Origin: Planctomycetaceae bacterium
Lineage (GTDB): Bacteria; Planctomycetota; Planctomycetia; Pirellulales; Pirellulaceae
Length of the DNA stretch: 59,793 bases
Assembly (NCBI GenBank): GCA_024225195.1
Contig: JAAEMV010000199.1
Coordinates: forward strand, 1-59,793
Reading direction: 5' to 3'
Positions 1-59,793 of the stretch are shown piece after piece; the first letter of the stretch is position 1, and each line of letters begins with the position of its first letter. Under the pieces are notes generated by a model, which worked only from the letters and a program-made list of their open reading frames with translations, was not told the DNA's origin and searched no databases. Made by a program: the position numbers and the translations under genes.

Positions 1-1
1 G

Positions 2-1111
2 GGGTTATCTGTGTTAGATCCGGATGCGATACGGCTCCTTTCTGAAGCAGATGCTGCGAAAGCGAAAGGATTGTTGACGCTGTTAAAACAAACGGAATCT
101 CAGCTTGCCAAATTGACTCAGTCGATCCCGACTGCCTATGTTGGGAAATTCTCTAAACCGCCCGTGATTAAACGTCTTTACCGTGGTGATCCACTTTCTC
201 CACGGGAGGAAGTTTATCCAGACGCGTTGGCCGTTCTGGGAACGTTGGGAATGACTTCGGATGAACCGGAGCATAGTCGGCGACTCAAGTTAGCCAAGTG
301 GATCGCTTCTGAGGATAATCCGCTAACGGCCCGTGTGATTGTTAATCGTGTATGGCATTACCATTTTGGCCGGGGATTGGTCGCAACGCCCAGTGATTTG
401 GGAAAAAACGGAGCTGTCCCCAGTCACCCGGAGCTTTTGGATTGGTTAGCCATTCGATTCATTGAAAATGATTGGTCGTTGAAATGGCTCCACCGCGAAA
501 TTTTATCATCGAGCACCTTTCAGCAATCCAGTCATCCACGAGCCGAAGCACTTGCCAAAGATGCTGATTGTAAACTGTTGTGGCGTTTTCCACTGAAACG
601 TCTTGAAGCAGAAGCGATTCGAGATTGCGTATTGCAGTTGACGGGAAAATTAAATCTAAAAGCTGGAGGTCCGGGGTTTTTATTGTTCAAGATCGATCGC
701 GAAAATGTTCATCATTATTTCCCATTAGAGAGTTTTGGTCCTGAGCATTTCAGGCGGATGATTTACATGACTAAAATCCGGCAGGAGCAGGATGAAGTGT
801 TTGGCGTATTCGATTGTCCCGACGGAGGTCAGACCATCCCAAATCGAAACCAGTCGACCACCGCGTTGCAGTCGCTGAATATGCTCAATAGTAAGTTCAT
901 GGTAGAGCAAGCGGAATTTTTATCTCAACGGTTACAACGCGAGGCAGGAAGTCAGGCAAATGATCAGATCAACCATGCGTTTGATTTAGCCTTTGCGAGA
1001 ACTCCGACCACAGGGGAATTCGAGGATGCAAAAGCATTGATACAGGAATTTGGTTTGGCATCTTTTTGCCGGGCAATTTTAAATTCGAATGAATTTTTAT
1101 TCGTGAGGTGA
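2..1111 (+). CDS. DUF1553 (PSD1) domain protein, 3' part only
   Basis: This is the C-terminal part of a large planctomycete protein of the DUF1549/DUF1553 type; the reading frame is open to the window edge, so the true start lies upstream. Family hallmarks are the segment around NRVWHYHFGRGLVATPSDLG (residues about 115-135 from the edge) and the late NRNQSTTALQSLNMLN segment. Full-length members usually run 700-1,000 residues and often carry an N-terminal cytochrome-like PSCyt1 domain, which would be outside this window. The stop is three bases before the GTG of the next gene, a DUF1501 protein. That is the classic pairing for this family and indicates one transcription unit. The biochemical role is unknown; an extracytoplasmic redox or polymer-related function is only a guess. 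Confidence 0.85.
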   Translation, partial: GLSVLDPDAIRLLSEADAAKAKGLLTLLKQTESQLAKLTQSIPTAYVGKFSKPPVIKRLYRGDPLSPREEVYPDALAVLGTLGMTSDEPEHSRRLKLAKWIASEDNPLTARVIVNRVWHYHFGRGLVATPSDLGKNGAVPSHPELLDWLAIRFIENDWSLKWLHREILSSSTFQQSSHPRAEALAKDADCKLLWRFPLKRLEAEAIRDCVLQLTGKLNLKAGGPGFLLFKIDRENVHHYFPLESFGPEHFRRMIYMTKIRQEQDEVFGVFDCPDGGQTIPNRNQSTTALQSLNMLNSKFMVEQAEFLSQRLQREAGSQANDQINHAFDLAFARTPTTGEFEDAKALIQEFGLASFCRAILNSNEFLFVR

Positions 1112-1114
1112 CCT

Positions 1115-2605
1115 GTGAGACCAAAATTAAAACCGTCCCACTTATTAAATCGTCGTTCGTTTCTGTCGAACACGATGACTGGTTTAAGCGGGATTGCGTT
1201 GACACAATTGCTTGCCTCCGAACGTTTGCTCGGGAATGTGGATGAAAGAAAATCACCGATTCGCCCGACAATTTTGCCGGAACAGCCGGCGTTAGCACGG
1301 AAACCACATTTCCCAGCTGCTGCGAAAAATGTCATCATGATTTTTTGCGCTGGAGCTTGTAGCCAAATAGATACTTTTGACTACAAGCCGGAATTGATCC
1401 GCATGCACGGCCAGGCGATGCCCGGAGAAAAGGTCGTTACGTTTCAGGGAGCGCAAGGAAGTTTGCAGAAAAGCCCTTGGGATTTCAAACCTCGCGGCGA
1501 AAGCGGCAAGATGGTTTCAACGCTAGTCGATAACATAGGTGAGATGGCAGACGATATTTGTTTTCTTCACTCGTTAACAGGGAAGACGAATACACACGGG
1601 CCGGGTGAGAATTTTATGTCGACAGGATTCACACTCGATGGTTTTCCCAGCATTGGTGCCTGGGCGACCTATGCGCTGGGGAGTGATAACAATGAACTGC
1701 CGGCTTTTGTAGCGATTCCCGATCCGCGCGGCACACCCCAGTCCAGTGTCAATAATTGGGGGCCTGGTTTTTTACCCGCTGTATTTCAGGGCACAAATTT
1801 TAACGCTGCCAACCCCATTCGAAATCTTGCTCGACCGGCTGGAATTTCTAATCGAGAAGATGTCGCTACCCGCGCATTTTTGAGGCGAATGAATGAGCGG
1901 CATTTGGCTCAGTTTCCGGGGGACACTGAATTAGCGGCGCGGATAGCGAGTTACGAACTGGCGGCGAAAATGCAATTGAGTGTTCCGGAGATTAGTGATT
2001 TATCGACCGAGCCGGAACATATTTTGTCTCTGTACGGCGCAAACGATTCCTCGAATGAGTTGAAATCTAGTTTTGCAAAGAACTGTATTTTGGCGAGGCG
2101 ATTAGTTGAAAAAGGCGTTCGCTTCGTTCAGTTATTTAACGGCGCCTATCAGACCGGCGGCGAAGGAACTAGTAACTGGGATGGCCACAAATTCCTTGAG
2201 AAACAATATGCAATCCATGGTCAGATACTCGACCAACCCGTCGCTGGGCTCCTCAAAGATCTTAAACAAAGAGGGTTGCTCGAAGATACTCTGGTCGTTT
2301 GGTGTACCGAATTTGGACGAATGCCAACGTTCCAGGCAGGAGCAAGCGGCCGGGATCATAATCCATCCGGCTTTACTGCCTGGCTAGCCGGTGCCGGAGT
2401 AAAAAAAGGGTTTAGTTTTGGTGCGACCGACGAGTTCAGTTACAAAGCGGTTGAGGATGTCGTTTCCGTTTATGATTTTCACGCCACGATACTCCATCTA
2501 TTGGGACTCGATCATGAGCGATTGAGTTTTTATCACGACGGAATTGAACGGCGGCTGACCGACGTCCACGGAAACGTCATCAAGCAGATTTTGAATCGTA
2601 CTTGA
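1115..2605 (+). CDS. DUF1501 secreted protein (alkaline-phosphatase-fold)
   Basis: A 496-residue protein of the DUF1501 family, which has an alkaline-phosphatase/sulfatase-like fold but no formylglycine motif. The N-terminus carries a twin-arginine-like signal (NRRSFLS at about residues 12-18 followed by a hydrophobic stretch), so export in folded form is likely. Family landmarks are the N-terminal strand [19 protein letters not shown], the [13 protein letters not shown] segment, and the late WCTEFGRMP and GRDHNPSGF segments. The GTG start lies three bases after the stop of the DUF1553 gene, so the two are probably co-translated. DUF1553/DUF1501 pairs are abundant in planctomycetes and their substrate is not established. 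The family assignment is firm; the function is unknown. Confidence 0.9.
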
Positions 2606-2651
2606 ATCGTAGAATTTTAATCTAAGCAAAAATAGCGCTAACTCCAGAGCC

Positions 2652-4112
2652 CTACTTTGTTGGGATTTGCCGCAGCGTGGCGACTAAATAATCCCAATAT
2701 TTTTTAACACTTGCGATCTCACACTTTTCGTCGGGCGAGTGCGGATTCTTGATCGTTGGTCCAAAAGAAATCATATCCAATCCAGGATAGACGCTTCCGA
2801 TGATCCCGCATTCAAGCCCGGCATGCACGGCATTGACGGTGGGTTCAACGCCGAACAGATCAGAATAAATTTGAGTCATTTGACGGAGGATTTCTGAATC
2901 GGCATTGGGTTTCCAGCCCGGGTAGCCACCGGAATGTTTGACATCGGCTCCGGCGAGTTGGAAAGCGGATTCGATCGTTCTCGCAAGGTCATCACGAGCG
3001 GTTTCGACACTGCTTCGTGTCAAAAACTGAACCAAAACCGTACCTGACTCAACCAACACTCTGGCGAGACTGGTTGAAGTTTCAACGAGACCCGGCATCT
3101 CGTCGCTCATCCGGGCAACGCCACAAGGGGCAGCATAGACCGCCCGAATTAGATTTTCTTGTGAAGTGGAATCCATTACTGTTTCCACTGGGGATGCCGG
3201 TTCGATGGACACCATCAGTTCAGGCTCGGTTCGAATGAGTTCAGTTTGAATGACACCAATCGTCTCTGCAATGTGCTTTTTGAAGTGATCCGCTTGATCG
3301 GAATCAACAACGACGACAGCAAATGACTCCCGAGGAATTGCGTTTCTCAAACTGCCACCGTCGAGAGATGCGATTCTAAGTCCAAAATTCTTGGAGCCAT
3401 CCCAGAGCAGACGGTTCATAATTTTATTGGCGTTTCCGCGACCAAGATGAATTTCACACCCCGAATGGCCACCACGCAGACCTTTGACTGAAACTTTGAA
3501 TGCGGTTCCGTCACCTGTAGGCACCTGTTCGTAGTTCGCATTGATATTTGTGTCGATTCCACCTGCGCAACCGATGCACAATTCTCCTTCGTCTTCGGTG
3601 TCGGTATTTAAGAGAATCGAACCGGTTAGAATTCCAGGTTGAAGCTTGAAGGCACCCGTCATTCCGGTTTCTTCGTCAATGGTGAATAGCGCTTCGACCT
3701 GCCCGTGTTCGATATCGGTCGCGGACAGCACTGCCATGATCGAGGCAACTCCCATCCCGTTGTCAGCACCGAGTGTTGTTCCTTCGGCGGTAAGCCATCC
3801 ATCATCTGTGATGACAGATCGAATTCCCTCGGTTTCGAAATCGAAAACAGTATCGGCATTTTTTTGATGAACCATGTCGAGATGACCCTGAAGAATCACG
3901 CCCTGGCGGTCTTCCATTCCGGGAGTTGCCGGCTTGCGAATAATTACATTGCCAATGTCATCTACAATGGTTTCCAGATTTAAACCCTCACCGAACTGTT
4001 TCATAAATTCGATGACACGTCCCTCTTTTTTAGAGGGCCTCGGGACAGCGTTCAATTCTTCGAAGTGAGTCCAAACAGCGTTAGGTTCGAGACGAGTTGC
4101 GGCTTCATTCAT
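2652..4112 (-). CDS. pepD: Cytosolic Xaa-His / nonspecific dipeptidase PepD (M20 family)
   Basis: A 486-residue M20-family metallopeptidase, the normal length for PepD (aminoacyl-histidine dipeptidase), which hydrolyses dipeptides in the cytoplasm with two zinc ions. Visible metal and catalytic motifs are GHLDMVHQK (about residues 75-83), the GADNGMG bridging-Asp segment (about 115), DEETGMTGA with the catalytic Glu pair (about 145), HSGCEIHLG in the dimerisation or lid region, and HAGLECGIIGS near the C-terminus with the last His ligand. There is no signal peptide. The gene is convergent with the DUF1501 gene, with about 46 bases between stops, and divergent from the DMT permease. It looks like a housekeeping peptide-turnover enzyme unrelated to its neighbours. 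Confidence 0.93.
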   Translation of the reverse strand: MNEAATRLEPNAVWTHFEELNAVPRPSKKEGRVIEFMKQFGEGLNLETIVDDIGNVIIRKPATPGMEDRQGVILQGHLDMVHQKNADTVFDFETEGIRSVITDDGWLTAEGTTLGADNGMGVASIMAVLSATDIEHGQVEALFTIDEETGMTGAFKLQPGILTGSILLNTDTEDEGELCIGCAGGIDTNINANYEQVPTGDGTAFKVSVKGLRGGHSGCEIHLGRGNANKIMNRLLWDGSKNFGLRIASLDGGSLRNAIPRESFAVVVVDSDQADHFKKHIAETIGVIQTELIRTEPELMVSIEPASPVETVMDSTSQENLIRAVYAAPCGVARMSDEMPGLVETSTSLARVLVESGTVLVQFLTRSSVETARDDLARTIESAFQLAGADVKHSGGYPGWKPNADSEILRQMTQIYSDLFGVEPTVNAVHAGLECGIIGSVYPGLDMISFGPTIKNPHSPDEKCEIASVKKYWDYLVATLRQIPTK

Positions 4113-4340
4113 GATTTAGAGCTACGAATAATGGACAGCGGATGTTTCCAGTCATTGTAGGAATTCGAGGTTTGAATACTACTACTTTGAACGCTTTTGA
4201 GGTGATTGGAGAATGTTTTAACTTGGCTCTATCTTGTTTTTGATTTAAATCGTGTAGCAGGTCGACGTTTTTCAGTGTGTCGTTTAGGCTGGGCACCGAT
4301 TCTCAAGAAATTTCAGTGCGCAATTTAAATCTCCAACTCT

Positions 4341-5201
4341 ATGATTTACCTGATATTACAAGTTGTATTTGCTTCGTCATTTACGCTGTTCATAAAATGG
4401 GCGCAAATTCGAAGGCAGGAAAATGTTATTACGATTGGAGCGATCAATTATATTGTCGCCGCAGTTTCAATCATTCCTGTATTTTTTGTTTCGAATCTTA
4501 CTCCCGTTTCGTTTGGTGCGCTCTGGACGGGTGGCTCAATGGGAGCCGTTTATTTCATAGCATTCTTTTTTGCGATTTATTCGATTCGTAAGGTAGGAGC
4601 GTCGACGACGACAGTCGTCAGTGTTCTCTCAATTTTGATGCCGATTGGGTTCGCGGCTATTGTCTGGCAGGAAAAACCAGATGTTGTGCAGTCCATTGGC
4701 ATTGGGATGGCGCTATTAGCGTTGACACTGATTGGTGCGCAAAAAAATCCTCATCCAAGTGACTTTGAAACGAAGTCTCGCTGGATGGTGCCGTTGGTGT
4801 TATTTTCGTTTTTTTTACTGTGTGGTTTCAGTCGCCTCTCACAGGAGGCTTTCAAGCACGTTAGTTCTCCTGAGCATCGTCCAACCTTTATCTTGGCTGC
4901 CTTTACAGTCGCGGCAATTCCATCGCTAATTGTGTTGATTTACGGGAGACGTATGCCATCGCCAATGGAGTGGTTTATTGGGTTTCTGATGGGGATTTCC
5001 AATAATTTGCAAACCTATTTTGTGTTATTGGCCCTTCATTATTTTGAAGGCTTCATCGTTTTTCCCGTCACCAGCGCAGGAGGAATTGTTTTGACGACAC
5101 TTGTCGCAACAGGCTTGTTAAAAGAACAATTAAACAAGCGGACCTACGCCGGGATCGCGATCGCAGTCGTCTCGCTATTTCTCTTGTACTGGATTCCGTA
5201 G
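4341..5201 (+). CDS. EamA/DMT-family inner-membrane permease
   Basis: A 286-residue, strongly hydrophobic protein with about ten predicted membrane helices in two five-helix halves, the standard architecture of drug/metabolite transporters (EamA). It begins directly in a membrane segment (MIYLILQVVFASSFTLFIKW) and ends with one. The typical internal phrase SVLSILMPIGFAAIVWQEKP matches the end of an EamA repeat. The substrate cannot be read from sequence. The next gene, an SDR on the opposite strand, ends 17 bases after this stop, and kynurenine-type catabolic genes follow. Export or uptake of an aromatic or amino-acid metabolite is therefore possible but is inference. No clear Shine-Dalgarno sequence precedes the ATG. 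Confidence 0.85.
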   Translation: MIYLILQVVFASSFTLFIKWAQIRRQENVITIGAINYIVAAVSIIPVFFVSNLTPVSFGALWTGGSMGAVYFIAFFFAIYSIRKVGASTTTVVSVLSILMPIGFAAIVWQEKPDVVQSIGIGMALLALTLIGAQKNPHPSDFETKSRWMVPLVLFSFFLLCGFSRLSQEAFKHVSSPEHRPTFILAAFTVAAIPSLIVLIYGRRMPSPMEWFIGFLMGISNNLQTYFVLLALHYFEGFIVFPVTSAGGIVLTTLVATGLLKEQLNKRTYAGIAIAVVSLFLLYWIP

Positions 5202-5217
5202 AGCAATTAATGCAGCG

Positions 5218-6006
5218 TTACAGTGATTTGGTGCGACCACCATCAACTGGCAAGTTGATGCCGTTGATATAGGACGCCAGATCAGACGCGAGGAATGCAA
5301 TTGCGGTAGCAACTTCACACGGCTCAGCAAATCGTTTTGCTGGGATGGAGTTCTTCATTGCCTCGCTGATGGCATCGGTTGACTTGCCTGTTTTTTCAGC
5401 TTTATTGGCGATGATCGTGCTTAAGCGTTCGGTGGCTGTCGCTCCCGGTAAAACGTTGTTGACCGTGATGCCGAAGGAGCCAAGTTCGTTGGCGAGTGTT
5501 TTAGACCAATTGGCAACGGCTCCGCGGATTGTGTTGGAGACCCCCAAGCCATCGAGCGGTTGCTTTACCGACGTTGAAATTACGTTGATGATTCGCCCAA
5601 AACCAGCTGCTTTCATCCCGGGCACGACCGCTTGGGCGAGCAAATGATTACATTTGAGATGTTGAGTAAATGCATTTTCAAATTCAACCAACGATGCTCC
5701 GAAAACATCGCCGCCAGGAGGACCTCCTGTATTGTTGACCAGAATGTGGAAGGCGGTCGAGCTATTCAGCTGCTTCTGAACCGCTTCTGCAAGTGCATCA
5801 GGGTTTTGAAAATCAGCGACCAAAAACTGGTGAGTCTGACCATTCAAGTTGGGTAATTCGTCTTTTACTTGCATTAACCGCTGTTCATTTCGAGCGACGA
5901 GGGTCACGTTAGCACCACATTGAGCCAGGGCGAGAGCCGAAGCCTTCCCGATCCCTTGAGTGCTGCCGCAGACGAGTGCATTCTTGTTTTTCAAGTCGAT
6001 TTGCAT
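5218..6006 (-). CDS. SDR-family oxidoreductase with substituted catalytic residues
   Basis: A 262-residue short-chain dehydrogenase/reductase-fold protein. The nucleotide-binding motif is GSTQGIG (residues 14-20) and NNTGG (91-95) replaces the usual NNAG. The catalytic Ser is visible at about 144, but the YxxxK motif is not: alignment on the following helix puts Ser157 where Tyr and Arg161 where Lys would be (VSNTIRGAV). This matches a recognised SDR subgroup annotated as beta-ketoacyl-ACP-reductase-like that lacks a perfect catalytic tetrad. The gene is divergent from the ACMSD-like decarboxylase, and I recall similar SDRs in bacterial kynurenine-degradation clusters, so a role in 3-hydroxyanthranilate metabolism is a reasonable inference. 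It may not act as a standard dehydrogenase. Confidence 0.88.
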   Translation of the reverse strand: MQIDLKNKNALVCGSTQGIGKASALALAQCGANVTLVARNEQRLMQVKDELPNLNGQTHQFLVADFQNPDALAEAVQKQLNSSTAFHILVNNTGGPPGGDVFGASLVEFENAFTQHLKCNHLLAQAVVPGMKAAGFGRIINVISTSVKQPLDGLGVSNTIRGAVANWSKTLANELGSFGITVNNVLPGATATERLSTIIANKAEKTGKSTDAISEAMKNSIPAKRFAEPCEVATAIAFLASDLASYINGINLPVDGGRTKSL

Positions 6007-6088
6007 TCAGATTCCTTTTTTATTGGTATATTTCATTGTACGGCATTTTCTAATACGCGTTCGAAACGAAAGATATTCTGTAACCCCA

Positions 6089-7174
6089 ATGGATCGTAAA
6101 CTTCGTATTAACGGGCATTCGCATCTGCTTCCTTATCCGGAAGAAATTCCGCAGTTCTTAAAAGACAATGAAATCTTTTGGGTCGATCAGGACAAAAAGT
6201 ACATGTTGCAAAAAGGCTGGAAGCGACCGGTAACGGATTCCAGCTTTTTCCTCGATGAAAAACTGGAATGGATGGAACGTTATAAAATCGATCACGCTGT
6301 CGTCCTGAATCTATCGCAGTTGTACGGTAATGGTCTGCGTTTGGAAACCATGAAGAAAGCGTTGCGATTCCAGAACGATTTCAATGCAAGGATACAGCGA
6401 GAAAATCCCTCTAAATTTACTTGCGGGTTTGTGGTTCATCCTGGATACGTCAACGGAGCATTGTGGGAAATACAGCGTTGCGTTGAAGAACTTGGTTTGC
6501 GGCTACTTTGTTTGCCAACCCATTACATGGATACGATAGGTTCGTGGCAGTGCATTTTCGATGAAGAAAATGAAAAAATATTTGAGCTATGCAGTCGGTA
6601 CAATTTAGCGGTCGAAGTCCATCCTTATGATGGAGAGAAATTTGTAAAGCTTGAAAATCGAGCTTGGCGATTTCATTTGATTTGGATGTTAGCCCAGTGT
6701 GCAGATGCCTATCACTTTTTAACGTTAAACGGATATCAGGATAAGTTTCCAAATATGCGTGTTTGTTTTGCGCATGGAGGACAACTCGCTCAAATCAATC
6801 TGGGACGCAGGATTCAGGGATTTGATGGCAGGCCAGATTTATTTGAGGGAATGCAGCATCCACGCCAAGCGGTTGGTCATAAAAATATCTTTTTCGATAC
6901 GCTAGTCCATGATACCGGTTCGCTAAAACTTTTAATTGAGAATCAGGGCACCAATCAAGTAATTTTAGGACTCGACGATCCCTATCCGCTAGGAGAAATG
7001 GAGTCGGAACCTCAATCTTCCTATCCAGGAAAGATTCTTGATCTTGCGATTGAGAGAGAAATCATCAACGAGTCAGAGTATGACTCCATTTGGTCTCAAA
7101 ACGTAATTCAATGGCTTTGTGGTGATGACCAAGTTGAGAAAAAGCGACTTGTCGACCGAATTTTGTCAGTTTGA
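6089..7174 (+). CDS. 2-amino-3-carboxymuconate-6-semialdehyde decarboxylase (ACMSD-like)
   Basis: A 361-residue amidohydrolase-2 family protein. The start was placed at the ATG giving MDRKLRINGHSH, because an earlier in-frame start would overlap the divergent SDR gene. ACMSD removes the carboxyl group from the ring-cleavage product of 3-hydroxyanthranilate, using a zinc ion. The known ligands of the Pseudomonas enzyme (His9, His11, His177, Asp294, with His228 catalytic) fall here at His10, His12 (HSH), His178 (VEVHPYDGE), Asp296 (LGLDDPYPLGE) and His229 (CFAHGG), a nearly residue-for-residue spacing. The DPYPLGE segment is characteristic of ACMSD rather than other amidohydrolases. The aldehyde dehydrogenase and RidA-type deaminase about 1-3 kb away would catalyse the next two steps. 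Confidence 0.85.
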   Translation: MDRKLRINGHSHLLPYPEEIPQFLKDNEIFWVDQDKKYMLQKGWKRPVTDSSFFLDEKLEWMERYKIDHAVVLNLSQLYGNGLRLETMKKALRFQNDFNARIQRENPSKFTCGFVVHPGYVNGALWEIQRCVEELGLRLLCLPTHYMDTIGSWQCIFDEENEKIFELCSRYNLAVEVHPYDGEKFVKLENRAWRFHLIWMLAQCADAYHFLTLNGYQDKFPNMRVCFAHGGQLAQINLGRRIQGFDGRPDLFEGMQHPRQAVGHKNIFFDTLVHDTGSLKLLIENQGTNQVILGLDDPYPLGEMESEPQSSYPGKILDLAIEREIINESEYDSIWSQNVIQWLCGDDQVEKKRLVDRILSV

Positions 7175-7273
7175 CGTGTAACTTCCAGTTCAACTATTTT
7201 ACTGCTGACCGCTCAATAGCTTGCCACCGTCTGATTTTTGCAAGAAAATCGATTGTCTTGATAGGAGCGAGTG

Positions 7274-8302
7274 ATGAAACGATCCAGTACTTCGATCTCA
7301 AAAGCAGTTGCCACCGATTTAGATGGTAATTCCGATTCAAGCTTGCCGGCGGAAAATGCGCAGCGGCCTACAGCCAAAAGATACGCGCGCTATAAATCGG
7401 TAATCGATTGCGTTTATCGACGTGACCGGTTTTTATTATCCGACATAAAATCGGCGTGCTATCCGGAGCAGCCTGGATTCGTGACCCGGCTCGTCAATGA
7501 TTTGGTGAACTCCGGGTGGGTGATTCGGGAATCCGAGGGCGGCAAAGATTACCGTTGGAACCCCAGCCGAACATTTTCTCCTATTCGTTGGATTGATGAA
7601 AAAATATTCGGGTCGCAAATTAAGGTATCGCCAAAGGCAGGTCGGCCTCGTGAGCGGTTGCTGCATCAGGGTGCCGAGCTGTTGTCAAATTCAGAATTAC
7701 TCGCCATTCTTATTCGCAGTGGTCGACCGGGAGAATCGGCGGTTACGGCCGGGCAGAAAATTGCGAAGGAATACGATGGCCGCTTGGAAGATTTGCCCGC
7801 GGCAGGACGTGGCGAGTTAAAGTCAATCAGCTGCGCCGTCGAAAAGACAGCCTACTGTCAGATGATGGCAGGGATAGAGTTAGGTCGACGAATTGCCGCA
7901 CTTTCGGATGAGAAAATAACCGTCCGAATCAATTCAAGCTCGGACGCGATTGCTTTTTGTGAGCGTTTCTTTCAACGGCTCATCATCGATGGAAAACAGG
8001 AAGAGTTTCACATCGTCACCTTAGATACAAAAAATCAGGTTATCGATACCCACCAAATTACCGTGGGAACACTCGATGCGAGTCTTGTGCATCCCCGCGA
8101 AGTTTTTCGAGCTGCCATCAAAGATGCAGCTTCGTCGGTTATTTTGGTCCACAATCATCCGTCAGGCGATCCAACACCTAGCCAGCAGGACCACGCAGTT
8201 ACTCGACGGCTAACGGAATCGGGAGAACTGATTGGGATCGAAGTACTCGACCACATTGTCCTTGGAAAAAATGGATCAATAAGTATTCAAGCGTCCACTT
8301 AA
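7274..8302 (+). CDS. radC: RadC-family JAB/MPN-domain protein with N-terminal helical extension
   Basis: A 342-residue protein of the RadC (DUF2466) family. The UPF0758 helix-hairpin-helix region begins at GRPRERLLHQGAELLSNSELLA (about 125-145) and the C-terminal JAMM domain holds the metal motif HNHPSGDPTPSQQD (about 296-309) with an upstream Glu in EEFHIVTLD. RadC was named for DNA repair, but its true role is unsettled; the JAMM motif suggests a metalloprotease-like activity. About 110 residues precede the usual RadC start, including a segment (about 40-95) that reads like a winged helix (VIDCVYRRDRFLLSDIKSAC, then LVNDLVNSGWVIRE). The start is ATG 7274, six bases after AGGAG; a GTG three bases earlier is the alternative. 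The gene interrupts the aromatic-degradation genes. Confidence 0.88.
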   Translation: MKRSSTSISKAVATDLDGNSDSSLPAENAQRPTAKRYARYKSVIDCVYRRDRFLLSDIKSACYPEQPGFVTRLVNDLVNSGWVIRESEGGKDYRWNPSRTFSPIRWIDEKIFGSQIKVSPKAGRPRERLLHQGAELLSNSELLAILIRSGRPGESAVTAGQKIAKEYDGRLEDLPAAGRGELKSISCAVEKTAYCQMMAGIELGRRIAALSDEKITVRINSSSDAIAFCERFFQRLIIDGKQEEFHIVTLDTKNQVIDTHQITVGTLDASLVHPREVFRAAIKDAASSVILVHNHPSGDPTPSQQDHAVTRRLTESGELIGIEVLDHIVLGKNGSISIQAST

Positions 8303-8305
8303 TCG

Positions 8306-8342
8306 AATTTGCGGGACAAGGATTCTTGTATCACCGCAATTA
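8306..8342. terminator. Imperfect inverted repeat between convergent radC and aldehyde dehydrogenase genes
   Basis: TTGCGG (8309-8314) pairs with CCGCAA (8334-8339), and inside it ACAAG pairs with CTTGT around a GATT loop. It sits in the 37 bases between two convergent stops, where a bidirectional terminator would be expected. There is no clean T-tract, so the call is weak. Confidence 0.35.
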
Positions 8343-9803
8343 ATCCTCAAACGCGATGCAAATATTTTTTGGTTCAGTGAAAAACCGAAGCGCTTCAAGA
8401 CCGCCTTCCCGTCCGACACCGGAGTTTTTCATTCCTCCAAAAGGAGTACGAAGATCACGCATTAACCACGTGTTAATCCAGACAACACCGCATTCAATTT
8501 TCTTTGAAAGTCTCATCGTTCGATCCAGGTCCTTCGTCCAGATGGTCGCTGAGAGGCCGTACTTAACGTCGTTCGCCATCGTAATTAAATCTTCTTCGTT
8601 ATCGAATGGCATGAGAGTGACAACAGGGCCAAATATTTCTTCCTGGTTTAATCGACATTGGTTATTTTGAACTTCAATGATCGTGGGTTCGATGTAAAAG
8701 CCTTGCTCGTATCCTTCGACCGTTGCTGGTTTACCTCCGCAGAGGATAGAAGCATCGGCTGGATCGATTTCGTCAAAGTAAGAAAGTACTTTACGATAAT
8801 GGTCACCTGAAACCATGGCTCCGATTGCAGTTTCCTCGTTTGCCGGATGGCTGACCGTGAGTTGAGTGGTGCGGGCAATCAGGTCGCTTTTAAACTTCTC
8901 GTAGATACTGGACTCCACAAAGATGCGAGATCCGCAAAGACAAATTTGGCCCTGATTTGCAAAAGAAGAATGGATTGTCGTTTCCAAAGCCCGTTCGTAG
9001 TTGCAATCGGCAAAGATGATATTGGGATTTTTACCTCCCAACTCAAGTGAGAGTTTTTTAAATTTTGGAGCGACGACTCGAGCTACGTGCTCACCGGTAG
9101 CTGTGCCACCAGTAAACGAAATTGCTTTAACTTCTTCATGTTCGAGAAGGGCTTGTCCCGCCCGGGGTCCCTCGCCTTGAATAATATTAAGTACGCCCGC
9201 CGGCAGGCCTGCTTGGTTGCATAATTCCCCGAGCATGGCCGCCGTTCGGGGGGTTAGTTCACTCGGTTTGGCGATGACGCAGTTACCCGCAGCTAAGGCG
9301 GGAGCAATTTTCCAAGTGAATAAATAGAGCGGTAGATTCCAGGGAGAAATGCAACCCACCACGCCGAGAGGCTGCCGCAATGTAAAGTTGATCGCGTTTT
9401 GTCCCACGCTTTCGTGGGATTCACTCGAGAATTGAGTGATGGCGTTTGCGAAGAAGTGAAAATTACTCGCTGCTCGAGGAATTTCGATGGTGCGAGCTCT
9501 ACCGATCGGTTTACCACTATCTTCGCTTTCGGCGATGGCAAGAGATTCGAGGTTTTCCTCAATTAGATCGCCGATCTTACTCAAGATTCGAGATCGTTGT
9601 TCTAATGTCGATTCACTCCATTGCGGTTGTGCATTCGCGGCAGCGATAACTGCGCGCTCCACATCTTGTTCAGTCGAGTTAGCGATTTTGCCAAGCGAGG
9701 TGCCGTCCGCTGGATTGATGTTCTCGAGCCAGCCGTCACTGACGGGATCGCAATACTGGCCGTTAATAAAATTGAGGGTGGTTGTAGAGTTTGCTTGGTT
9801 CAT
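8340..9803 (-). CDS. Aldehyde dehydrogenase, probable 2-aminomuconate 6-semialdehyde dehydrogenase
   Basis: A 487-residue NAD(P)-dependent aldehyde dehydrogenase of normal family length. Visible active-site elements are the oxyanion Asn156 in SPWNLPLY, the TGGTATG cofactor loop (231-237), general base Glu254 in LSLELGGK, and nucleophile Cys288 in FANQGQICLCGSR. The start INGQYCDPVSDGWLENINPA is typical of the 2-hydroxymuconic/2-aminomuconic semialdehyde dehydrogenase branch. The gene lies 17 bases downstream of a 2-aminomuconate-deaminase-like RidA gene on the same strand and near an ACMSD-like gene. Oxidation of 2-aminomuconate semialdehyde to 2-aminomuconate is therefore the most economical assignment. 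The general enzyme class is certain; the substrate is inferred from context. Confidence 0.88.
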   Translation of the reverse strand: MNQANSTTTLNFINGQYCDPVSDGWLENINPADGTSLGKIANSTEQDVERAVIAAANAQPQWSESTLEQRSRILSKIGDLIEENLESLAIAESEDSGKPIGRARTIEIPRAASNFHFFANAITQFSSESHESVGQNAINFTLRQPLGVVGCISPWNLPLYLFTWKIAPALAAGNCVIAKPSELTPRTAAMLGELCNQAGLPAGVLNIIQGEGPRAGQALLEHEEVKAISFTGGTATGEHVARVVAPKFKKLSLELGGKNPNIIFADCNYERALETTIHSSFANQGQICLCGSRIFVESSIYEKFKSDLIARTTQLTVSHPANEETAIGAMVSGDHYRKVLSYFDEIDPADASILCGGKPATVEGYEQGFYIEPTIIEVQNNQCRLNQEEIFGPVVTLMPFDNEEDLITMANDVKYGLSATIWTKDLDRTMRLSKKIECGVVWINTWLMRDLRTPFGGMKNSGVGREGGLEALRFFTEPKNICIAFED

Positions 9804-9820
9804 CGAAACGCCATTGAAAG

Positions 9821-10237
9821 TTAGTTTTGAGGGCAGTAGGCCATGGCTTTGATTTCAATTTTCAAATCTGGGTGAGGTAGTTGGTGCGCTGCGATGGTTG
9901 TTCTTGCCGGTCCTGAAGTGGCCGCAAAGAATTCACCATAGACCTCGTTATACCCTGAAAAATCATCCATGTTGACGAGAAAGGTGGTGACGTCGACAAC
10001 ATCTTCAAGCGTAGCGTTAATTTCTGCTAGGTAGTCTTGAATGTTTTCTAACACCGCGCGGGTTTGTTTACGTATGTCGTAGATCTTTTCACCGTCAACA
10101 ATTTCCATCCCTGTGATGGAGTTGTCTTTGCGACGAGAACTGGTGCCGGAAATGAATACAAAATCTCCCGCACGTTTAAGGTGCGGGTAGGCTCCCAATG
10201 GCTTGGCTTTACCTTCAAATGTTTTGCTGTTTTTCAT
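9821..10237 (-). CDS. RidA-family protein, probable 2-aminomuconate deaminase
   Basis: A 138-residue member of the YjgF/YER057c/UK114 (RidA) family. It resembles the 2-aminomuconate deaminase branch (NbaF/AmnD type) rather than generic RidA. It starts [20 protein letters not shown], has the [10 protein letters not shown] loop, the [13 protein letters not shown] helix, [18 protein letters not shown], and the late [17 protein letters not shown] strand. 2-Aminomuconate deaminase hydrolyses 2-aminomuconate to 4-oxalocrotonate and ammonia, directly after the aldehyde dehydrogenase step. The aldehyde dehydrogenase gene follows 17 bases downstream, so this is the first gene of a two-gene operon. A general imine-deaminase (RidA) role is the alternative. 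Confidence 0.85.
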
Positions 10238-10825
10238 GGAACCTGTTTGGTATTCAAGATTGGAAAGTCGAAGTTAAGTTCGATAAAACGGACTCAGTTC
10301 ACAGAGTTTAATCAACCCGACTCAAACTATTAGCAGTCGTTAAGGTGTAAATTTACCAACGGAAATAAGTGAGAGAAGTTTCAAAATGAACTGTCACGGA
10401 TTCTGCTTTGAATCATTTTAAGTCAATTTCTAGTCTAATTGTAGCAGTAGAAAAGAGGCTCAATTGAGTTGCCAGTGAGTAAAGGCCAGGCTGGTAACCA
10501 ATAGCGCAACGAGAAAATTGCACTAGACGCTATCTCAGCTCAATTCAATTGCTTTGCTTGAAGACCGTCAGTCGATTAGGAGATACATAAATTGGCAGCG
10601 GGTATTTGCAACGGTCAACCGTTACCAGCAAGGGCACGGCTTAGAATTTGAGATTATCGCTGGAGCCGCTCAGAGGCGTTGGAGCAATGATCGCGCTAAG
10701 AGGAGTGCGGCCAATTTGGCAATTGGTTGGTCACGAAAACTCTGAGGAATGTCAAAAAGTGGTTGCCAAGTATGTGAGCGAAGCAGCCAGCCTGTTGGAA
10801 GTCAGGCCGGCTGTCACACTACAAA
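10238..10825. other. 588-base intergenic region, no gene recognised
   Basis: This region should hold the promoter of the RidA/aldehyde dehydrogenase operon near its left end and the 3' end of the S9 peptidase transcript near its right end. Short open frames on the plus strand (10554-10745, and one from 10648 running into the peptidase gene antisense) show no family resemblance or ribosome-binding site. Apart from the hairpin listed separately I see no structured element. Confidence 0.5.
10784..10813 (-). terminator. Hairpin downstream of the S9 peptidase gene
   Basis: CAGCCAGCCTG (10784-10794) pairs with CAGGCCGGCTG (10803-10813) with one mismatch and an eight-base loop. It lies 12 bases beyond the stop of the minus-strand S9 peptidase gene, the right place for a terminator. 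No T-tract follows on that strand, so it may act by another mechanism or only stabilise the transcript end. Confidence 0.45.
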
Positions 10826-13800
10826 TTACTTTGTTTCTTGCTTTGGCTGAGCCTTCGGTTCCATCAATTCCAAACCGAATTTTTTACCCTTGTCGACACC
10901 GGGAACGCCGTAGGCCATCCATTCCGGTTCGGGGGCGTCCATCAGGTAAAAATCAAAGAACTGTTGCATTCGAATGGCAAAATCTTTTCGATTTGCATCC
11001 TTCATAACCCAGTGTGGATCGCCATTGTAGTTAAGAAGCCAAGCGGGTTGTTCGAGTCGTCGCAAGGCGACAAATAGTTCGATGCCTTGATACCATGGAA
11101 CTGCACCATCTTGATCGTTGTGAAGAATCAACAGCGGAGTGTTAATTTTGTCAGCGAAGAACACAGGAGAGTTAGCAATGTATTTATCACGCGCTGACCA
11201 AAGATCGGCACCAATCCGAGATTGAGTGCGTTCGTATTGAAACATGCGACTCATCCCACTGGACCAGCGAATCCCACCGTAGGCGCTGGTCATATTACTA
11301 ACCGGTGCTCCTGATTCCGCACACGCAAACATGTCTGTCTGTGTGACCAGATAAGCAGTTTGGTAGCCACCCCAACTATGTCCCTGCATGCCAATCTTTT
11401 TCGGGTTAATGAACCCTTGTTTGACAATGGATTCCACACCGGGAAGTACAGCATTCGCGGCGCTGGGCCCCGGTTCGCCAGTTTTGTAAGGAATATCGGG
11501 AATGAAAACGACGTAGCCCCGACTAACATAAAAGCTGTGATTGATGATCGAGCGGCCCGCTGCTGGCGTGTAATACGAATGAAGATTGTCAGAGTTCCGC
11601 TCGTAAAAATAAACCATCATCGGATACTTCTTTTTCGGATCGAATCCGTCAGGTTTGATCAGGATACCGTCAAGAGGTTGCCCATCAGTCGCATTCCAAT
11701 GGACTAGTTCGGCAGAACCCCAGCGATAATTTTCCTGTTGCGGATTGATGTCGCTGATCCGGTAGATTTTTTTGAATGCAGTGGTGCTAGACCATAAATC
11801 GGGGCAGCGTCTGAATGTGCTGCGACTAAAGATCACATCATTGGTATTCTTGGATTTACTCAATCCGGAGACACGTTCGTCGAGCATCATAAGCCGCTTT
11901 AATTTTGGACTAATTGATTCTCCACTGGTTTTGGCTTCACCGCTAGAAGGAGCGGTCAGTGTTAGCTGGTAAAAGCCGCTGGCTTTTGTTTCGTCATCAA
12001 ACGCTGAAAGGAGGACTGATTGCTCAGGCGAGATCGCACGAAGCTCTCGGTCGAGCCGTTGATATCGAAAACGAATTTTTTCTTCTCGCCCAAGATTGTT
12101 TGTAATACACACGGGTGCATCTTTACCGGTGGGGTCAACCAACCAAATATCGTAACGATCATAAATCAATAAACCGGCATCATGCTCCAGCCAACCCGCT
12201 GCGCCGTACGCGCGAGCCAGTGAAGGGGTGTCGTGTAACTCATTTTGAAGCGGGTAAGGAATCCCTTTACTGATTTCTACTGGTTCGCGATCTTTTCCTG
12301 TTGAAATGGCATACCATTTTCGAGCTTCTGCATCGAACCAGGTTACAAACTGTCCGTCAGGTGAAAGAGTTGCGCTGAACTTACTTTTTTCAATAATCGT
12401 TTCTACAACACCGGTATCGAGATTGATCAAATAGGTATCTTGAAAGCCCGGAATATCCCAGGAAAGCATTTTCCGATAAGGCATGTTTGAGGATCCAACC
12501 ACTAGGCGAGAGGGAGACCTTGGGTCGATCCGAACGTCGGGAACTTTGAGAGTTGCCAATTGGATTAGTTTTTTCGATTTGATGTTATAGACAGCTCGAT
12601 AGTTTCGCCGCCGTTCACGTTCGGCTTGAAGTAGTTGCTGAGGTTGGAGAAGTGGATCTTGCCAATGCCAAACGTCTAATTTTGCTTTTTCAGGTTCGGG
12701 CTTAGCAGACTCGCCATCCTTAGATTTTGCCATTCCCTTCCGCTCTTTCAACACAGCCTCGGGAACTGGAGCGGTATCAAAAAATAATCGTTGTCCATTT
12801 TCACTAAATGTGGGATTGGTACTGGAGGAAATCCACCATCCGACAGGAAGGCCAACACTGGATTCTGTCGCGACCTTGGTCGCCATTTTTTGACCTGATT
12901 TCCAATGAAACACCGCCCAGCGGGGAGTCTTAGATTTGTAGTCGTCGCGGTTGGTAAGGAAAGCAACTTGGTTTCCAGCGTCACTGAAGGCGAGTTGTTT
13001 GTATTCTCCTTTGCCTTCGAGCAAAACCTGGGACTCAAGTGATTTTAGATTGACAAGAAATAGTCCATCGCCAACTGGTTTTGTTTTACTACCGTTCTTG
13101 TTTGATTTCGCTTGCGGCGATTGAGAAGACCCTGCTGATTCTACCGATGTGGAATAAGCCAACATCGTCCCTTTTTTATCAAACCGGAACTGCACGACAT
13201 TAGGAAAAGTTTGTTGGGTTCCGGTTCGCAGATCGTGAAGCACCAAAGTCGTGCCCGGGTTTTTCTTTTTGTTATTTTTATTTTCGACTTCTGCTGTTTT
13301 CGGTTTTTTTACCGCAGGTTTTTTTACAGGAGCTGGTTTAGTTTTATTTTTTACCGGCGGAGTGACTAGTGGGTCAGCGGGGCGCTTTTTAAGAGCTTTC
13401 TTGCGAGTTGGTTTCTTTAAACCAGTTCCAGTTACTTCGTAGGATTCAACGACTTTTGAAACTTGCTGTTTAACAGATTTTCGATCAATCGGCTTGGTGC
13501 GGAGGTAGGCAATCCAATCGCTATTCTCATCGGGAATTTTAAAAGACGAGACACGATCTATGGAAGTTCTTTTTCCGGTGCCCAAGTTCATGATTTCAAT
13601 AATGGTTCCCGGGATTTGATCAGCAGGAACTTTCGCTTTTTTGAGTGAAGCTATTTTCTCGGGGTCGGGTGTGATTCGGTAAATCACAAATTTCGAATCG
13701 AATGTAAACTTCGCTCCACTTCCCCGCGGAATAGAATATTCTTTGGTGGCTCGGTTTTGGCGGATAAAAAGTGTTGGTTGAGATTTAGATTTTCCGCTTT

Positions 13801-14026
13801 TTGTCGAGAACGAGATCCATTTGCCGTCGTTCGAAATTTGTTGACTCGAAAGCGACGTCCAAAGGTCGTAATCCGAATGATCGAGCGATCGCAACGCGTC
13901 AGTTTGCGCTTGAAGATGTGAGGGGTTTGCGAGAAACGCCGCGGTGCTTAAAAGACAACAAAAGAAAACAAAGCAACAGGAATAGTGAGTGGTGCGCATG
14001 GTGGTCTTAAAAATAGAGTTCAACAT
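10826..14026 (-). CDS. Secreted S9-family (prolyl-oligopeptidase-like) serine peptidase
   Basis: A 1,066-residue protein with a signal peptide, a long WD40/TolB-like propeller region (about 45-800) and a C-terminal alpha/beta-hydrolase S9 domain. The nucleophile is in GHSWGGYQTAY, the acid in LHNDQDGAVPW and the base His in NGDPHWVMK. It should cleave peptides in the periplasm or outside the cell. A Lys/Pro-rich low-complexity segment (about 200-260, rich in KKP and PVKK) interrupts the propeller, and a second Lys/Glu-rich insert lies near 435-455. An internal ATG at 13999 would give a more compact signal peptide (MRTTHYSCCFVFFCCLL) and could be the true start. No Shine-Dalgarno sequence decides between them. 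The neighbours give no functional clue. Confidence 0.88.
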   Translation of the reverse strand: MLNSIFKTTMRTTHYSCCFVFFCCLLSTAAFLANPSHLQAQTDALRSLDHSDYDLWTSLSSQQISNDGKWISFSTKSGKSKSQPTLFIRQNRATKEYSIPRGSGAKFTFDSKFVIYRITPDPEKIASLKKAKVPADQIPGTIIEIMNLGTGKRTSIDRVSSFKIPDENSDWIAYLRTKPIDRKSVKQQVSKVVESYEVTGTGLKKPTRKKALKKRPADPLVTPPVKNKTKPAPVKKPAVKKPKTAEVENKNNKKKNPGTTLVLHDLRTGTQQTFPNVVQFRFDKKGTMLAYSTSVESAGSSQSPQAKSNKNGSKTKPVGDGLFLVNLKSLESQVLLEGKGEYKQLAFSDAGNQVAFLTNRDDYKSKTPRWAVFHWKSGQKMATKVATESSVGLPVGWWISSSTNPTFSENGQRLFFDTAPVPEAVLKERKGMAKSKDGESAKPEPEKAKLDVWHWQDPLLQPQQLLQAERERRRNYRAVYNIKSKKLIQLATLKVPDVRIDPRSPSRLVVGSSNMPYRKMLSWDIPGFQDTYLINLDTGVVETIIEKSKFSATLSPDGQFVTWFDAEARKWYAISTGKDREPVEISKGIPYPLQNELHDTPSLARAYGAAGWLEHDAGLLIYDRYDIWLVDPTGKDAPVCITNNLGREEKIRFRYQRLDRELRAISPEQSVLLSAFDDETKASGFYQLTLTAPSSGEAKTSGESISPKLKRLMMLDERVSGLSKSKNTNDVIFSRSTFRRCPDLWSSTTAFKKIYRISDINPQQENYRWGSAELVHWNATDGQPLDGILIKPDGFDPKKKYPMMVYFYERNSDNLHSYYTPAAGRSIINHSFYVSRGYVVFIPDIPYKTGEPGPSAANAVLPGVESIVKQGFINPKKIGMQGHSWGGYQTAYLVTQTDMFACAESGAPVSNMTSAYGGIRWSSGMSRMFQYERTQSRIGADLWSARDKYIANSPVFFADKINTPLLILHNDQDGAVPWYQGIELFVALRRLEQPAWLLNYNGDPHWVMKDANRKDFAIRMQQFFDFYLMDAPEPEWMAYGVPGVDKGKKFGLELMEPKAQPKQETK

Positions 14027-14525
14027 TTAGAAACTAACGTAAAAAGAGTCTGTATTAAGGTAGTTCGTGAATCATCGAAGGGAAAGTAATTGATCGAGTT
14101 CAAGACAAAGGTGTTAAGCAATTGCGTATAGTTTCCCACCGAATTCCTATAATCGCACCCAAAAAACACGATTCTGCGAGCAACTGCGATGGAACTCTGC
14201 CGGGAAGGCTTCTGCTCGCTCAATTGCGTGGAAACGGTAAGTCAAACCAGATCGTTGGTTGGAAACGAGGCAGTGGCTCGATAGTGCAATCAAGAAGAGA
14301 AAGCTGACAGGCTCAAGGGATGCCCTGTGACATAAATTGTGTCGATTGTTGAAGGTGTCCATGAAATAAAAAAACGTTCCACCCAAATTGGATGGAACGT
14401 CCTTCCGAGGCCATGCCGATGCACGACCATTTCTTATTGTGCACTTTGATGTGTCAAAAAATAAAAGAGTGAACGAGTGATCCGCGTGATTGGCGGGTTC
14501 CATTATTCATGTTTTGTTCCATCTC
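14027..14525. other. 499-base region between the amt and S9 peptidase genes
   Basis: The right part is the 3' untranslated region of amt, ending in the terminator at 14364-14400. The left part must contain the S9 peptidase promoter, which I cannot locate by motif. A 118-codon open frame on the minus strand (14147-14503) runs through the terminator and is not believable as a gene. No glnK/glnB gene is present, although one often accompanies amt. Confidence 0.5.
14364..14400 (-). terminator. Rho-independent terminator of amt
   Basis: On the minus strand an 11-bp stem (arms 14390-14400 and 14374-14384, one mismatch) with a short AT-rich loop is followed immediately by seven T residues. It lies about 126 bases after the amt stop. 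This is a standard intrinsic terminator. Confidence 0.8.
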
Positions 14526-16049
14526 TTATTCTGCTCCAGCAAGTTTTGTTGCTGCTGGTGCAGGTTCTGATACGGGTGGAGCAATGGTTATCGGCGCCGC
14601 ACCCATGGTTCCCGGTAATTCGGACGGATAGGCACTCATGCCGTGCTCGCTCATATCGAGTCCCTGCAGTTCCTCAGATTCAGAGACACGTAAAACACCA
14701 AGGAACTTTAAAGCGCTGAACAAGGCAAGCATTGTCACAAATGCCCAAGCGACGATGGAAACCGTCCCGATGGTTTGAATCAGAAACGAAGTTGCTCCGC
14801 TCTCGAGGTGAGCGTTGGGAATAAATCCAATTGCCAAGCACCCCCATATGCCGCAAAGACCATGTACAGGCCAAGCGCCAACTGGGTCATCTATTTTTAA
14901 ACGGTCAAGGAGACGCACGCCGGCAACAACAAGTGCACCGGCGCACGCTCCAATCACCATTGACCACCATGGTGTAAAACAGTCAGGACCAGCAGTGATT
15001 CCAACCAAACCTCCCAAGGCTCCGTTCAAGCCAATTGAGATGTCTGGTTTTCCAAGCCAAACCCAACTAATAAGAGTAGCAACGATCGCACCGGCAGCGG
15101 CGGCGAGCGTTGTGGTTACGGCAATGTAAACCGTCGCGTCAATGTCAGCGGCGGTTCCAAAGGCGAGTTGGCTTCCGGGATTAAATCCGTACCACCCAAC
15201 CCACAGAATAAATACTCCGAGTGCTGCGAAAGTCATGTTGTGACCGGGCATTGGTTGAGGTTTTCCCTCTTTCGAAAACCGGCCAATGCGTGGCCCGAGA
15301 ACGAGAGCGCCCGCAAGTCCTGCAAACCCTCCAACGGCGTGTACAACTACTGAACCGGCGAAATCTTGAAATGCCATTGAATAGGTACCGTCGGGCATCA
15401 GTTCCCCAAACTGAGTTAGCCAACCACCTCCCCATTTCCAATAACCACTGATTGGGTAAACCAATGCAGTCAGGACGGCACTGAAAACCAGGTAGGCTCC
15501 AAATCGCATGCGACCGGCAACAGCGCCTGAGACGATGGTTGCAGCCGTTGCGGCGAACACGGCTTGGAAAAACCAATCTGCATATGGCGATAATGCATCG
15601 CCATCGGAAGCTCCATAAATTCCTAGGCCACCAAACGAGAAGTAAGCATTGCTGACTTCACCGTAGCAGCCTGGATACATCAAGGCGAAACCAACAGTAA
15701 AAAACAATAATGCCCCGACAGATAAATCCATTAGGTTTTTGAACAAGATGTTGACCACGTTCTTCGAACTGTTGAGTCCAACCTCAACCATCGAGAAACC
15801 AGCCTGCATAAACAAAACTAAAACCGCACAGATAAAAATAATTGCGTTATTAAAAACGTAAGAAAGCTCGTCGGTGGTGATGGAATTGCTCTCGGAAGCG
15901 TCAACAATTACTTCCGTCGAAGCCACAACTTCGGCAATGTCTTCTTGGGCGAAAACGGAATTTGATTGATCCAGATTTGTGCAGGCGAGAATTAGAATTA
16001 CACCAATCAAAATCGATAGGTATTTCAGTGAAGTTAAAGAATTGTGCAC
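14526..16049 (-). CDS. amt: Ammonium transporter (Amt/MEP/Rh family)
   Basis: A 507-residue ammonium channel with the usual eleven membrane helices. After an N-terminal signal peptide (likely cleavage after SVFA) and a periplasmic stretch, the core starts at ELSYVFNNAII. The family features are visible: the SMVEVGLNSSKN helix, the pore histidines in VVVHAVGGFAG and WPVHGLCGIWG, and the cytoplasmic tail (SEELQGLDMSEHGMSAY) that contacts PII proteins, extended here by an Ala/Pro-rich end. The start is a GTG preceded by AAGGA about ten bases upstream. A sigma-54 promoter-like element 80-95 bases upstream points to nitrogen control. No PII gene is adjacent. The divergent neighbour is a porin. Confidence 0.95.
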   Translation of the reverse strand: MHNSLTSLKYLSILIGVILILACTNLDQSNSVFAQEDIAEVVASTEVIVDASESNSITTDELSYVFNNAIIFICAVLVLFMQAGFSMVEVGLNSSKNVVNILFKNLMDLSVGALLFFTVGFALMYPGCYGEVSNAYFSFGGLGIYGASDGDALSPYADWFFQAVFAATAATIVSGAVAGRMRFGAYLVFSAVLTALVYPISGYWKWGGGWLTQFGELMPDGTYSMAFQDFAGSVVVHAVGGFAGLAGALVLGPRIGRFSKEGKPQPMPGHNMTFAALGVFILWVGWYGFNPGSQLAFGTAADIDATVYIAVTTTLAAAAGAIVATLISWVWLGKPDISIGLNGALGGLVGITAGPDCFTPWWSMVIGACAGALVVAGVRLLDRLKIDDPVGAWPVHGLCGIWGCLAIGFIPNAHLESGATSFLIQTIGTVSIVAWAFVTMLALFSALKFLGVLRVSESEELQGLDMSEHGMSAYPSELPGTMGAAPITIAPPVSEPAPAATKLAGAE

Positions 16050-16126
16050 TTGATTGAATTCCTTTTTGGAGAGGGCAACGGTTATTGGCTCGGAAGTCGC
16101 CCGCCGAAGCAGGGCAATTTCTCAAT

Positions 16127-16143
16127 CGCAAACTTCATACCAA
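16127..16143 (-). promoter_or_regulatory. Sigma-54 (-24/-12) promoter element for amt
   Basis: On the minus strand the sequence TTGGTATGAAGTTTGC keeps the invariant GG and GC dinucleotides exactly ten bases apart and matches the TTGC of the -12 box. The -24 box has two changes from TGGCAC. The start site would be near 16116, giving a 5' leader of about 67 bases before amt. Ammonium transporters are commonly sigma-54/NtrC controlled, which supports the assignment. Confidence 0.6.
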
Positions 16144-16363
16144 TTCGAAATAGGATTCAGTGCACGGTGGCAGTAAAGGGATTTCAAGCGGAAAAAACGC
16201 TATCATTTTTTCTGTTTTTTTCTTTTGCAAAAATCAGTTGCCTTCGAACAACGATGTTGATCGCTTAATTCGAGTGCAGGTGAGTTTCATTCCGAGGCAG
16301 CCCAATTTCTATCTCGACCTTGCAAAACCGAAAGGGTTAAATTTCTACCCTTGCTTGATGAAA

Positions 16364-16405
16364 GCACAATAAATTTGATTTTTAGTGCACAAAAGTTGCA
16401 CAAAA
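16364..16405. repeat. Three phased GCACAA(A/T)A half-sites
   Basis: Copies of GCACAAWA start at 16364, 16387 and 16398, on the same strand, spaced 23 and 11 bases, about two turns and one turn of the helix. Single GTGCAC motifs also occur at the amt start codon and near 16158. The arrangement resembles a cooperative activator site between divergent genes, about 220 bases upstream of the amt promoter. It does not match the palindromic NtrC consensus. Confidence 0.35.
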
Positions 16406-16831
16406 AACAATCAAATCCTGGTGTTTAACAGCTGTACTTGGTTGAAGTGGTGCTCGGATCCGAGAAAGCTCGCGGTGATTTGAAAAGTCGAAAACAGGTC
16501 TCTCTTGAACTTCTTTTTGGTCTTCAAATTTCTCGTTTCTAGCTGGTCTCGCAGCACTGATAGCAGTCTTAAAAATTGCTCGCCGGAAGGCTTTTTTAAC
16601 CGTTAAAGCTTGACAGCCTTGGGTGGATCGACCGTTTCAATCGTCAAAGTTACGCACCTTTGTCACTTCCAGATCGGGAATTACAGAAAATAGGTGAATT
16701 TGGAATAGTCGTCACGGGCGTCACAACCGATTCCCAAAGATGTAGTAATGGCGAGCTCAGCCAACATCGTGTTGGGTTTGTTGCTGATAAGAAAACAAAT
16801 AACGATGTTAGTTACAACACAGGGTGGTGAC

Positions 16832-18055
16832 ATGAAACGCGGAAAGTCAGGCTGGATGTTTGTCTTGGGGCTAATTGGATCGGGAGCTTTGGGGCTCTCC
16901 GGTGTCCAAGGACAAACGATTAACAATGTAGGAACACCCGCAACGGTAGTTTCTTTTCAAGACGATGCAGCAACTCCCGCACCTGTTGCGGAACCGGTTG
17001 TCTGCTGTGATTCCGGGCTCGGTGAGCCACGGACATTATTTGGTAACGGATGTTCAGATAGTTGTCTGAACATCGGTGGCTGGTTTGCCATGGGCGTCCA
17101 TTCCAAATCGAATGATCTTTTCAACTCGAATCCAGATTCTTTTGACTTGAGTCAAGGCTGGATGTTTGTTGAAAAGGAAGCAAACTCCACATGTGGTGAA
17201 CTTGCTTTCGGTTTCCGTTTTGACGCGATGTACGGTGTCGATGGTCCTGACACTCAGGCGTTCGGCAATCCTGGTCCAACTTGGGATCGCGATCCTGCCT
17301 TTACACGTGGCGGTAAGTACGGCTGGGCTTTGCCACAGCTTTACGGTGAAGTTGCCATGGGTGACTTGAGCGTCAAGATCGGACACTTCTATACCTTAGT
17401 TGGTTACGAGTCCGTTCCTGCTCCGCAGAACTTCTTCTACTCACACTCAATCATGATGTACAACAGTGAGCCCTTTACTCACAGTGGTGCTATCGCAACG
17501 TATGAGATGAATAACTGCACCACATTGTACGGTGGATGGACAGCTGGTTGGGATACTGGATTCGATCAGTTTGGTGACGGCAGCACTTTCTTGGGCGGCT
17601 TCACTCGCAAGTTCAACGACGACGCATCGTTCACCTACATGACCACCTTTGGTGATCTTGGTGCTCGTGGCGACGATGCTTACTCACACAGCATGGTTCT
17701 TGATTTGCAACTAACTGAGCACTTGCAGACCGTGTTCCAAAGTGATGTGCTACGAGTCGGCAGCACTGGCGAAGACAATTTTGCACTTAGCAATTACATG
17801 TTCTACACAGTTTCAGATCGTTTGACTGTTGGCCGACGTATTGAGTGGTGGAAAGGTGACAATGTCACTGGATACGCTCCTCACGGCGGAACTCTTCCTG
17901 CAAGTGGATCGCACTCGCAATACGAAGGTACCTACGGATTCAACTACCGAGCGACTTCGAACCTAACGGTTCGTCCTGAGTACCGATACGATTGGTCTCC
18001 TGGACTCGATTACAAAGCGAACATCTTTGGAATTGATTTCGTGATGACGTTCTAA
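16832..18055 (+). CDS. Outer-membrane beta-barrel porin (BBP2-like)
   Basis: A 407-residue protein starting at an ATG just after GGGTGGTGAC. An in-frame start 84 bases earlier would place charged residues ahead of a good signal peptide (MKRGKSGWMFVLGLIGSGAL, cleavage near GVQGQ) and is rejected. The mature part alternates polar and hydrophobic residues in many short strands, is rich in Gly, Tyr, Trp and Phe, and ends in Phe (IDFVMTF), as outer-membrane barrels do. Phrases such as LPQLYGEVAMGDLSVKIGHF and TVFQSDVLRVG match the planctomycete and proteobacterial BBP2/OmpL-like porin family. Codons are visibly biased to C-ending forms compared with neighbours, and a strong terminator follows, both suggesting high expression. 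Its position opposite amt suggests a nutrient-uptake role. Confidence 0.88.
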   Translation: MKRGKSGWMFVLGLIGSGALGLSGVQGQTINNVGTPATVVSFQDDAATPAPVAEPVVCCDSGLGEPRTLFGNGCSDSCLNIGGWFAMGVHSKSNDLFNSNPDSFDLSQGWMFVEKEANSTCGELAFGFRFDAMYGVDGPDTQAFGNPGPTWDRDPAFTRGGKYGWALPQLYGEVAMGDLSVKIGHFYTLVGYESVPAPQNFFYSHSIMMYNSEPFTHSGAIATYEMNNCTTLYGGWTAGWDTGFDQFGDGSTFLGGFTRKFNDDASFTYMTTFGDLGARGDDAYSHSMVLDLQLTEHLQTVFQSDVLRVGSTGEDNFALSNYMFYTVSDRLTVGRRIEWWKGDNVTGYAPHGGTLPASGSHSQYEGTYGFNYRATSNLTVRPEYRYDWSPGLDYKANIFGIDFVMTF

Positions 18056-18084
18056 GAAATCGACTGAGCTGAACTCTTAAAATT

Positions 18085-18120
18085 AAACTCTCCGCAGTGT
18101 TTTTGCGGAGAGTTTTTTTT
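18085..18120 (+). terminator. Strong rho-independent terminator of the porin gene
   Basis: AAACTCTCCGCA (18085-18096) pairs perfectly with TGCGGAGAGTTT (18104-18115) around a seven-base loop and runs into eight T residues. It lies about 30 bases after the porin stop. Confidence 0.92.
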
Positions 18121-18352
18121 ACGCGCGCTCTGATTTAGTTGGAATGATAACTTGATGACTGGAAACGAAACTTACTTCCGTCTCATTTAATGCGAAGTAA
18201 TGGCCGTGGATGTGAAGGAATAGTTAACAGCGTCGAGGACGTGTTGGATTCACCAAGTAAGGCGCGAATTGAATTCGTAAAAATAAAGCCAATCTAGTTT
18301 GACGTTCTTGCCTTAGTTTTGGACAATAACCGTAGTTTCCAAATTCCAGAGC

Positions 18353-20311
18353 ATGATAAAAATGAATCAAATGAGACCAAACAAGTATTTTCGTTTCGAA
18401 GTTGGCATTGGCTGCCTTGCATTTTTCCTTATTTCGCTGTTGAGCAGCCAAACGTTAATGGGACAAAAACAGGAACAACCGCGGGTCTTTGGAGAGAAAT
18501 TTAAAAACCTGGAGTCAATGGCGACGGGCCAATGGTGGAAAGTTAAACCAAATAAGCGCCGGACCATGAATCTGAATGTGCCGCGCAACGAGGTCGTTGG
18601 ATTCGCAGTTTATACTCACGACCATGGCGTTTTAAAAATGTCAGCTCAGCTCTTTCCCCTCATGCCGGACGAGGCGCGAGTGGTTCGTTTAGAACTGAAG
18701 CAGCCTTCTGGAGAGTGGCAGGAAGTCGCGAAAGAAAAAGTCATTGATCTTGGCTGGAGCGCACATTTTAGATTAGAAGACTGGGACAATACAAAGGACG
18801 TAGCCTATCGTGTCCGGCATGGTGCCGAGGCGCAGTTCGAGGGTGTCATCCGAAAAGACCCTATCGATAAGGATGTAATTGTCGTTGGCAATCTGTCTTG
18901 CAACAGTTCGCGGACTCCCGGCCCCCGACCTAAAATGCTCGACAATTTAAAAAAGATAGATCCTGACTTCTTGTTCTTTGCCGGAGACCAGTCTTATCAT
19001 CACACCGAGCATACCTATGGCTGGTTAGAATTTGGAATGCAGTTCCGGGATATTTTGAAGGATCGACCGGTCGTTACTATTCCCGACGATCACGATGTCG
19101 GCCAGGCAAATATTTGGGGCGAAAATGGGAAACAAGCGAGCAACTCACAAGGGCCGAGTGGGGGTTATTTCTACCCGGCAAAATACGTCAACATGGTTCA
19201 ACGTTGCCAAACATGGCATCTTCCGGACGCATATGACGCAACTCCCATTGAGCGTGGAATTGGCGTTTACTATACCGATTTGACCATTGGTGGAATCAAT
19301 TTTGCGATTGTCGAGGATCGGAAATTTAAGAGCGGGCCAGAAGGGAAAATTCCTAAAATGGGACCTCGACCCGACCATATCAACGATCCTAAATATGATC
19401 GCGCGGCAGTTGATCTTTCAGAATTGAAGCTCATGGGTGACCGTCAATTAGAATTTCTTAACGCGTGGAGTCAGGATTGGACGGGTGCTGACATGAAATG
19501 TGTTCTCTCCCAAACTGCCTTTTGCGGGGCAGTTCATTTGCACGGCCAGGAAAGCAATCGATTGCTCGCGGATCTAGATAGTAATGCGTGGCCGCAAAAA
19601 GGTCGCAATAAAGCACTGGTTGAAATTCGACGGGCGTGGGCTCCTCACTTGTGTGGTGATCAGCACCTCGCTGTTTTTGTGAAACACGGGATCGAAAATT
19701 TTGGAGATGGCCCTTATGCGTTCACCAGCCCAGCTATCGTCAATACAATTTATGGTCGTTGGTGGTGGCCGGAAGATGAAAAGCCGGGCCCCAACGCGGT
19801 AGCTGGCAGCCCTCTTCCGTGGACTGGAGACTATCTTGATGGTTTGGGAAATAAGATCACGATGCTGGCCTATGCCAATCCGCCGAACCGTCAAGATGAA
19901 AAACAACGGGGAGATGGATTCGGAGTCGTTCGGTTTGACAAGAAGAACCGGAAAATTACGGTGGAGTGTTGGCCTCGGTTTGCAGACGTTGACCAGGGGG
20001 ACGAAGCTCAATTCGCCGGATGGCCGATTACATTTGATTACCGCAATAACGACGGCCGCAAGCCAATTGGCTATTTACCAGAAATGGTAGTCAAAGGTGC
20101 AGAGCGACCGGTGGTGCAAGTCATTGAAGACGCGACTGGGGAAATACTCTATACCGTTCGAATGGATTCTAACCGGTTCAAGCCACCGGTTTATTCGAAG
20201 GGCAATTACACAGTAAAAATAGGCCGGGAAAAGCCAGACCTTTCCAAAATTAGTGGTCTGGCGCCGGTGCAACCGGGTAGCAATGCGAAGCTTCAAGTTG
20301 ATTTGAACTAG
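18353..20311 (+). CDS. Secreted PhoD-like metallophosphatase
   Basis: A 652-residue protein with an N-terminal signal segment (hydrophobic IGCLAFFLISLLSS, about 19-32), a beta-rich region, and a PhoD-type calcineurin-like phosphoesterase domain. Metal-binding motifs in order are NLSCNSSRTPG, FAGDQSYHH, the DDHDVGQ signature and a late GDQHLAVFVKHG. PhoD enzymes hydrolyse phosphate mono- or diesters outside the cytoplasm, normally with Fe and Ca. Members in planctomycetes are very diverse, so the substrate is open. Three ATGs lie close together (18353, 18362, 18371); the first was used. A second PhoD-like gene occurs at 53.1 kb. The gene appears monocistronic, with a hairpin after it. Confidence 0.85.
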   Translation: MIKMNQMRPNKYFRFEVGIGCLAFFLISLLSSQTLMGQKQEQPRVFGEKFKNLESMATGQWWKVKPNKRRTMNLNVPRNEVVGFAVYTHDHGVLKMSAQLFPLMPDEARVVRLELKQPSGEWQEVAKEKVIDLGWSAHFRLEDWDNTKDVAYRVRHGAEAQFEGVIRKDPIDKDVIVVGNLSCNSSRTPGPRPKMLDNLKKIDPDFLFFAGDQSYHHTEHTYGWLEFGMQFRDILKDRPVVTIPDDHDVGQANIWGENGKQASNSQGPSGGYFYPAKYVNMVQRCQTWHLPDAYDATPIERGIGVYYTDLTIGGINFAIVEDRKFKSGPEGKIPKMGPRPDHINDPKYDRAAVDLSELKLMGDRQLEFLNAWSQDWTGADMKCVLSQTAFCGAVHLHGQESNRLLADLDSNAWPQKGRNKALVEIRRAWAPHLCGDQHLAVFVKHGIENFGDGPYAFTSPAIVNTIYGRWWWPEDEKPGPNAVAGSPLPWTGDYLDGLGNKITMLAYANPPNRQDEKQRGDGFGVVRFDKKNRKITVECWPRFADVDQGDEAQFAGWPITFDYRNNDGRKPIGYLPEMVVKGAERPVVQVIEDATGEILYTVRMDSNRFKPPVYSKGNYTVKIGREKPDLSKISGLAPVQPGSNAKLQVDLN

Positions 20312-20356
20312 GCTGCAAAGAACTTAATAGCATTTGGTTTTAGACTCAGAACACGT

Positions 20357-20382
20357 ATCTCGATAACGCTAGTTATCGAGAT
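20357..20382 (+). terminator. Perfect 11-bp hairpin after the PhoD-like gene
   Basis: ATCTCGATAAC (20357-20367) pairs without mismatch with GTTATCGAGAT (20372-20382) around the loop GCTA, about 45 bases after the stop. The tract that follows is only moderately T-rich, so termination is likely but not certain. Confidence 0.6.
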
Positions 20383-20592
20383 TTCGTTCGTTTGGGGAAA
20401 TGATTGGGTGTCGAGATTTTTCGATTTTTAGAAGAATTCGCTAATGTCCCAAACGATCAAGTTTGTCAGCCACATAACCGAATAAAACGTTATCGAGCTA
20501 CTCCATGAAACGACATCTAGACTGATGCATTGCTTTGGCATGGGGTGGGACATCGAAAGTCTCCTTCATTATTTGTGATTAGGTCATCAAGC

Positions 20593-21777
20593 ATGGGTTT
20601 TCTTTCAGGCAGTGTTACTTTCGAGCGTTTTCGAATTGAAAAAGATCCTAGTGGCAGTTTCGGTGACGAGCACTTGGAGATTTTGAAGCAGCATCGAATC
20701 GGCAAATCCAATGCGAGCCTGCACGAACAGCCAAGCATTGGATTCACCGGGGGATCGCATCTTCTCGATACAGAATTCGATCGCGAGAAAAACATCCTCG
20801 GCGAAGCGATGCATTTTGGAGTGCGGATAGACACTTGCAGCATTCCCGGCCCAATCAAACGTGCCTGGATGCAAATCGAGTTGGTGGGCATCATGGGTGA
20901 TCAGCTTGGCAATCGACCGACCAAGGCCCAGCGGGAAGAGGCGAAAGAAGCTGTTGACGCCCGCTGCGAACTGGAAGCTCAAAAGGGCAATTACAAGCGG
21001 ATGGCAGAAACATCAATTCTCTGGGATGCTGACACAGAGACAGTTTTTCTTGGAAGCGGAAGTGAAAAAACGAATGACTCCTGCATCGACTTGCTAGAGC
21101 GAGCTTTTGGGTTGGAGTTCAGTCGCGTATCTTCCGGTAAGCTCGCTCTTGAATACGCACATGAAGTGGGTGCCAATGCTGAGCTCTTCGCGATCGAGCC
21201 GACTGCTTTCCTTCCAGGCGAATCTGCCCAGGTGACTTGGTGGAATGGGATGACCGACAATTACGACTATCTGGGAAATGAATTTTTACTGTGGTTGTGG
21301 TGGAAGTGGGATACCGGGCCGGACACACTCTTGCTTGCTGATGAGTCCGAGGTTTCTGGAATGTTTGCCAGGTCGTTAAGCCTCGACTGTCCTCAGGGTG
21401 AACATGGAAAAGAGTCAATTTCATCAGAGAGTCCAGTCGCCTTACCGGAAGCAGGAATGGCGATCCGCATGGGAAAGCTACCGCGGAAGGCCGGTCTGAC
21501 CTTAGTTCGCAACGGTGAGCAGTATGATTTCAATTTACAGGCGGAAACTGGCATTCTTGGGAGTGCGAAAATTAGTCGCCCGGGTGATAGCGATACCGAA
21601 ATGAAAGATACGGGAGATCGGATAGAGAGCCTGCGCACGATGGCGGAAACATTTGATTTATTGTTCGAATTGTTTTGTGCCAAGCGAATTGGCAAAGCTT
21701 GGGCTGCAGAGTCCAAGAAGTTGACCCAGTGGCTGCAATCCGACGCGACGATCAGAAAGCGAAAAACTGCCGCCTAA
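20593..21777 (+). CDS. RdgC-like protein (putative)
   Basis: A 394-residue soluble protein without signal peptide; the start was set at ATG 20593, since the 21 residues upstream look non-coding. Parts resemble recombination-associated protein RdgC, a ring-shaped DNA-binding protein known mainly from Proteobacteria: MGFLSGSVTFERFRI at the N-terminus, the segment where basic residues precede a helix (RPTKAQREEAKEAV), and ILWDADTETVFLGSGSEKTN followed by LLERAFGL. These are resemblances seen by eye, not an alignment, and the middle (170-330) is unfamiliar. If correct it would bind double-stranded DNA and limit RecA loading. Otherwise it is a hypothetical cytosolic protein. It stands alone between two secreted hydrolases. 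Confidence 0.6.
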   Translation: MGFLSGSVTFERFRIEKDPSGSFGDEHLEILKQHRIGKSNASLHEQPSIGFTGGSHLLDTEFDREKNILGEAMHFGVRIDTCSIPGPIKRAWMQIELVGIMGDQLGNRPTKAQREEAKEAVDARCELEAQKGNYKRMAETSILWDADTETVFLGSGSEKTNDSCIDLLERAFGLEFSRVSSGKLALEYAHEVGANAELFAIEPTAFLPGESAQVTWWNGMTDNYDYLGNEFLLWLWWKWDTGPDTLLLADESEVSGMFARSLSLDCPQGEHGKESISSESPVALPEAGMAIRMGKLPRKAGLTLVRNGEQYDFNLQAETGILGSAKISRPGDSDTEMKDTGDRIESLRTMAETFDLLFELFCAKRIGKAWAAESKKLTQWLQSDATIRKRKTAA

Positions 21778-21924
21778 GTTTTCTTTAGTACACCGAGTTG
21801 AGCTAGTCCACCGTTTTTTTCAACCGGAGAATGGTTTAAACTGCCCATCAATCTAATGAAGTTGATCGATTACTTTGCTACTTAGCGCTGGTCGGTCTAA
21901 CAACTTTCTAAGTTGGGGAAATTG

Positions 21925-23064
21925 ATGGACGGAAAAATAGTTTGCTGGTTTGTATTCTTACCGGTTGCCTGGCTCAGTTGTGTTTCCCTTAGTTGTGTTT
22001 CCGTAACCGCTCAGACAGTGGTTTCGCCAGATTCGGCAAACCCAGCCAAACCAGACGGCCGTTTTCTTCGCTGGGATAAAAATAAAGATAATCGCCTGAC
22101 GCGCGATGAATTGCCGTCAGCGATTCGTGGTAATTTTGATCGTGTGGATACTGATCGAAGCGGATGGATTTCACCGGGTGAGCATTTCCGTTTTTTAAAT
22201 CGTAATGCTGATCCAGCCAGTTCTGCGATTGCAGATATCAAAACGCTAAAGAATCTTGTCTATGTAAAGCAAGGGCACGAACGTCATCGGCTCGATCTCT
22301 ATCTGCCTCAATCCCAGCCATCTGCGACCGCGCTGCCATTGATTATTTGGGTTCACGGCGGTGGTTGGAAAAATGGATCAAAAGATCGGTTTGCGCATTT
22401 GACTCCATTGCTCGAGCGCGGATTTGCAGTAGCAAGTATTAATTATCGGCTAAGTCATCACGCCACATTTCCGGCGCAGATTCACGACTGCAAGGCGGCA
22501 GTTAGGTTCCTTCGCAAAAATGCTCAGCGATTTGGTTTGGATCCCAAAAAATTTGGCGTATGGGGCTCCTCTGCCGGAGGCCATCTCGTTGCACTTTTGG
22601 GAACCACTGGAGAAGTAACCGAACTGGAAGGGGAACTTGGAACGGTCGGTGTGTCCAGTCGTGTTCAAGCAGTTTGTGACTGGTTTGGACCAACGGATTT
22701 GCTAAAGATGAACCAGCAGGCGGGAGCGACAGGAAAAATAAATCACGATGCCCCCGGTTCCCCAGAGTCGTTATTGGTCGGTGCTCCGATTCAAGAGGTG
22801 CCTAAAAAAACCACAAAACTTAATCCAATTGAATACGTGACCGCGGATGATCCACCCTTCTTAATTATGCACGGTGATCAGGATCGTTTGGTTCCATTTC
22901 AGCAAAGTCAAATGCTAAATGATGCTCTCAAGGCGGCTGATGTTTCGACCACCCTCGTTTTGGTTCGGGGAGCGGGGCACGGTCTCAAAAATCAACGAGA
23001 TCGTGATCAGGCTATCGATTTTTTTGCAAATCAATTTTTGAAAGCAGAAAAGACGAACAAATAA
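21925..23064 (+). CDS. Secreted EF-hand / alpha/beta-hydrolase (BD-FAE-like) esterase
   Basis: A 379-residue exported protein starting at the ATG after TTGGGGA. A signal peptide ([18 protein letters not shown]) is followed by two EF-hand-like calcium loops, [12 protein letters not shown] (about 50-61) and [12 protein letters not shown] (about 74-85). A carbohydrate-esterase-like alpha/beta-hydrolase domain follows. Catalytic features are the oxyanion motif HGGGWKNGS, nucleophile Ser in [10 protein letters not shown], Asp in [11 protein letters not shown] and His in GAGHGL. The family includes bifunctional feruloyl and acetyl-xylan esterases, so deacylation of polysaccharide is plausible. The EF-hand plus hydrolase layout is common in planctomycete secreted enzymes. 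Confidence 0.88.
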
Positions 23065-23089
23065 AGTTTTGTCGTCGGCCTAAATTGTT

Positions 23090-24328
23090 TTAACGGGCTG
23101 AACTACGTACCCGTTTGACTTGGTTCTCGTACCAGACGACGTTGTTGTTTTGGTGTCCAGCACTGAGAAGGTCGAGGTCGCCATCGCCATCCATGTCGAT
23201 CGCTCGAAGGTCATAGCTTCCCTGATCGCGGTCAATGACGAAGGGGTTAAAATTGCCCGATCCGTCGTTTTGATACCACATCGTGATCCCGTCGGTCGTG
23301 CGTCCACAAACGGCAATGTCGATATCCTGATCACCATCGAGATCGGATGTGACAAGTGTGTGCGGTCCTTCGATTTTGGAATCGATTTCAATCGGCCTAA
23401 AATTGGGGCCCCGGAACCAAAAAATTCCGGTGCCGTGACCGCGGGTTGCGACGATATCGATCGTGTCATCCCCATCAATAGAAACGGGGTTGATATTGGA
23501 TGCTCCTGCCTGGTTTTCAGCCAACAAATGTTTCTTCCATGGTCCTCGCGGATCGACAGGTTGCTCCCACCAAGCAAACCACTCTCCACCAGTAAAGGGT
23601 TGGCCTTTTGCGCCGCAGGTGATGTCTCCACGTCCATCCCCGTTGAGGTCACCAAACCCCATGTAATGCGATCCACCCGGTGCATCCCGATCGGCAAAAA
23701 CATGGCGTTTCCATTGTTTTGCATTCCGCGGGTTGGCGGGGATTTCGAGCCAGGCGATAGAGCGAGGCACGTTGGTTTTTTCCTCGTCGTGGAATGAGTT
23801 GGCGATTAAATCCATGGCACCGTTCCCGTCTACATCGGCGGCTAATACACAATGCGAACCAAGCATCTCGTCATCGATGGTTCGATAAACCCATGGAATG
23901 CCTGAAAGAGGTTTCTCGGGGCATTCAAGCCAGAATAAGGTTTGATTAGAGCCAATGAAATCGAGGTCGCCATCTTGGTCGACATCGATTAAACAACTGT
24001 GAATGCAAGCTTTCCCCGGTTTGTTTCGGGAATTGGCAGAATCGAATGAGTGGATTTTGACGGGTTGCCAATCGGTACCGCGATGAAGGAAAACACCGCC
24101 TTGATAGGATGCGATTATGTCCAGTTTTCCGTCGCGATCAAAATCGTTTGCGACCGCAGAATTGATAGCCGTTTTTTGGCGATCGATAATTGTGTGTTTG
24201 ACCCAGTTTGGTTTGTTACTGTCGGGAATAGTTTGGCAGTATCCAAGTTTTTCATTGCTTGTCAGCAGAATTAGAAACAGGGCCAGGAGTAGCGATAAGT
24301 TGGCACAAGATTGAAAATTTGAGTTCAT
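23090..24328 (-). CDS. Secreted FG-GAP/VCBS repeat beta-propeller protein
   Basis: A 412-residue protein with a signal peptide and at least seven FG-GAP/VCBS-type calcium loops, enough for a seven-bladed propeller. Examples are DFDRDGKLDII, DVDQDGDLDFI, DVDGNGAMDLI, DLNGDGRGDIT, SIDGDDTIDIV, DLDGDQDIDIA and DMDGDGDLDLL. Such proteins are extracellular and usually bind ligands or partners rather than catalyse. The gene converges on the esterase gene with about 25 bases between stops. The next gene upstream on the same strand encodes a DUF1592 cytochrome-like protein, 62 bases away, so all three minus-strand genes here may form one operon. Confidence 0.88.
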   Translation of the reverse strand: MNSNFQSCANLSLLLALFLILLTSNEKLGYCQTIPDSNKPNWVKHTIIDRQKTAINSAVANDFDRDGKLDIIASYQGGVFLHRGTDWQPVKIHSFDSANSRNKPGKACIHSCLIDVDQDGDLDFIGSNQTLFWLECPEKPLSGIPWVYRTIDDEMLGSHCVLAADVDGNGAMDLIANSFHDEEKTNVPRSIAWLEIPANPRNAKQWKRHVFADRDAPGGSHYMGFGDLNGDGRGDITCGAKGQPFTGGEWFAWWEQPVDPRGPWKKHLLAENQAGASNINPVSIDGDDTIDIVATRGHGTGIFWFRGPNFRPIEIDSKIEGPHTLVTSDLDGDQDIDIAVCGRTTDGITMWYQNDGSGNFNPFVIDRDQGSYDLRAIDMDGDGDLDLLSAGHQNNNVVWYENQVKRVRSSAR

Positions 24329-24390
24329 GAATTTGCTGTTCTTAATGAATTTCTAATGCTGAACTGTCGAAATTAAATCACCAATCCAAT

Positions 24391-26925
24391 TTATCGAGAT
24401 CGGAAAATTTGGCTGGTTGCGACAGATTTTACAAGGTCTCGAAATCCATTTCCGGTCTTGTCGATCGATTGGGCGATTTGCTCAATCTCCTGATGATCCT
24501 GAAACGAAATTGCACGCCCCGTTCCAAAAATTAGCAATTTTTCAACCAGCGTTTTAGCAAACTGTTTTTTCCTGGACATGAGAGACAATTTAAGTTCGAA
24601 CTCATTGTTGAACGAATCGCCATCAGGAAAATTTCCGGTGCCATCAATCTGTTTTCCTTTTCCTCTAAGTCCCCGGGCGGGGTAATTCGATCGATAGCTT
24701 CCAATCGGATCGTAAAATTCCAATGCGAACCCAAGGGGGTCGATTTTGGAATGGCAGTCGGCACAGGCGGTGACGTGCCGGTGTTTTAGTAATTGCTCGC
24801 GGATGGTGGTTGTGCCGCGAGTGTCAGGTTCGATTGGCTCAACATCCGGTGGAGGAGGGGAGGGGGGCGATCCTAATAGATTTTCTAAGATCCAAACGCC
24901 GCGTGTCACGGGTGATGTTTCAACGCCGTTCGCAGTGACCGTTAAAACACTCGCTTGACCTAAGAGTCCGCCTCTGTGAAGCGATTCGGGGATCGATATC
25001 TTTTGAAAGCCTTCTCCGAATTCTCCCTCTAACCCATAGTGAGTCGCGAGGCTGTCATTGACGAATGTGTGTTGGCTATTAAGCAACTCAAAAATTGAAC
25101 CATTTTCGTTGAGTAAATCCTGCAGGAAGTGATAAGTCTCCTGTTTCATTGCCGATTCAAGTCGGTGTCGGTAGTAGGACTTAAACGTCTTACTATCGGG
25201 AGGCATTGATCCAAGTTCGTTTAATCGGAGCCAACTGTCGGCAAAGTTCTCTATAAATACGGAAGACTTCGGATCTTGCAGCATTCGTTCGACTTGTTCG
25301 CGAATTACATTAGGTTCGTTGAGTCGATTCTCGCGGGCGATTCTGAACAACTCGTCATCGGGCATCGAATTCCAAATGAAATATGACAATCGGGATGCGA
25401 GTTCGAAGGATGACAGTGCGGTGTCTTGATTTTCGTCACCTTCGTCGAGGTAGAGGAACCGTGGCGAGGTGAGAATGGCAGCAAGCCCAAGCTTGATGGC
25501 TTCATCCGCAGGCTGCCCATCAGTAATTTTTTGTTTTACAAACTGTATGTAGTGTTCGAATTCTTCGGGTTCCAATTTTCGTCGGAACGCTCGTTGAGCG
25601 AATCGTGAAATCGTGGATTCGAGATCCAGGTCTTCCGGTCGCATCGTCTTGCCATAAATTTTCTGATGACTTTCCGGCGGCCAGGATGTGTAATGCGGAC
25701 CTTCAATTTCCATTGAAAAAATTCGAACCCGCGGGCCATCGTAAACTTCCGAAAGCAGCCGATTTTTGCTGTTTTTGGCACGCTCTTTCAATTGCTGTCC
25801 CGCTTCAACTCCGCCATTCTTTGCCATGTCTTCGGCATATTGTTTCGGCCGCATGACTTCCGCGTGATACTTCTCTCCGACCTTGCGGATTGTTCCCTTT
25901 GAACTAAAGCCATTCACCCAGTGAACAAAGGGGGTGCTTCCTTTCGTGAGCCACACTGTCGCTGAATAAACCCTGGCTTCCTCATCGACTAGATCAAAAA
26001 CTTTAACCAAACGTCGACCTGCGGACGCGCCTTTGATCAGCAAATCAGGCGTTGGGGCAATCCACATTCCAAGCTTCATCGGTTGTCGAAAATCGTATTC
26101 AAAATCTTCATCAGCGTAAGGATGATCGAGACGGTTGATGGCAGAAGCTTTAACGCGAATGTCGTAGTATCCGTCGTGAGGTACTCCCGTTTTGCTAAAT
26201 GCGCGGGGATACGTTGTGTGCCGTTCTACGGGTTGTCCGTGTCCAATGTCGAGGTGCTGATTGTCAACATTCAAGATCCACAGCACAGGAGCCCGGTCGT
26301 ATTTGTCTTTGTGAGACATTTGCTCTGGCATAAATTGAACGAGCTGGGAATTGGGTTTTTCGTAGCCAAAATAAGACGCTCGCTCCAATACGCCTTGAGC
26401 AGCTTTCATGTATTTTTTGAGTTGGAAATCTGAAAGAACCTGAGACCTGCCTACATTGGCGAATCCGTCTGTTCTTGAATCGCTTGGAAAGTCAGCAGTT
26501 GGATCAAAGGCGTTGGTGTTAAAATCGAGAAGATCGCGGATTGTATTTCGATACTCATCGCGTGTCATTCTTCGCAAAATGGTGGTGTTGTCAGTCGAAT
26601 TTAAGTGCTGATTTTTAAGTTCTTGTTCAATTGAGGCCACAAACATTCGACGTTCAGCATCGGAAGGCTGAGGCGATTTTGAGGGAGGCATGTCGCCGCG
26701 GTTAATGGCGTTGATCGCTTCCTCTAAAAGCGCTAAATCCTGCTCATTGAGCGAAGTCAAATCAATCGAGTCAAACTGTCGATCCCCTTTCTGAGTGGAA
26801 CCGGCATGGCACTTAAAACAGAAATCTTTAAAAAATGAGTCAGCCTTAAAAGTTGATTCCTGCGCCCACGATCCACTGGACATGAGTATTATCAAAACTG
26901 TAGCCACGAGGTATTGGTGTATCAT
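24391..26925 (-). CDS. DUF1592/DUF1588/DUF1585 cytochrome-like protein
   Basis: An 844-residue secreted protein of the planctomycete cytochrome group. After a signal peptide it has a PSCyt1-type heme motif (FCFKCHAG, about 35-42) and a DUF1587 segment (RMTRDEYRNTIRDLLDF). A carbohydrate-binding-like central region and DUF1592/1595 segments follow (RAFRRKLEPEEFEHY, ELASRLSYFIWNSMPDDEL). DUF1588 carries a second heme-type motif (CADCHSKIDPLGFALE), and DUF1585 ends the protein. Its ATG overlaps the stop of the upstream DUF1552 gene by one base (TAATG), indicating translational coupling. The pair recurs widely in planctomycetes. An extracytoplasmic redox role is likely from the heme motifs, but the reaction is unknown. 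Confidence 0.92.
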   Translation of the reverse strand: MIHQYLVATVLIILMSSGSWAQESTFKADSFFKDFCFKCHAGSTQKGDRQFDSIDLTSLNEQDLALLEEAINAINRGDMPPSKSPQPSDAERRMFVASIEQELKNQHLNSTDNTTILRRMTRDEYRNTIRDLLDFNTNAFDPTADFPSDSRTDGFANVGRSQVLSDFQLKKYMKAAQGVLERASYFGYEKPNSQLVQFMPEQMSHKDKYDRAPVLWILNVDNQHLDIGHGQPVERHTTYPRAFSKTGVPHDGYYDIRVKASAINRLDHPYADEDFEYDFRQPMKLGMWIAPTPDLLIKGASAGRRLVKVFDLVDEEARVYSATVWLTKGSTPFVHWVNGFSSKGTIRKVGEKYHAEVMRPKQYAEDMAKNGGVEAGQQLKERAKNSKNRLLSEVYDGPRVRIFSMEIEGPHYTSWPPESHQKIYGKTMRPEDLDLESTISRFAQRAFRRKLEPEEFEHYIQFVKQKITDGQPADEAIKLGLAAILTSPRFLYLDEGDENQDTALSSFELASRLSYFIWNSMPDDELFRIARENRLNEPNVIREQVERMLQDPKSSVFIENFADSWLRLNELGSMPPDSKTFKSYYRHRLESAMKQETYHFLQDLLNENGSIFELLNSQHTFVNDSLATHYGLEGEFGEGFQKISIPESLHRGGLLGQASVLTVTANGVETSPVTRGVWILENLLGSPPSPPPPDVEPIEPDTRGTTTIREQLLKHRHVTACADCHSKIDPLGFALEFYDPIGSYRSNYPARGLRGKGKQIDGTGNFPDGDSFNNEFELKLSLMSRKKQFAKTLVEKLLIFGTGRAISFQDHQEIEQIAQSIDKTGNGFRDLVKSVATSQIFRSR

Positions 26926-28220
26926 TAGACCGATTCCAATCCGGCAAGCGTGCCAGTTGATTGACCGAATTGATCAGTTTCCATACCGAACTGTTGCAGC
27001 ATGCTAAGAAACAAATTCGATGCAGGTGGGCGATTGTTTTGATTTTCAAAACTGAGGTGTCGTCCATGTCGAAATCCACCGCCGGCGAGAATCAAGGGAA
27101 GACGTTTGTTGCTGTGAGAGCTCGCATTCCCCATGCCGCTACCGAAAAGAGTGATCGTGTTGTCGAGCAATGTCTTTCCGTTAGGTTCTTCGATAGAGCT
27201 TAATTGGTCGAGGAAGCCTGCAAACTTTTTGACAAGAAAAGATTCAATAATGGAGAGTTCGGCAATATAGCCCGGAACTTTGCCATGATGAGTTAGTTGA
27301 TGGTAACCGCGTGTGACGCCCAGTCCGCCACCATCGCTGCCAATATCCGCAGTACCGAACGTGATGACACGCGTCGAGTCGGTTTGAAGCGCCAATGCGA
27401 TTAGGTCGTAGTAAAGTGGGACGCGTTTTGAGAAATTAAGATTTGCAGCTTCTTTGGGGAGCTGGTAATCGACGGTTGGTTTGGGGTGGTCAATCCAAAG
27501 TCGCGTTTGGTCAAGTTGTTTTTCAACGGAGCGAATCGAAGAAAAATATCGGTCAAGTTTTTCCCGGTCACTTTTTCCGACTTGTTTGGTTAAACGATCT
27601 GCATCTGTTTTTACAAGGTCAAGAATGCTCGACTGGCTGTTTAGTTCACGCTCGGCAGTACGTTTTTTTGCAGGGCTGGATTTTTGAAACAGCAGATCAA
27701 AAATTTGATTCAGATTTGTAATCGCAGGAAGAGCAACGCCAGCGTTAGACCACGACAGCTTGTTGTTTTTTGAAAGCGAGGACGAAAATTGAAGAGATGA
27801 AAAACGAGTTTTAGATTGGGTCATTTCCGCTGCTTTTTGATCAACAGAAATGTTTCGCTCTTTAAAACCCTTGGAGTTTTTTGAAAGTATCCCCGATAGG
27901 TAAGCGTGAATGCCGGCGTGTCCGCCTTGTCCGTTGGTGCCGTGATCTAAGTGCGAGAAGATAGTGAAATCAGGTTTGTGATTTTGAAGTGGTTTCAAAA
28001 GATCTGGTAAATCGTATTGGTCACCCGTTTTCTCAGGAAAAAAAAGTTGTGGAACGAAACCAAAGTTGTTACCAATACAGACCATCCGCTTGGGAACCGA
28101 CAAGTCAACTGATTTCGTGGCATTGGTGGATGCCATGGCGTCGAGATGGGGAAGAAACAGGGCAGACCCACCGAGTCCCTTCAAAAAGTGCCGACGCTCA
28201 AGTTTGTTGCTCATTGCCAT
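26925..28220 (-). CDS. DUF1552 secreted protein
   Basis: A 431-residue protein of the DUF1552 family with a twin-arginine-type signal (ERRHFLKGLGGSALFLP, about 8-24). Family segments include VPKRMVCIGNNFGFVPQLFFP, HLDHGTNGQGGHAGIHAYLSG, RVITFGTADIGSDGG and GSGMGNASSHSNKRLPLILAGGGF. The fold is related to DUF1501/alkaline-phosphatase-like proteins, but no catalytic residues can be assigned with confidence. It is the first gene of a coupled pair with the DUF1592 gene. Tat export of this protein beside a Sec-exported cytochrome parallels the DUF1501/DUF1553 pair at the left edge of the window. Confidence 0.9.
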   Translation of the reverse strand: MAMSNKLERRHFLKGLGGSALFLPHLDAMASTNATKSVDLSVPKRMVCIGNNFGFVPQLFFPEKTGDQYDLPDLLKPLQNHKPDFTIFSHLDHGTNGQGGHAGIHAYLSGILSKNSKGFKERNISVDQKAAEMTQSKTRFSSLQFSSSLSKNNKLSWSNAGVALPAITNLNQIFDLLFQKSSPAKKRTAERELNSQSSILDLVKTDADRLTKQVGKSDREKLDRYFSSIRSVEKQLDQTRLWIDHPKPTVDYQLPKEAANLNFSKRVPLYYDLIALALQTDSTRVITFGTADIGSDGGGLGVTRGYHQLTHHGKVPGYIAELSIIESFLVKKFAGFLDQLSSIEEPNGKTLLDNTITLFGSGMGNASSHSNKRLPLILAGGGFRHGRHLSFENQNNRPPASNLFLSMLQQFGMETDQFGQSTGTLAGLESV

Positions 28221-28382
28221 TGTTAACCAAGAAAGTTTCTATGTTTAGCCCGATCGTCAATCCTAGCACTGTTTCGGTTCAAAATAAAAGATAGATTTGA
28301 TGAACGAGCACTTAAATTAAAATGGGTTGCTGATTTGTAATAAATCGTGACTAACCGTAATAAATTTGGGAGACCTAGTTTT

Positions 28383-29957
28383 ATGCACCGAGTCAACATC
28401 GAACGTATGATCATTTTTAGGTTGAGTCTATTGCTGTTCGGTGTTGCAATTTTCATCGTTGTTCGCCCAACTAAGGCCGCTGCCGAACAACCCAATATTT
28501 TGTTTATCTATACTGATGATCAAAGTCATCGAACCGTGAGTTGTTACGATGAAGCCTATTCGTGGGTGAAGACACCTAACATTGATTCGTTGGCGAAACG
28601 CGGTGCCCGATTCACGCATGCCTATATTGGATCTTGGTGTGCCGCTTCTCGCTTGTCAGTGCTAACGGGTCGTCAACAACATGCGATCGAGTCATTTCGG
28701 GCAACCGGTGAGTACCCTGGAAATGTCTACGATCCTGAACAGTGTCAGTTTTTTCCAAAGCTGCTTCGGCAACGGGGCTATTACACGGCCCAGATAGGCA
28801 AGTGGCACACCGGTGACGATTCGGGGTTTGGTCGCGACTGGGATCATCAAATTGTTTGGAACCGAATTAAGTTCCCCAAGAACTCTCCTAACTATTACGA
28901 CAATCAATTGATTGTGCGTGATGGCGGTGATCCTGTTTTGACAAAAGGTTATTCGACAGACAACTACACGAACTGGGCAATTGATTTTATTAACGGCAAA
29001 ACCCGAGATCCTCAGAAGCCGTGGATGCTATGGCTTTGTTATGGTGCGGTTCATGGCCCGTTCACACCGGCGAATCGACACGAGAACGCCTATCCAGATG
29101 CAAATATTCCAGAGCCTTCGGACATTTATGGCCCCCGACCAGGGAAACCGAAATACGTACGAGATGTTGGTTTTTGGGAGAAAAATGAGGTTGGAATTCC
29201 GGTCGAAAAAAAGGTGCGAGATTTGCCTCCCGTGGCCATGGTCGATATCCCGGGAAAGCCTCTCAAGGATTGGGTGCGGCAATATCAGCAGGGCGTGTTA
29301 GCCATTGATGAGGGAGTAGGACGGCTGATAAAAGTTCTTGAAACAACCGGCCAGTTAGATAATACCGTGATTGTATTTACCTCGGATCAGGGTTTTGCAT
29401 GGGGGCAGCATGGCTTCAAAAACAAGGTGGCTCCCTATGATGCCGCAATTCGCGGGCCACTGATTATTGTTAAACCTGACAGCCAGCCAACGGTGATTCG
29501 AACGCCGGTGACGGCTGTGGATTTAACCGCAACCATCATGGCTCAAGCCGAAACAAATCCACAGTGGAAATTGCACGGTCGTGATCTAACTCCACTGATC
29601 AAGGGTGTCAAAAACTTTACGGGTGATCAAGCAAGAATGCTACTGACTCACACTGCTCGCAGTTACGGCAAAAGTACAACGGTTATTCCAAAGCCGGGGG
29701 ACAAAGCGTTAACGCATGGGCCGGGCGTGCCGTGGTACGCAATTCTCTGTGAAGGAAAATTTAAGTACGTTCGAACTCTGATCGAAGGTGAGGTCGAAGA
29801 GTTGTACGACGTTAATAATGATCCAGAAGAGTTGGATAATTTAGCGTTAAAGCCAGCTTTTCAAGAAATTCTCGCATCTTATCGAGCCAATGCAAAAGCT
29901 GAATTGCAACGAACGGAAGCGCCGTTCGTTGGTAATTTGCCGGCGGTAAAAAAGTAA
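28383..29957 (+). CDS. Secreted sulfatase with CAASR active-site motif
   Basis: A 524-residue type I sulfatase; the ATG ten bases after GGGAG was chosen, although a GTG at 28347 is also in frame. A signal peptide is followed by the metal-binding strand PNILFIYTDDQSHR. The formylglycine site is Cys86 in GSWCAASRLSVLTGR. This reads C-x-A-x-R rather than C-x-P-x-R, a tolerated but less common form. Other features are the GKWHTGDD segment with active-site Lys/His, and VFTSDQGFAWGQHGFKNK with further metal and sulfate ligands. The enzyme should remove sulfate from a polysaccharide or its oligomers, probably in the periplasm or on the cell surface. The specific subfamily cannot be read by eye. Confidence 0.9.
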   Translation: MHRVNIERMIIFRLSLLLFGVAIFIVVRPTKAAAEQPNILFIYTDDQSHRTVSCYDEAYSWVKTPNIDSLAKRGARFTHAYIGSWCAASRLSVLTGRQQHAIESFRATGEYPGNVYDPEQCQFFPKLLRQRGYYTAQIGKWHTGDDSGFGRDWDHQIVWNRIKFPKNSPNYYDNQLIVRDGGDPVLTKGYSTDNYTNWAIDFINGKTRDPQKPWMLWLCYGAVHGPFTPANRHENAYPDANIPEPSDIYGPRPGKPKYVRDVGFWEKNEVGIPVEKKVRDLPPVAMVDIPGKPLKDWVRQYQQGVLAIDEGVGRLIKVLETTGQLDNTVIVFTSDQGFAWGQHGFKNKVAPYDAAIRGPLIIVKPDSQPTVIRTPVTAVDLTATIMAQAETNPQWKLHGRDLTPLIKGVKNFTGDQARMLLTHTARSYGKSTTVIPKPGDKALTHGPGVPWYAILCEGKFKYVRTLIEGEVEELYDVNNDPEELDNLALKPAFQEILASYRANAKAELQRTEAPFVGNLPAVKK

Positions 29958-30009
29958 CCAAATCAGATGATTAAATTGGCTGATTAGCCGTTCATTGGTT
30001 CTTAAGATT

Positions 30010-31524
30010 CTAATCTTCGAGAGCGACTTTTGATTCGGGGATATAATTTAATGTGTAATAACCAACGGGGTGCCAAAGTGGATTTCCCTCAGCGGATCGC
30101 ACGCCGTCAAGGTGAAGTTCGTGGACATGTCCTTCGTGAAGTTGGTCAACAGTAAGGCGAACCGTCAATCCATCCTCAGAAACAGACGCGGACGTGATGT
30201 TGCACTCGACATGGTCAACTTCCGGGCTGCCGTAGCTTTCCTGATAGATATAGGTGTAGGTTGGCATTGAGTAAGATTCAATTTTATTCGCCGTCTCTCG
30301 ATCGACAGGTTTTGTGAATTGAAGCTCAAATCCGTCTGGTTTGGCATTCATGCTGAGAACTTCAAAGGGTGTTTTTCCGGTCCATTCCAATCGTTCCAGA
30401 GCAAACGGGGATTTACCACGAGAACCCCAGCCTCGGTTGGTTCCACCAACAAACATCATCCCGTTAGATGCCTGTTCAATTGCCAAATTTCCAGAACCGA
30501 ATCCTTCGGTGAACGGGAAGCACGCACCTTGGTAATGTCCGTTTACTTTTTCAAGGTCGACCCGCATCACCCAGCTGAAGGTTTGGTCGCAAACAAATAG
30601 TTGTTCTTTAAACGGTCCAAATTTTCCATTTGATTGATCGCAGACGATTCCGGCGGCTGACTGGCCCATTTTTTTATAGGGAAATAAAATGGCGGTTGGT
30701 TCAAGCTCGGGTAGCTTTTTAGCTTCCGCCATAATCCTGGAACCGCTTTGTGGATCTTGAGGTCGGACTCCGATTGCGTCGGTTTCTTTGTACCAGGAGT
30801 TTCCTTGTGGGTTTCCCTGAAACGAACCGGGGCGAAGCCATTTTAAGCCGCAAGTACCGTTCCAAGGACCTTGGTTGTCAGTATAAAAAACATCGCCAGC
30901 GGCGTTAAATCCAATGCCACCCGGTGATCGGACGCCACTGCATGTGGGTGTCACTGTTCCATCGGGGGAAACACGTAAGCACCAACCTCGGTACTTATTT
31001 TGACTGGTAAAGGAACCGGTCAGGCAGAGCGTAACCCAGATGTCACCATTGGAATCGAATTCCGAACCAAAAGCATACTCATGATAATCACCATTAATTC
31101 CCCATCCATCTGAAATGGTTTCACAGACGTCAGCTAAGCCGTCTCCCGTCTGATCTTGTAGTCGTGTAATTTCTCCCCGCTGGGTTGCGTATAGAGAGCC
31201 ATCACGCTCGGCGAGGCCCAGTACTTCGTGAAGCCCGTCCATAAACAAGGACGAGGTTATTTTCGAAGCATCTGGTTGGAGTGGTTTGTGGAACATAAAG
31301 ATATCGCCACGCCGGGAGGAAACAGCAAGTCTACCGTCGGCCATGAACTCAAAATCGCCCACTTCTAGAACCACCCCTTCCGGAGTTGGAACTTTGCTAA
31401 TCTTGTAATATTCGGACTGATTAATTTGTCCAAATGAAACGGTTGGAAACAAAACGATTGGGAAAGCGAGTGCGAGGATGAATGCAGTCGAAGTAAAGCA
31501 AGATGAAATAAATCGATGGTTCAT
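30010..31524 (-). CDS. Secreted beta-propeller protein of sugar-dehydrogenase type
   Basis: A 504-residue protein. The start was moved to the ATG giving [10 protein letters not shown] followed by a good signal peptide (cleavage near VSFGQ); 25 residues upstream in frame look non-coding. The body is a six-bladed NHL/PQQ-glucose-sorbosone-dehydrogenase-like propeller: [42 protein letters not shown] and [17 protein letters not shown] are typical blades. A C-terminal beta domain with a FN3- or big-like look (about 400-500) follows. Proteins like this often sit beside cytochrome c proteins in planctomycetes, as here: a penta-heme protein is encoded 102 bases upstream on the same strand. The pair could oxidise a sugar and pass electrons on, but that is inference. 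Confidence 0.82.
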
Positions 31525-31626
31525 TGGTCTGGGATCCGGTGAGTGATTGTGAGTTCCGCAGGAATTCGTTGATTCAAAATAAATTGATGAATAGCCCATT
31601 TGTTGGCGATGGTTACGAAGGGAAAT

Positions 31627-34407
31627 TTACCAATCGTATTTTTGCTGGAAGACAGTCTGGCCTTTTGGCAAATCTATTTCCGCGACAACACTGCCATTTT
31701 TGTCTTTCGATAATTGGAGCTTCACCGCCCCTGAAAACTGAGTAGTCCAGCGATCGCCGAAGACAATTGAATTACCCTCAATCTTTGCCTGCTCAGATTG
31801 CCCGACTAGGTAGTAAAGCTTGCAGGGTTGGTCAGCCACGATGGTAAATTTCCGAGTAATTAGTGCACGGTCATCCTCAACGGTCGGAACGGGCTGGTCT
31901 TTAATGACAATTCCATCCAATTGATAGTCGAAGACTGGGCGACGATTCTCATCGAAATGATACCCTTTAAAATGTGGCGAATCGGGCCCTTTGGTTTTGG
32001 TCCATTGGTCGGGTTGAGAATTTTTAGCAAACACAATCGCATCGGGTAGTTCAAGAAGATTCTCTCCTAGCGGCGGTTCAAATCCCTGTCCGCGACCCGA
32101 CCAGTGTCGCGACGCATCGATAAAATTTTCCTGCCAGAGAAGTGCCAGCCGGCACAGTTCCGCATCAAAGGCGAGGTTGACTTCTTCGGGGTAGCCGACG
32201 CCGACCGCGCGGGCACCTGCCCCTTGAATAAAGTTGCGATACATTTTGGGTGTATCACCCGGTTTCAATTCCATCTTCGAACGAACTAACCCTTTTGGCT
32301 TGGCGGCTCTTTCACCATCCTCAAGGAATTTCCAAATCGAATCGATTTGCTGACTCGTATCGCCGTTGAGAATATCGGGATAGTAAGATTTTCCCCCGGG
32401 CCAGGACTCTGGCATTCTCGTTCCACGACGAAAATTGGATGGTTTCAACATATACATTTGAAACCAGTCGCGATTCAATCGTTTGGTCATCGTCGTTAAA
32501 TCAATCGCCTGAACCCCGGTCGCGGGGTACTTTCCAAAAGTATGACACTTGATACAGGACAAGGCTTGGTCGCCCGCCAAGAACCGGCCGTGAGACTTAA
32601 TTTTTCGTTCGGTTTCGGATTCCGTTACGACTGGCACATTGGTGAGTTTATCGAAAGCCACTAACTCGTCTGCAAGAGTTCCGAGGTTGTCGGCGCCAAA
32701 TTTTGGCATGCGGGTCAACATATAGGGTCGATCTTTTGCGCTCTCCAGAAGAACCTTGTCGAGCCATTTGCGATTAAGTTTTGCACCAATGGATTTCAAG
32801 GCGGGCGGATGTTGTCCCTCGTCCCCCATTTCGACCTGAGTTCCAGTGAACCATTTCTTTCTGTCGTAGATTTCCAGAGAATCTCCCCGCATGTCTACGA
32901 CACCACCGCGAATCGACCGGTCGCTCATTTGGCGGTTATGACATGCATAGCAGTTTAGAGTAACCAGTTTTTCATGGATAAGCTGTTCTGGATTGTTGTT
33001 TTGCGTCTCTGAGTTTTGCTCAGCACTAATTGCCTCGGCGATACACATGCGCTGGAATGAGTTGAGCCTGAAATCGACGGCTGGTTGAGTGTCGGAGAGG
33101 CAGCCAGCGAGTGGGTTCATTTTGGAAAACGGCACGGGAGTTGGAAGATTCAAAACTTCGATCTCCGCTTCGCCAAGATCATTTTTAGGCAGTTTCATTT
33201 CGTGACAGGACGCACAGCCAACCGACTGAAAGTGAGCTTTTCCTAACGCAGCTTTTTTTAAATCCAGAACAAACGGTTGGTTGTCAGGGTCAATTACAAC
33301 TTCCCGAGTTGGGCGTAAAAGAGACTCAAAACTAATTTCTTTTAAGCCATTTCCATTAACAACAACGCGAAGATCTTCGCCGCCCTGATACTCAAAAAAC
33401 TCGACGCGAACTTGATGGATGCCCGCTGTCATTGAGGCTGCTTTTTCGACTGAATTCATTCCATGGATTCCATCATTATCAACGATGGTGTTCCCGTCGA
33501 TAATTAATCGAGAACCATCATCCGACGTTAATTTAAATCGGTACTCGCCGTCGGTTGGAACATCCCAAAACCCTGTAAACACGATTCCAAAATGATCCTT
33601 CGCTTTTCCAAGTTGGACATCAAAACCGCTGGTAGTGCCTTTGGAAACAGGTTTGAGTTGATCGAAATCCGGCAGGTTTTCCCATTTCCCCTCGTAGTAG
33701 GCGAAGTTGATTTTTGATTCGACGACCGCATCGCGAATTAGATAGGCTGCGATGTTCTGAGCTTCAGAATTGCTGAGATTGAATTGAGGCATGCGACCAG
33801 ATGGGCGTGCGTGCATCGGATTCTTGATGAATTCAGTCAGGCTCGAAAGTGAATATTTGTCTTCGAGCGAACCGAGTGGAACCGAAGTGGCAATCTTTAC
33901 ATCTTCATTTTGTGGGTTGTGGCATGCGACACATCCCACGGAGTGGAATAGTTGCTCGCCCTGACTAACAGATTTTGAGTTGGAATTTTGTTTGGTGACT
34001 GTTCCAGTTGAAGCCAGAAAGTGTGCTAAAGATTCGGCAATGAGCTGTTGTTCGGATTCACTTTTTCCTGCCAACACATTGGGCATAGTCGTGCCGGGTT
34101 TTACATGTTGGGGGTTGAGTAGATACGATTGAAAGTATTCCGGAAGTATTCGCTCGCCAACTTTCGATAGGACCGGAGCCTGTTTGGGCTGTACGGACCA
34201 GTTTGATTTTGCTTCATGGCAAGAGGCACAATTAAGCTCGTTAATAAGTAGATTTCCACGTTCCACGTTGGTAATGGTCTCCACGTCTATAAATCTTTCC
34301 AACCCGGGAACGAGTGGATGTTTCTCATTGTCTTCGGCGAGCGCTGGAAGTGTCAGAAGGCTGATCGCGAAGAAAATGGATAGAAAGAATGTTGTTTTGA
34401 CTGTCAT
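31627..34407 (-). CDS. Penta-heme cytochrome c protein with PA14 domain
   Basis: A 926-residue secreted protein with five CxxCH heme-attachment motifs: NCASCHEAK (Cys60), GCVACHNPQ, GCASCHEMK, NCYACHNRQ and SCIKCHTFG. Between the second and third lies a PA14-like carbohydrate-binding domain (about 245-360; DGEYRFKLTSDDGSRLIIDG and GIHQVRVEFFEYQGGEDL). The C-terminal 200 residues form a beta-rich domain without motifs I know. The layout suggests an electron carrier attached to a sugar-binding module at the cell surface. The propeller protein gene follows 102 bases downstream and is probably co-transcribed. Heme attachment would need a cytochrome c maturation system, which is not in this window. 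Confidence 0.9.
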   Translation of the reverse strand: MTVKTTFFLSIFFAISLLTLPALAEDNEKHPLVPGLERFIDVETITNVERGNLLINELNCASCHEAKSNWSVQPKQAPVLSKVGERILPEYFQSYLLNPQHVKPGTTMPNVLAGKSESEQQLIAESLAHFLASTGTVTKQNSNSKSVSQGEQLFHSVGCVACHNPQNEDVKIATSVPLGSLEDKYSLSSLTEFIKNPMHARPSGRMPQFNLSNSEAQNIAAYLIRDAVVESKINFAYYEGKWENLPDFDQLKPVSKGTTSGFDVQLGKAKDHFGIVFTGFWDVPTDGEYRFKLTSDDGSRLIIDGNTIVDNDGIHGMNSVEKAASMTAGIHQVRVEFFEYQGGEDLRVVVNGNGLKEISFESLLRPTREVVIDPDNQPFVLDLKKAALGKAHFQSVGCASCHEMKLPKNDLGEAEIEVLNLPTPVPFSKMNPLAGCLSDTQPAVDFRLNSFQRMCIAEAISAEQNSETQNNNPEQLIHEKLVTLNCYACHNRQMSDRSIRGGVVDMRGDSLEIYDRKKWFTGTQVEMGDEGQHPPALKSIGAKLNRKWLDKVLLESAKDRPYMLTRMPKFGADNLGTLADELVAFDKLTNVPVVTESETERKIKSHGRFLAGDQALSCIKCHTFGKYPATGVQAIDLTTMTKRLNRDWFQMYMLKPSNFRRGTRMPESWPGGKSYYPDILNGDTSQQIDSIWKFLEDGERAAKPKGLVRSKMELKPGDTPKMYRNFIQGAGARAVGVGYPEEVNLAFDAELCRLALLWQENFIDASRHWSGRGQGFEPPLGENLLELPDAIVFAKNSQPDQWTKTKGPDSPHFKGYHFDENRRPVFDYQLDGIVIKDQPVPTVEDDRALITRKFTIVADQPCKLYYLVGQSEQAKIEGNSIVFGDRWTTQFSGAVKLQLSKDKNGSVVAEIDLPKGQTVFQQKYDW

Positions 34408-34505
34408 AGCAATTGGTGGCTAGGTGCGAATAAAGTTAAACGTTCGACGCGGTAAACGATGAATCGTTTTTGAGGAAGGAAAAAGGCTTAAACCTTGCGG
34501 TATGA

Positions 34506-36005
34506 TTAGCGAGTTGTTTTTTTCTTGTTACTGAACGACGGGTGGCGAGGGCCACTCCCAAAGTATTTGGATTGATCAAAAATCTGCTCGGCGTTTTGAT
34601 CAGTTTCTCGCGGATCGTTGGTTAGTATCAATTCAGCTTTCAAAGACTCAATCAATTTGGATTTTATATCACGGTACTTCTCCTCGCCAGCAACGTTGAC
34701 CAATTGAGCAGGATCCTGATTTAAATCATAGAGTTCCCATTCGGGGCGTTTGGCGAATGCGAGTTTGTATTTCAGCTGATGCTCTGCATCTTTATTTTGG
34801 TTTTCAACCATATAGGTTTTCGTTGGTCCATTGTCACAATCGCCAAGCCAACAGCCCGGTAGGTTTGCCAATTGATAGTTGGGGGTTCCCGATGGCCAGC
34901 GATCTGGTCGATAGTTGTGGATTAAAAGAAATTGGTCGGTGCGGATTGCTCGCATGGGTGTACCTCCAGAATCGTCCCCTTCTTGGCAAGGAACGTGTCT
35001 TTCTTTTCCAGTAAAAACACGATTCCTTGAAGCTTCTACTCGTCCTGATTTTTTGGACATTAGAATGTTGAGCCAGCTTTTTCCCGTCATGCTACTTGGG
35101 ATAGGAACTCCGGCGGCAGCGAGAAACGTGGGCGCTAAATCGGTGGTGCTAACGAAATCAGTAACCTGACGACCTGGAGGAATCTTGCCGGGCCAGCGAA
35201 CTGCCATGGGTACTCTTGCACCGCTGTCGTAAAGATTACTTTTACATCGCGGGAACGGCATTCCGTGATCACCGGTAATGACGACCAGAGTAGAATCCAG
35301 CAAATCGAGAGATTCGAGTTTAGTTAAGGCTCGATTTACATCGCTATCAAAGCGTTGCACTTCAAAATAGTAGTCTGCTACATCGGAGCGAATGGTCTCG
35401 CTTTCTGGGTAATGTTCAAACAATTCAATCTTACTCAAATCCATGCCACTTTCCCGACCGGAGTTGAGTTTGTAACCTCGGTGAGGGTCGGAAGCGCCCA
35501 GCCAAAAACAAAACGGTTGGTCTCGCGGCCAGGCATCGAGAAATTTATCGAAATTTGGATACCGCTTGCCAGCTGGATGCCCGCCGGAAGTCTGAAGCCA
35601 ATTGTCAACTTTGCCTGGTCCCCAGCTCTTTCGCCAATGTCCGGTGAAGTAACCCGATTCAGCAAGAAGGTGTGGATAAGTTTGGTGTTGAGTATCCAGA
35701 ATGCTGTGCAAGTTTCCACCGTGCCCGAGCCGCCAATGATATTGCCCGGTAAGAATGGCATTGCGAGATGGCGTGCAGGAGGGGGAAGAGATATAAGCGT
35801 TTTCAAACAGAACGCCTTCTTTTGCGATGCGATCGAATGCAGGTGTCTTCACCACGGGATCACCATAGGCTCCAGCATGAGGCCAACCCCAGTCATCGGC
35901 GATGCAGAATAGAATATTGGGTCGATCGTCAGCGAGAGTGAAATTCGCAGGGGAAGCTGTGGCCAAGCCAAGTAAAAACCAAATCAAAACCGCCTTGTTA
36001 TTCAT
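34506..36005 (-). CDS. Secreted sulfatase (CTPSR), sulfamidase-like
   Basis: A 499-residue type I sulfatase. The ATG giving MNNKAVLIWFLLGLATASPA was chosen, because AAGGAA lies upstream at normal spacing and a proper signal peptide follows. An in-frame start 11 codons earlier is less likely. Features are PNILFCIADDWGW (metal), Cys77 in SPSCTPSRNAILTGQYHWRLGHGGN, which resembles heparan N-sulfatase/sulfamidase-type enzymes, and VVITGDHGMPFPRCK (metal and sulfate ligands). It is divergent from another sulfatase gene, with 305 bases between start codons. The exact substrate linkage (N- or O-sulfate) cannot be decided by eye. Confidence 0.9.
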   Translation of the reverse strand: MNNKAVLIWFLLGLATASPANFTLADDRPNILFCIADDWGWPHAGAYGDPVVKTPAFDRIAKEGVLFENAYISSPSCTPSRNAILTGQYHWRLGHGGNLHSILDTQHQTYPHLLAESGYFTGHWRKSWGPGKVDNWLQTSGGHPAGKRYPNFDKFLDAWPRDQPFCFWLGASDPHRGYKLNSGRESGMDLSKIELFEHYPESETIRSDVADYYFEVQRFDSDVNRALTKLESLDLLDSTLVVITGDHGMPFPRCKSNLYDSGARVPMAVRWPGKIPPGRQVTDFVSTTDLAPTFLAAAGVPIPSSMTGKSWLNILMSKKSGRVEASRNRVFTGKERHVPCQEGDDSGGTPMRAIRTDQFLLIHNYRPDRWPSGTPNYQLANLPGCWLGDCDNGPTKTYMVENQNKDAEHQLKYKLAFAKRPEWELYDLNQDPAQLVNVAGEEKYRDIKSKLIESLKAELILTNDPRETDQNAEQIFDQSKYFGSGPRHPSFSNKKKTTR

Positions 36006-36310
36006 CCCGTAAATTCCTTTTTGAGCCATTCTGGGCAATTCGATCTGCCACTTCGAAAATTCATTATGACAAGCGATCTAGTTCCGATCATCCAAATTTT
36101 ACAATTAAAATTTGTTTTTATCGGTAAATCAAGATAGTTCGCTATTTGCAACCGTTGCTTTTTTCGCGAGGGAGGAACAGCGTGCCTCAACTAGTTTTAA
36201 TAGCGATGCTTTGGCGAACATCAATTCAGGATTTACTTGAAGAGGGTGTCACATCGTGTAAACTCTGAGTGAAGTAAATGACCTCATGCCCTTAGTTTTG
36301 CAGATATCAA
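36006..36310. other. 305-base divergent region between two sulfatase genes
   Basis: Promoters for both sulfatases should lie here. The sequence is AT-rich on the left half (AATT/TTTT tracts near 36100-36125), but I see no clear promoter boxes, operator palindrome or small gene. Confidence 0.4.
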
Positions 36311-37948
36311 ATGAAAAATTTAATTTCGTCGTTGGCGTTTTCTCTCGGAATGTTTACAGGCGTGCTGGTTATTTCGATGATGGCAACGACGGTGTCTGCA
36401 GACGATTTAAATTCAGTAGAGTCGCTGGAATTAGAAAAGCCAGCCTCCGATGTTAAGCCGAATATTCTATTTATTTTCACCGATGATCACGCGTATCAAT
36501 CGATTAGTGCCTACGGTTCAAAAATAAATAAAACGCCAAACATCGACCGTCTAGCTCGCGAAGGTCTAAGGTTTGACAGGTGTTATGTAACCAACAGTAT
36601 TTGTGGTCCGATGCGGGCAGTAATTCAAACCGGAAAATATTCTCACATCAATGGATTTTGTGTAAACGGCAATAAATTTGATGGCACTCAACAGACGTTT
36701 CCAAAATTACTTCAGAAGGCTGGTTATCAAACGGCAGTCGTTGGTAAATGGCACCTTGGTACTCACATGGCACCACAGGGATTTGATTATTCCGAAGTCT
36801 TGATTGGACAGGGGCCTTATTACAATCCACCGATGTTGAAGAACGGTGAAAAGACAAAACATATTGGCTATACAACGGATATCATCACCGACCTTGCGAT
36901 GAATTGGCTCACCAAGGAACGGGATCAGGAAAAGCCATTCATGTTGATGTACCAGCATAAGGCTCCTCACCGTAACTGGCAGCCCGGCCCTGATTATCTC
37001 AATATGTACGACGATGTAACCATTCCAGAACCGGAAACGTTATTTGATTCGTACGAAGGGCGAGGCAAGCCCGCGCGGACGCAGGATATGTCGATTGAAA
37101 AAACAATGACTGCCAAAGATTTAAAACTTGTTCCCCCCAACAATTTAACGCCGGAGCAACTCAAAGTTTGGAATGCTGCTTACGAGCCAAAAAACAAGTT
37201 ATTTAAGGAAGCAAACTTAGAAGGTAAAGAATTAATTCGCTGGAAATATCAGCGATACCTCAAAGATTATCTTCGCTGTATCGCCTCAGTCGACGATAAC
37301 ATTGGCCGAATGTTGGCGTACCTCGATGAGACAGGTTTAGCCGATAACACGATGGTCATTTATTGTTCTGATCAAGGATTCTACCTTGGCGAGCATGGTT
37401 GGTTTGATAAACGCTGGATGTATGAGGAATCGTTAAGGACGCCATTTATTGTTCGTTGGCCGGGACAGGTTGCTCCTGGCACAGTGAACAGTAGCGATAT
37501 TGTTTCACCGATCGATTTTGCTTCTACGTTTTGTGAAATTGCGGGTGTAAAAATTCCGGATGATCTCCAGGGGCACAGTTTGGTTCCAATCTTGCGAGGT
37601 AAAACTCCAGAAGATTGGCGAACTGTATTCTACTACCAGTATTATGAGTACCCTGGCGCTCATTCTGTTCGCCGGCACTATGGAGTAACGGATGGAAGAC
37701 ACAAGTTAATTCGTTTTTACGAGCCAGATGTCGATGAATGGGAGATGTTTGATCTCGCTTCAGATCCAAACGAAATGACGAGTATTTATGGCGATCCTAA
37801 GGCTGCAGATGATCAAGCACGAATGATGGCGGAACTAGATCGTTTGCGGGCGGAGCTAAAAGTCACAGAAGAAGATCCGCCTCAGTCGATCCGAAAGAAG
37901 CGACAGCCTCGCAATAATGCTAAACCCAAAAAGAAGGGGAACGGCTAG
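36311..37948 (+). CDS. Secreted sulfatase (CGPMR) with basic C-terminal tail
   Basis: A 545-residue type I sulfatase with signal peptide (cleavage near TTVSADD). The metal strand is [15 protein letters not shown] and the formylglycine Cys98 is in [17 protein letters not shown], which keeps C-x-P-x-R. GKWHLGTH and [19 protein letters not shown] carry the remaining active-site residues. The [14 protein letters not shown] phrasing resembles the large arylsulfatase-like subfamilies common in marine planctomycetes and Bacteroidetes. The last 20 residues are strongly basic ([17 protein letters not shown]), possibly for anchoring to anionic polysaccharide or surface polymer. A short hairpin with five T residues overlaps the 3' end. 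Confidence 0.92.
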
Positions 37949-37954
37949 GCCGTT

Positions 37955-37970
37955 GGTCAGTGACCTTTTT
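37955..37970 (+). terminator. Short terminator-like palindrome after the sulfatase gene
   Basis: The palindrome GGTCAGTGACC (37955-37965) is followed directly by five T residues, eight bases after the stop. The stem is short, so it is probably a weak terminator. It abuts the 17-bp tandem repeat. Confidence 0.4.
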
Positions 37971-38035
37971 AGCATTCGATAATGTTTAGCATTCGATAAC
38001 GTTTAGCATTCGATAACGTTTAGCATTCGATAACG
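37968..38035. repeat. Four tandem copies of a 17-bp unit at the 3' end of sdaA
   Basis: The unit TTTAGCATTCGATAACG occurs four times head to tail (37968-37984 with one change, 37985-38001, 38002-38018, 38019-38035). Read on the minus strand, the rightmost copy overlaps the codons for the last residues (VIEC) and the stop of the L-serine dehydratase gene. The other three lie just downstream. The array looks like stepwise slippage duplication of the gene's own end. Confidence 0.92.
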
Positions 38036-39393
38036 TTAACTGCTAAACCGCCTCGCGCGGTTTCTTTGTACTTTGACTGCATGTCTTTGCCAGTGTCTCT
38101 CATCGTCTTAATGACCTTATCGAGTGAAACAAAATGATTGCCGTCGCCACGAAGTGCTAGTCTTGCCGCGTTGATAGCTTTGACGGCAGCCATTGCATTT
38201 CTTTCGATACAGGGGACTTGAACCAGCCCTCCGATCGGATCGCAAGTTAAGCCAAGATTGTGTTCCATTCCAATTTCGGCTGCATTTTCTACTTGAGCGG
38301 GCGTTCCTCCGAGCACCTCAGCCAAGCCTCCGGCAGCCATAGAGCAGGCAGATCCCACTTCGCCTTGGCACCCGACTTCAGCGCCTGAGATCGAGGCATT
38401 AATTTTAAAGAGCGTGCCTATTGCGGCGGCAGTTAATAGAAATCGAACAACGCCATCTTCACTGGATCCTTTGCAGAATCGCCGGTAGTAGTGCAGCACC
38501 GCCGGGATAATGCCGGCCGCTCCGTTGGTTGGTGCGGTCACGACCCGTCCGCCAGCTGCGTTCTCCTCATTGACGGCAAGGGCCCACAGATTTACCCAGT
38601 CCATTCTGCTGTTGAAAATGTCATCGTTGGAGGAGTCTGTTTGCAACCTGCGAAACATATGTGCTGCTCGACGCTTGACTTTTAAGCCACCCGGAAGAAT
38701 ACCTTCTTCTTGACAACCGCGGGAAACGCAGGCTTCCATGACAGACCAGATTTCCAACAGTCTCGATCTCGTTTCCTGTTCAGTCCGCCAGGCGGATTCG
38801 TTTTTCAGCATCAAGGTGCTGATTGAGAATCCATTGCTTTCGCAGAGTCGAAGTAAATCGTTTCCTGTTTGAAACGGGTACGCAAGTTGAGTTGAATCCG
38901 GAACGATTCGATCGGTAGACGAGGCGGTTTCGTCAACCACAAACCCTCCGCCAACGGAATAGTAAATTCGGTTCAGGATTTCATTTCCGTCAGCATCTGT
39001 TGCTGTGAATCGGACTGCATTGGAATGGAAATCGAGTACCACTCCTGAAAACAGAAGGTTTTCTTTCAGCCGAAAGGGAAGTTCCCGTTTTCCAAGAATT
39101 GAAATTGACTCCCGCTCTTCGACATCGCGAAGCAACGATAGCATCGATTCGGGGTGAACGGATTCCGGCGCGTGTCCAGCGAGGCCGGCGACCACAGCTT
39201 TGTCGCTGCCGTGCCCTTTTCCGGTTGCTCCAAGTGAACCGCACAGCTCAACGGTCAGTGATTCTGTTTTCAGAAGTAAATTTTCTGAGTCGAGTAGATT
39301 TGCAAACATCAACGCCGCGCGCATTGGGCCGACGGTGTGAGAACTTGACGGTCCAATCCCAATTGAAAAAAGCTCGAAGGTACTAATTGCCAT
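38020..39393 (-). CDS. sdaA: L-serine ammonia-lyase (iron-sulfur, single chain)
   Basis: A 457-residue single-chain L-serine dehydratase that converts serine to pyruvate and ammonia using a [4Fe-4S] cluster. The start is ATG 39393, preceded by GGCGGAAAG; the 19 codons upstream look non-coding. The beta domain opens with [22 protein letters not shown] (1-30). The alpha domain shows [17 protein letters not shown] and the cluster-region cysteines in [16 protein letters not shown] and [16 protein letters not shown]. It ends in VNVIEC. In the Legionella enzyme the terminal cysteine folds into the active site as a cluster ligand, and the same tail is present here. A tandem repeat lies exactly at this 3' end. 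Confidence 0.95.
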
Positions 39394-39524
39394 TTTAACT
39401 TTCCGCCATTTTGTTGTCGCTTTGAATGTGAATTCGCCTGAACGCTGCAAAAGTGCGGGAAATTGGACAGAGGAAAGCAGGTGTGAGTTTGCGTAGGTTG
39501 TCGCCAGGATTGTTCTGTAATTAT

Positions 39525-40154
39525 TTAAATACGAATAACCATATCAGTGATCGGTCGCCGTACTTTCTGGTTATGCTGAGTCGCATCATCCTCAGCTCGA
39601 TAGCCGATAGGAATGACAAGAACTGCGTCGAGTTGGTGTTGTTCCAAATTCAAAATTTCGTTGTATTCTTGTGGGATAAAACCCTCCATCGGACAGGCGT
39701 CGATTTGCAATGTGGCGCAAGCTGCCATGACAGTTCCCAAGGCAATATACGCTTGCTTGGCTGCCCAGTGATTTAGTGATTCGGGAGACATGCGGGTCAT
39801 GGAGCCAATCATCACTTGGCAGTATTCCTGCATTGTCCCTTCTGTGAGATTTCTTTGTGACTCCACCATCGCGACATATTCGCGAATGTAATCTGCATCG
39901 ACATCGGTTCGAGCTGCGATAATTAAAACGTGAGAGGCATCGGCGACCTGACGCTGGCCGTAGGAGGAGGTGATAAGCTTATCCTGAAGCTCTTGGTTTT
40001 TGAGGACAACAAATTTGAAAGGTTGTAATCCGTAGGAAGTCGGAGTCAAGTTGGTTATATCGAGTAGCTCATCTACAACAGTTTCGTCGACAAGTTTTTG
40101 AGGATCAAATTTTTTCGTAGCGTATCGCCAACGCATGGCGTCTGAAAATTTCAT
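39525..40154 (-). CDS. NAD(P)H-dependent nitroreductase-family flavoprotein
   Basis: A 209-residue FMN-binding nitroreductase of the NfsB/YdgI type, of normal length. Landmarks are the N-terminal FMN-phosphate segment [14 protein letters not shown] (8-20), [16 protein letters not shown] (37-52), the central [22 protein letters not shown] and the final [11 protein letters not shown]. The enzyme reduces nitro compounds, quinones or similar electrophiles with NAD(P)H in the cytoplasm; the natural substrate is usually unknown. It lies upstream of sdaA on the same strand with 131 bases between them, which leaves co-transcription uncertain. No signal peptide. Confidence 0.9.
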
Positions 40155-40448
40155 AATAAAGCAGCGTCGATAAAGAGTAGTTTGTGAAAAATTAATCGAA
40201 TCCGGAAGAGTCTTCTGGATTACCTGTTTATAATTTCAGCAGTCGTTTGGGACAACCGATACTTTGCATCGTAATCAGTGGAATTGATTGAGGTAGGGTG
40301 TTGAGCAAGGTAAATTATTTTGATGGTGTCGAACCACGCTTTAAATTCTTGAAAAGTGAGTGCCTCTCTTAATTTAGTCTTTCCTTCGCATGCACGACTT
40401 TTTCTAGCGGATGAATTTAATTTCTTTCACTAACTGGATGATTTCTAC

Positions 40449-42236
40449 ATGTTGGAACGATTCACTGCTCTTTGGTTTGCAAGACTGTTGGTGATTTTGG
40501 CGGGTTTGAATTCGTCAAGCGAACTGATGGCGTTAGAAACTTTAAACAGCTCTGATGAAAAGTCTCCGCCGAATGTGTTGTTTATTTCACTCGATGATCT
40601 AAACGATTGGGTTGGTTGCCTCGGTGGCCATCCACAGGCGCATACGCCAAACCTAGATCGGCTTGCTTCGACCGGAGTGTTGTTTACCAACGCACATTGT
40701 CCGGCTCCCGCCTGCAATCCGTCCCGAACCGCCATCATGACGGGAATTCCACCCTACCGTTCAGGCTTGTATGACAATCGGCAAAAAATGAGAACGGTGT
40801 TACCGGATGCAGAGTTGTTACCAAAATATCTTTCCCGGCATGGGTATTGGTCTGCAGGTTCGGGGAAATTGCTGCACTACTTTATCGATGCAAAATCATG
40901 GGATGAATACTTTCCGAATAAAGAAACTGAAAACCCTTTTCCGCGAACTCTAATGCCTGAGCAGCGTCCGGTAAATCTTCCTCTTGGTGGAAATTGGCAA
41001 TACCGCGAAACAGATTGGGCACCGCTGGATGCAACCAATGAAGAGTACGGTGGAGACTGGTTGGTTTCTGACTGGATCGGGAAGCAGCTGAAGAAAAAAC
41101 ATGATCGGCCATTTTTTTTAGCCTGTGGCATTTATAGACCGCATGAGCCTTGGTTCGTGCCCCAAAAATATTTTGATCAATTTCCAATTGAAACAATTCA
41201 GTTACCGCCAGGTTACCGAGTTGATGATCTTGATGATTTGCCCGCCGAAGGTAAGCGACGTGGTCCGAATCGGTATTTCGAACACATTCGTAAACACGAC
41301 CAGTGGAAACAAGGAGTGCAGGGTTACCTTGCGTCAATTGCGTTTGCGGACGAGATGGTTGGCCGCGTTCTTGACGCTTTGCAGGCAGGACCCAACCGCG
41401 ATAATACGATTGTCATTCTGTGGAGTGATCACGGCTGGCATCTTGGTGAAAAACAGCATTGGCAAAAATATACGGCCTGGCGAGCCTGTACCCGGGTGCC
41501 TCTAATCATTCGGGTTCCAACTCAAACGCCGGGGCTTGAGGAGGGAACACAGGCAGGTGGAGTTTGTGACCAGCCGGTTAACTTAAGCAGTCTATTTTCG
41601 ACTGTAACCGAACTGGTCGGGCATGCACGGGAATTGAACCCTGAGGTGCCGAGTCTTGTACCTCTACTAAGAAACCCATCTTCTGAATGGGATCACGTAG
41701 CCGTGACCTGTTTAAGTGAACCGGGAAGTTATGGATTGAGTACGTCCGACTGGCGGTACATTCGTTATGCAAAAGGAGGTGAAGAGCTCTATCGGACATC
41801 TGCCGATCCATACGAATGGGACAATTTGGCCTCTAAGCCTGAGTACCAGAATGTCATCAAAAATTTAAGCGAAAAAGCACCCATTCGATTTGCACCAAAG
41901 AAAGAGTTTCAGGGAGCATTTTTTAGCAAGGTGATTTTGCCAATGAGATACTCCTCACCTTCCCCGGCATCCTCACCGGTTGGTGGGCGGTTTCAAGTCG
42001 AATTTGATAATCAAACGGATGCTCCTGTATTTCTGTACTGGAGAGATCAAAAAAATAGCGTCAAGCTTTATGGTAAGATAAAAGCGGGAACCCAACGGCG
42101 TCAATTTACCCGAAAGGGTGCTGTTTGGATGATTACAAAAACGGAAGTTTCACCTTCTGATGTTCGGTGGAGTGAGTTAGGTCATTTTGTAATTGGCAAG
42201 GGTTCGAGTCGAGCAGTTATTAAGAAAAATAAGTAG
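40449..42236 (+). CDS. Secreted sulfatase (CNPSR), iduronate-2-sulfatase-like
   Basis: A 595-residue type I sulfatase with an N-terminal signal segment. The metal strand PNVLFISLDDLNDWVG and Cys89 in CPAPACNPSRTAIMTG follow the pattern of iduronate-2-sulfatase-like enzymes. GSGKLLHYF takes the place of the usual GKWH motif. ILWSDHGWHLGEKQHWQKYTAW carries the late metal ligands, and its GEKxHWxK form again fits that group. About 100 residues after the sulfatase core (490-595) form an extra beta-sandwich-like domain (GRFQVEFDNQTDAPVFLYWRD). The next sulfatase starts 24 bases downstream, so both are probably one operon. A 2-O-sulfated uronate-type substrate is plausible but unproven. Confidence 0.9.
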   Translation: MLERFTALWFARLLVILAGLNSSSELMALETLNSSDEKSPPNVLFISLDDLNDWVGCLGGHPQAHTPNLDRLASTGVLFTNAHCPAPACNPSRTAIMTGIPPYRSGLYDNRQKMRTVLPDAELLPKYLSRHGYWSAGSGKLLHYFIDAKSWDEYFPNKETENPFPRTLMPEQRPVNLPLGGNWQYRETDWAPLDATNEEYGGDWLVSDWIGKQLKKKHDRPFFLACGIYRPHEPWFVPQKYFDQFPIETIQLPPGYRVDDLDDLPAEGKRRGPNRYFEHIRKHDQWKQGVQGYLASIAFADEMVGRVLDALQAGPNRDNTIVILWSDHGWHLGEKQHWQKYTAWRACTRVPLIIRVPTQTPGLEEGTQAGGVCDQPVNLSSLFSTVTELVGHARELNPEVPSLVPLLRNPSSEWDHVAVTCLSEPGSYGLSTSDWRYIRYAKGGEELYRTSADPYEWDNLASKPEYQNVIKNLSEKAPIRFAPKKEFQGAFFSKVILPMRYSSPSPASSPVGGRFQVEFDNQTDAPVFLYWRDQKNSVKLYGKIKAGTQRRQFTRKGAVWMITKTEVSPSDVRWSELGHFVIGKGSSRAVIKKNK

Positions 42237-42260
42237 CCTGTTATTAATTAGAGGGCGGAG

Positions 42261-43673
42261 ATGTTAAAGCAAATCGGTTTTACAGTCTTGGTACTGGCAG
42301 TAGGGTTTGTCAGCGCGGTCGCTGCTAACGCCGAAGAGAGGCAGCCGAATATCATTCTTATGATGGCTGACGACGTCAGTTGGGAGGCCTTTGGTTCCTA
42401 CGGTGCCGAAGATTATAAAACCCCAAATTTGGATCAACTTGCTTCTCAGGGAATGCGATTCTCGCATTGCTATTCGACACCGATATGCACGACGTCTCGG
42501 GTGAAAATCATGACCGGGAAGTACAATTTTCGAAATTACACCCATTTTGGATATTTGAATCCAGCCGAGAAAACGTTTGGGCACTTACTCCAAGCGGCAG
42601 GATATAAAACGGCGATTGCTGGAAAGTGGCAATTGAACGGGCTCTATAATTCGCTTCCTGGTCACTTAGATGCGTCTCGGCCGATTGCGTCGGGGTTTGA
42701 CGAATACATGCTCTGGCAGTTGACGACTCAAAAAGGAAATGCCGCATCGAAGGGAGGCGAGCGATTTTGGAGCCCGCCACTGGAACACAACGGTAAATTT
42801 TTAACGAAAGAGATGAATCACGGGAAATACGGGCCGGATTTGTTTTGCGATTTCATTTGTGATTTTATGGAACGCAATCAGTCGAAACCATTCTTCGTCT
42901 ACTACCCCATGGTTTTAGTCCATGACCCATTTGTACCGACACCAGATACCCTCGGCGACCAACCGCTTGCCACGGCTAATAAAGCGCCAAAAGACAAGGC
43001 GAAGCGTAAGGAAAATTTTGTGGCGATGGTAAATTACATGGATAAAATTGTCGGACGGATTGTCGACAAAGTCGATGAAATTGGGCAGTCAGATAATACG
43101 ATCATTTTGTTTACTGCTGACAACGGAACCAACACGCAGATTACCTCACGCTGGAATGGGCAGGAAATTAGAGGTGGCAAAGGTGGCATGAAAGATAACG
43201 GTACTCATGTCCCGTTAATTGCCTATTGGAAAGGGCATACTCCGTCTGGTTTAGTGTCTAACGATTTGATTGATTTCACTGACTTCTATGCGACCTTCGC
43301 ACAGACTGCAGGAGTCGAATTGGGTCCAAATGATCCGCGGGACGGAATGAGTTTCCTGCCGCAATTAAAGGGGAACCCGGGGACACCACGAGACTGGGTG
43401 TTTTGCCATTATGAGCCTTACTGGAACAAAAAGTCGGGGCAGTTTGTGCGTAATCAAAATTTCAAACTGTATCGAAGTGGCGAGTTTTTTCAGGTGCCCA
43501 AGGATTTGTCAGAGGCAAACAATTTAAATGGAACAACTGATCAAGAGGTCCAGAGAGTGTTGACTCAACTGAGCGGGGTGATGGAGCAATCTCCACCTGC
43601 TCCCCAAGGAGAAAAGGCCGGCAAGAATACCAAGCAGCGCCCTCTTTACCCTAATTGGAAAATGAAAAACTGA
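42261..43673 (+). CDS. Secreted sulfatase-family protein with non-consensus CTTSR motif
   Basis: A 470-residue sulfatase-fold protein. GGGCGGAG precedes the ATG closely, and a signal peptide ends near AANAEE. The metal strand is PNIILMMADDVSWEA, and later residues are in GKWQLNGLY and LFTADNGTNTQIT. At the formylglycine site the sequence is CTTSR (Cys76 in TPICTTSRVKIMTGKYN): the proline of C-x-P-x-R is threonine, one base away from CCG. Maturation by formylglycine-generating enzyme could be weakened, or the protein could work without it. It is the second gene of a two-sulfatase operon, 24 bases after the upstream stop. The rest of the active site looks intact. Confidence 0.87.
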   Translation: MLKQIGFTVLVLAVGFVSAVAANAEERQPNIILMMADDVSWEAFGSYGAEDYKTPNLDQLASQGMRFSHCYSTPICTTSRVKIMTGKYNFRNYTHFGYLNPAEKTFGHLLQAAGYKTAIAGKWQLNGLYNSLPGHLDASRPIASGFDEYMLWQLTTQKGNAASKGGERFWSPPLEHNGKFLTKEMNHGKYGPDLFCDFICDFMERNQSKPFFVYYPMVLVHDPFVPTPDTLGDQPLATANKAPKDKAKRKENFVAMVNYMDKIVGRIVDKVDEIGQSDNTIILFTADNGTNTQITSRWNGQEIRGGKGGMKDNGTHVPLIAYWKGHTPSGLVSNDLIDFTDFYATFAQTAGVELGPNDPRDGMSFLPQLKGNPGTPRDWVFCHYEPYWNKKSGQFVRNQNFKLYRSGEFFQVPKDLSEANNLNGTTDQEVQRVLTQLSGVMEQSPPAPQGEKAGKNTKQRPLYPNWKMKN

Positions 43674-43724
43674 ACGGATCTCCTTCGCCGAATCGACGTC
43701 GTCATTTGTGCCGAGGTAGGGGAG

Positions 43725-44810
43725 TCAGGGAGTGTGTTGTTTGAGACAGGATGGGTCAGTCGCCGTCGGTGTCCCAGTTTCTTCAACCGGGTGAGTGAAC
43801 AGGTATTGCCAGACACTTTCATGCTGGTAGACATCAGCTTTTTTGAATGCGCGTTTCCCGGGTAGAACCGCACCATGGGCGCGTTTAGCATCTCCTTTGA
43901 CATCGAAATCTGTCACGAGCCGCCGCGTGTTATTAAACCTCGGTGTTATGGAATTGTGGTGCAGGCGATTCCATTGGTCGACGTTGACAATTTCTCCATG
44001 GGAGTGCAAGCCGAGCATTTCCCAGGATCGGCAATAGTGATCTCCCGACCATCCGCTGTCGAGCGTATGAGAAAATCCAAAATATCGATTACTTGGAGTC
44101 GCAGACTTGAGAGACTGCCATGTTTGGAATTGATCTCGTGGCCCGCAGAACATTACAACGCGACCAACTTTTTGATGTTTAGCAAACCGGGCGGCCGTGG
44201 TAGATCCATGTGAACTGCCGGCAATGATTACATCTTCCCACCGAACAGCATTTTGATCAGGTGTTAAAAAATAATCCCATCCACCTTGAGGGTGGTTGCG
44301 ATGAAGCCATTTTACAAATTGGAGAGTTCGTTCCATCATCCCGTCAGGCCGAGGAATCGTAACATCGTTGCTAAAATCCTCTCCCGTCGCAGCCTCCAGT
44401 CGAATGTCGCCTCGACACGTTTCTCCGACTGGCTTTTCCTGACAACAAATGGAGAACCACTTGTTGGCGTAGTGAACGCGAATAGCGTGAATCCCATAAG
44501 AATTAACGCGGTCAAACAGTTCGCCATTGTGAGCCATTAACCAGACCATTAATTTACCGCGAGGAGCGACACGTGTGTCGACGGAAGCATGTTGAACATC
44601 GGTTGGCTTTCCATTGGATTCTAACAAAAAGCCAATTTCAGGATGCGCTTGAACTCGCTCGTCGATGTCGCTGGCGCGAGCCGTTAATCGATGCAATTTA
44701 GGTTGGGCATCTGAAAAACGAAGTTGTTCCGGTTGATTCGTTTGGCTGTAAACAACCTGCTGAACTTGAATAATTAGAGAGAGCAGGAACACTGCGTTTA
44801 ATAATTTCAT
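43725..44810 (-). CDS. Secreted alpha/beta-hydrolase-like protein (BPSS1187-like)
   Basis: A 361-residue exported protein. The start was placed at the ATG giving MKLLNAVFLLSLIIQVQQVVYSQ, a clear signal peptide; the 46 codons upstream in frame look non-coding. The body contains GKLMVWLMAHNGE, a likely nucleophile elbow VIIAGSSHGSTTAARFA (G-x-S-x-G as GSSHG), and VVMFCGPRDQF. It resembles uncharacterised esterase-like proteins labelled BPSS1187 family. Substrate unknown. It converges on the CTTSR sulfatase gene with about 50 bases between stops and is divergent from the response-regulator region. Confidence 0.7.
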   Translation of the reverse strand: MKLLNAVFLLSLIIQVQQVVYSQTNQPEQLRFSDAQPKLHRLTARASDIDERVQAHPEIGFLLESNGKPTDVQHASVDTRVAPRGKLMVWLMAHNGELFDRVNSYGIHAIRVHYANKWFSICCQEKPVGETCRGDIRLEAATGEDFSNDVTIPRPDGMMERTLQFVKWLHRNHPQGGWDYFLTPDQNAVRWEDVIIAGSSHGSTTAARFAKHQKVGRVVMFCGPRDQFQTWQSLKSATPSNRYFGFSHTLDSGWSGDHYCRSWEMLGLHSHGEIVNVDQWNRLHHNSITPRFNNTRRLVTDFDVKGDAKRAHGAVLPGKRAFKKADVYQHESVWQYLFTHPVEETGTPTATDPSCLKQHTP

Positions 44811-44955
44811 TTCAATGAATGGTTCTAATAGAAATTGATATGCGATTTTGCGCTGCGAATAATCAAGTAAGAGCTTAACTGATTCGAGATGATGATAGGA
44901 TTGTAATTCGTGAAAACCACAATTTATTAGCTGTCCATCGCCGCACATTGTGACA

Positions 44956-45072
44956 ATGATTGCGTTAGTTATTGTAGTGTTTTTGGCGGCGATGCCTATT
45001 TTGGAAGAAATGAGAGATGTCTCCGACGACCTGTTCCATGAAGTAATCGCGAGCTTTAAATTAAGTGCTTGA
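44956..45072 (+). CDS. Possible 38-residue single-helix membrane protein
   Basis: A short open frame from ATG to TGA encodes one hydrophobic helix (MIALVIVVFLAAMPILEEM) followed by an amphipathic, mildly acidic tail (RDVSDDLFHEVIASFKLSA). The pattern recalls the second half of Flp-type pilins or small membrane regulators. It lies 35 bases before the response-regulator start and on its strand. There is no convincing ribosome-binding site, and chance cannot be excluded at this length. Confidence 0.3.
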   Translation: MIALVIVVFLAAMPILEEMRDVSDDLFHEVIASFKLSA

Positions 45073-45107
45073 GATATTTTTTCTAACGTTGATTTCGCCT
45101 TTTAGGA

Positions 45108-46592
45108 ATGAAAGGCTGGATTAGCAAGCCCTGCCTATTTTTGATCGAGACGATGGATTACTGCCCCAAAATTTTGATTGTCGAAGATCAAGCTTCGATG
45201 CAACAATTACTCGAAGATTTTCTGGGGCCTGCTGGTTTCGAAATCACTTGCTGTAATTCCGCTACCGAAGCATGTGAATTACTTGGCATAGATTCGTCTG
45301 CCATCACATCTGATAATTTTGATTTTGGGACGTCATCTGAGGAATCGAATACGCTCGGATCAGCTGAAATTCCTGAGTTTGATTTAATCCTGACCGACGT
45401 CAAAATGCCGGGAATGGATGGGTTGGAATTTTGCCGAAGGGTTAAGCAGCGGTTTGCTCATTTGCCAGTTATTGTCATGACTGCGTACGGGAGCTTGGAA
45501 ACAGCGGTTGAGGCATTGCGGGCTGGCGCTTTCGATTTTGTTACAAAACCAGTTGAGCTCGCATTGTTGAAAGCATCTTTGATACGCGCTGCTGAGTACA
45601 ATCGGCTGAGAAATCGAATTCGTTTGTTAGAGTCGCAAATTCAAGCGGAGACGTTTGATACGCTAATTGGTCAAAGCGATGTAATGCTTCGATTAAAAGA
45701 GCAACTGTCGCGAGTGGTGGATTCGCCGGCGGCGGTTTTGCTCACTGGTGAAAGTGGATCGGGTAAAGAAGTTGTCGCTCGAGCACTTCACCAGCAGAGT
45801 CGCCGAGCTAAACAACCGTTTATTGCAGTCAATTGTGCGGCGTTGCCCGAATCGTTATTAGAGAGTGAGTTGTTCGGCCATGTGAAGGGTGCATTTACTG
45901 ACGCGAATGCAGATCGTGTAGGGCTCTTTTTGCAAGCCAATGGAGGGACGTTATTTCTAGATGAGATCGGTGAGATGCCGATTGAGATACAACCCAAGCT
46001 ATTGCGGGCTCTGGAACAAAAAACAGTACGTCCGGTTGGGGGGAAATCGGAACAGCCATTTGATGTTCATTTGATCACGGCCACCAATCGAGATTTGGAA
46101 GCGGCAATCGAGCAGAAAACGTTCCGTGAAGATTTATATTATCGAATCAATGTGCTGGAACTCACTGTGCCACCGCTGCGAAATCGTGGTACCGATGTCC
46201 TTTTGATTGCAAACTACTTTTTACAACAGTTTGCGGTGTCGATGGATAAAAGTGTAGATGGGTTTGATGACGAGGTGCTTCATCAATTTCTTCAATATGA
46301 TTGGCCCGGCAATGTTCGAGAATTACGCAACATTGTGCAGAGGTCGATTGTCTTAACACAACAGGCGACCATTAATTCAGATGTTTTACCAACCAAAATT
46401 TCAAACTATCAGTCGAAACAGCTAGTGATCGACGAGGGCGACAATCAACCACTCGATTCCCTCGAGGTTATTGAGCGGCGATACATTCGATATGTACTTG
46501 AGCGAACGGGCGGGAACAAAACGGAGGCTGCTAAAGTTCTTGGCCTGGACCGAAAGACACTTTATCGCCGCCTCAAAGAAAAAGATGAATAG
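45108..46592 (+). CDS. NtrC-family sigma-54-dependent response regulator
   Basis: A 494-residue transcription activator with three domains. The receiver (about 20-155) has the acidic pair in IVEDQ, phospho-acceptor Asp97 in LTDVKMPGMDG, Thr125 and Lys147. The AAA+ sigma-54 interaction domain has Walker A GESGSGKE, the contact loop KGAFTDA in place of GAFTGA, and Walker B GGTLFLDEIGEM. The C-terminal Fis-type helix-turn-helix is in GGNKTEAAKVLGLDRKTLYRRL. The receiver contains about 28 extra, Ser/Asp-rich residues (61-88) before the phospho-acceptor strand. ATG 45153 is an alternative start. The kinase gene converges on it with seven bases between stops, and a sigma factor with a sigma-54 promoter lies beyond. 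Confidence 0.93.
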   Translation: MKGWISKPCLFLIETMDYCPKILIVEDQASMQQLLEDFLGPAGFEITCCNSATEACELLGIDSSAITSDNFDFGTSSEESNTLGSAEIPEFDLILTDVKMPGMDGLEFCRRVKQRFAHLPVIVMTAYGSLETAVEALRAGAFDFVTKPVELALLKASLIRAAEYNRLRNRIRLLESQIQAETFDTLIGQSDVMLRLKEQLSRVVDSPAAVLLTGESGSGKEVVARALHQQSRRAKQPFIAVNCAALPESLLESELFGHVKGAFTDANADRVGLFLQANGGTLFLDEIGEMPIEIQPKLLRALEQKTVRPVGGKSEQPFDVHLITATNRDLEAAIEQKTFREDLYYRINVLELTVPPLRNRGTDVLLIANYFLQQFAVSMDKSVDGFDDEVLHQFLQYDWPGNVRELRNIVQRSIVLTQQATINSDVLPTKISNYQSKQLVIDEGDNQPLDSLEVIERRYIRYVLERTGGNKTEAAKVLGLDRKTLYRRLKEKDE

Positions 46593-46599
46593 TGACTAA

Positions 46600-48066
46600 T
46601 TATTCTGTTTGATCGTTACTTGCCGTGTTGGTTTCTGTTTTATCAAGTACTGCTTGATCACATGGTATCCGAACTGTCATGGTTGTTCCCTTTTCAGGAT
46701 TGCTTTGACAATCGATACTGCCGCCGTGCTCTTCGATAATTCCATGAACAATTGAGAGCCCAAGCCCCGTTCCCGAGCCGACTTCTTTGGTTGTAAAAAA
46801 TGGCTCAAAAATCACGTCCAGTTGATTTTGTTCAATGCCGGAACCATGATCAATGACCTCAATTTTCCATTGGGCATCTTTTGGTTGAGGGTGCAGGCAG
46901 ATGGTGACCGGTTGGTTTGCCGACGAAGCATCAACTGCGTTGTCGATCAAATTCATGATCACCTGCTGAAGTTGATTGAAGTCGAAACTGGCTTTTGCTG
47001 GCGTTGTGGGGAGGTTCGCGATTAGTTTGATTTCCTGTTTGTCAGCAAGAGGCTGGATCAGATCAACGGAGTGCTGAATGACTTCGCGCAGGTCGTTTGT
47101 TGACTTTTGGCTTGGGCTCCGTCGAGAGAAATGCAGTAATTTCTGAATGATTTTTGAGATCCGCTCTGACTCAGTCTTCACCGCGGTGGCGTGTTTTGCA
47201 ATTTGTTCGGGCGATCGGTTGGGATCACTGAGAATCATTTCGGCGCGGCCGGAAATGACATTTAATGGTGTCCCGACTTCATGCGCAAAACCAGCGGCGA
47301 GTTGACCAACTGTTTTTAATCGGTCTGCATGACGCAATTGCTCGATTGCGTCGATCCGTTGGTGCGTTTCCTTTTCAATCGTTTGCTGCTGTTGACGCAG
47401 ACGATCACACATTTGATTCACGGCACCTGCCAGTTGTCCAAGTTCATCATTGGCATGAATTTTAAGGTCGCTGGAAAAATCACCTTTCCCAACACGTTCC
47501 ATTTTGTTTGTGAGGCTAGCTAAAGGCGTTGCGATCCAGCGAACGCCAGCAATCATGACGACTCCAATGCACATAAAACCGGTCGCGACAATAATGAAAA
47601 TTGCCGTAAACCAGTTGGATCGCGATTGAGAATCAAGATCATTGAGTGGAGTTGCGATTTCCACAGCACCCTGTCGGCCATCTAGGGTTACTGGGACGTA
47701 GGTAAAATATTTTCGTTTGCCACCACTGGCAGTATCAATGGTGGAAACGGGTTGCCCGTTGGAATTGTTGATAATCGATGGGTCGATTCGAACAACTAAC
47801 GAATCCGTTTCTAACCAAGTCCATCGAATGCGAGTCCCATTATTGGCTAAGGTTCTTACCAAATTTTCGAAATAAATATTTGTTCCGGTATTGGCAGCAG
47901 TTTGAAACCCAGATGTTTTTTGATTTGCATCGACAGAAGAGGCAATCGCGCGGTGACGTTTTTCGAGCCCGGCAAAAGATTGCATGCTGGCAAGTTGACT
48001 GGCCATAATCGTGACAGCAGAGACTGCAATTATGAACAACAAAATCAATTTAGCCGCAAGTTTCAT
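46600..48066 (-). CDS. Membrane sensor histidine kinase
   Basis: A 488-residue kinase: membrane helix 1 (5-25), an extracytoplasmic sensor region of about 125 residues, membrane helix 2 (152-175), a HAMP linker (about 175-228), a dimerisation/phospho-acceptor helix with His262 in GFAHEVGTPLNV, and the catalytic domain with N box NLIDNAVDAS, G1 DHGSGIEQ and G2 GTGLGLSIVHGI. The HEVGTPLN form of the H box is typical of kinases paired with NtrC-type regulators. The gene is tail-to-tail with the response regulator and head-to-head with the sigma-factor gene. It is therefore the likely partner of the former and perhaps indirectly controls the latter. The signal sensed is unknown. Confidence 0.93.
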   Translation of the reverse strand: MKLAAKLILLFIIAVSAVTIMASQLASMQSFAGLEKRHRAIASSVDANQKTSGFQTAANTGTNIYFENLVRTLANNGTRIRWTWLETDSLVVRIDPSIINNSNGQPVSTIDTASGGKRKYFTYVPVTLDGRQGAVEIATPLNDLDSQSRSNWFTAIFIIVATGFMCIGVVMIAGVRWIATPLASLTNKMERVGKGDFSSDLKIHANDELGQLAGAVNQMCDRLRQQQQTIEKETHQRIDAIEQLRHADRLKTVGQLAAGFAHEVGTPLNVISGRAEMILSDPNRSPEQIAKHATAVKTESERISKIIQKLLHFSRRSPSQKSTNDLREVIQHSVDLIQPLADKQEIKLIANLPTTPAKASFDFNQLQQVIMNLIDNAVDASSANQPVTICLHPQPKDAQWKIEVIDHGSGIEQNQLDVIFEPFFTTKEVGSGTGLGLSIVHGIIEEHGGSIDCQSNPEKGTTMTVRIPCDQAVLDKTETNTASNDQTE

Positions 48067-48431
48067 TTTGTCGAATCGTTTCGTGCAAGCGGAGGATAAA
48101 TCACCGCCAGTGAGATTATGTGCTAGTCAATTGCGTCTTCAGAATTTATCACCGCAATGGGCGTCCGTTTTATTCTACCCCGCAAACGGACAAAACAATC
48201 TAAATTTGAGTAGGTGTCATTAATATTCGCTTCAATTGATAGCGGTGTAGCATTATGCCGCGCGCGGGGATTTAGGAAGCGCAGGGGCATAGGAAGCGAA
48301 TTGCAGGATATTCATTTAAGCCCGTGTTTTATTGGTTTTATGTCGAAGTCCAAGTCGGAAGCGGATTTGGTTCAGTTTGGCACGGCGAATGCTTTTCTTA
48401 GGGCTCAAGGGCAATTCAGTAGGAGGGCAAG
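48067..48431. other. 365-base divergent region between histidine kinase and sigma factor genes
   Basis: It carries the sigma-54 element described separately, the perfect palindrome CCGCGCGCGG at 48258-48267 (about 110 bases upstream of that element), and two TAGGAAGCG direct repeats at 48273 and 48290. ATCACCGC occurs twice near the kinase start (48100 and 48148). Any of these could bind a regulator. No separate gene is evident. Confidence 0.5.
48376..48392 (+). promoter_or_regulatory. Sigma-54 (-24/-12) promoter of the sigma-factor gene
   Basis: The sequence TTTGGCACGGCGAATGC contains the full -24 consensus TTGGCACG and a -12 box ATGC, with GG and GC exactly ten bases apart. The start site would be near 48403, followed by AGGAGG at 48421 and ATG at 48432. 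The gene pair next door encodes a sigma-54 activator and its kinase. Confidence 0.75.
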
Positions 48432-49868
48432 ATGTTGGAGTCAGGGAATCAGTCGCTAACCGGATCATACCGCCACCATCAAAGCGAGGTGTTATCTCAT
48501 CAATGGGCGCCTGCGGAATTTGCTCTTCCGGTCTTCGACAGTCGTCGCATTCCCGGAACTGGAAAGGGCATGGGACAGGTGACGATGGTTGCCAACGAGC
48601 GGATCGAATTGAGATTTCCCCCCGCTCAATCTAAAAAGTCGAAACGTCCCGCTGCAAATTCAAAAAGGCGGCAACGGCGGCCAACCACATGCAGTACGAA
48701 ATTTGACTTCGTAACAGAATCACGGCTGCTCAATCGTGATGAAGAGCGACAATTGGCGACGCAAATTTTTCGCTACCGACAAGCGTTTCAAAGATTAGCT
48801 TTAAAAGAAGCCGAAGTCCTCAATCATTTGATTGGTTTGATCCGACAGTGGAAGTCTGGCCATCTGCGAATCGATTCAATTTGCAACATGGGTTTGAGTG
48901 AGTCTCAGAAGCGAAAAAAAGTAGAACCCAAATTACGAGCAAGCATTCGAAAATTAGAAAAACTGTCGACCCAACTGCAAACAGGAAGTTCAGAGCTAAG
49001 GAGACGTAGTCATCGTGAAATTATCGAGATCGTAGAGAGCTTGATGTTACGTCCCAAGTGTTTCGAATCAGCTCCATTTCAAGGGGAGTTGGCCGAGGAA
49101 ATGTTTCGCGAATACCAGATGCTTTGTCAAAAAATGATGTTGGCGAATGGGCGGTTGGTGATTCAGGTGGCTCGAAAACTATGTGGTAACTCGCAAATTT
49201 TTTCGGACATGATTCAGGAAGGTTACTGCGGTTTGATTCAAGCGGTCACAAAATTTGATCATCAATGTAATGTTCGATTTTCGACCTACGCGACCCCTTG
49301 GATTAAACAGGCAATTTTTGGAGCGATATCAAATTTTCAGCGGAACATAAGGGTCCCGGAAAATTTCCGAGCCTCACACCGCAAAGTCGCTAGAAAAATT
49401 GAGGAAATTAGAAATCAGGGTTTTGAGTTCACTGGGCGAAACTCAGGAGTGGAAATCTCGTTAATTGCTGATCATGTAAAGATGTCTGTCAAAGATGTTG
49501 AACGCCATTTCCAAGTTCAAAGAGATACCTGCTCGCTTGACGCTCCGGGGAGTCGTTCCGGTGTGGGTGAAGCTTCAGAGAGTTCGGTCGTCTCAGCAAT
49601 CGCTGATCAAGCAAGCCCCGCACCGGATTTGTTGGCGATTGAAAAGGAGAGAGTTCAACGGATTCGAAAGATGATGGCTCAGTCTTTAACTTCCCGGGAA
49701 CGGGAAGTCATCTCACTTCGTTTTGGATTTCGAGATGGAAGCGGTAAGTCTTTTTCGGAAGTCGGACGGGAGATGGGATTGACCCGTCAACGAGTTTGTC
49801 AGGTCGAAAAGCAAGCTTTGGCAAAGCTGGAACAAGTGACTGAAAAATGGGTCGCTATAACTTCATAA
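48432..49868 (+). CDS. RpoD-like sigma-70-family sigma factor (group 2)
   Basis: A 478-residue RNA polymerase sigma factor with a perfect AGGAGG five bases before ATG. The first 90 residues are variable, with a basic linker (about 67-83). After it come a region 1.2-like segment (TESRLLNRDEERQLATQIF), a non-conserved helical spacer (about 120-240), and regions 2.1-2.4 (VIQVARKLC, MIQEGYCGLIQAVTKFD, FSTYATPWIKQAI). Region 3 and region 4 follow, ending with the promoter -35 recognition helix (SLTSREREVISLRFGF, FSEVGREMGLTRQRVCQVEKQAL). Region 1.1 of the housekeeping factor is missing, so this is an alternative sigma factor. The upstream sigma-54 promoter suggests it is switched on by the adjacent two-component pair. 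Confidence 0.93.
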   Translation: MLESGNQSLTGSYRHHQSEVLSHQWAPAEFALPVFDSRRIPGTGKGMGQVTMVANERIELRFPPAQSKKSKRPAANSKRRQRRPTTCSTKFDFVTESRLLNRDEERQLATQIFRYRQAFQRLALKEAEVLNHLIGLIRQWKSGHLRIDSICNMGLSESQKRKKVEPKLRASIRKLEKLSTQLQTGSSELRRRSHREIIEIVESLMLRPKCFESAPFQGELAEEMFREYQMLCQKMMLANGRLVIQVARKLCGNSQIFSDMIQEGYCGLIQAVTKFDHQCNVRFSTYATPWIKQAIFGAISNFQRNIRVPENFRASHRKVARKIEEIRNQGFEFTGRNSGVEISLIADHVKMSVKDVERHFQVQRDTCSLDAPGSRSGVGEASESSVVSAIADQASPAPDLLAIEKERVQRIRKMMAQSLTSREREVISLRFGFRDGSGKSFSEVGREMGLTRQRVCQVEKQALAKLEQVTEKWVAITS

Positions 49869-49973
49869 ATTGTGATCTTGAGTCGAACGCAAATTAGATG
49901 GAAATTTGAGTTTAGCGAGAAACTGGGTTAGTATGCGATTGCTAATTACAACTTGTTTCGCGATATAATTTCT

Positions 49974-51518
49974 ATGACTAAAATCGATCGTTGGATATTG
50001 ACTGTCGTATTCTTGCTGCTTTTACTGACTAAAAGTTTGTATGCGGAAAATCCAAATATCATCGTCATTTACACTGATGATCAAGGGTTCGGCGATGCAA
50101 GTTGCTTGAATCCGGGTGCAAAATTTTCGACACCCAATTTGGATCGGTTGGCACGAGAGGGAGTCTCGTTTACCAATGGCCATTCGAGCGATACGGTTTG
50201 CACACCCTCGCGGTATGGTCTTTTGACGGGACGGTATTGTTGGCGGACGTCGAAAAAGTCGGGTGTGATGCAGGCAGAAGGAGATTGCTTGATTGCTGAT
50301 GGACGGATGACACTTCCGTCGATGCTTCGCGACCAGGGTTACGACACCGCGATGGTGGGCAAGTGGCATCTGGGCATGGACTTCCCTGGTACTGCGAAAA
50401 CTCGCGATTGGAGCCAGCCAGTTCAAGACATGCCTCTCGATAAAGGATTTAATTACTTTTTCGGGATTCCCGCATCCTTGAACTACGGAGTTTTGGCGTG
50501 GTTTGAAGGACGGTATGCCAAGGTTCCGCCGACAGTTTACACGGCAAAAAAACCAAACAAACGTCATATGGATTACCGGATCAAGCCGCCCTATCAAGCC
50601 ACGCCTCAGGAAACACAAACAGCTCTTGGAAAATTAGGGATGGAGGTTGCTCCGGATTTTATTGATAACCAGTGTTTAACGCGTTTTACAGACGTCGCAA
50701 TTAGCTGGATGGAGTCAAGAAAAAAAGGTTCAGAATCCAGCAAACCATTCTTTCTTTATCTCCCGTTCACCTCACCGCATTACCCTGTGTGCCCATTGCC
50801 AAAATTCTGGGGGCAAGGAGAGTGTGGAGGCTACGGTGAGTTTGTTATTGAAACCGATCATCATGTCGGGCGAATTTTATCATTTCTAAAAACATCGGGT
50901 CTGGACCAAAATACGATGGTGATTTTTACGAGTGATAATGGCCCGGAGAAGTCGTGGAAAGAGCGTGTGACAGAATTCAACCACCGCAGTAATGGTAATT
51001 ATCGTGGTGGCAAGAGAGATATTTACGAAGGTGGGCATCGTGTTCCGTTTTTCATACGTTGGCCTGAAGGTATCAAGCATCCGGGACGAACCACCAATCA
51101 GTTGGTAGGGCAAGTTGATATTTTAGCGACCGTTGCAGAATTAATTGGTGCGGAATTACCTGACAATGCAGGTGAGGATAGCCAAAGTTTTGCAGCTCTC
51201 TTGACCCAACAAAAAACAGTTCATCAACGTGTGCCTCTCATCAATCATTCCGCTTCCGGGCGTTTTTCGATTACCGAAGGCGAGTGGAAATTAATCTTGC
51301 CTCACCGAAAAAGCAAACGGGAGCTCTATCAGTTGTCGTTAGATCCGAGCGAGCAGAAGAATGTTCTGTCAGAGAATCCAGTGATCGCGCAGCGGCTGGA
51401 AAACAAAATTACAGAAATTGTATGTCAGGGTCGGTCTACACCCGGTTTACGGCAATCCAACGATACAGGTTATTGGAAAGATCTGAATTGGATTCGGCCA
51501 GAACAATACAAGCAGTGA
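49974..51518 (+). CDS. Secreted sulfatase (CTPSR), arylsulfatase type
   Basis: A 514-residue type I sulfatase. The ATG beginning MTKIDRWILTVVFLLLLLTK was chosen as it starts a clean signal peptide; a TTG seven codons earlier is also in frame. The metal strand is PNIIVIYTDDQGFGD, formylglycine Cys76 is in DTVCTPSRYGLLTGRYCWR, GKWHLGMDF carries Lys/His, and IFTSDNGPEKSW holds the late metal ligands. The YRGGKRDIYEGGHRVPFFIRWP segment is typical of arylsulfatase A-like enzymes. The gene lies 61 bases upstream of the deacylase/BPL_N fusion and may be co-transcribed with it. It is the only sulfatase of the six not adjacent to another. Confidence 0.92.
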   Translation: MTKIDRWILTVVFLLLLLTKSLYAENPNIIVIYTDDQGFGDASCLNPGAKFSTPNLDRLAREGVSFTNGHSSDTVCTPSRYGLLTGRYCWRTSKKSGVMQAEGDCLIADGRMTLPSMLRDQGYDTAMVGKWHLGMDFPGTAKTRDWSQPVQDMPLDKGFNYFFGIPASLNYGVLAWFEGRYAKVPPTVYTAKKPNKRHMDYRIKPPYQATPQETQTALGKLGMEVAPDFIDNQCLTRFTDVAISWMESRKKGSESSKPFFLYLPFTSPHYPVCPLPKFWGQGECGGYGEFVIETDHHVGRILSFLKTSGLDQNTMVIFTSDNGPEKSWKERVTEFNHRSNGNYRGGKRDIYEGGHRVPFFIRWPEGIKHPGRTTNQLVGQVDILATVAELIGAELPDNAGEDSQSFAALLTQQKTVHQRVPLINHSASGRFSITEGEWKLILPHRKSKRELYQLSLDPSEQKNVLSENPVIAQRLENKITEIVCQGRSTPGLRQSNDTGYWKDLNWIRPEQYKQ

Positions 51519-51579
51519 AACTCACGATCGAATGTTGGATTCTGCGCAGTTTAAAAAATCCTAAATTGAGAATTTTAGT

Positions 51580-53127
51580 ATGTATCTAGCTCCGCAGCAT
51601 CGTCAACGTTTGCTCGACGGTAACCATCTTAAATTGAATCGGTTTTTGATTGGGTTACTTTTATTTGCGGTCTGCATTTCTACGGCGTCTGGGCAGACAA
51701 AATCTAAATTGCGCGAAGGAGCTCTCGGGGCTGGGAAGACTTGGGAAACCCGATGGCATATTGTGGAAACGGGAGTCCCGGGCCCTACCGTGCTAATTGT
51801 GGGCGGCATTCACGGGAACGAACCGGCGGGGTTTCGAGCGGCTGATCAGATTCGTCACTGGCCAATTAAGCGTGGCAAACTTATCGTGATTCCGCAGGTG
51901 AATCGCCTGGGCGTAGAAGCGAATATTCGCTGGTCTCCCGATCACCGTAATGACCGGGAAGCCAGAGATCTGAACCGAAACTTTGGCACACTTGACCAGC
52001 CAAAACCACGAACGGAGCACTGTCGCGCGGTTTGGGAATTTATTGAATCGGAACGGCCGGAGTGGATTTTTGATTTACACGAAGGTTTTGATTTCCATCG
52101 TGTCAATCCTAAGTCGGTTGGTTCAAGTGTGATTGCTTTTCCCGATCAAACAAAATTTGCAGCTAAGTTACAGACGGCGGTGAATGAAAGAATCCCCCAA
52201 GAATTGCAATTTGATTTATTAGATCGTTCCGGACCAGTCGTCGGCAGCCTTGCACGAGCCGGGCGTGAAAAGCTTGGAGCCAATAGTTTTATTCTGGAAA
52301 CGACTTTTAAAGACCAACCTATCTCCAAGCGGACGCGTCAACATCGAATGATGGTTTCCACGGCGTTACTGGAATTGGGAATGCTGCAAGATGTTCAAGT
52401 CGATTGCTTGACGCCAATATCTAGTTCAGATTGTCTTCGCGTAGGTGTGTTTGATGCTGCGGGTGCGAATGAGTCAAAGGTGATGCGGGTTTTAGATCCT
52501 GCGGATAATTTAGTCGCGACCGTGTTTGGCCCCGATGACGTCAAAATGGAAGTTTTGTCGCATCTAGATGTGTTAATTTTCCCGGGTGGGTCGGGAAGCG
52601 CTCAGGGAAAAGCAATTGGTTCCGAAGGGCGGGAAGTGATTCGCAACTACGTTAAATCTGGGGGAGGGGTTATTGGCATTTGTGCTGGAGCCTACCTCTG
52701 TTCGTCCCATTATCAATGGTCCCTCAATCTGATGAATGCGAAAGTGTTTAATGTGACGGTTGACGTTCCCGAGCTTGGCCGGAAATCGATGTGGTACCGC
52801 GGAAAGGCGGCGAATGTCGAAGTGGAAGTGAATGAGAATGGCAAGCCTGTTTTAGGCATTTCGGGAAAACATACCATCCGTTACCAGAACGGACCAATCC
52901 TCTCTCGAGGCGACCGGCCTGACCTTCCAGAGTTTTCTACGCTCGCGCATTTTCGAACTGAAAATGGAATTTATGAAGCTCAAAAAAATACGATGGTCAA
53001 TGCGCCAGCAGTGGTAGAGTCTCTGTTTGGAAAAGGGCGGGTGATCGCAATCAGTCCGCATTTTGAGTCAACCAAGAATTACGGGAAAGTAATTCTCGAT
53101 GCGGTCAATTATGTAAAACGTCGCTGA
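51580..53127 (+). CDS. Fusion of zinc deacylase (AstE/M14-like) and BPL_N amidotransferase-like domain
   Basis: A 515-residue exported protein (signal helix about 20-38) with two enzyme-like halves. Residues about 55-275 form a succinylglutamate-desuccinylase/aspartoacylase (M14-related) domain: His78 and Glu81 in GGIHGNEPAG, Arg133 in DLNRNFG, His167 in FDLHEGFD and catalytic Glu240 in FILETTF. Residues about 285-515 match the BPL_N/class I glutamine-amidotransferase-like fold: RVGVFDAAGA, LIFPGGSGSAQG, Cys368 in GGVIGICAGAYLC and a late His/Glu pair in ISPHFEST. A hydrolase for amide or peptide bonds in the periplasm is likely; the substrate is unknown. It follows a sulfatase and converges on the TPR-PhoD gene with two bases between stops. 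Confidence 0.85.
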   Translation: MYLAPQHRQRLLDGNHLKLNRFLIGLLLFAVCISTASGQTKSKLREGALGAGKTWETRWHIVETGVPGPTVLIVGGIHGNEPAGFRAADQIRHWPIKRGKLIVIPQVNRLGVEANIRWSPDHRNDREARDLNRNFGTLDQPKPRTEHCRAVWEFIESERPEWIFDLHEGFDFHRVNPKSVGSSVIAFPDQTKFAAKLQTAVNERIPQELQFDLLDRSGPVVGSLARAGREKLGANSFILETTFKDQPISKRTRQHRMMVSTALLELGMLQDVQVDCLTPISSSDCLRVGVFDAAGANESKVMRVLDPADNLVATVFGPDDVKMEVLSHLDVLIFPGGSGSAQGKAIGSEGREVIRNYVKSGGGVIGICAGAYLCSSHYQWSLNLMNAKVFNVTVDVPELGRKSMWYRGKAANVEVEVNENGKPVLGISGKHTIRYQNGPILSRGDRPDLPEFSTLAHFRTENGIYEAQKNTMVNAPAVVESLFGKGRVIAISPHFESTKNYGKVILDAVNYVKRR

Positions 53128-53129
53128 GT

Positions 53130-54773
53130 TCACTTCAGCTCGCTTCGCTTTACCGTAAGTGAATGCGGTTTCTCTCCGTTAATATTGACGATTTCGTACG
53201 TTACTTGCGGGTCATCGAGCGTCGTGTCAAAGGTTACCAATCCGAATGACTGTGGATCGTTGTAGCTGAAAATCGCTCCTGCTTTTTCCATTCGCGGATG
53301 GATATGTTGATTGGTAAGTCGAGAGGAATTGAATTCGTAGAGGTCGTATCCATTGGGGCGTTCAATTTTCCACGCATCGGATCGATGCCGGTCGGCAGAT
53401 ACCAATACGACTCCTTCAATCTTGTTGGACTCAATAAAGCTCAACAACTCTTCGTGTTCTTTTTTGTATCCGTTCCACGTGTCTTTGCTGTCTCCTTTGG
53501 TGCGAAAGTCGAATGGGACTGAAGAACAAATGACTTTAAAAGTCCCTTTAGATTCCAGAAGCTGTTTCTTGAGCCATTTCTTTTGAACTTTACCAAGCAT
53601 TGAGCGAGGCTTAGTTTTAGGAGAGGTTCGGTAGTAGCGACAATCGAGCATTATGAAATCGACGTCCGCGATTGAGAACGAGTACCAGCAACCTGGTTGT
53701 TGGTCGCCGCCTCCATAACCGGGGTTCGCCCAGTTTTGACGAAAGATGGGAAACACCCAGTCCTTTTTCCAAAAAGGAGAATCGATGTCGGCTCCTCCCC
53801 AGCTGTCATTGGTACTGAAATCGTGGTCATCCCAGATCGTGAAAACAGGCGATCTGGCAGTTAGTTTTCTCCACTCCGGCCGAGACTGGCGGCGTTGGTA
53901 GGTATATTGCTGCATGATGACTGATTCTGGATCATCGATATAAACATTGTCGCCAAGTAACAGAATTGCTTGAGGATCAAATTCGCCGATGGTATTCCAC
54001 ATCCGTTCATTCTCAGGAACATAACCTGCGCCACCTCCGAAGGCGATTACAAACTTCGAAGCCTTTGCTTGGGGTGGTAATGTTCGGAACGAATATTTTT
54101 TCTGACTGGGTTGGCCATCGATTAGGATGGAATACTGATATTCGTGATTTGGCTCTAAATCAGACGCACTCACAACAGCGGTGAAATCTTCGCTTGAACG
54201 AGATTTAACATCCTTACTTTGACCAACCTTTTTACCCGAAGCTGGGTCGGTGATTTGTACATTGACATTCGATACTTTACCTGTGCGAACCCAAAATGAC
54301 GCGGTGGAGTCCGTGACATTTCCAACTAACGGGCCATGGACGGGTTCGTGTGCATATTGAGCCGCCAGCGTTTTCATGAGCTCAGAGTTTGCGAGTGGCT
54401 TTAGCATTTCTCGCGGCCCGGCGATAAGTCGTCCCTCTGGAAGCCCGGCTTCAATCGCGCGCTTCATATAATCTTCGGACTTAGTTAGTTCATTCCGTTG
54501 GCCGTGCAGGATTCCAAGCATGTACAAGGTTTCAGCGTCACTTGGATGTTCGGTCAAATATTTTTCCAGGAATGTCTGTGTCTTATCGATTTGATCTCGA
54601 AGAATGAATCGCAAAGACGACTGGTGGACACGCTTGTACTGATTTTCTTTTCGAAATGAGAGGTCCGGCCTTGGCTTGCTTGCTCCAGCGAGATCGTATT
54701 CGGGCAAAACCTGACTGAATCCGGGTGTGGCGATGCCAAGGCAAAAAAGGAATAGTAGTAGCTTAGCGTGCAT
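53130..54773 (-). CDS. Secreted TPR-PhoD-like phosphatase
   Basis: A 547-residue exported protein with signal peptide (MHAKLLLFLFCLGIATPGFSQ). An N-terminal helical part with at least one clear TPR repeat follows (about 70-110; AETLYMLGILHGQRNELTKS), then an FN3-like PhoD N-domain (HGPLVGNVTDSTASFWVRTG). The PhoD metallophosphatase core carries ILLLGDNVYIDD, the signature IWDDHDFSTNDSWGG, FIMLDCRYYR and VVLVSADRHRSDAW. The order matches alkaline phosphatase D/phospholipase D-like enzymes with an added protein-interaction module. It should act on phosphate esters outside the cytoplasm. It is distinct from the PhoD-like protein at 18.3 kb, which lacks the TPR part. Confidence 0.9.
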   Translation of the reverse strand: MHAKLLLFLFCLGIATPGFSQVLPEYDLAGASKPRPDLSFRKENQYKRVHQSSLRFILRDQIDKTQTFLEKYLTEHPSDAETLYMLGILHGQRNELTKSEDYMKRAIEAGLPEGRLIAGPREMLKPLANSELMKTLAAQYAHEPVHGPLVGNVTDSTASFWVRTGKVSNVNVQITDPASGKKVGQSKDVKSRSSEDFTAVVSASDLEPNHEYQYSILIDGQPSQKKYSFRTLPPQAKASKFVIAFGGGAGYVPENERMWNTIGEFDPQAILLLGDNVYIDDPESVIMQQYTYQRRQSRPEWRKLTARSPVFTIWDDHDFSTNDSWGGADIDSPFWKKDWVFPIFRQNWANPGYGGGDQQPGCWYSFSIADVDFIMLDCRYYRTSPKTKPRSMLGKVQKKWLKKQLLESKGTFKVICSSVPFDFRTKGDSKDTWNGYKKEHEELLSFIESNKIEGVVLVSADRHRSDAWKIERPNGYDLYEFNSSRLTNQHIHPRMEKAGAIFSYNDPQSFGLVTFDTTLDDPQVTYEIVNINGEKPHSLTVKRSELK

Positions 54774-55027
54774 TATCGGCTCAATGAGTTTGGGTCTAAT
54801 CGAATACGACTATTTTCCATTTTCCCAGACCGAATGCAATGGAATAATTTGAGGGAGCTTACGTAAAGCAGCTGAAATTAAAAAGAGAACGTTCGATAAC
54901 ATGAAAATAACCGAGGTTGGTTGAGAGGCAGTGTCACAGTTAACTAAGATGGAGGGGCCAGTGGCTGGTTCAGCTAGTGAGATCAGGGAATGGGTAATCT
55001 AAATTCGGAAGCTTGTGGGTTCGTTAA

Positions 55028-56149
55028 ATGTTAGATCTCAAAAATTACCATCGCGATTTACGAGCTTGTGTTTTTGTCGGGCTTATTTTTGCTTCGTTCA
55101 GTTGCTGTGTTGGTGCTCAAGAATCAAGCGATAAAGTCGAGGTTGCTACCCAGCCATTTTTTCCCAAAAGTGATTCGGATTGGAAACGGCTAACACCGTC
55201 CAGTGCCGGCTGGGACGAAGCGGCGTTGAAGGAACTGCTGCGCTATGCGGGAGAGCAGAAATCATCAGCGTTAGTCGTTTTATTGCGTGGGCGGATTGTG
55301 GTGGAGCAGTATTGGGATATTTCCAGTTCTCGAAGATATCAGGCAAAAGTTTATGGAAAAGATGGTGAAGGACACGCCTTAGAGGATGTCGCTTCGGTGC
55401 AGAAAAGCTTGGCGGCGATACTGTTAGGAATTGGGTTGGATAAAAACCTTGTCAAGCTCGAAGACCCAGTCACGAAATATCTAGGTGAAGGTTGGTCGAA
55501 TGCATCGGTGGCTCGAGAGTCAGTCATTACGTTAAAGCATTTAATTTCGATGTCGTCCGGCTTGAATGACCAATTGAAATTTCAGTCGAAGCCAAGTTTG
55601 CGGTGGAAATATAATACCAATGCATATTCACGAATCATCAATGTGCTCGAGGCAGCTTCAGGACTCGATCGTAACTCGCTCACGGATCAGTGGCTGTCGC
55701 CGTTGCAAATGGAAAACTCGACTTGGAAAGTTCGCCGGTTTGCCAAGGTTGACCCAAAAACAAATCGCCACGGTTGGGTGACGTCAGCGCGGGATTTGGC
55801 GAGGCTGGGGCTGTTGGTTTCTGCCAATGGCGACTGGGCGGGGCAGCCTCTGGTTGAGAATAAAAAATACATGCAGGAAATGCTCCAATCATCACAACAA
55901 CTGAATCCCGCTTACGGCTATTTGTGGTGGCTAAATGGCCAGTCACACAAGATTCGCGCGGGACGGCTTCGCCAAGGTCCCCTGAATTCAAATGCCCCAG
56001 ATGAGATGGTGGCCGGACTCGGTGCGTTGGAGCAAAAATTATATGTGGTGCCGAATCTAGAGTTAGTGATTGTTCGGCTGGGAGACCAGCCAGAAGCTGG
56101 GTTTGATACCAAGTTATGGGGCTATCTTAGTAAGGTTTTGAAACGCTAA
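55028..56149 (+). CDS. Secreted beta-lactamase-family serine hydrolase
   Basis: A 373-residue exported serine hydrolase of the class C beta-lactamase/PBP4-like esterase fold. A signal peptide (FVGLIFASFSCCVGAQ) precedes the catalytic S-x-x-K motif SVQK (about residue 125) in EDVASVQKSLAAILLG. Tyr-x-Asn is in YNTNAYSRII, and the small-group motif appears replaced by Gly-containing segments near AGLGALEQKLYVVP, as in many esterase members. Such proteins are usually esterases or D-aminopeptidases rather than resistance enzymes. It stands alone on its strand, followed after 159 bases by the sugar-isomerase-like gene. Confidence 0.88.
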   Translation: MLDLKNYHRDLRACVFVGLIFASFSCCVGAQESSDKVEVATQPFFPKSDSDWKRLTPSSAGWDEAALKELLRYAGEQKSSALVVLLRGRIVVEQYWDISSSRRYQAKVYGKDGEGHALEDVASVQKSLAAILLGIGLDKNLVKLEDPVTKYLGEGWSNASVARESVITLKHLISMSSGLNDQLKFQSKPSLRWKYNTNAYSRIINVLEAASGLDRNSLTDQWLSPLQMENSTWKVRRFAKVDPKTNRHGWVTSARDLARLGLLVSANGDWAGQPLVENKKYMQEMLQSSQQLNPAYGYLWWLNGQSHKIRAGRLRQGPLNSNAPDEMVAGLGALEQKLYVVPNLELVIVRLGDQPEAGFDTKLWGYLSKVLKR

Positions 56150-56308
56150 AAAATGTTGTTCTTGCCTTTTCTCGTGCGAGTTGCGGTTGGTGTCTGCAGC
56201 CAAGCTCTCGGGGTTAATTGCCAAAAAACAATTTGCAATCGACGAGCACCAATGCCACATTGGTGGAAGAATTTCAAGAACATATTCAATTGTTAATCAG
56301 AGAGCAAA

Positions 56309-57220
56309 ATGGATCGTCGAAGAATTTTAAAGTTGGGTGTGGCCTCAGGATTGGCATGGGTCGCTTCGCCACGAACGCGGGTTTTGGGTGATTTGTTAAA
56401 TCTCCCGAGCGTGGTGGCACCGGATTGGTTGACGTTGGCGGTGCAACAATACTCTTTTAATCGACAGCTCCGTTCAGGTGAGATGAACATTCTTGATTTC
56501 CCAAAGACCGTTGTCAAAGGAACAGGAATCAAGGCACTGGAGTATTTCAATGGACATATCGAAGATAAAATAAAGGATACTGCGTTTTTTAAACAGCTTA
56601 GAAAACGCTCTGATGACCTGGGTGCTGTGAATACGATGATGTTATGCCGGAGCAAAAATGCGGTCGACTCACCGGATGCGAAAATTCGAAAATTGGCGAT
56701 CGAAGGCTATCGCCCGTGGCTGGAAGCGACCAGAGTGCTCGGTGGAAAATATATACGGGTAGATACTCGTCATAAGGGGGAAGCGGAAAAGCAAAAAGGT
56801 TTTGCAGTCGCTGGTTTACGTTCACTCTGTAAAGTCGCGGATGAGTATGAAATGGGAATCCTTGTTGAAAACCATGGCAACCACTCCGGAAATGGTGCTT
56901 GGCTGGCAGATGTAATGAAACAAGTTGATTTGGCGAACTGCGGTACTTTGCCAGATTTTCAAAATTTTAAGGAGTACGATCCATATCAGGGAGTTTCGGA
57001 GATGATGCCGTGGGCAAAAATTCTCTGTGCTAAAGCAAAGTCATTTGATGATAACGGTGATGAAGAAAATATTGATTTCCGTAAGATGCTGAAAATTGCC
57101 AAGGCTGCCGGATTTCGAGGGTACATAGGAATCGAATTCGAAGGCCATGGAGTCGACCCAGTGCAGGGAATTAATGCGACTAAGAAATTGATTCAAAAAG
57201 TAATGCGAGAATTGAATTAG
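56309..57220 (+). CDS. Exported sugar phosphate isomerase/epimerase-like TIM-barrel protein
   Basis: A 303-residue protein of the AP-endonuclease-2/xylose-isomerase-like family. It begins with a twin-arginine-like signal (MDRRRILKLGVASGLAW), so the barrel should be exported folded. Core features are the first strand LAVQQYSFNRQL, metal-region residues in MGILVENHGNHSG and the last strand RGYIGIEFEGHG. Family members isomerise or epimerise sugars or inositols, or act as 3-keto-sugar enzymes. The neighbouring symporter and DUF1080 gene (a family that includes 3-keto-disaccharide hydrolases) make a sugar pathway likely. The exact reaction is not readable from sequence. Confidence 0.88.
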   Translation: MDRRRILKLGVASGLAWVASPRTRVLGDLLNLPSVVAPDWLTLAVQQYSFNRQLRSGEMNILDFPKTVVKGTGIKALEYFNGHIEDKIKDTAFFKQLRKRSDDLGAVNTMMLCRSKNAVDSPDAKIRKLAIEGYRPWLEATRVLGGKYIRVDTRHKGEAEKQKGFAVAGLRSLCKVADEYEMGILVENHGNHSGNGAWLADVMKQVDLANCGTLPDFQNFKEYDPYQGVSEMMPWAKILCAKAKSFDDNGDEENIDFRKMLKIAKAAGFRGYIGIEFEGHGVDPVQGINATKKLIQKVMRELN

Positions 57221-57359
57221 TCTATATTTTCAGTTTCTAGAGATCTTGCATTTAGAAGGTCTGATATCGCAATTACAGACATCGGTTCAAAGGGTGAACG
57301 AGCTGGGTGTTCTGTGTTATGATTGCCGTCGCTGATTTTCGAATTCCCTCCTTCCGGCG

Positions 57360-59033
57360 ATGGGTTTAGCTATGACCATTATTACCTTCCTCTTTTTTAC
57401 GACGCTCGTCATTGTTTTGACTTGGTGGATAACCCGCGGTACGAATCTGGACACCGACGAAGGTTATTTTTTGGCCGGCCGAAGCCTTACCGGAATTTTT
57501 ATTGCCGGCTCGCTATTGTTGACGAACTTATCGACGGAGCAGTTGATTGGGCTGAATGCAGACTCATTCAATGAAGGACTTTCGGTCATGTGTTGGGAAG
57601 TCGTAGCTGGGATGTCGTTAGTGGTGCTCGCGCTGGTATTTCTCCCGAGGTATCTCAAGTCCGGGATCGCAACCATCCCTCAGTTTCTTGAGGAACGTTA
57701 CGGGTCTTCTGTCCGCGCGATTACTGCGGGTATTTTTATTGTTGCCTACATGCTGATTTTATTGCCCTTCGTCTTGTATCTCGGTGCGAAGGGACTCAAT
57801 GGCATGTTGGGCTTGGAGACGATGTTCCAGCTTACCGAATTGCAGACGATCTGGGCGGTCATCATTTTTATTGCCGTGCTCGGAGGAGGTTATGCCATTT
57901 GGGGTGGAATGCGTGCAATTGCAGTCTCGGACACATTGAATGGGGCAGGGTTGTTGGTCGGCGGTTTAATGATCACCTATTTCTCCATCCAAGTGGTTGC
58001 GGGTGATGAAGGTGGTTGGATGGGTGCTTATGAAAAAATTAAGGCTGCTGACGCGGATGCCTTTCAATCTCTCGGGAAAGCAGATGAAGGTACACATTGG
58101 CCGACTTTGTTTACTGGCGTGCTGTTGTTGAATTTTTTCTATTGGTGTACCAACCAGCAAATAATTCAGCGGACGTTTGGCGCGAAAAATCTAGCCGAAG
58201 GCCAAAAGGGCGTTCTGTTAGCCGCATTTTTTAAGATTTTGGCACCGCTGGTACTGATATTGCCCGGTATCATCGCTGCCTATTTGGTAATTTCCGCTCA
58301 GGATGCCGAGATGGTGGCAGCGGTGGGAGCCAACGACAAAGGAGAATGGAAAGCTGATCGAGCCTACGGAGCACTGGTCACCCGCGTGCTTCCTGACTGG
58401 TTGCTGGGTTTCTTTGCCGCGGTTGTGGTTGGTTCAATCTTATCCACCTTTAACTCAGTATTAAATTCAGCGGCCACCTTGTTTTCACTGGATGTCTACA
58501 AGCAATATTTAAATCCTCAGGCATCAACAAAAACAGTTGTTCGCTCAGGACAATTTTGCAGTTTTGTAGTTGCTGTATTCGCAGTCGTAGCCGCGCCAAA
58601 TATCTTCTACGGCCGCGATAGTGTTTTTGGATTTTTTCAAACTCTCAACGGTGTTTATTTTATTCCTCTACTGGCCATTATTATGATTGGAATGTTCAAC
58701 CGCTATGCCGACGAGAAGTCAGCTCTGATTACCTTGCTGATCGGATTGGGGCTCATGGTCATTGGAACGTTCTTCACCGGTGAGGTTGCTGATGCGGAAA
58801 CAGCGGGTTGGTTGAAGGATTATTTTGGTTCTCCTTTTCATTACATGGGCGGAGTTTTTGCCTTGTTGATCGTCCTACAGCTTGGGTTGAGCAGTATCGG
58901 GATGAGACGAGCTGAACCTTACATTCAAGTAGATGCGGGCCTCGTTGATTTGACACCCTGGAAGCCAGCACCTTATGTGGGAGCAGCGTTGATCACGTTG
59001 GTGGTTGGAATTTACATCTATTTTGCAATGTAA
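57360..59033 (+). CDS. Sodium/solute symporter (SSS family, SglT-like)
   Basis: A 557-residue inner-membrane transporter with about fourteen hydrophobic helices. It starts MGLAMTIITFLFF and shows the family's early phrases DEGYFLAGRSLTGIFIAGS and LLLTNLSTEQLIGLNA, a GGGYAIWGGMRAIAVSDTLNG segment and VVVGSILSTFNSVLNSAATLFSLDVYKQY, the typical sodium-binding helix region. The wording matches the sugar-transporting branch of the family. It probably takes up a monosaccharide or deoxy-sugar with sodium, as suits a marine organism, and may be co-transcribed with the isomerase-like gene 139 bases upstream. Confidence 0.93.
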   Translation: MGLAMTIITFLFFTTLVIVLTWWITRGTNLDTDEGYFLAGRSLTGIFIAGSLLLTNLSTEQLIGLNADSFNEGLSVMCWEVVAGMSLVVLALVFLPRYLKSGIATIPQFLEERYGSSVRAITAGIFIVAYMLILLPFVLYLGAKGLNGMLGLETMFQLTELQTIWAVIIFIAVLGGGYAIWGGMRAIAVSDTLNGAGLLVGGLMITYFSIQVVAGDEGGWMGAYEKIKAADADAFQSLGKADEGTHWPTLFTGVLLLNFFYWCTNQQIIQRTFGAKNLAEGQKGVLLAAFFKILAPLVLILPGIIAAYLVISAQDAEMVAAVGANDKGEWKADRAYGALVTRVLPDWLLGFFAAVVVGSILSTFNSVLNSAATLFSLDVYKQYLNPQASTKTVVRSGQFCSFVVAVFAVVAAPNIFYGRDSVFGFFQTLNGVYFIPLLAIIMIGMFNRYADEKSALITLLIGLGLMVIGTFFTGEVADAETAGWLKDYFGSPFHYMGGVFALLIVLQLGLSSIGMRRAEPYIQVDAGLVDLTPWKPAPYVGAALITLVVGIYIYFAM

Positions 59034-59087
59034 CACACTGGCTGCTCTCAACCGTGTACTGATTGGGATTGGGAAATCCAAGTCAAC

Positions 59088-59115
59088 AAAAAATGCCGTT
59101 TGAAATCAAACGGCA
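59088..59115 (-). terminator. Rho-independent terminator for the DUF1080 transcription unit
   Basis: The perfect inverted repeat TGCCGTTTGA/TCAAACGGCA (59094-59103 and 59106-59115) is followed on the minus strand by six T residues. The DUF1080 stop is 175 bases upstream of it, but the in-frame tail described next ends only 25 bases before it. Confidence 0.8.
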
Positions 59116-59139
59116 GGGTTACTAAATCCTTAAGAAACA

Positions 59140-59289
59140 TTATTTGGCGAGGTTTATCTTAAGGGAATATTTTACTTTTGTGATTTGGCCTTCGGCGTTG
59201 GTGATTACAACGAATCCGATGAATTTTTCAAAGAAATTTCTCCGGATAAAAGTCCAGTTCGTCCACGTACGGGCTAGTCCACTCGCCAG
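59140..59289 (-). pseudogene. Open, protein-like tail in frame after the DUF1080 stop
   Basis: After the TAA of the DUF1080 gene the same frame stays open for 49 codons and reads like the end of a protein: WTNWTFIRRNFFEKFIGF, then VVITNAEGQITKVKYSL, ending KINLAK. Its own TAA is 25 bases before the terminator. It has no ATG or GTG start. It could be the 3' remnant of a deleted gene or an extension lost by a new stop codon. The opposite strand also reads smoothly here, so the signal is suggestive only. Confidence 0.3.
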
Positions 59290-59793
59290 TTAGTTCGCTT
59301 GGTAGAGCCGCGATTGATCGTCCAAGGGAACAACCCAAACGTTTCTAAATTTTACAGCGTTGTTGTGATCCTGAAGAAAGACCGGCCCCGTCATGGTCTG
59401 TTTCTGTTGCTTGCCGATTTTCTTTAGATAGCTCGTCACCCCGTGACGGTAGGGGTGAAATGAAGAGCGAGCTTCTTCAAATTTTGTCTCATCTTGAACT
59501 TTTTGGCCATTTAGAAATGCAGTGACTGATCCGGGCTTGGTGATCTTACCTTTCTTGTCTCGTCGTGGTGCTCGATAACGAATGTCATAAACCTGCCATT
59601 CGCCAGGTGGACGAGCGGCATTAACGAGTGCTTTGCGGAACCCGTAAAGCGCGCCCATATCATCCATGGTGATTTCATCTTTGCCATGCGTGTTAATAAT
59701 TTGGAGTTCGTAATTGCCATGAATATAAATACCACTGTTTCCAGATCCTTTTGGGGGAAGCATGAATTCAACATGGATGTCAGCGTCTCGGAA
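59290..59793 (-). CDS. DUF1080 (3-keto-disaccharide hydrolase-like) protein, 5' part missing
   Basis: This is the C-terminal 167 residues of a DUF1080 protein; the frame stays open to the window edge, and an internal ATG at 59763 is not the true start. Family landmarks are DADIHVEFMLPPKGSGNSG, GIYIHGNYELQI, PPGEWQVYDIRYRAPR, VTAFLNGQKVQ, a GPVFLQDHNNAVKFRNVWV segment and a short end. The fold is a concanavalin-like jelly roll; some members hydrolyse 3-keto-disaccharides and others probably bind sugars. Its position beside a symporter and an isomerase-like gene fits sugar metabolism. The sequence after its stop codon is unusual (see the in-frame tail). Confidence 0.9.
   Translation of the reverse strand, partial: FRDADIHVEFMLPPKGSGNSGIYIHGNYELQIINTHGKDEITMDDMGALYGFRKALVNAARPPGEWQVYDIRYRAPRRDKKGKITKPGSVTAFLNGQKVQDETKFEEARSSFHPYRHGVTSYLKKIGKQQKQTMTGPVFLQDHNNAVKFRNVWVVPLDDQSRLYQAN

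Follow-up and report, generated by a model that had tools for sequence, protein, structure and literature searches.

A predicted sigma-54 promoter and upstream site before a sigma-70-family gene, shared with HtrA genes in a planctomycete family

In a planctomycete family, the gene of a sigma-70-family factor has the same kind of predicted sigma-54 promoter and upstream site as HtrA genes; this is new, and the link to HtrA is absent from the comparison with Borrelia by which the locus had been interpreted before. The locus lies in a stretch of 59,793 nucleotides, here called the window, which is contig JAAEMV010000199.1 of a Planctomycetaceae bacterium (GenBank assembly GCA_024225195.1; host draft genome of 6.43 Mb, in which a genome search found one RpoN gene). 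The sigma-54 promoter before the sigma gene is almost certainly real, and promoter and upstream site (UAS) are strongly supported by sequence comparison. The locus as a whole is likely an envelope or protein-folding stress cassette with interchangeable outputs, namely the sigma factor and/or HtrA. An earlier note on this DNA had described a histidine kinase gene divergent from the sigma gene and a regulator gene tail to tail with the kinase, and the arrangement is as it described. The features are the following.

45108..46592, plus strand: NtrC-type response regulator (Pfam receiver, AAA+ and Fis-type HTH; alignment); its start could lie 33-45 bases further in than 45108
46600..48066, minus strand: membrane sensor histidine kinase (Pfam HAMP, HisKA and HATPase; alignment; AlphaFold model)
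48247..48269, plus strand: probable activator-binding site (UAS), GTAGCATTATGCCGC then GCGCGGGG, with the core GCATTATGC at 48250-48258
48258..48267, no strand assigned: palindrome CCGCGCGCGG, overlapping the right part of the UAS block
48377..48392, plus strand: predicted sigma-54 -24/-12 promoter TTGGCACGGCGAATGC, transcript start expected near 48404
48421..48427, plus strand: Shine-Dalgarno-like AGGAGGG preceding the sigma gene
48432..49868, plus strand: sigma-70-family factor of 478 residues (Pfam regions 2 and 4; alignments), with a lineage-specific N-terminal part in which region 1.1 was not found

The promoter had been recognised from a -24/-12 element with GG and GC ten bases apart, shortly before the sigma ATG. 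Both observations hold for TTGGCACGGCGAATGC at 48377-48392, where 40 bases separate the -12 C from the ATG at 48432. Scored with a -24/-12 weight matrix whose values were set by hand, this element reaches 18.2 and is the sole site of at least 18 among the 119,586 positions of the window, the runner-up scoring 14.5. When the 365-base intergenic region was shuffled 300 times with its dinucleotides preserved, the score of the element was never attained. In the whole genome, perfect matches to TTGGCACRN5TGC number 20, with a random expectation of about 6 by hand estimate.

Comparison with relatives adds to this picture. The earlier note had named conservation of the element as a check, and in eight close genomes 11 of its 16 bases are invariant, TTGGCA and TGC included, the variable positions falling mostly where the consensus is loose. 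In the stretch just upstream (48286-48376), 22 of 91 bases are invariant in these genomes, and around the Shine-Dalgarno sequence (48419-48431) 10 of 13. Further afield, a -24/-12 site on the sigma strand was found in 15 of 15 kinase-sigma intergenic regions from four genera, with scores of 12.2-19.9. In 12 of these regions no shuffle out of 300 scored as high as the actual site; the fraction that did was 0.003, 0.007 and 0.017 in G007, G027 and G572, which also hold the weakest matches (12.2-12.6). The -12 C lies 40 bases from the ATG in nine of the regions and 36-45 bases from it in another four, and the distance is 117 bases in G027 and 185 in G007; the starts in G573, G572, G118 and G027 were reset to an inner ATG, which alters these distances. 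That the match at 48377-48392 arose by chance might be argued from the genome-wide count of sites with up to one mismatch, 227 as against 139 for the reversed pattern, because of which the -24/-12 pattern by itself is weak evidence; chance is nevertheless a very improbable explanation, given the recurrence of the site in every related region, the constant spacing in nine of them and the invariance of the consensus bases while the surrounding sequence drifts.

Two further observations concern the reach of this promoter type. A reverse promoter that could serve kinase autoregulation was not found in the window (best score -0.9), and weak ones occur in some relatives; in G027 the best -24/-12 site faces the kinase (14.3 versus 12.4 on the sigma side). 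Among 76 rows of background sigma sequences (duplicates included), only six score at least 12, G007 and one duplicate among them, so that sigma genes in general are not under sigma-54 control.

Regarding the activator site, the palindrome CCGCGCGCGG at 48258-48267 had been put forward as the candidate. It is present, but it sits at the edge of a conserved block, and the likelier site is the GCATTNTGC block rather than the palindrome alone. In the eight close genomes, 21 of the 23 positions of the block (48247-48269) are invariant; the GCGCGCGGGG of the palindrome is likewise invariant, and G118 reads CCCCGCGTGGGG there. Across genera the core is GCATTNTGC (48250-48258 in the window), and the pattern [AG]CA[AT]T[ATC][TC]G[CT] is found in 15 of 15 intergenic regions, ranging from GGGGCATTATGCCCC in G118 to GTAGCATTATGCCGC in the window. 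Its centre lies 125 or 126 bases from the -24 GG in eight regions, 110-149 bases in five and 71 bases in two, the latter being the two genomes of genus g50. The core turns up in 0.06-0.16 of the shuffles per region. Because the UAS patterns were drawn up from these very loci, fairer evidence comes from the conservation of the site and from its recurrence before HtrA genes. In the own genome an extended UAS pattern occurs once in exact form and shows no genome-wide excess at up to three mismatches (3 versus 4 in the reversed control); with up to two mismatches, the UAS pattern is barely commoner than its control (26 versus 19).

To delimit the sigma family, a full sigma profile was run across the phylum (392 genomes), where it was swamped by general sigma-70 proteins; the sigma-specific N-terminal part was therefore used as the query. 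The family search covered 241 genomes and the class sample 397, with up to 16 and up to 9 preselected candidates scored per genome respectively, so that a copy may have been missed in either. Fourteen genomes reached at least 142 bits: 11 of the 28 of the own genus, g1 (the own genome included), two of g50 and one of g28. The next match was G007 of genus g8 (75.5 bits), and since a kinase and a regulator gene adjoin its sigma gene, it was added as the 15th locus. In the class sample of 397 genomes, only the window's own gene scored above 74 bits.

The order activator> <kinase sigma>, whose presence in related genomes had likewise been proposed as a check, recurs in 13 genomes (the own genome, ten congeners and the two of g50). 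G027 and G007 have kinase and regulator as a pair on the opposite strand, from which the sigma gene diverges. Kinase and regulator lie beside the sigma gene in all 14 loci picked on sigma score alone. Seven close genomes share both flanking neighbours with the window, and in G573 only the left one was seen. The flanking genes differ on both sides in G118, G049, G572, G027 and G007, and in G575 they differ on the right, the left side being off the contig; thus, the trio is kept while its surroundings vary. The sigma matches of G048, G094 and G120 have no adjoining kinase or regulator in the fetched stretch, and the borderline matches in G048 and G094 have neither a -24/-12 site of at least 12 nor a UAS. 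A contig scan of named relatives kept 80 loci, which were generic sigma-70 matches at 29-39% identity, and no kinase or regulator was found in these 80 at E 1e-40.

The product had been described as an RpoD-like factor without region 1.1, which agrees with the domain searches: regions 2 and 4 are present in 15 of 15 members (Pfam, E 0.01), region 1.2 in six and region 3 in three, and region 1.1 is absent from the Pfam matches of all 15. The window protein stays below the cut-offs of the primary sigma factor (RpoD_Cterm, 159.6 versus 354 bits) and of RpoS (153.5 versus 378.7 bits). At the tryptophan position of RpoD, which we take to be W433, 12 of the 15 members have Pro (the window protein included), one has Leu and two have Trp. 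The -35-binding helix of region 4.2 reads TRQRVCQVE in nine members, again including that of the window, and TRERIRQIE in two aligned SigA proteins. These differences suggest that the sigma factor may have its own promoter set. In a sigma tree built by a quick method with SH-aLRT support, in which branches are long and deep support is 52, the thirteen g1 and g50 proteins group with support of 100, G027 joining them at 86 and G007 at 52.

Important insight comes from the relatives in which HtrA takes part. A regulator search in the 28 genomes of the own genus found orthologues in G570 and G571, where no sigma match was found. There, the orthologous regulator (63-64% identity) and kinase (53%) adjoin HtrA/DegP, before which stand a GGGGCATTTCGC site and -24/-12 sites, TTGGCATGCCGGTTGC or TTGGCACACCTGTTGC, with scores of 18.1 and 18.6. 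At C138 the own genome carries another cassette of this kind, diverged in sequence, in which UAS and promoter stand before HtrA as the output; its regulator is 52% identical to that of the window. This kind of regulator was found, at the search threshold used, in eight genus members, all of which also carry the sigma cassette.

Several other arrangements could be identified. The sigma and HtrA ORFs of G118 and G049 overlap, HtrA being the second of the two, and in G007 HtrA lies downstream of the sigma gene with its own -24/-12 site (14.7). In G006 and G103 one line runs from kinase and regulator through UAS and promoter to HtrA and then sigma, and in G072 the sigma gene is likewise behind HtrA. 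In the case of G055, the sigma gene is divergent from HtrA and has its own -24/-12 site (18.6). The HtrA-adjacent sigma genes of G111 and G086 are accompanied by UAS-like sequence, their best -24/-12 matches being only 6.9 and 10.9 (below 12). The sigma genes of G006, G072, G111, G086 and G055 were rejected as orthologues of the window gene, since they fall outside its group in the tree; that of G103 was outside the tree's sample.

To extend this to the family level, 119 of its genomes were surveyed, and their 30 best HtrA loci were searched for a -24/-12 site of at least 12 within 700 bases before the matched part. A promoter was present in 26 of 30, and a promoter with a preceding UAS in 18. 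The controls were 126 further open frames from the retrieved loci, each no shorter than 250 codons and measured from the frame start, some of which may not be genes; here a promoter was found in four, promoter and UAS in one, and a UAS before the best site in 12. The four misses among the HtrA loci were G118 and G049, in which HtrA lies behind sigma, G086 (10.9) and G104, for which a site of 16.3 appears if the search starts from the ORF. When 20 HtrA loci were viewed with wide flanks, a kinase-like gene was present in 15, and kinase and regulator stood together beside HtrA in five, so that HtrA is less tightly linked to the cassette. From other families 40 genomes were chosen; of their 30 best HtrA loci, two had a promoter and one promoter and UAS, from which the promoter link of HtrA appears to be mainly a trait of this family. 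All six HtrA products analysed with Pfam have trypsin-like and PDZ domains; four passed the TIGR02037 cut-off of 416.2 (430.5, 429.5, 423.3 and 449.7), and G118 (414.7) and C138 of the own genome (408.0) narrowly missed it.

Because its kind of promoter precedes HtrA, a periplasmic protease that acts in envelope repair, in many relatives, the sigma gene looks like one envelope-stress output. A different reading would take the locus for a plain Borrelia-like cascade serving as a lifestyle or developmental switch, the sharing with HtrA reflecting only an ancient regulator family. The sigma loci of genus g1 without HtrA fit this, and so does the divergence of the regulator from that of the HtrA cassette in its own genome (the 52% identity given above), because of which the signal of the sigma cassette may have changed. 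However, HtrA replaces sigma beside orthologous kinase and regulator genes in G570 and G571, and it stands behind the sigma gene in G118, G049 and G007. Altogether we consider the plain cascade unlikely and prefer the stress cassette.

The neighbouring regulator has the make-up of an NtrC-type activator, with receiver, sigma-54 interaction AAA+ and Fis-type HTH domains all above the Pfam cut-offs. At the place of the sigma-54 contact loop GAFTGA it reads GAFTDA, as do 12 of the 15 regulators (the window's counted), the other three having GAFTGA itself. The HTH segment DRKTLYR is common to 14 of the 15, in 12 of them as LDRKTLYR, and G027 has DRTTLYR. The N-terminal helix of the kinase begins MKLAAKL, and roughly 115 residues are predicted to lie outside the membrane; its AlphaFold model is of medium confidence (pLDDT 72.4, pTM 0.38). 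Among solved structures, the best match of the kinase profile is ZraS (9jfj). Membership in ZraSR was rejected for both proteins, as they miss the model cut-offs (kinase 164.1 versus 479 bits, regulator 374.7 versus 760 bits).

Since the linkage is constant at sigma loci, the kinase and regulator can be paired with the sigma promoter, and the neighbouring regulator is very likely its activator. Another enhancer-binding protein, e.g. that of C138, could act on the promoter instead, with the neighbouring pair serving otherwise, or both could act jointly. Cross-binding is indeed plausible, because the HTH segments of the two regulators are identical (LDRKTLYR) and both UAS contain GCATTNTGC. Against this, kinase, regulator and sigma gene stand together at every one of the 14 loci chosen by sigma score, and the genomes G572, G575 and G119, all with the sigma cassette, each yielded only one such regulator at the search threshold used, in drafts that are 83-88% complete; activation by another protein thus appears distinctly improbable. 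A PEP-CTERM/exosortase-type PrsK-PrsR system can practically be dismissed: the regulator does match TIGR02915 (PEP-CTERM response regulator) with 373.7 bits, but it does not reach the cut-off of 502.6, and the AtoC, NtrC, LuxO and ZraR models score higher.

Twelve of the 20 perfect sites in the own genome were followed for a view of the wider predicted regulon. The ORFs behind them include the sigma gene, HtrA, Cpn60 (47 bases off), DnaK (69) and SecA (319), and also a cold-shock-domain protein, a cytochrome oxidase subunit and a DUF1549 protein; a Pfam scan covered ten products, four of which had no family. The Cpn60 and DnaK sites agree with a study of Planctomycetia in which chaperone genes were enriched for sigma-54 promoters; it also describes such promoters before ATP-dependent protease and ZraR-like regulator genes and a general association of sigma-54 with sigma-70/32-type genes (COG0568), and the terms htrA, degP and COG0265 are absent from the main text of that paper (PMC12316311). 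Under heat shock, R. baltica is reported to induce chaperone genes and secA, rpoN not being regulated, and to induce an htrA in the cold (PMC2754498). Among the literature matches listed, which comprised titles and abstract openings and few subscription papers, none linked sigma-54 to HtrA or to a sigma-70-type factor in planctomycetes. Work by Studholme and Dixon in 2004 on Pirellula sp. strain 1 may hold related predictions. Apart from this, both a -24/-12 site and a UAS-like site accompany a MoxR-type ATPase gene at C161. A MoxR gene of G120 (76% identical) has a UAS in common with a sigma gene that diverges from it and whose -24/-12 match is weak, at 10.3.

A chain from kinase to NtrC-type activator, sigma-54 and sigma-70-family factor had been proposed by the earlier note, and conservation of the element together with the gene order speaks for it at the sequence level. 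In a possible mechanism, the membrane kinase would firstly sense a disturbance outside the inner membrane, probably in protein folding or the envelope. Secondly, judging from family and linkage, it would phosphorylate the NtrC-type regulator. The regulator would then, as the comparison of relatives strongly suggests, bind the GCATTNTGC site, whose centre is about 125 bases upstream of the -24 GG, and with RpoN open the promoter at 48377-48392. Finally, the sigma factor, some of whose promoter contacts are unlike those of RpoD, would steer RNA polymerase towards another group of genes. The output would be the sigma factor in 11 of the 28 genus genomes and HtrA, or HtrA with sigma, in other relatives. 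Several results speak against this scheme: the weaker promoter matches in three of the 15 regions, the kinase-facing best site in G027, the sigma genes of G111 and G086 with no -24/-12 site reaching 12, the lack of a clear genome-wide excess of UAS patterns, the rarity of the promoter before HtrA in other families, and the R. baltica observations on rpoN and htrA. Mainly because of the HtrA link, envelope or protein-folding stress is a somewhat likely stimulus, and the sigma factor may well relay the signal to further stress genes.

Several known systems resemble this scheme in part. In E. coli, QseEF acts with RpoN on rpoE P2, and RpoE drives degP/htrA (PMC8103513). Shared features are a two-component pair with an NtrC-type regulator, a sigma-54 promoter before a stress sigma gene and HtrA in the response. 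In contrast to the locus described here, RpoE of E. coli is an ECF factor whose gene has further promoters and which itself drives htrA (PMC8103513); in the planctomycetes the factor is a sigma-70-family protein, and predicted sigma-54 promoters would read htrA directly. The HrpX/HrpY-HrpS-RpoN-HrpL system likewise leads from a two-component input through sigma-54 to a sigma factor, but HrpL is an ECF factor and the two-component pair activates the gene of the activator (PMC8103513). With Rrp2-RpoN-RpoS of Borrelia, in which BosR also acts on rpoS mRNA, the locus has in common an NtrC-type activator, sigma-54 and then a sigma-70-family factor (PMC11109971). The likeness to Borrelia drawn by the earlier note holds for this logic only, since the product here is not RpoS, and the comparison misses the biology that the relatives suggest, i.e. 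the site and promoter shared with HtrA. What is particular to the planctomycetes is that the sigma gene has the genes of its kinase and regulator as neighbours, with a conserved upstream site and the HtrA link. In Borrelia, we know of no flanking kinase and regulator genes and of no conserved upstream site. Finally, ZraS/ZraR-type systems are similar in having the kinase's best structure match and an NtrC-type regulator and different in that the output here is sigma or HtrA, both proteins lying below the model cut-offs. ZraSR serves envelope stress.

Planctomycetes have an unusual envelope, and to our knowledge their regulatory circuits have been elucidated in few cases. As a tentative view, which we hold with somewhat less than even confidence, the family may run its envelope and folding stress response chiefly via sigma-54, with a portable cassette of kinase, activator, UAS and promoter in which the output is exchanged (HtrA, HtrA with sigma, or sigma) and the sigma factor, with altered promoter specificity, plays a role like that of the ECF factor sigma-E. 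If true, the locus would represent a complete and testable stress pathway, i.e. sensor, activator, DNA site, promoter and effector, and its promoter could be used to report on envelope stress. It would then also show how one kind of promoter can come to serve either a stress protease or a sigma factor, and the relay from sigma-54 to a sigma-70-family factor would extend beyond Proteobacteria and spirochaetes.

The genome from which the window derives (G000; C, contig; L, fetched locus) holds a second kinase/regulator cassette, this time with the periplasmic protease HtrA as output, and a MoxR-type ATPase gene downstream of a -24/-12 site:

G000:C138:10022-14820 (L274), kinase/regulator cassette with HtrA
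G000:C161:2845-4184 (L392), MoxR-type ATPase gene

HtrA is preceded by a predicted promoter, TTGGCACGAAGTGTGC, and a putative activator-binding site (UAS), GCGGCATTTTGCCCC; in the case of MoxR, the site is CTGGCACACCGATTGC, together with the UAS-like GGGGGAAAATGCCCC. In a relative (G120:C1019, L220:1349-1684), divergent MoxR and sigma-70-family genes have a single putative UAS in common, GGGGCATAATGCCTC, with -24/-12 matches in both directions (scores 17.1 towards MoxR and 10.3 towards sigma, by a hand-written weight matrix).

In G118, G049, G573, G570 and G571 (L064, L065, L214, L272, L273), a TTGGCATNAAANTTG-like sequence stands on the reverse strand 5' of the kinase gene, with GT or GA replacing GC at -12. 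No such site lies upstream of the kinase in the window.

Regarding the regulator (45108-46592), its receiver domain carries an additional stretch of about 30 residues, as seen in the alignment rows of genera g1 (the window's own) and g50 covering this region; the G027 and G007 regulators lack it in the same alignment. Sulfatase-type genes flank the cassette on either side:

40449-43673, sulfatase-type, called at 40449 and at 42261 from a weak resemblance to the 49953-51518 gene
49953-51518, sulfatase-type by Pfam

These genes are retained in the closest genomes; none was seen 3' of sigma in G573.

In G000:C768 (L393), TTGGCACTAGGGCTGC lies about 57 bases 5' of a further sigma-70-family gene (502 aa), and a divergent ORF on the opposite side of this gene appears to begin like a J-domain protein. 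Other sites in the genome were:

G000:C59 (L035), perfect sigma-54 consensus upstream of Cpn60
G000:C193 (L041), the same upstream of SecA
G000:C621 (L047), the same upstream of DnaK
Window 17740(-), 30865(-), 24527(-) and 53895(+), weaker -24/-12-like sites (scores 12.4-14.5)

The perfect sites preceding the Cpn60, SecA and DnaK genes hint that protein folding and export are under sigma-54 control in this organism.
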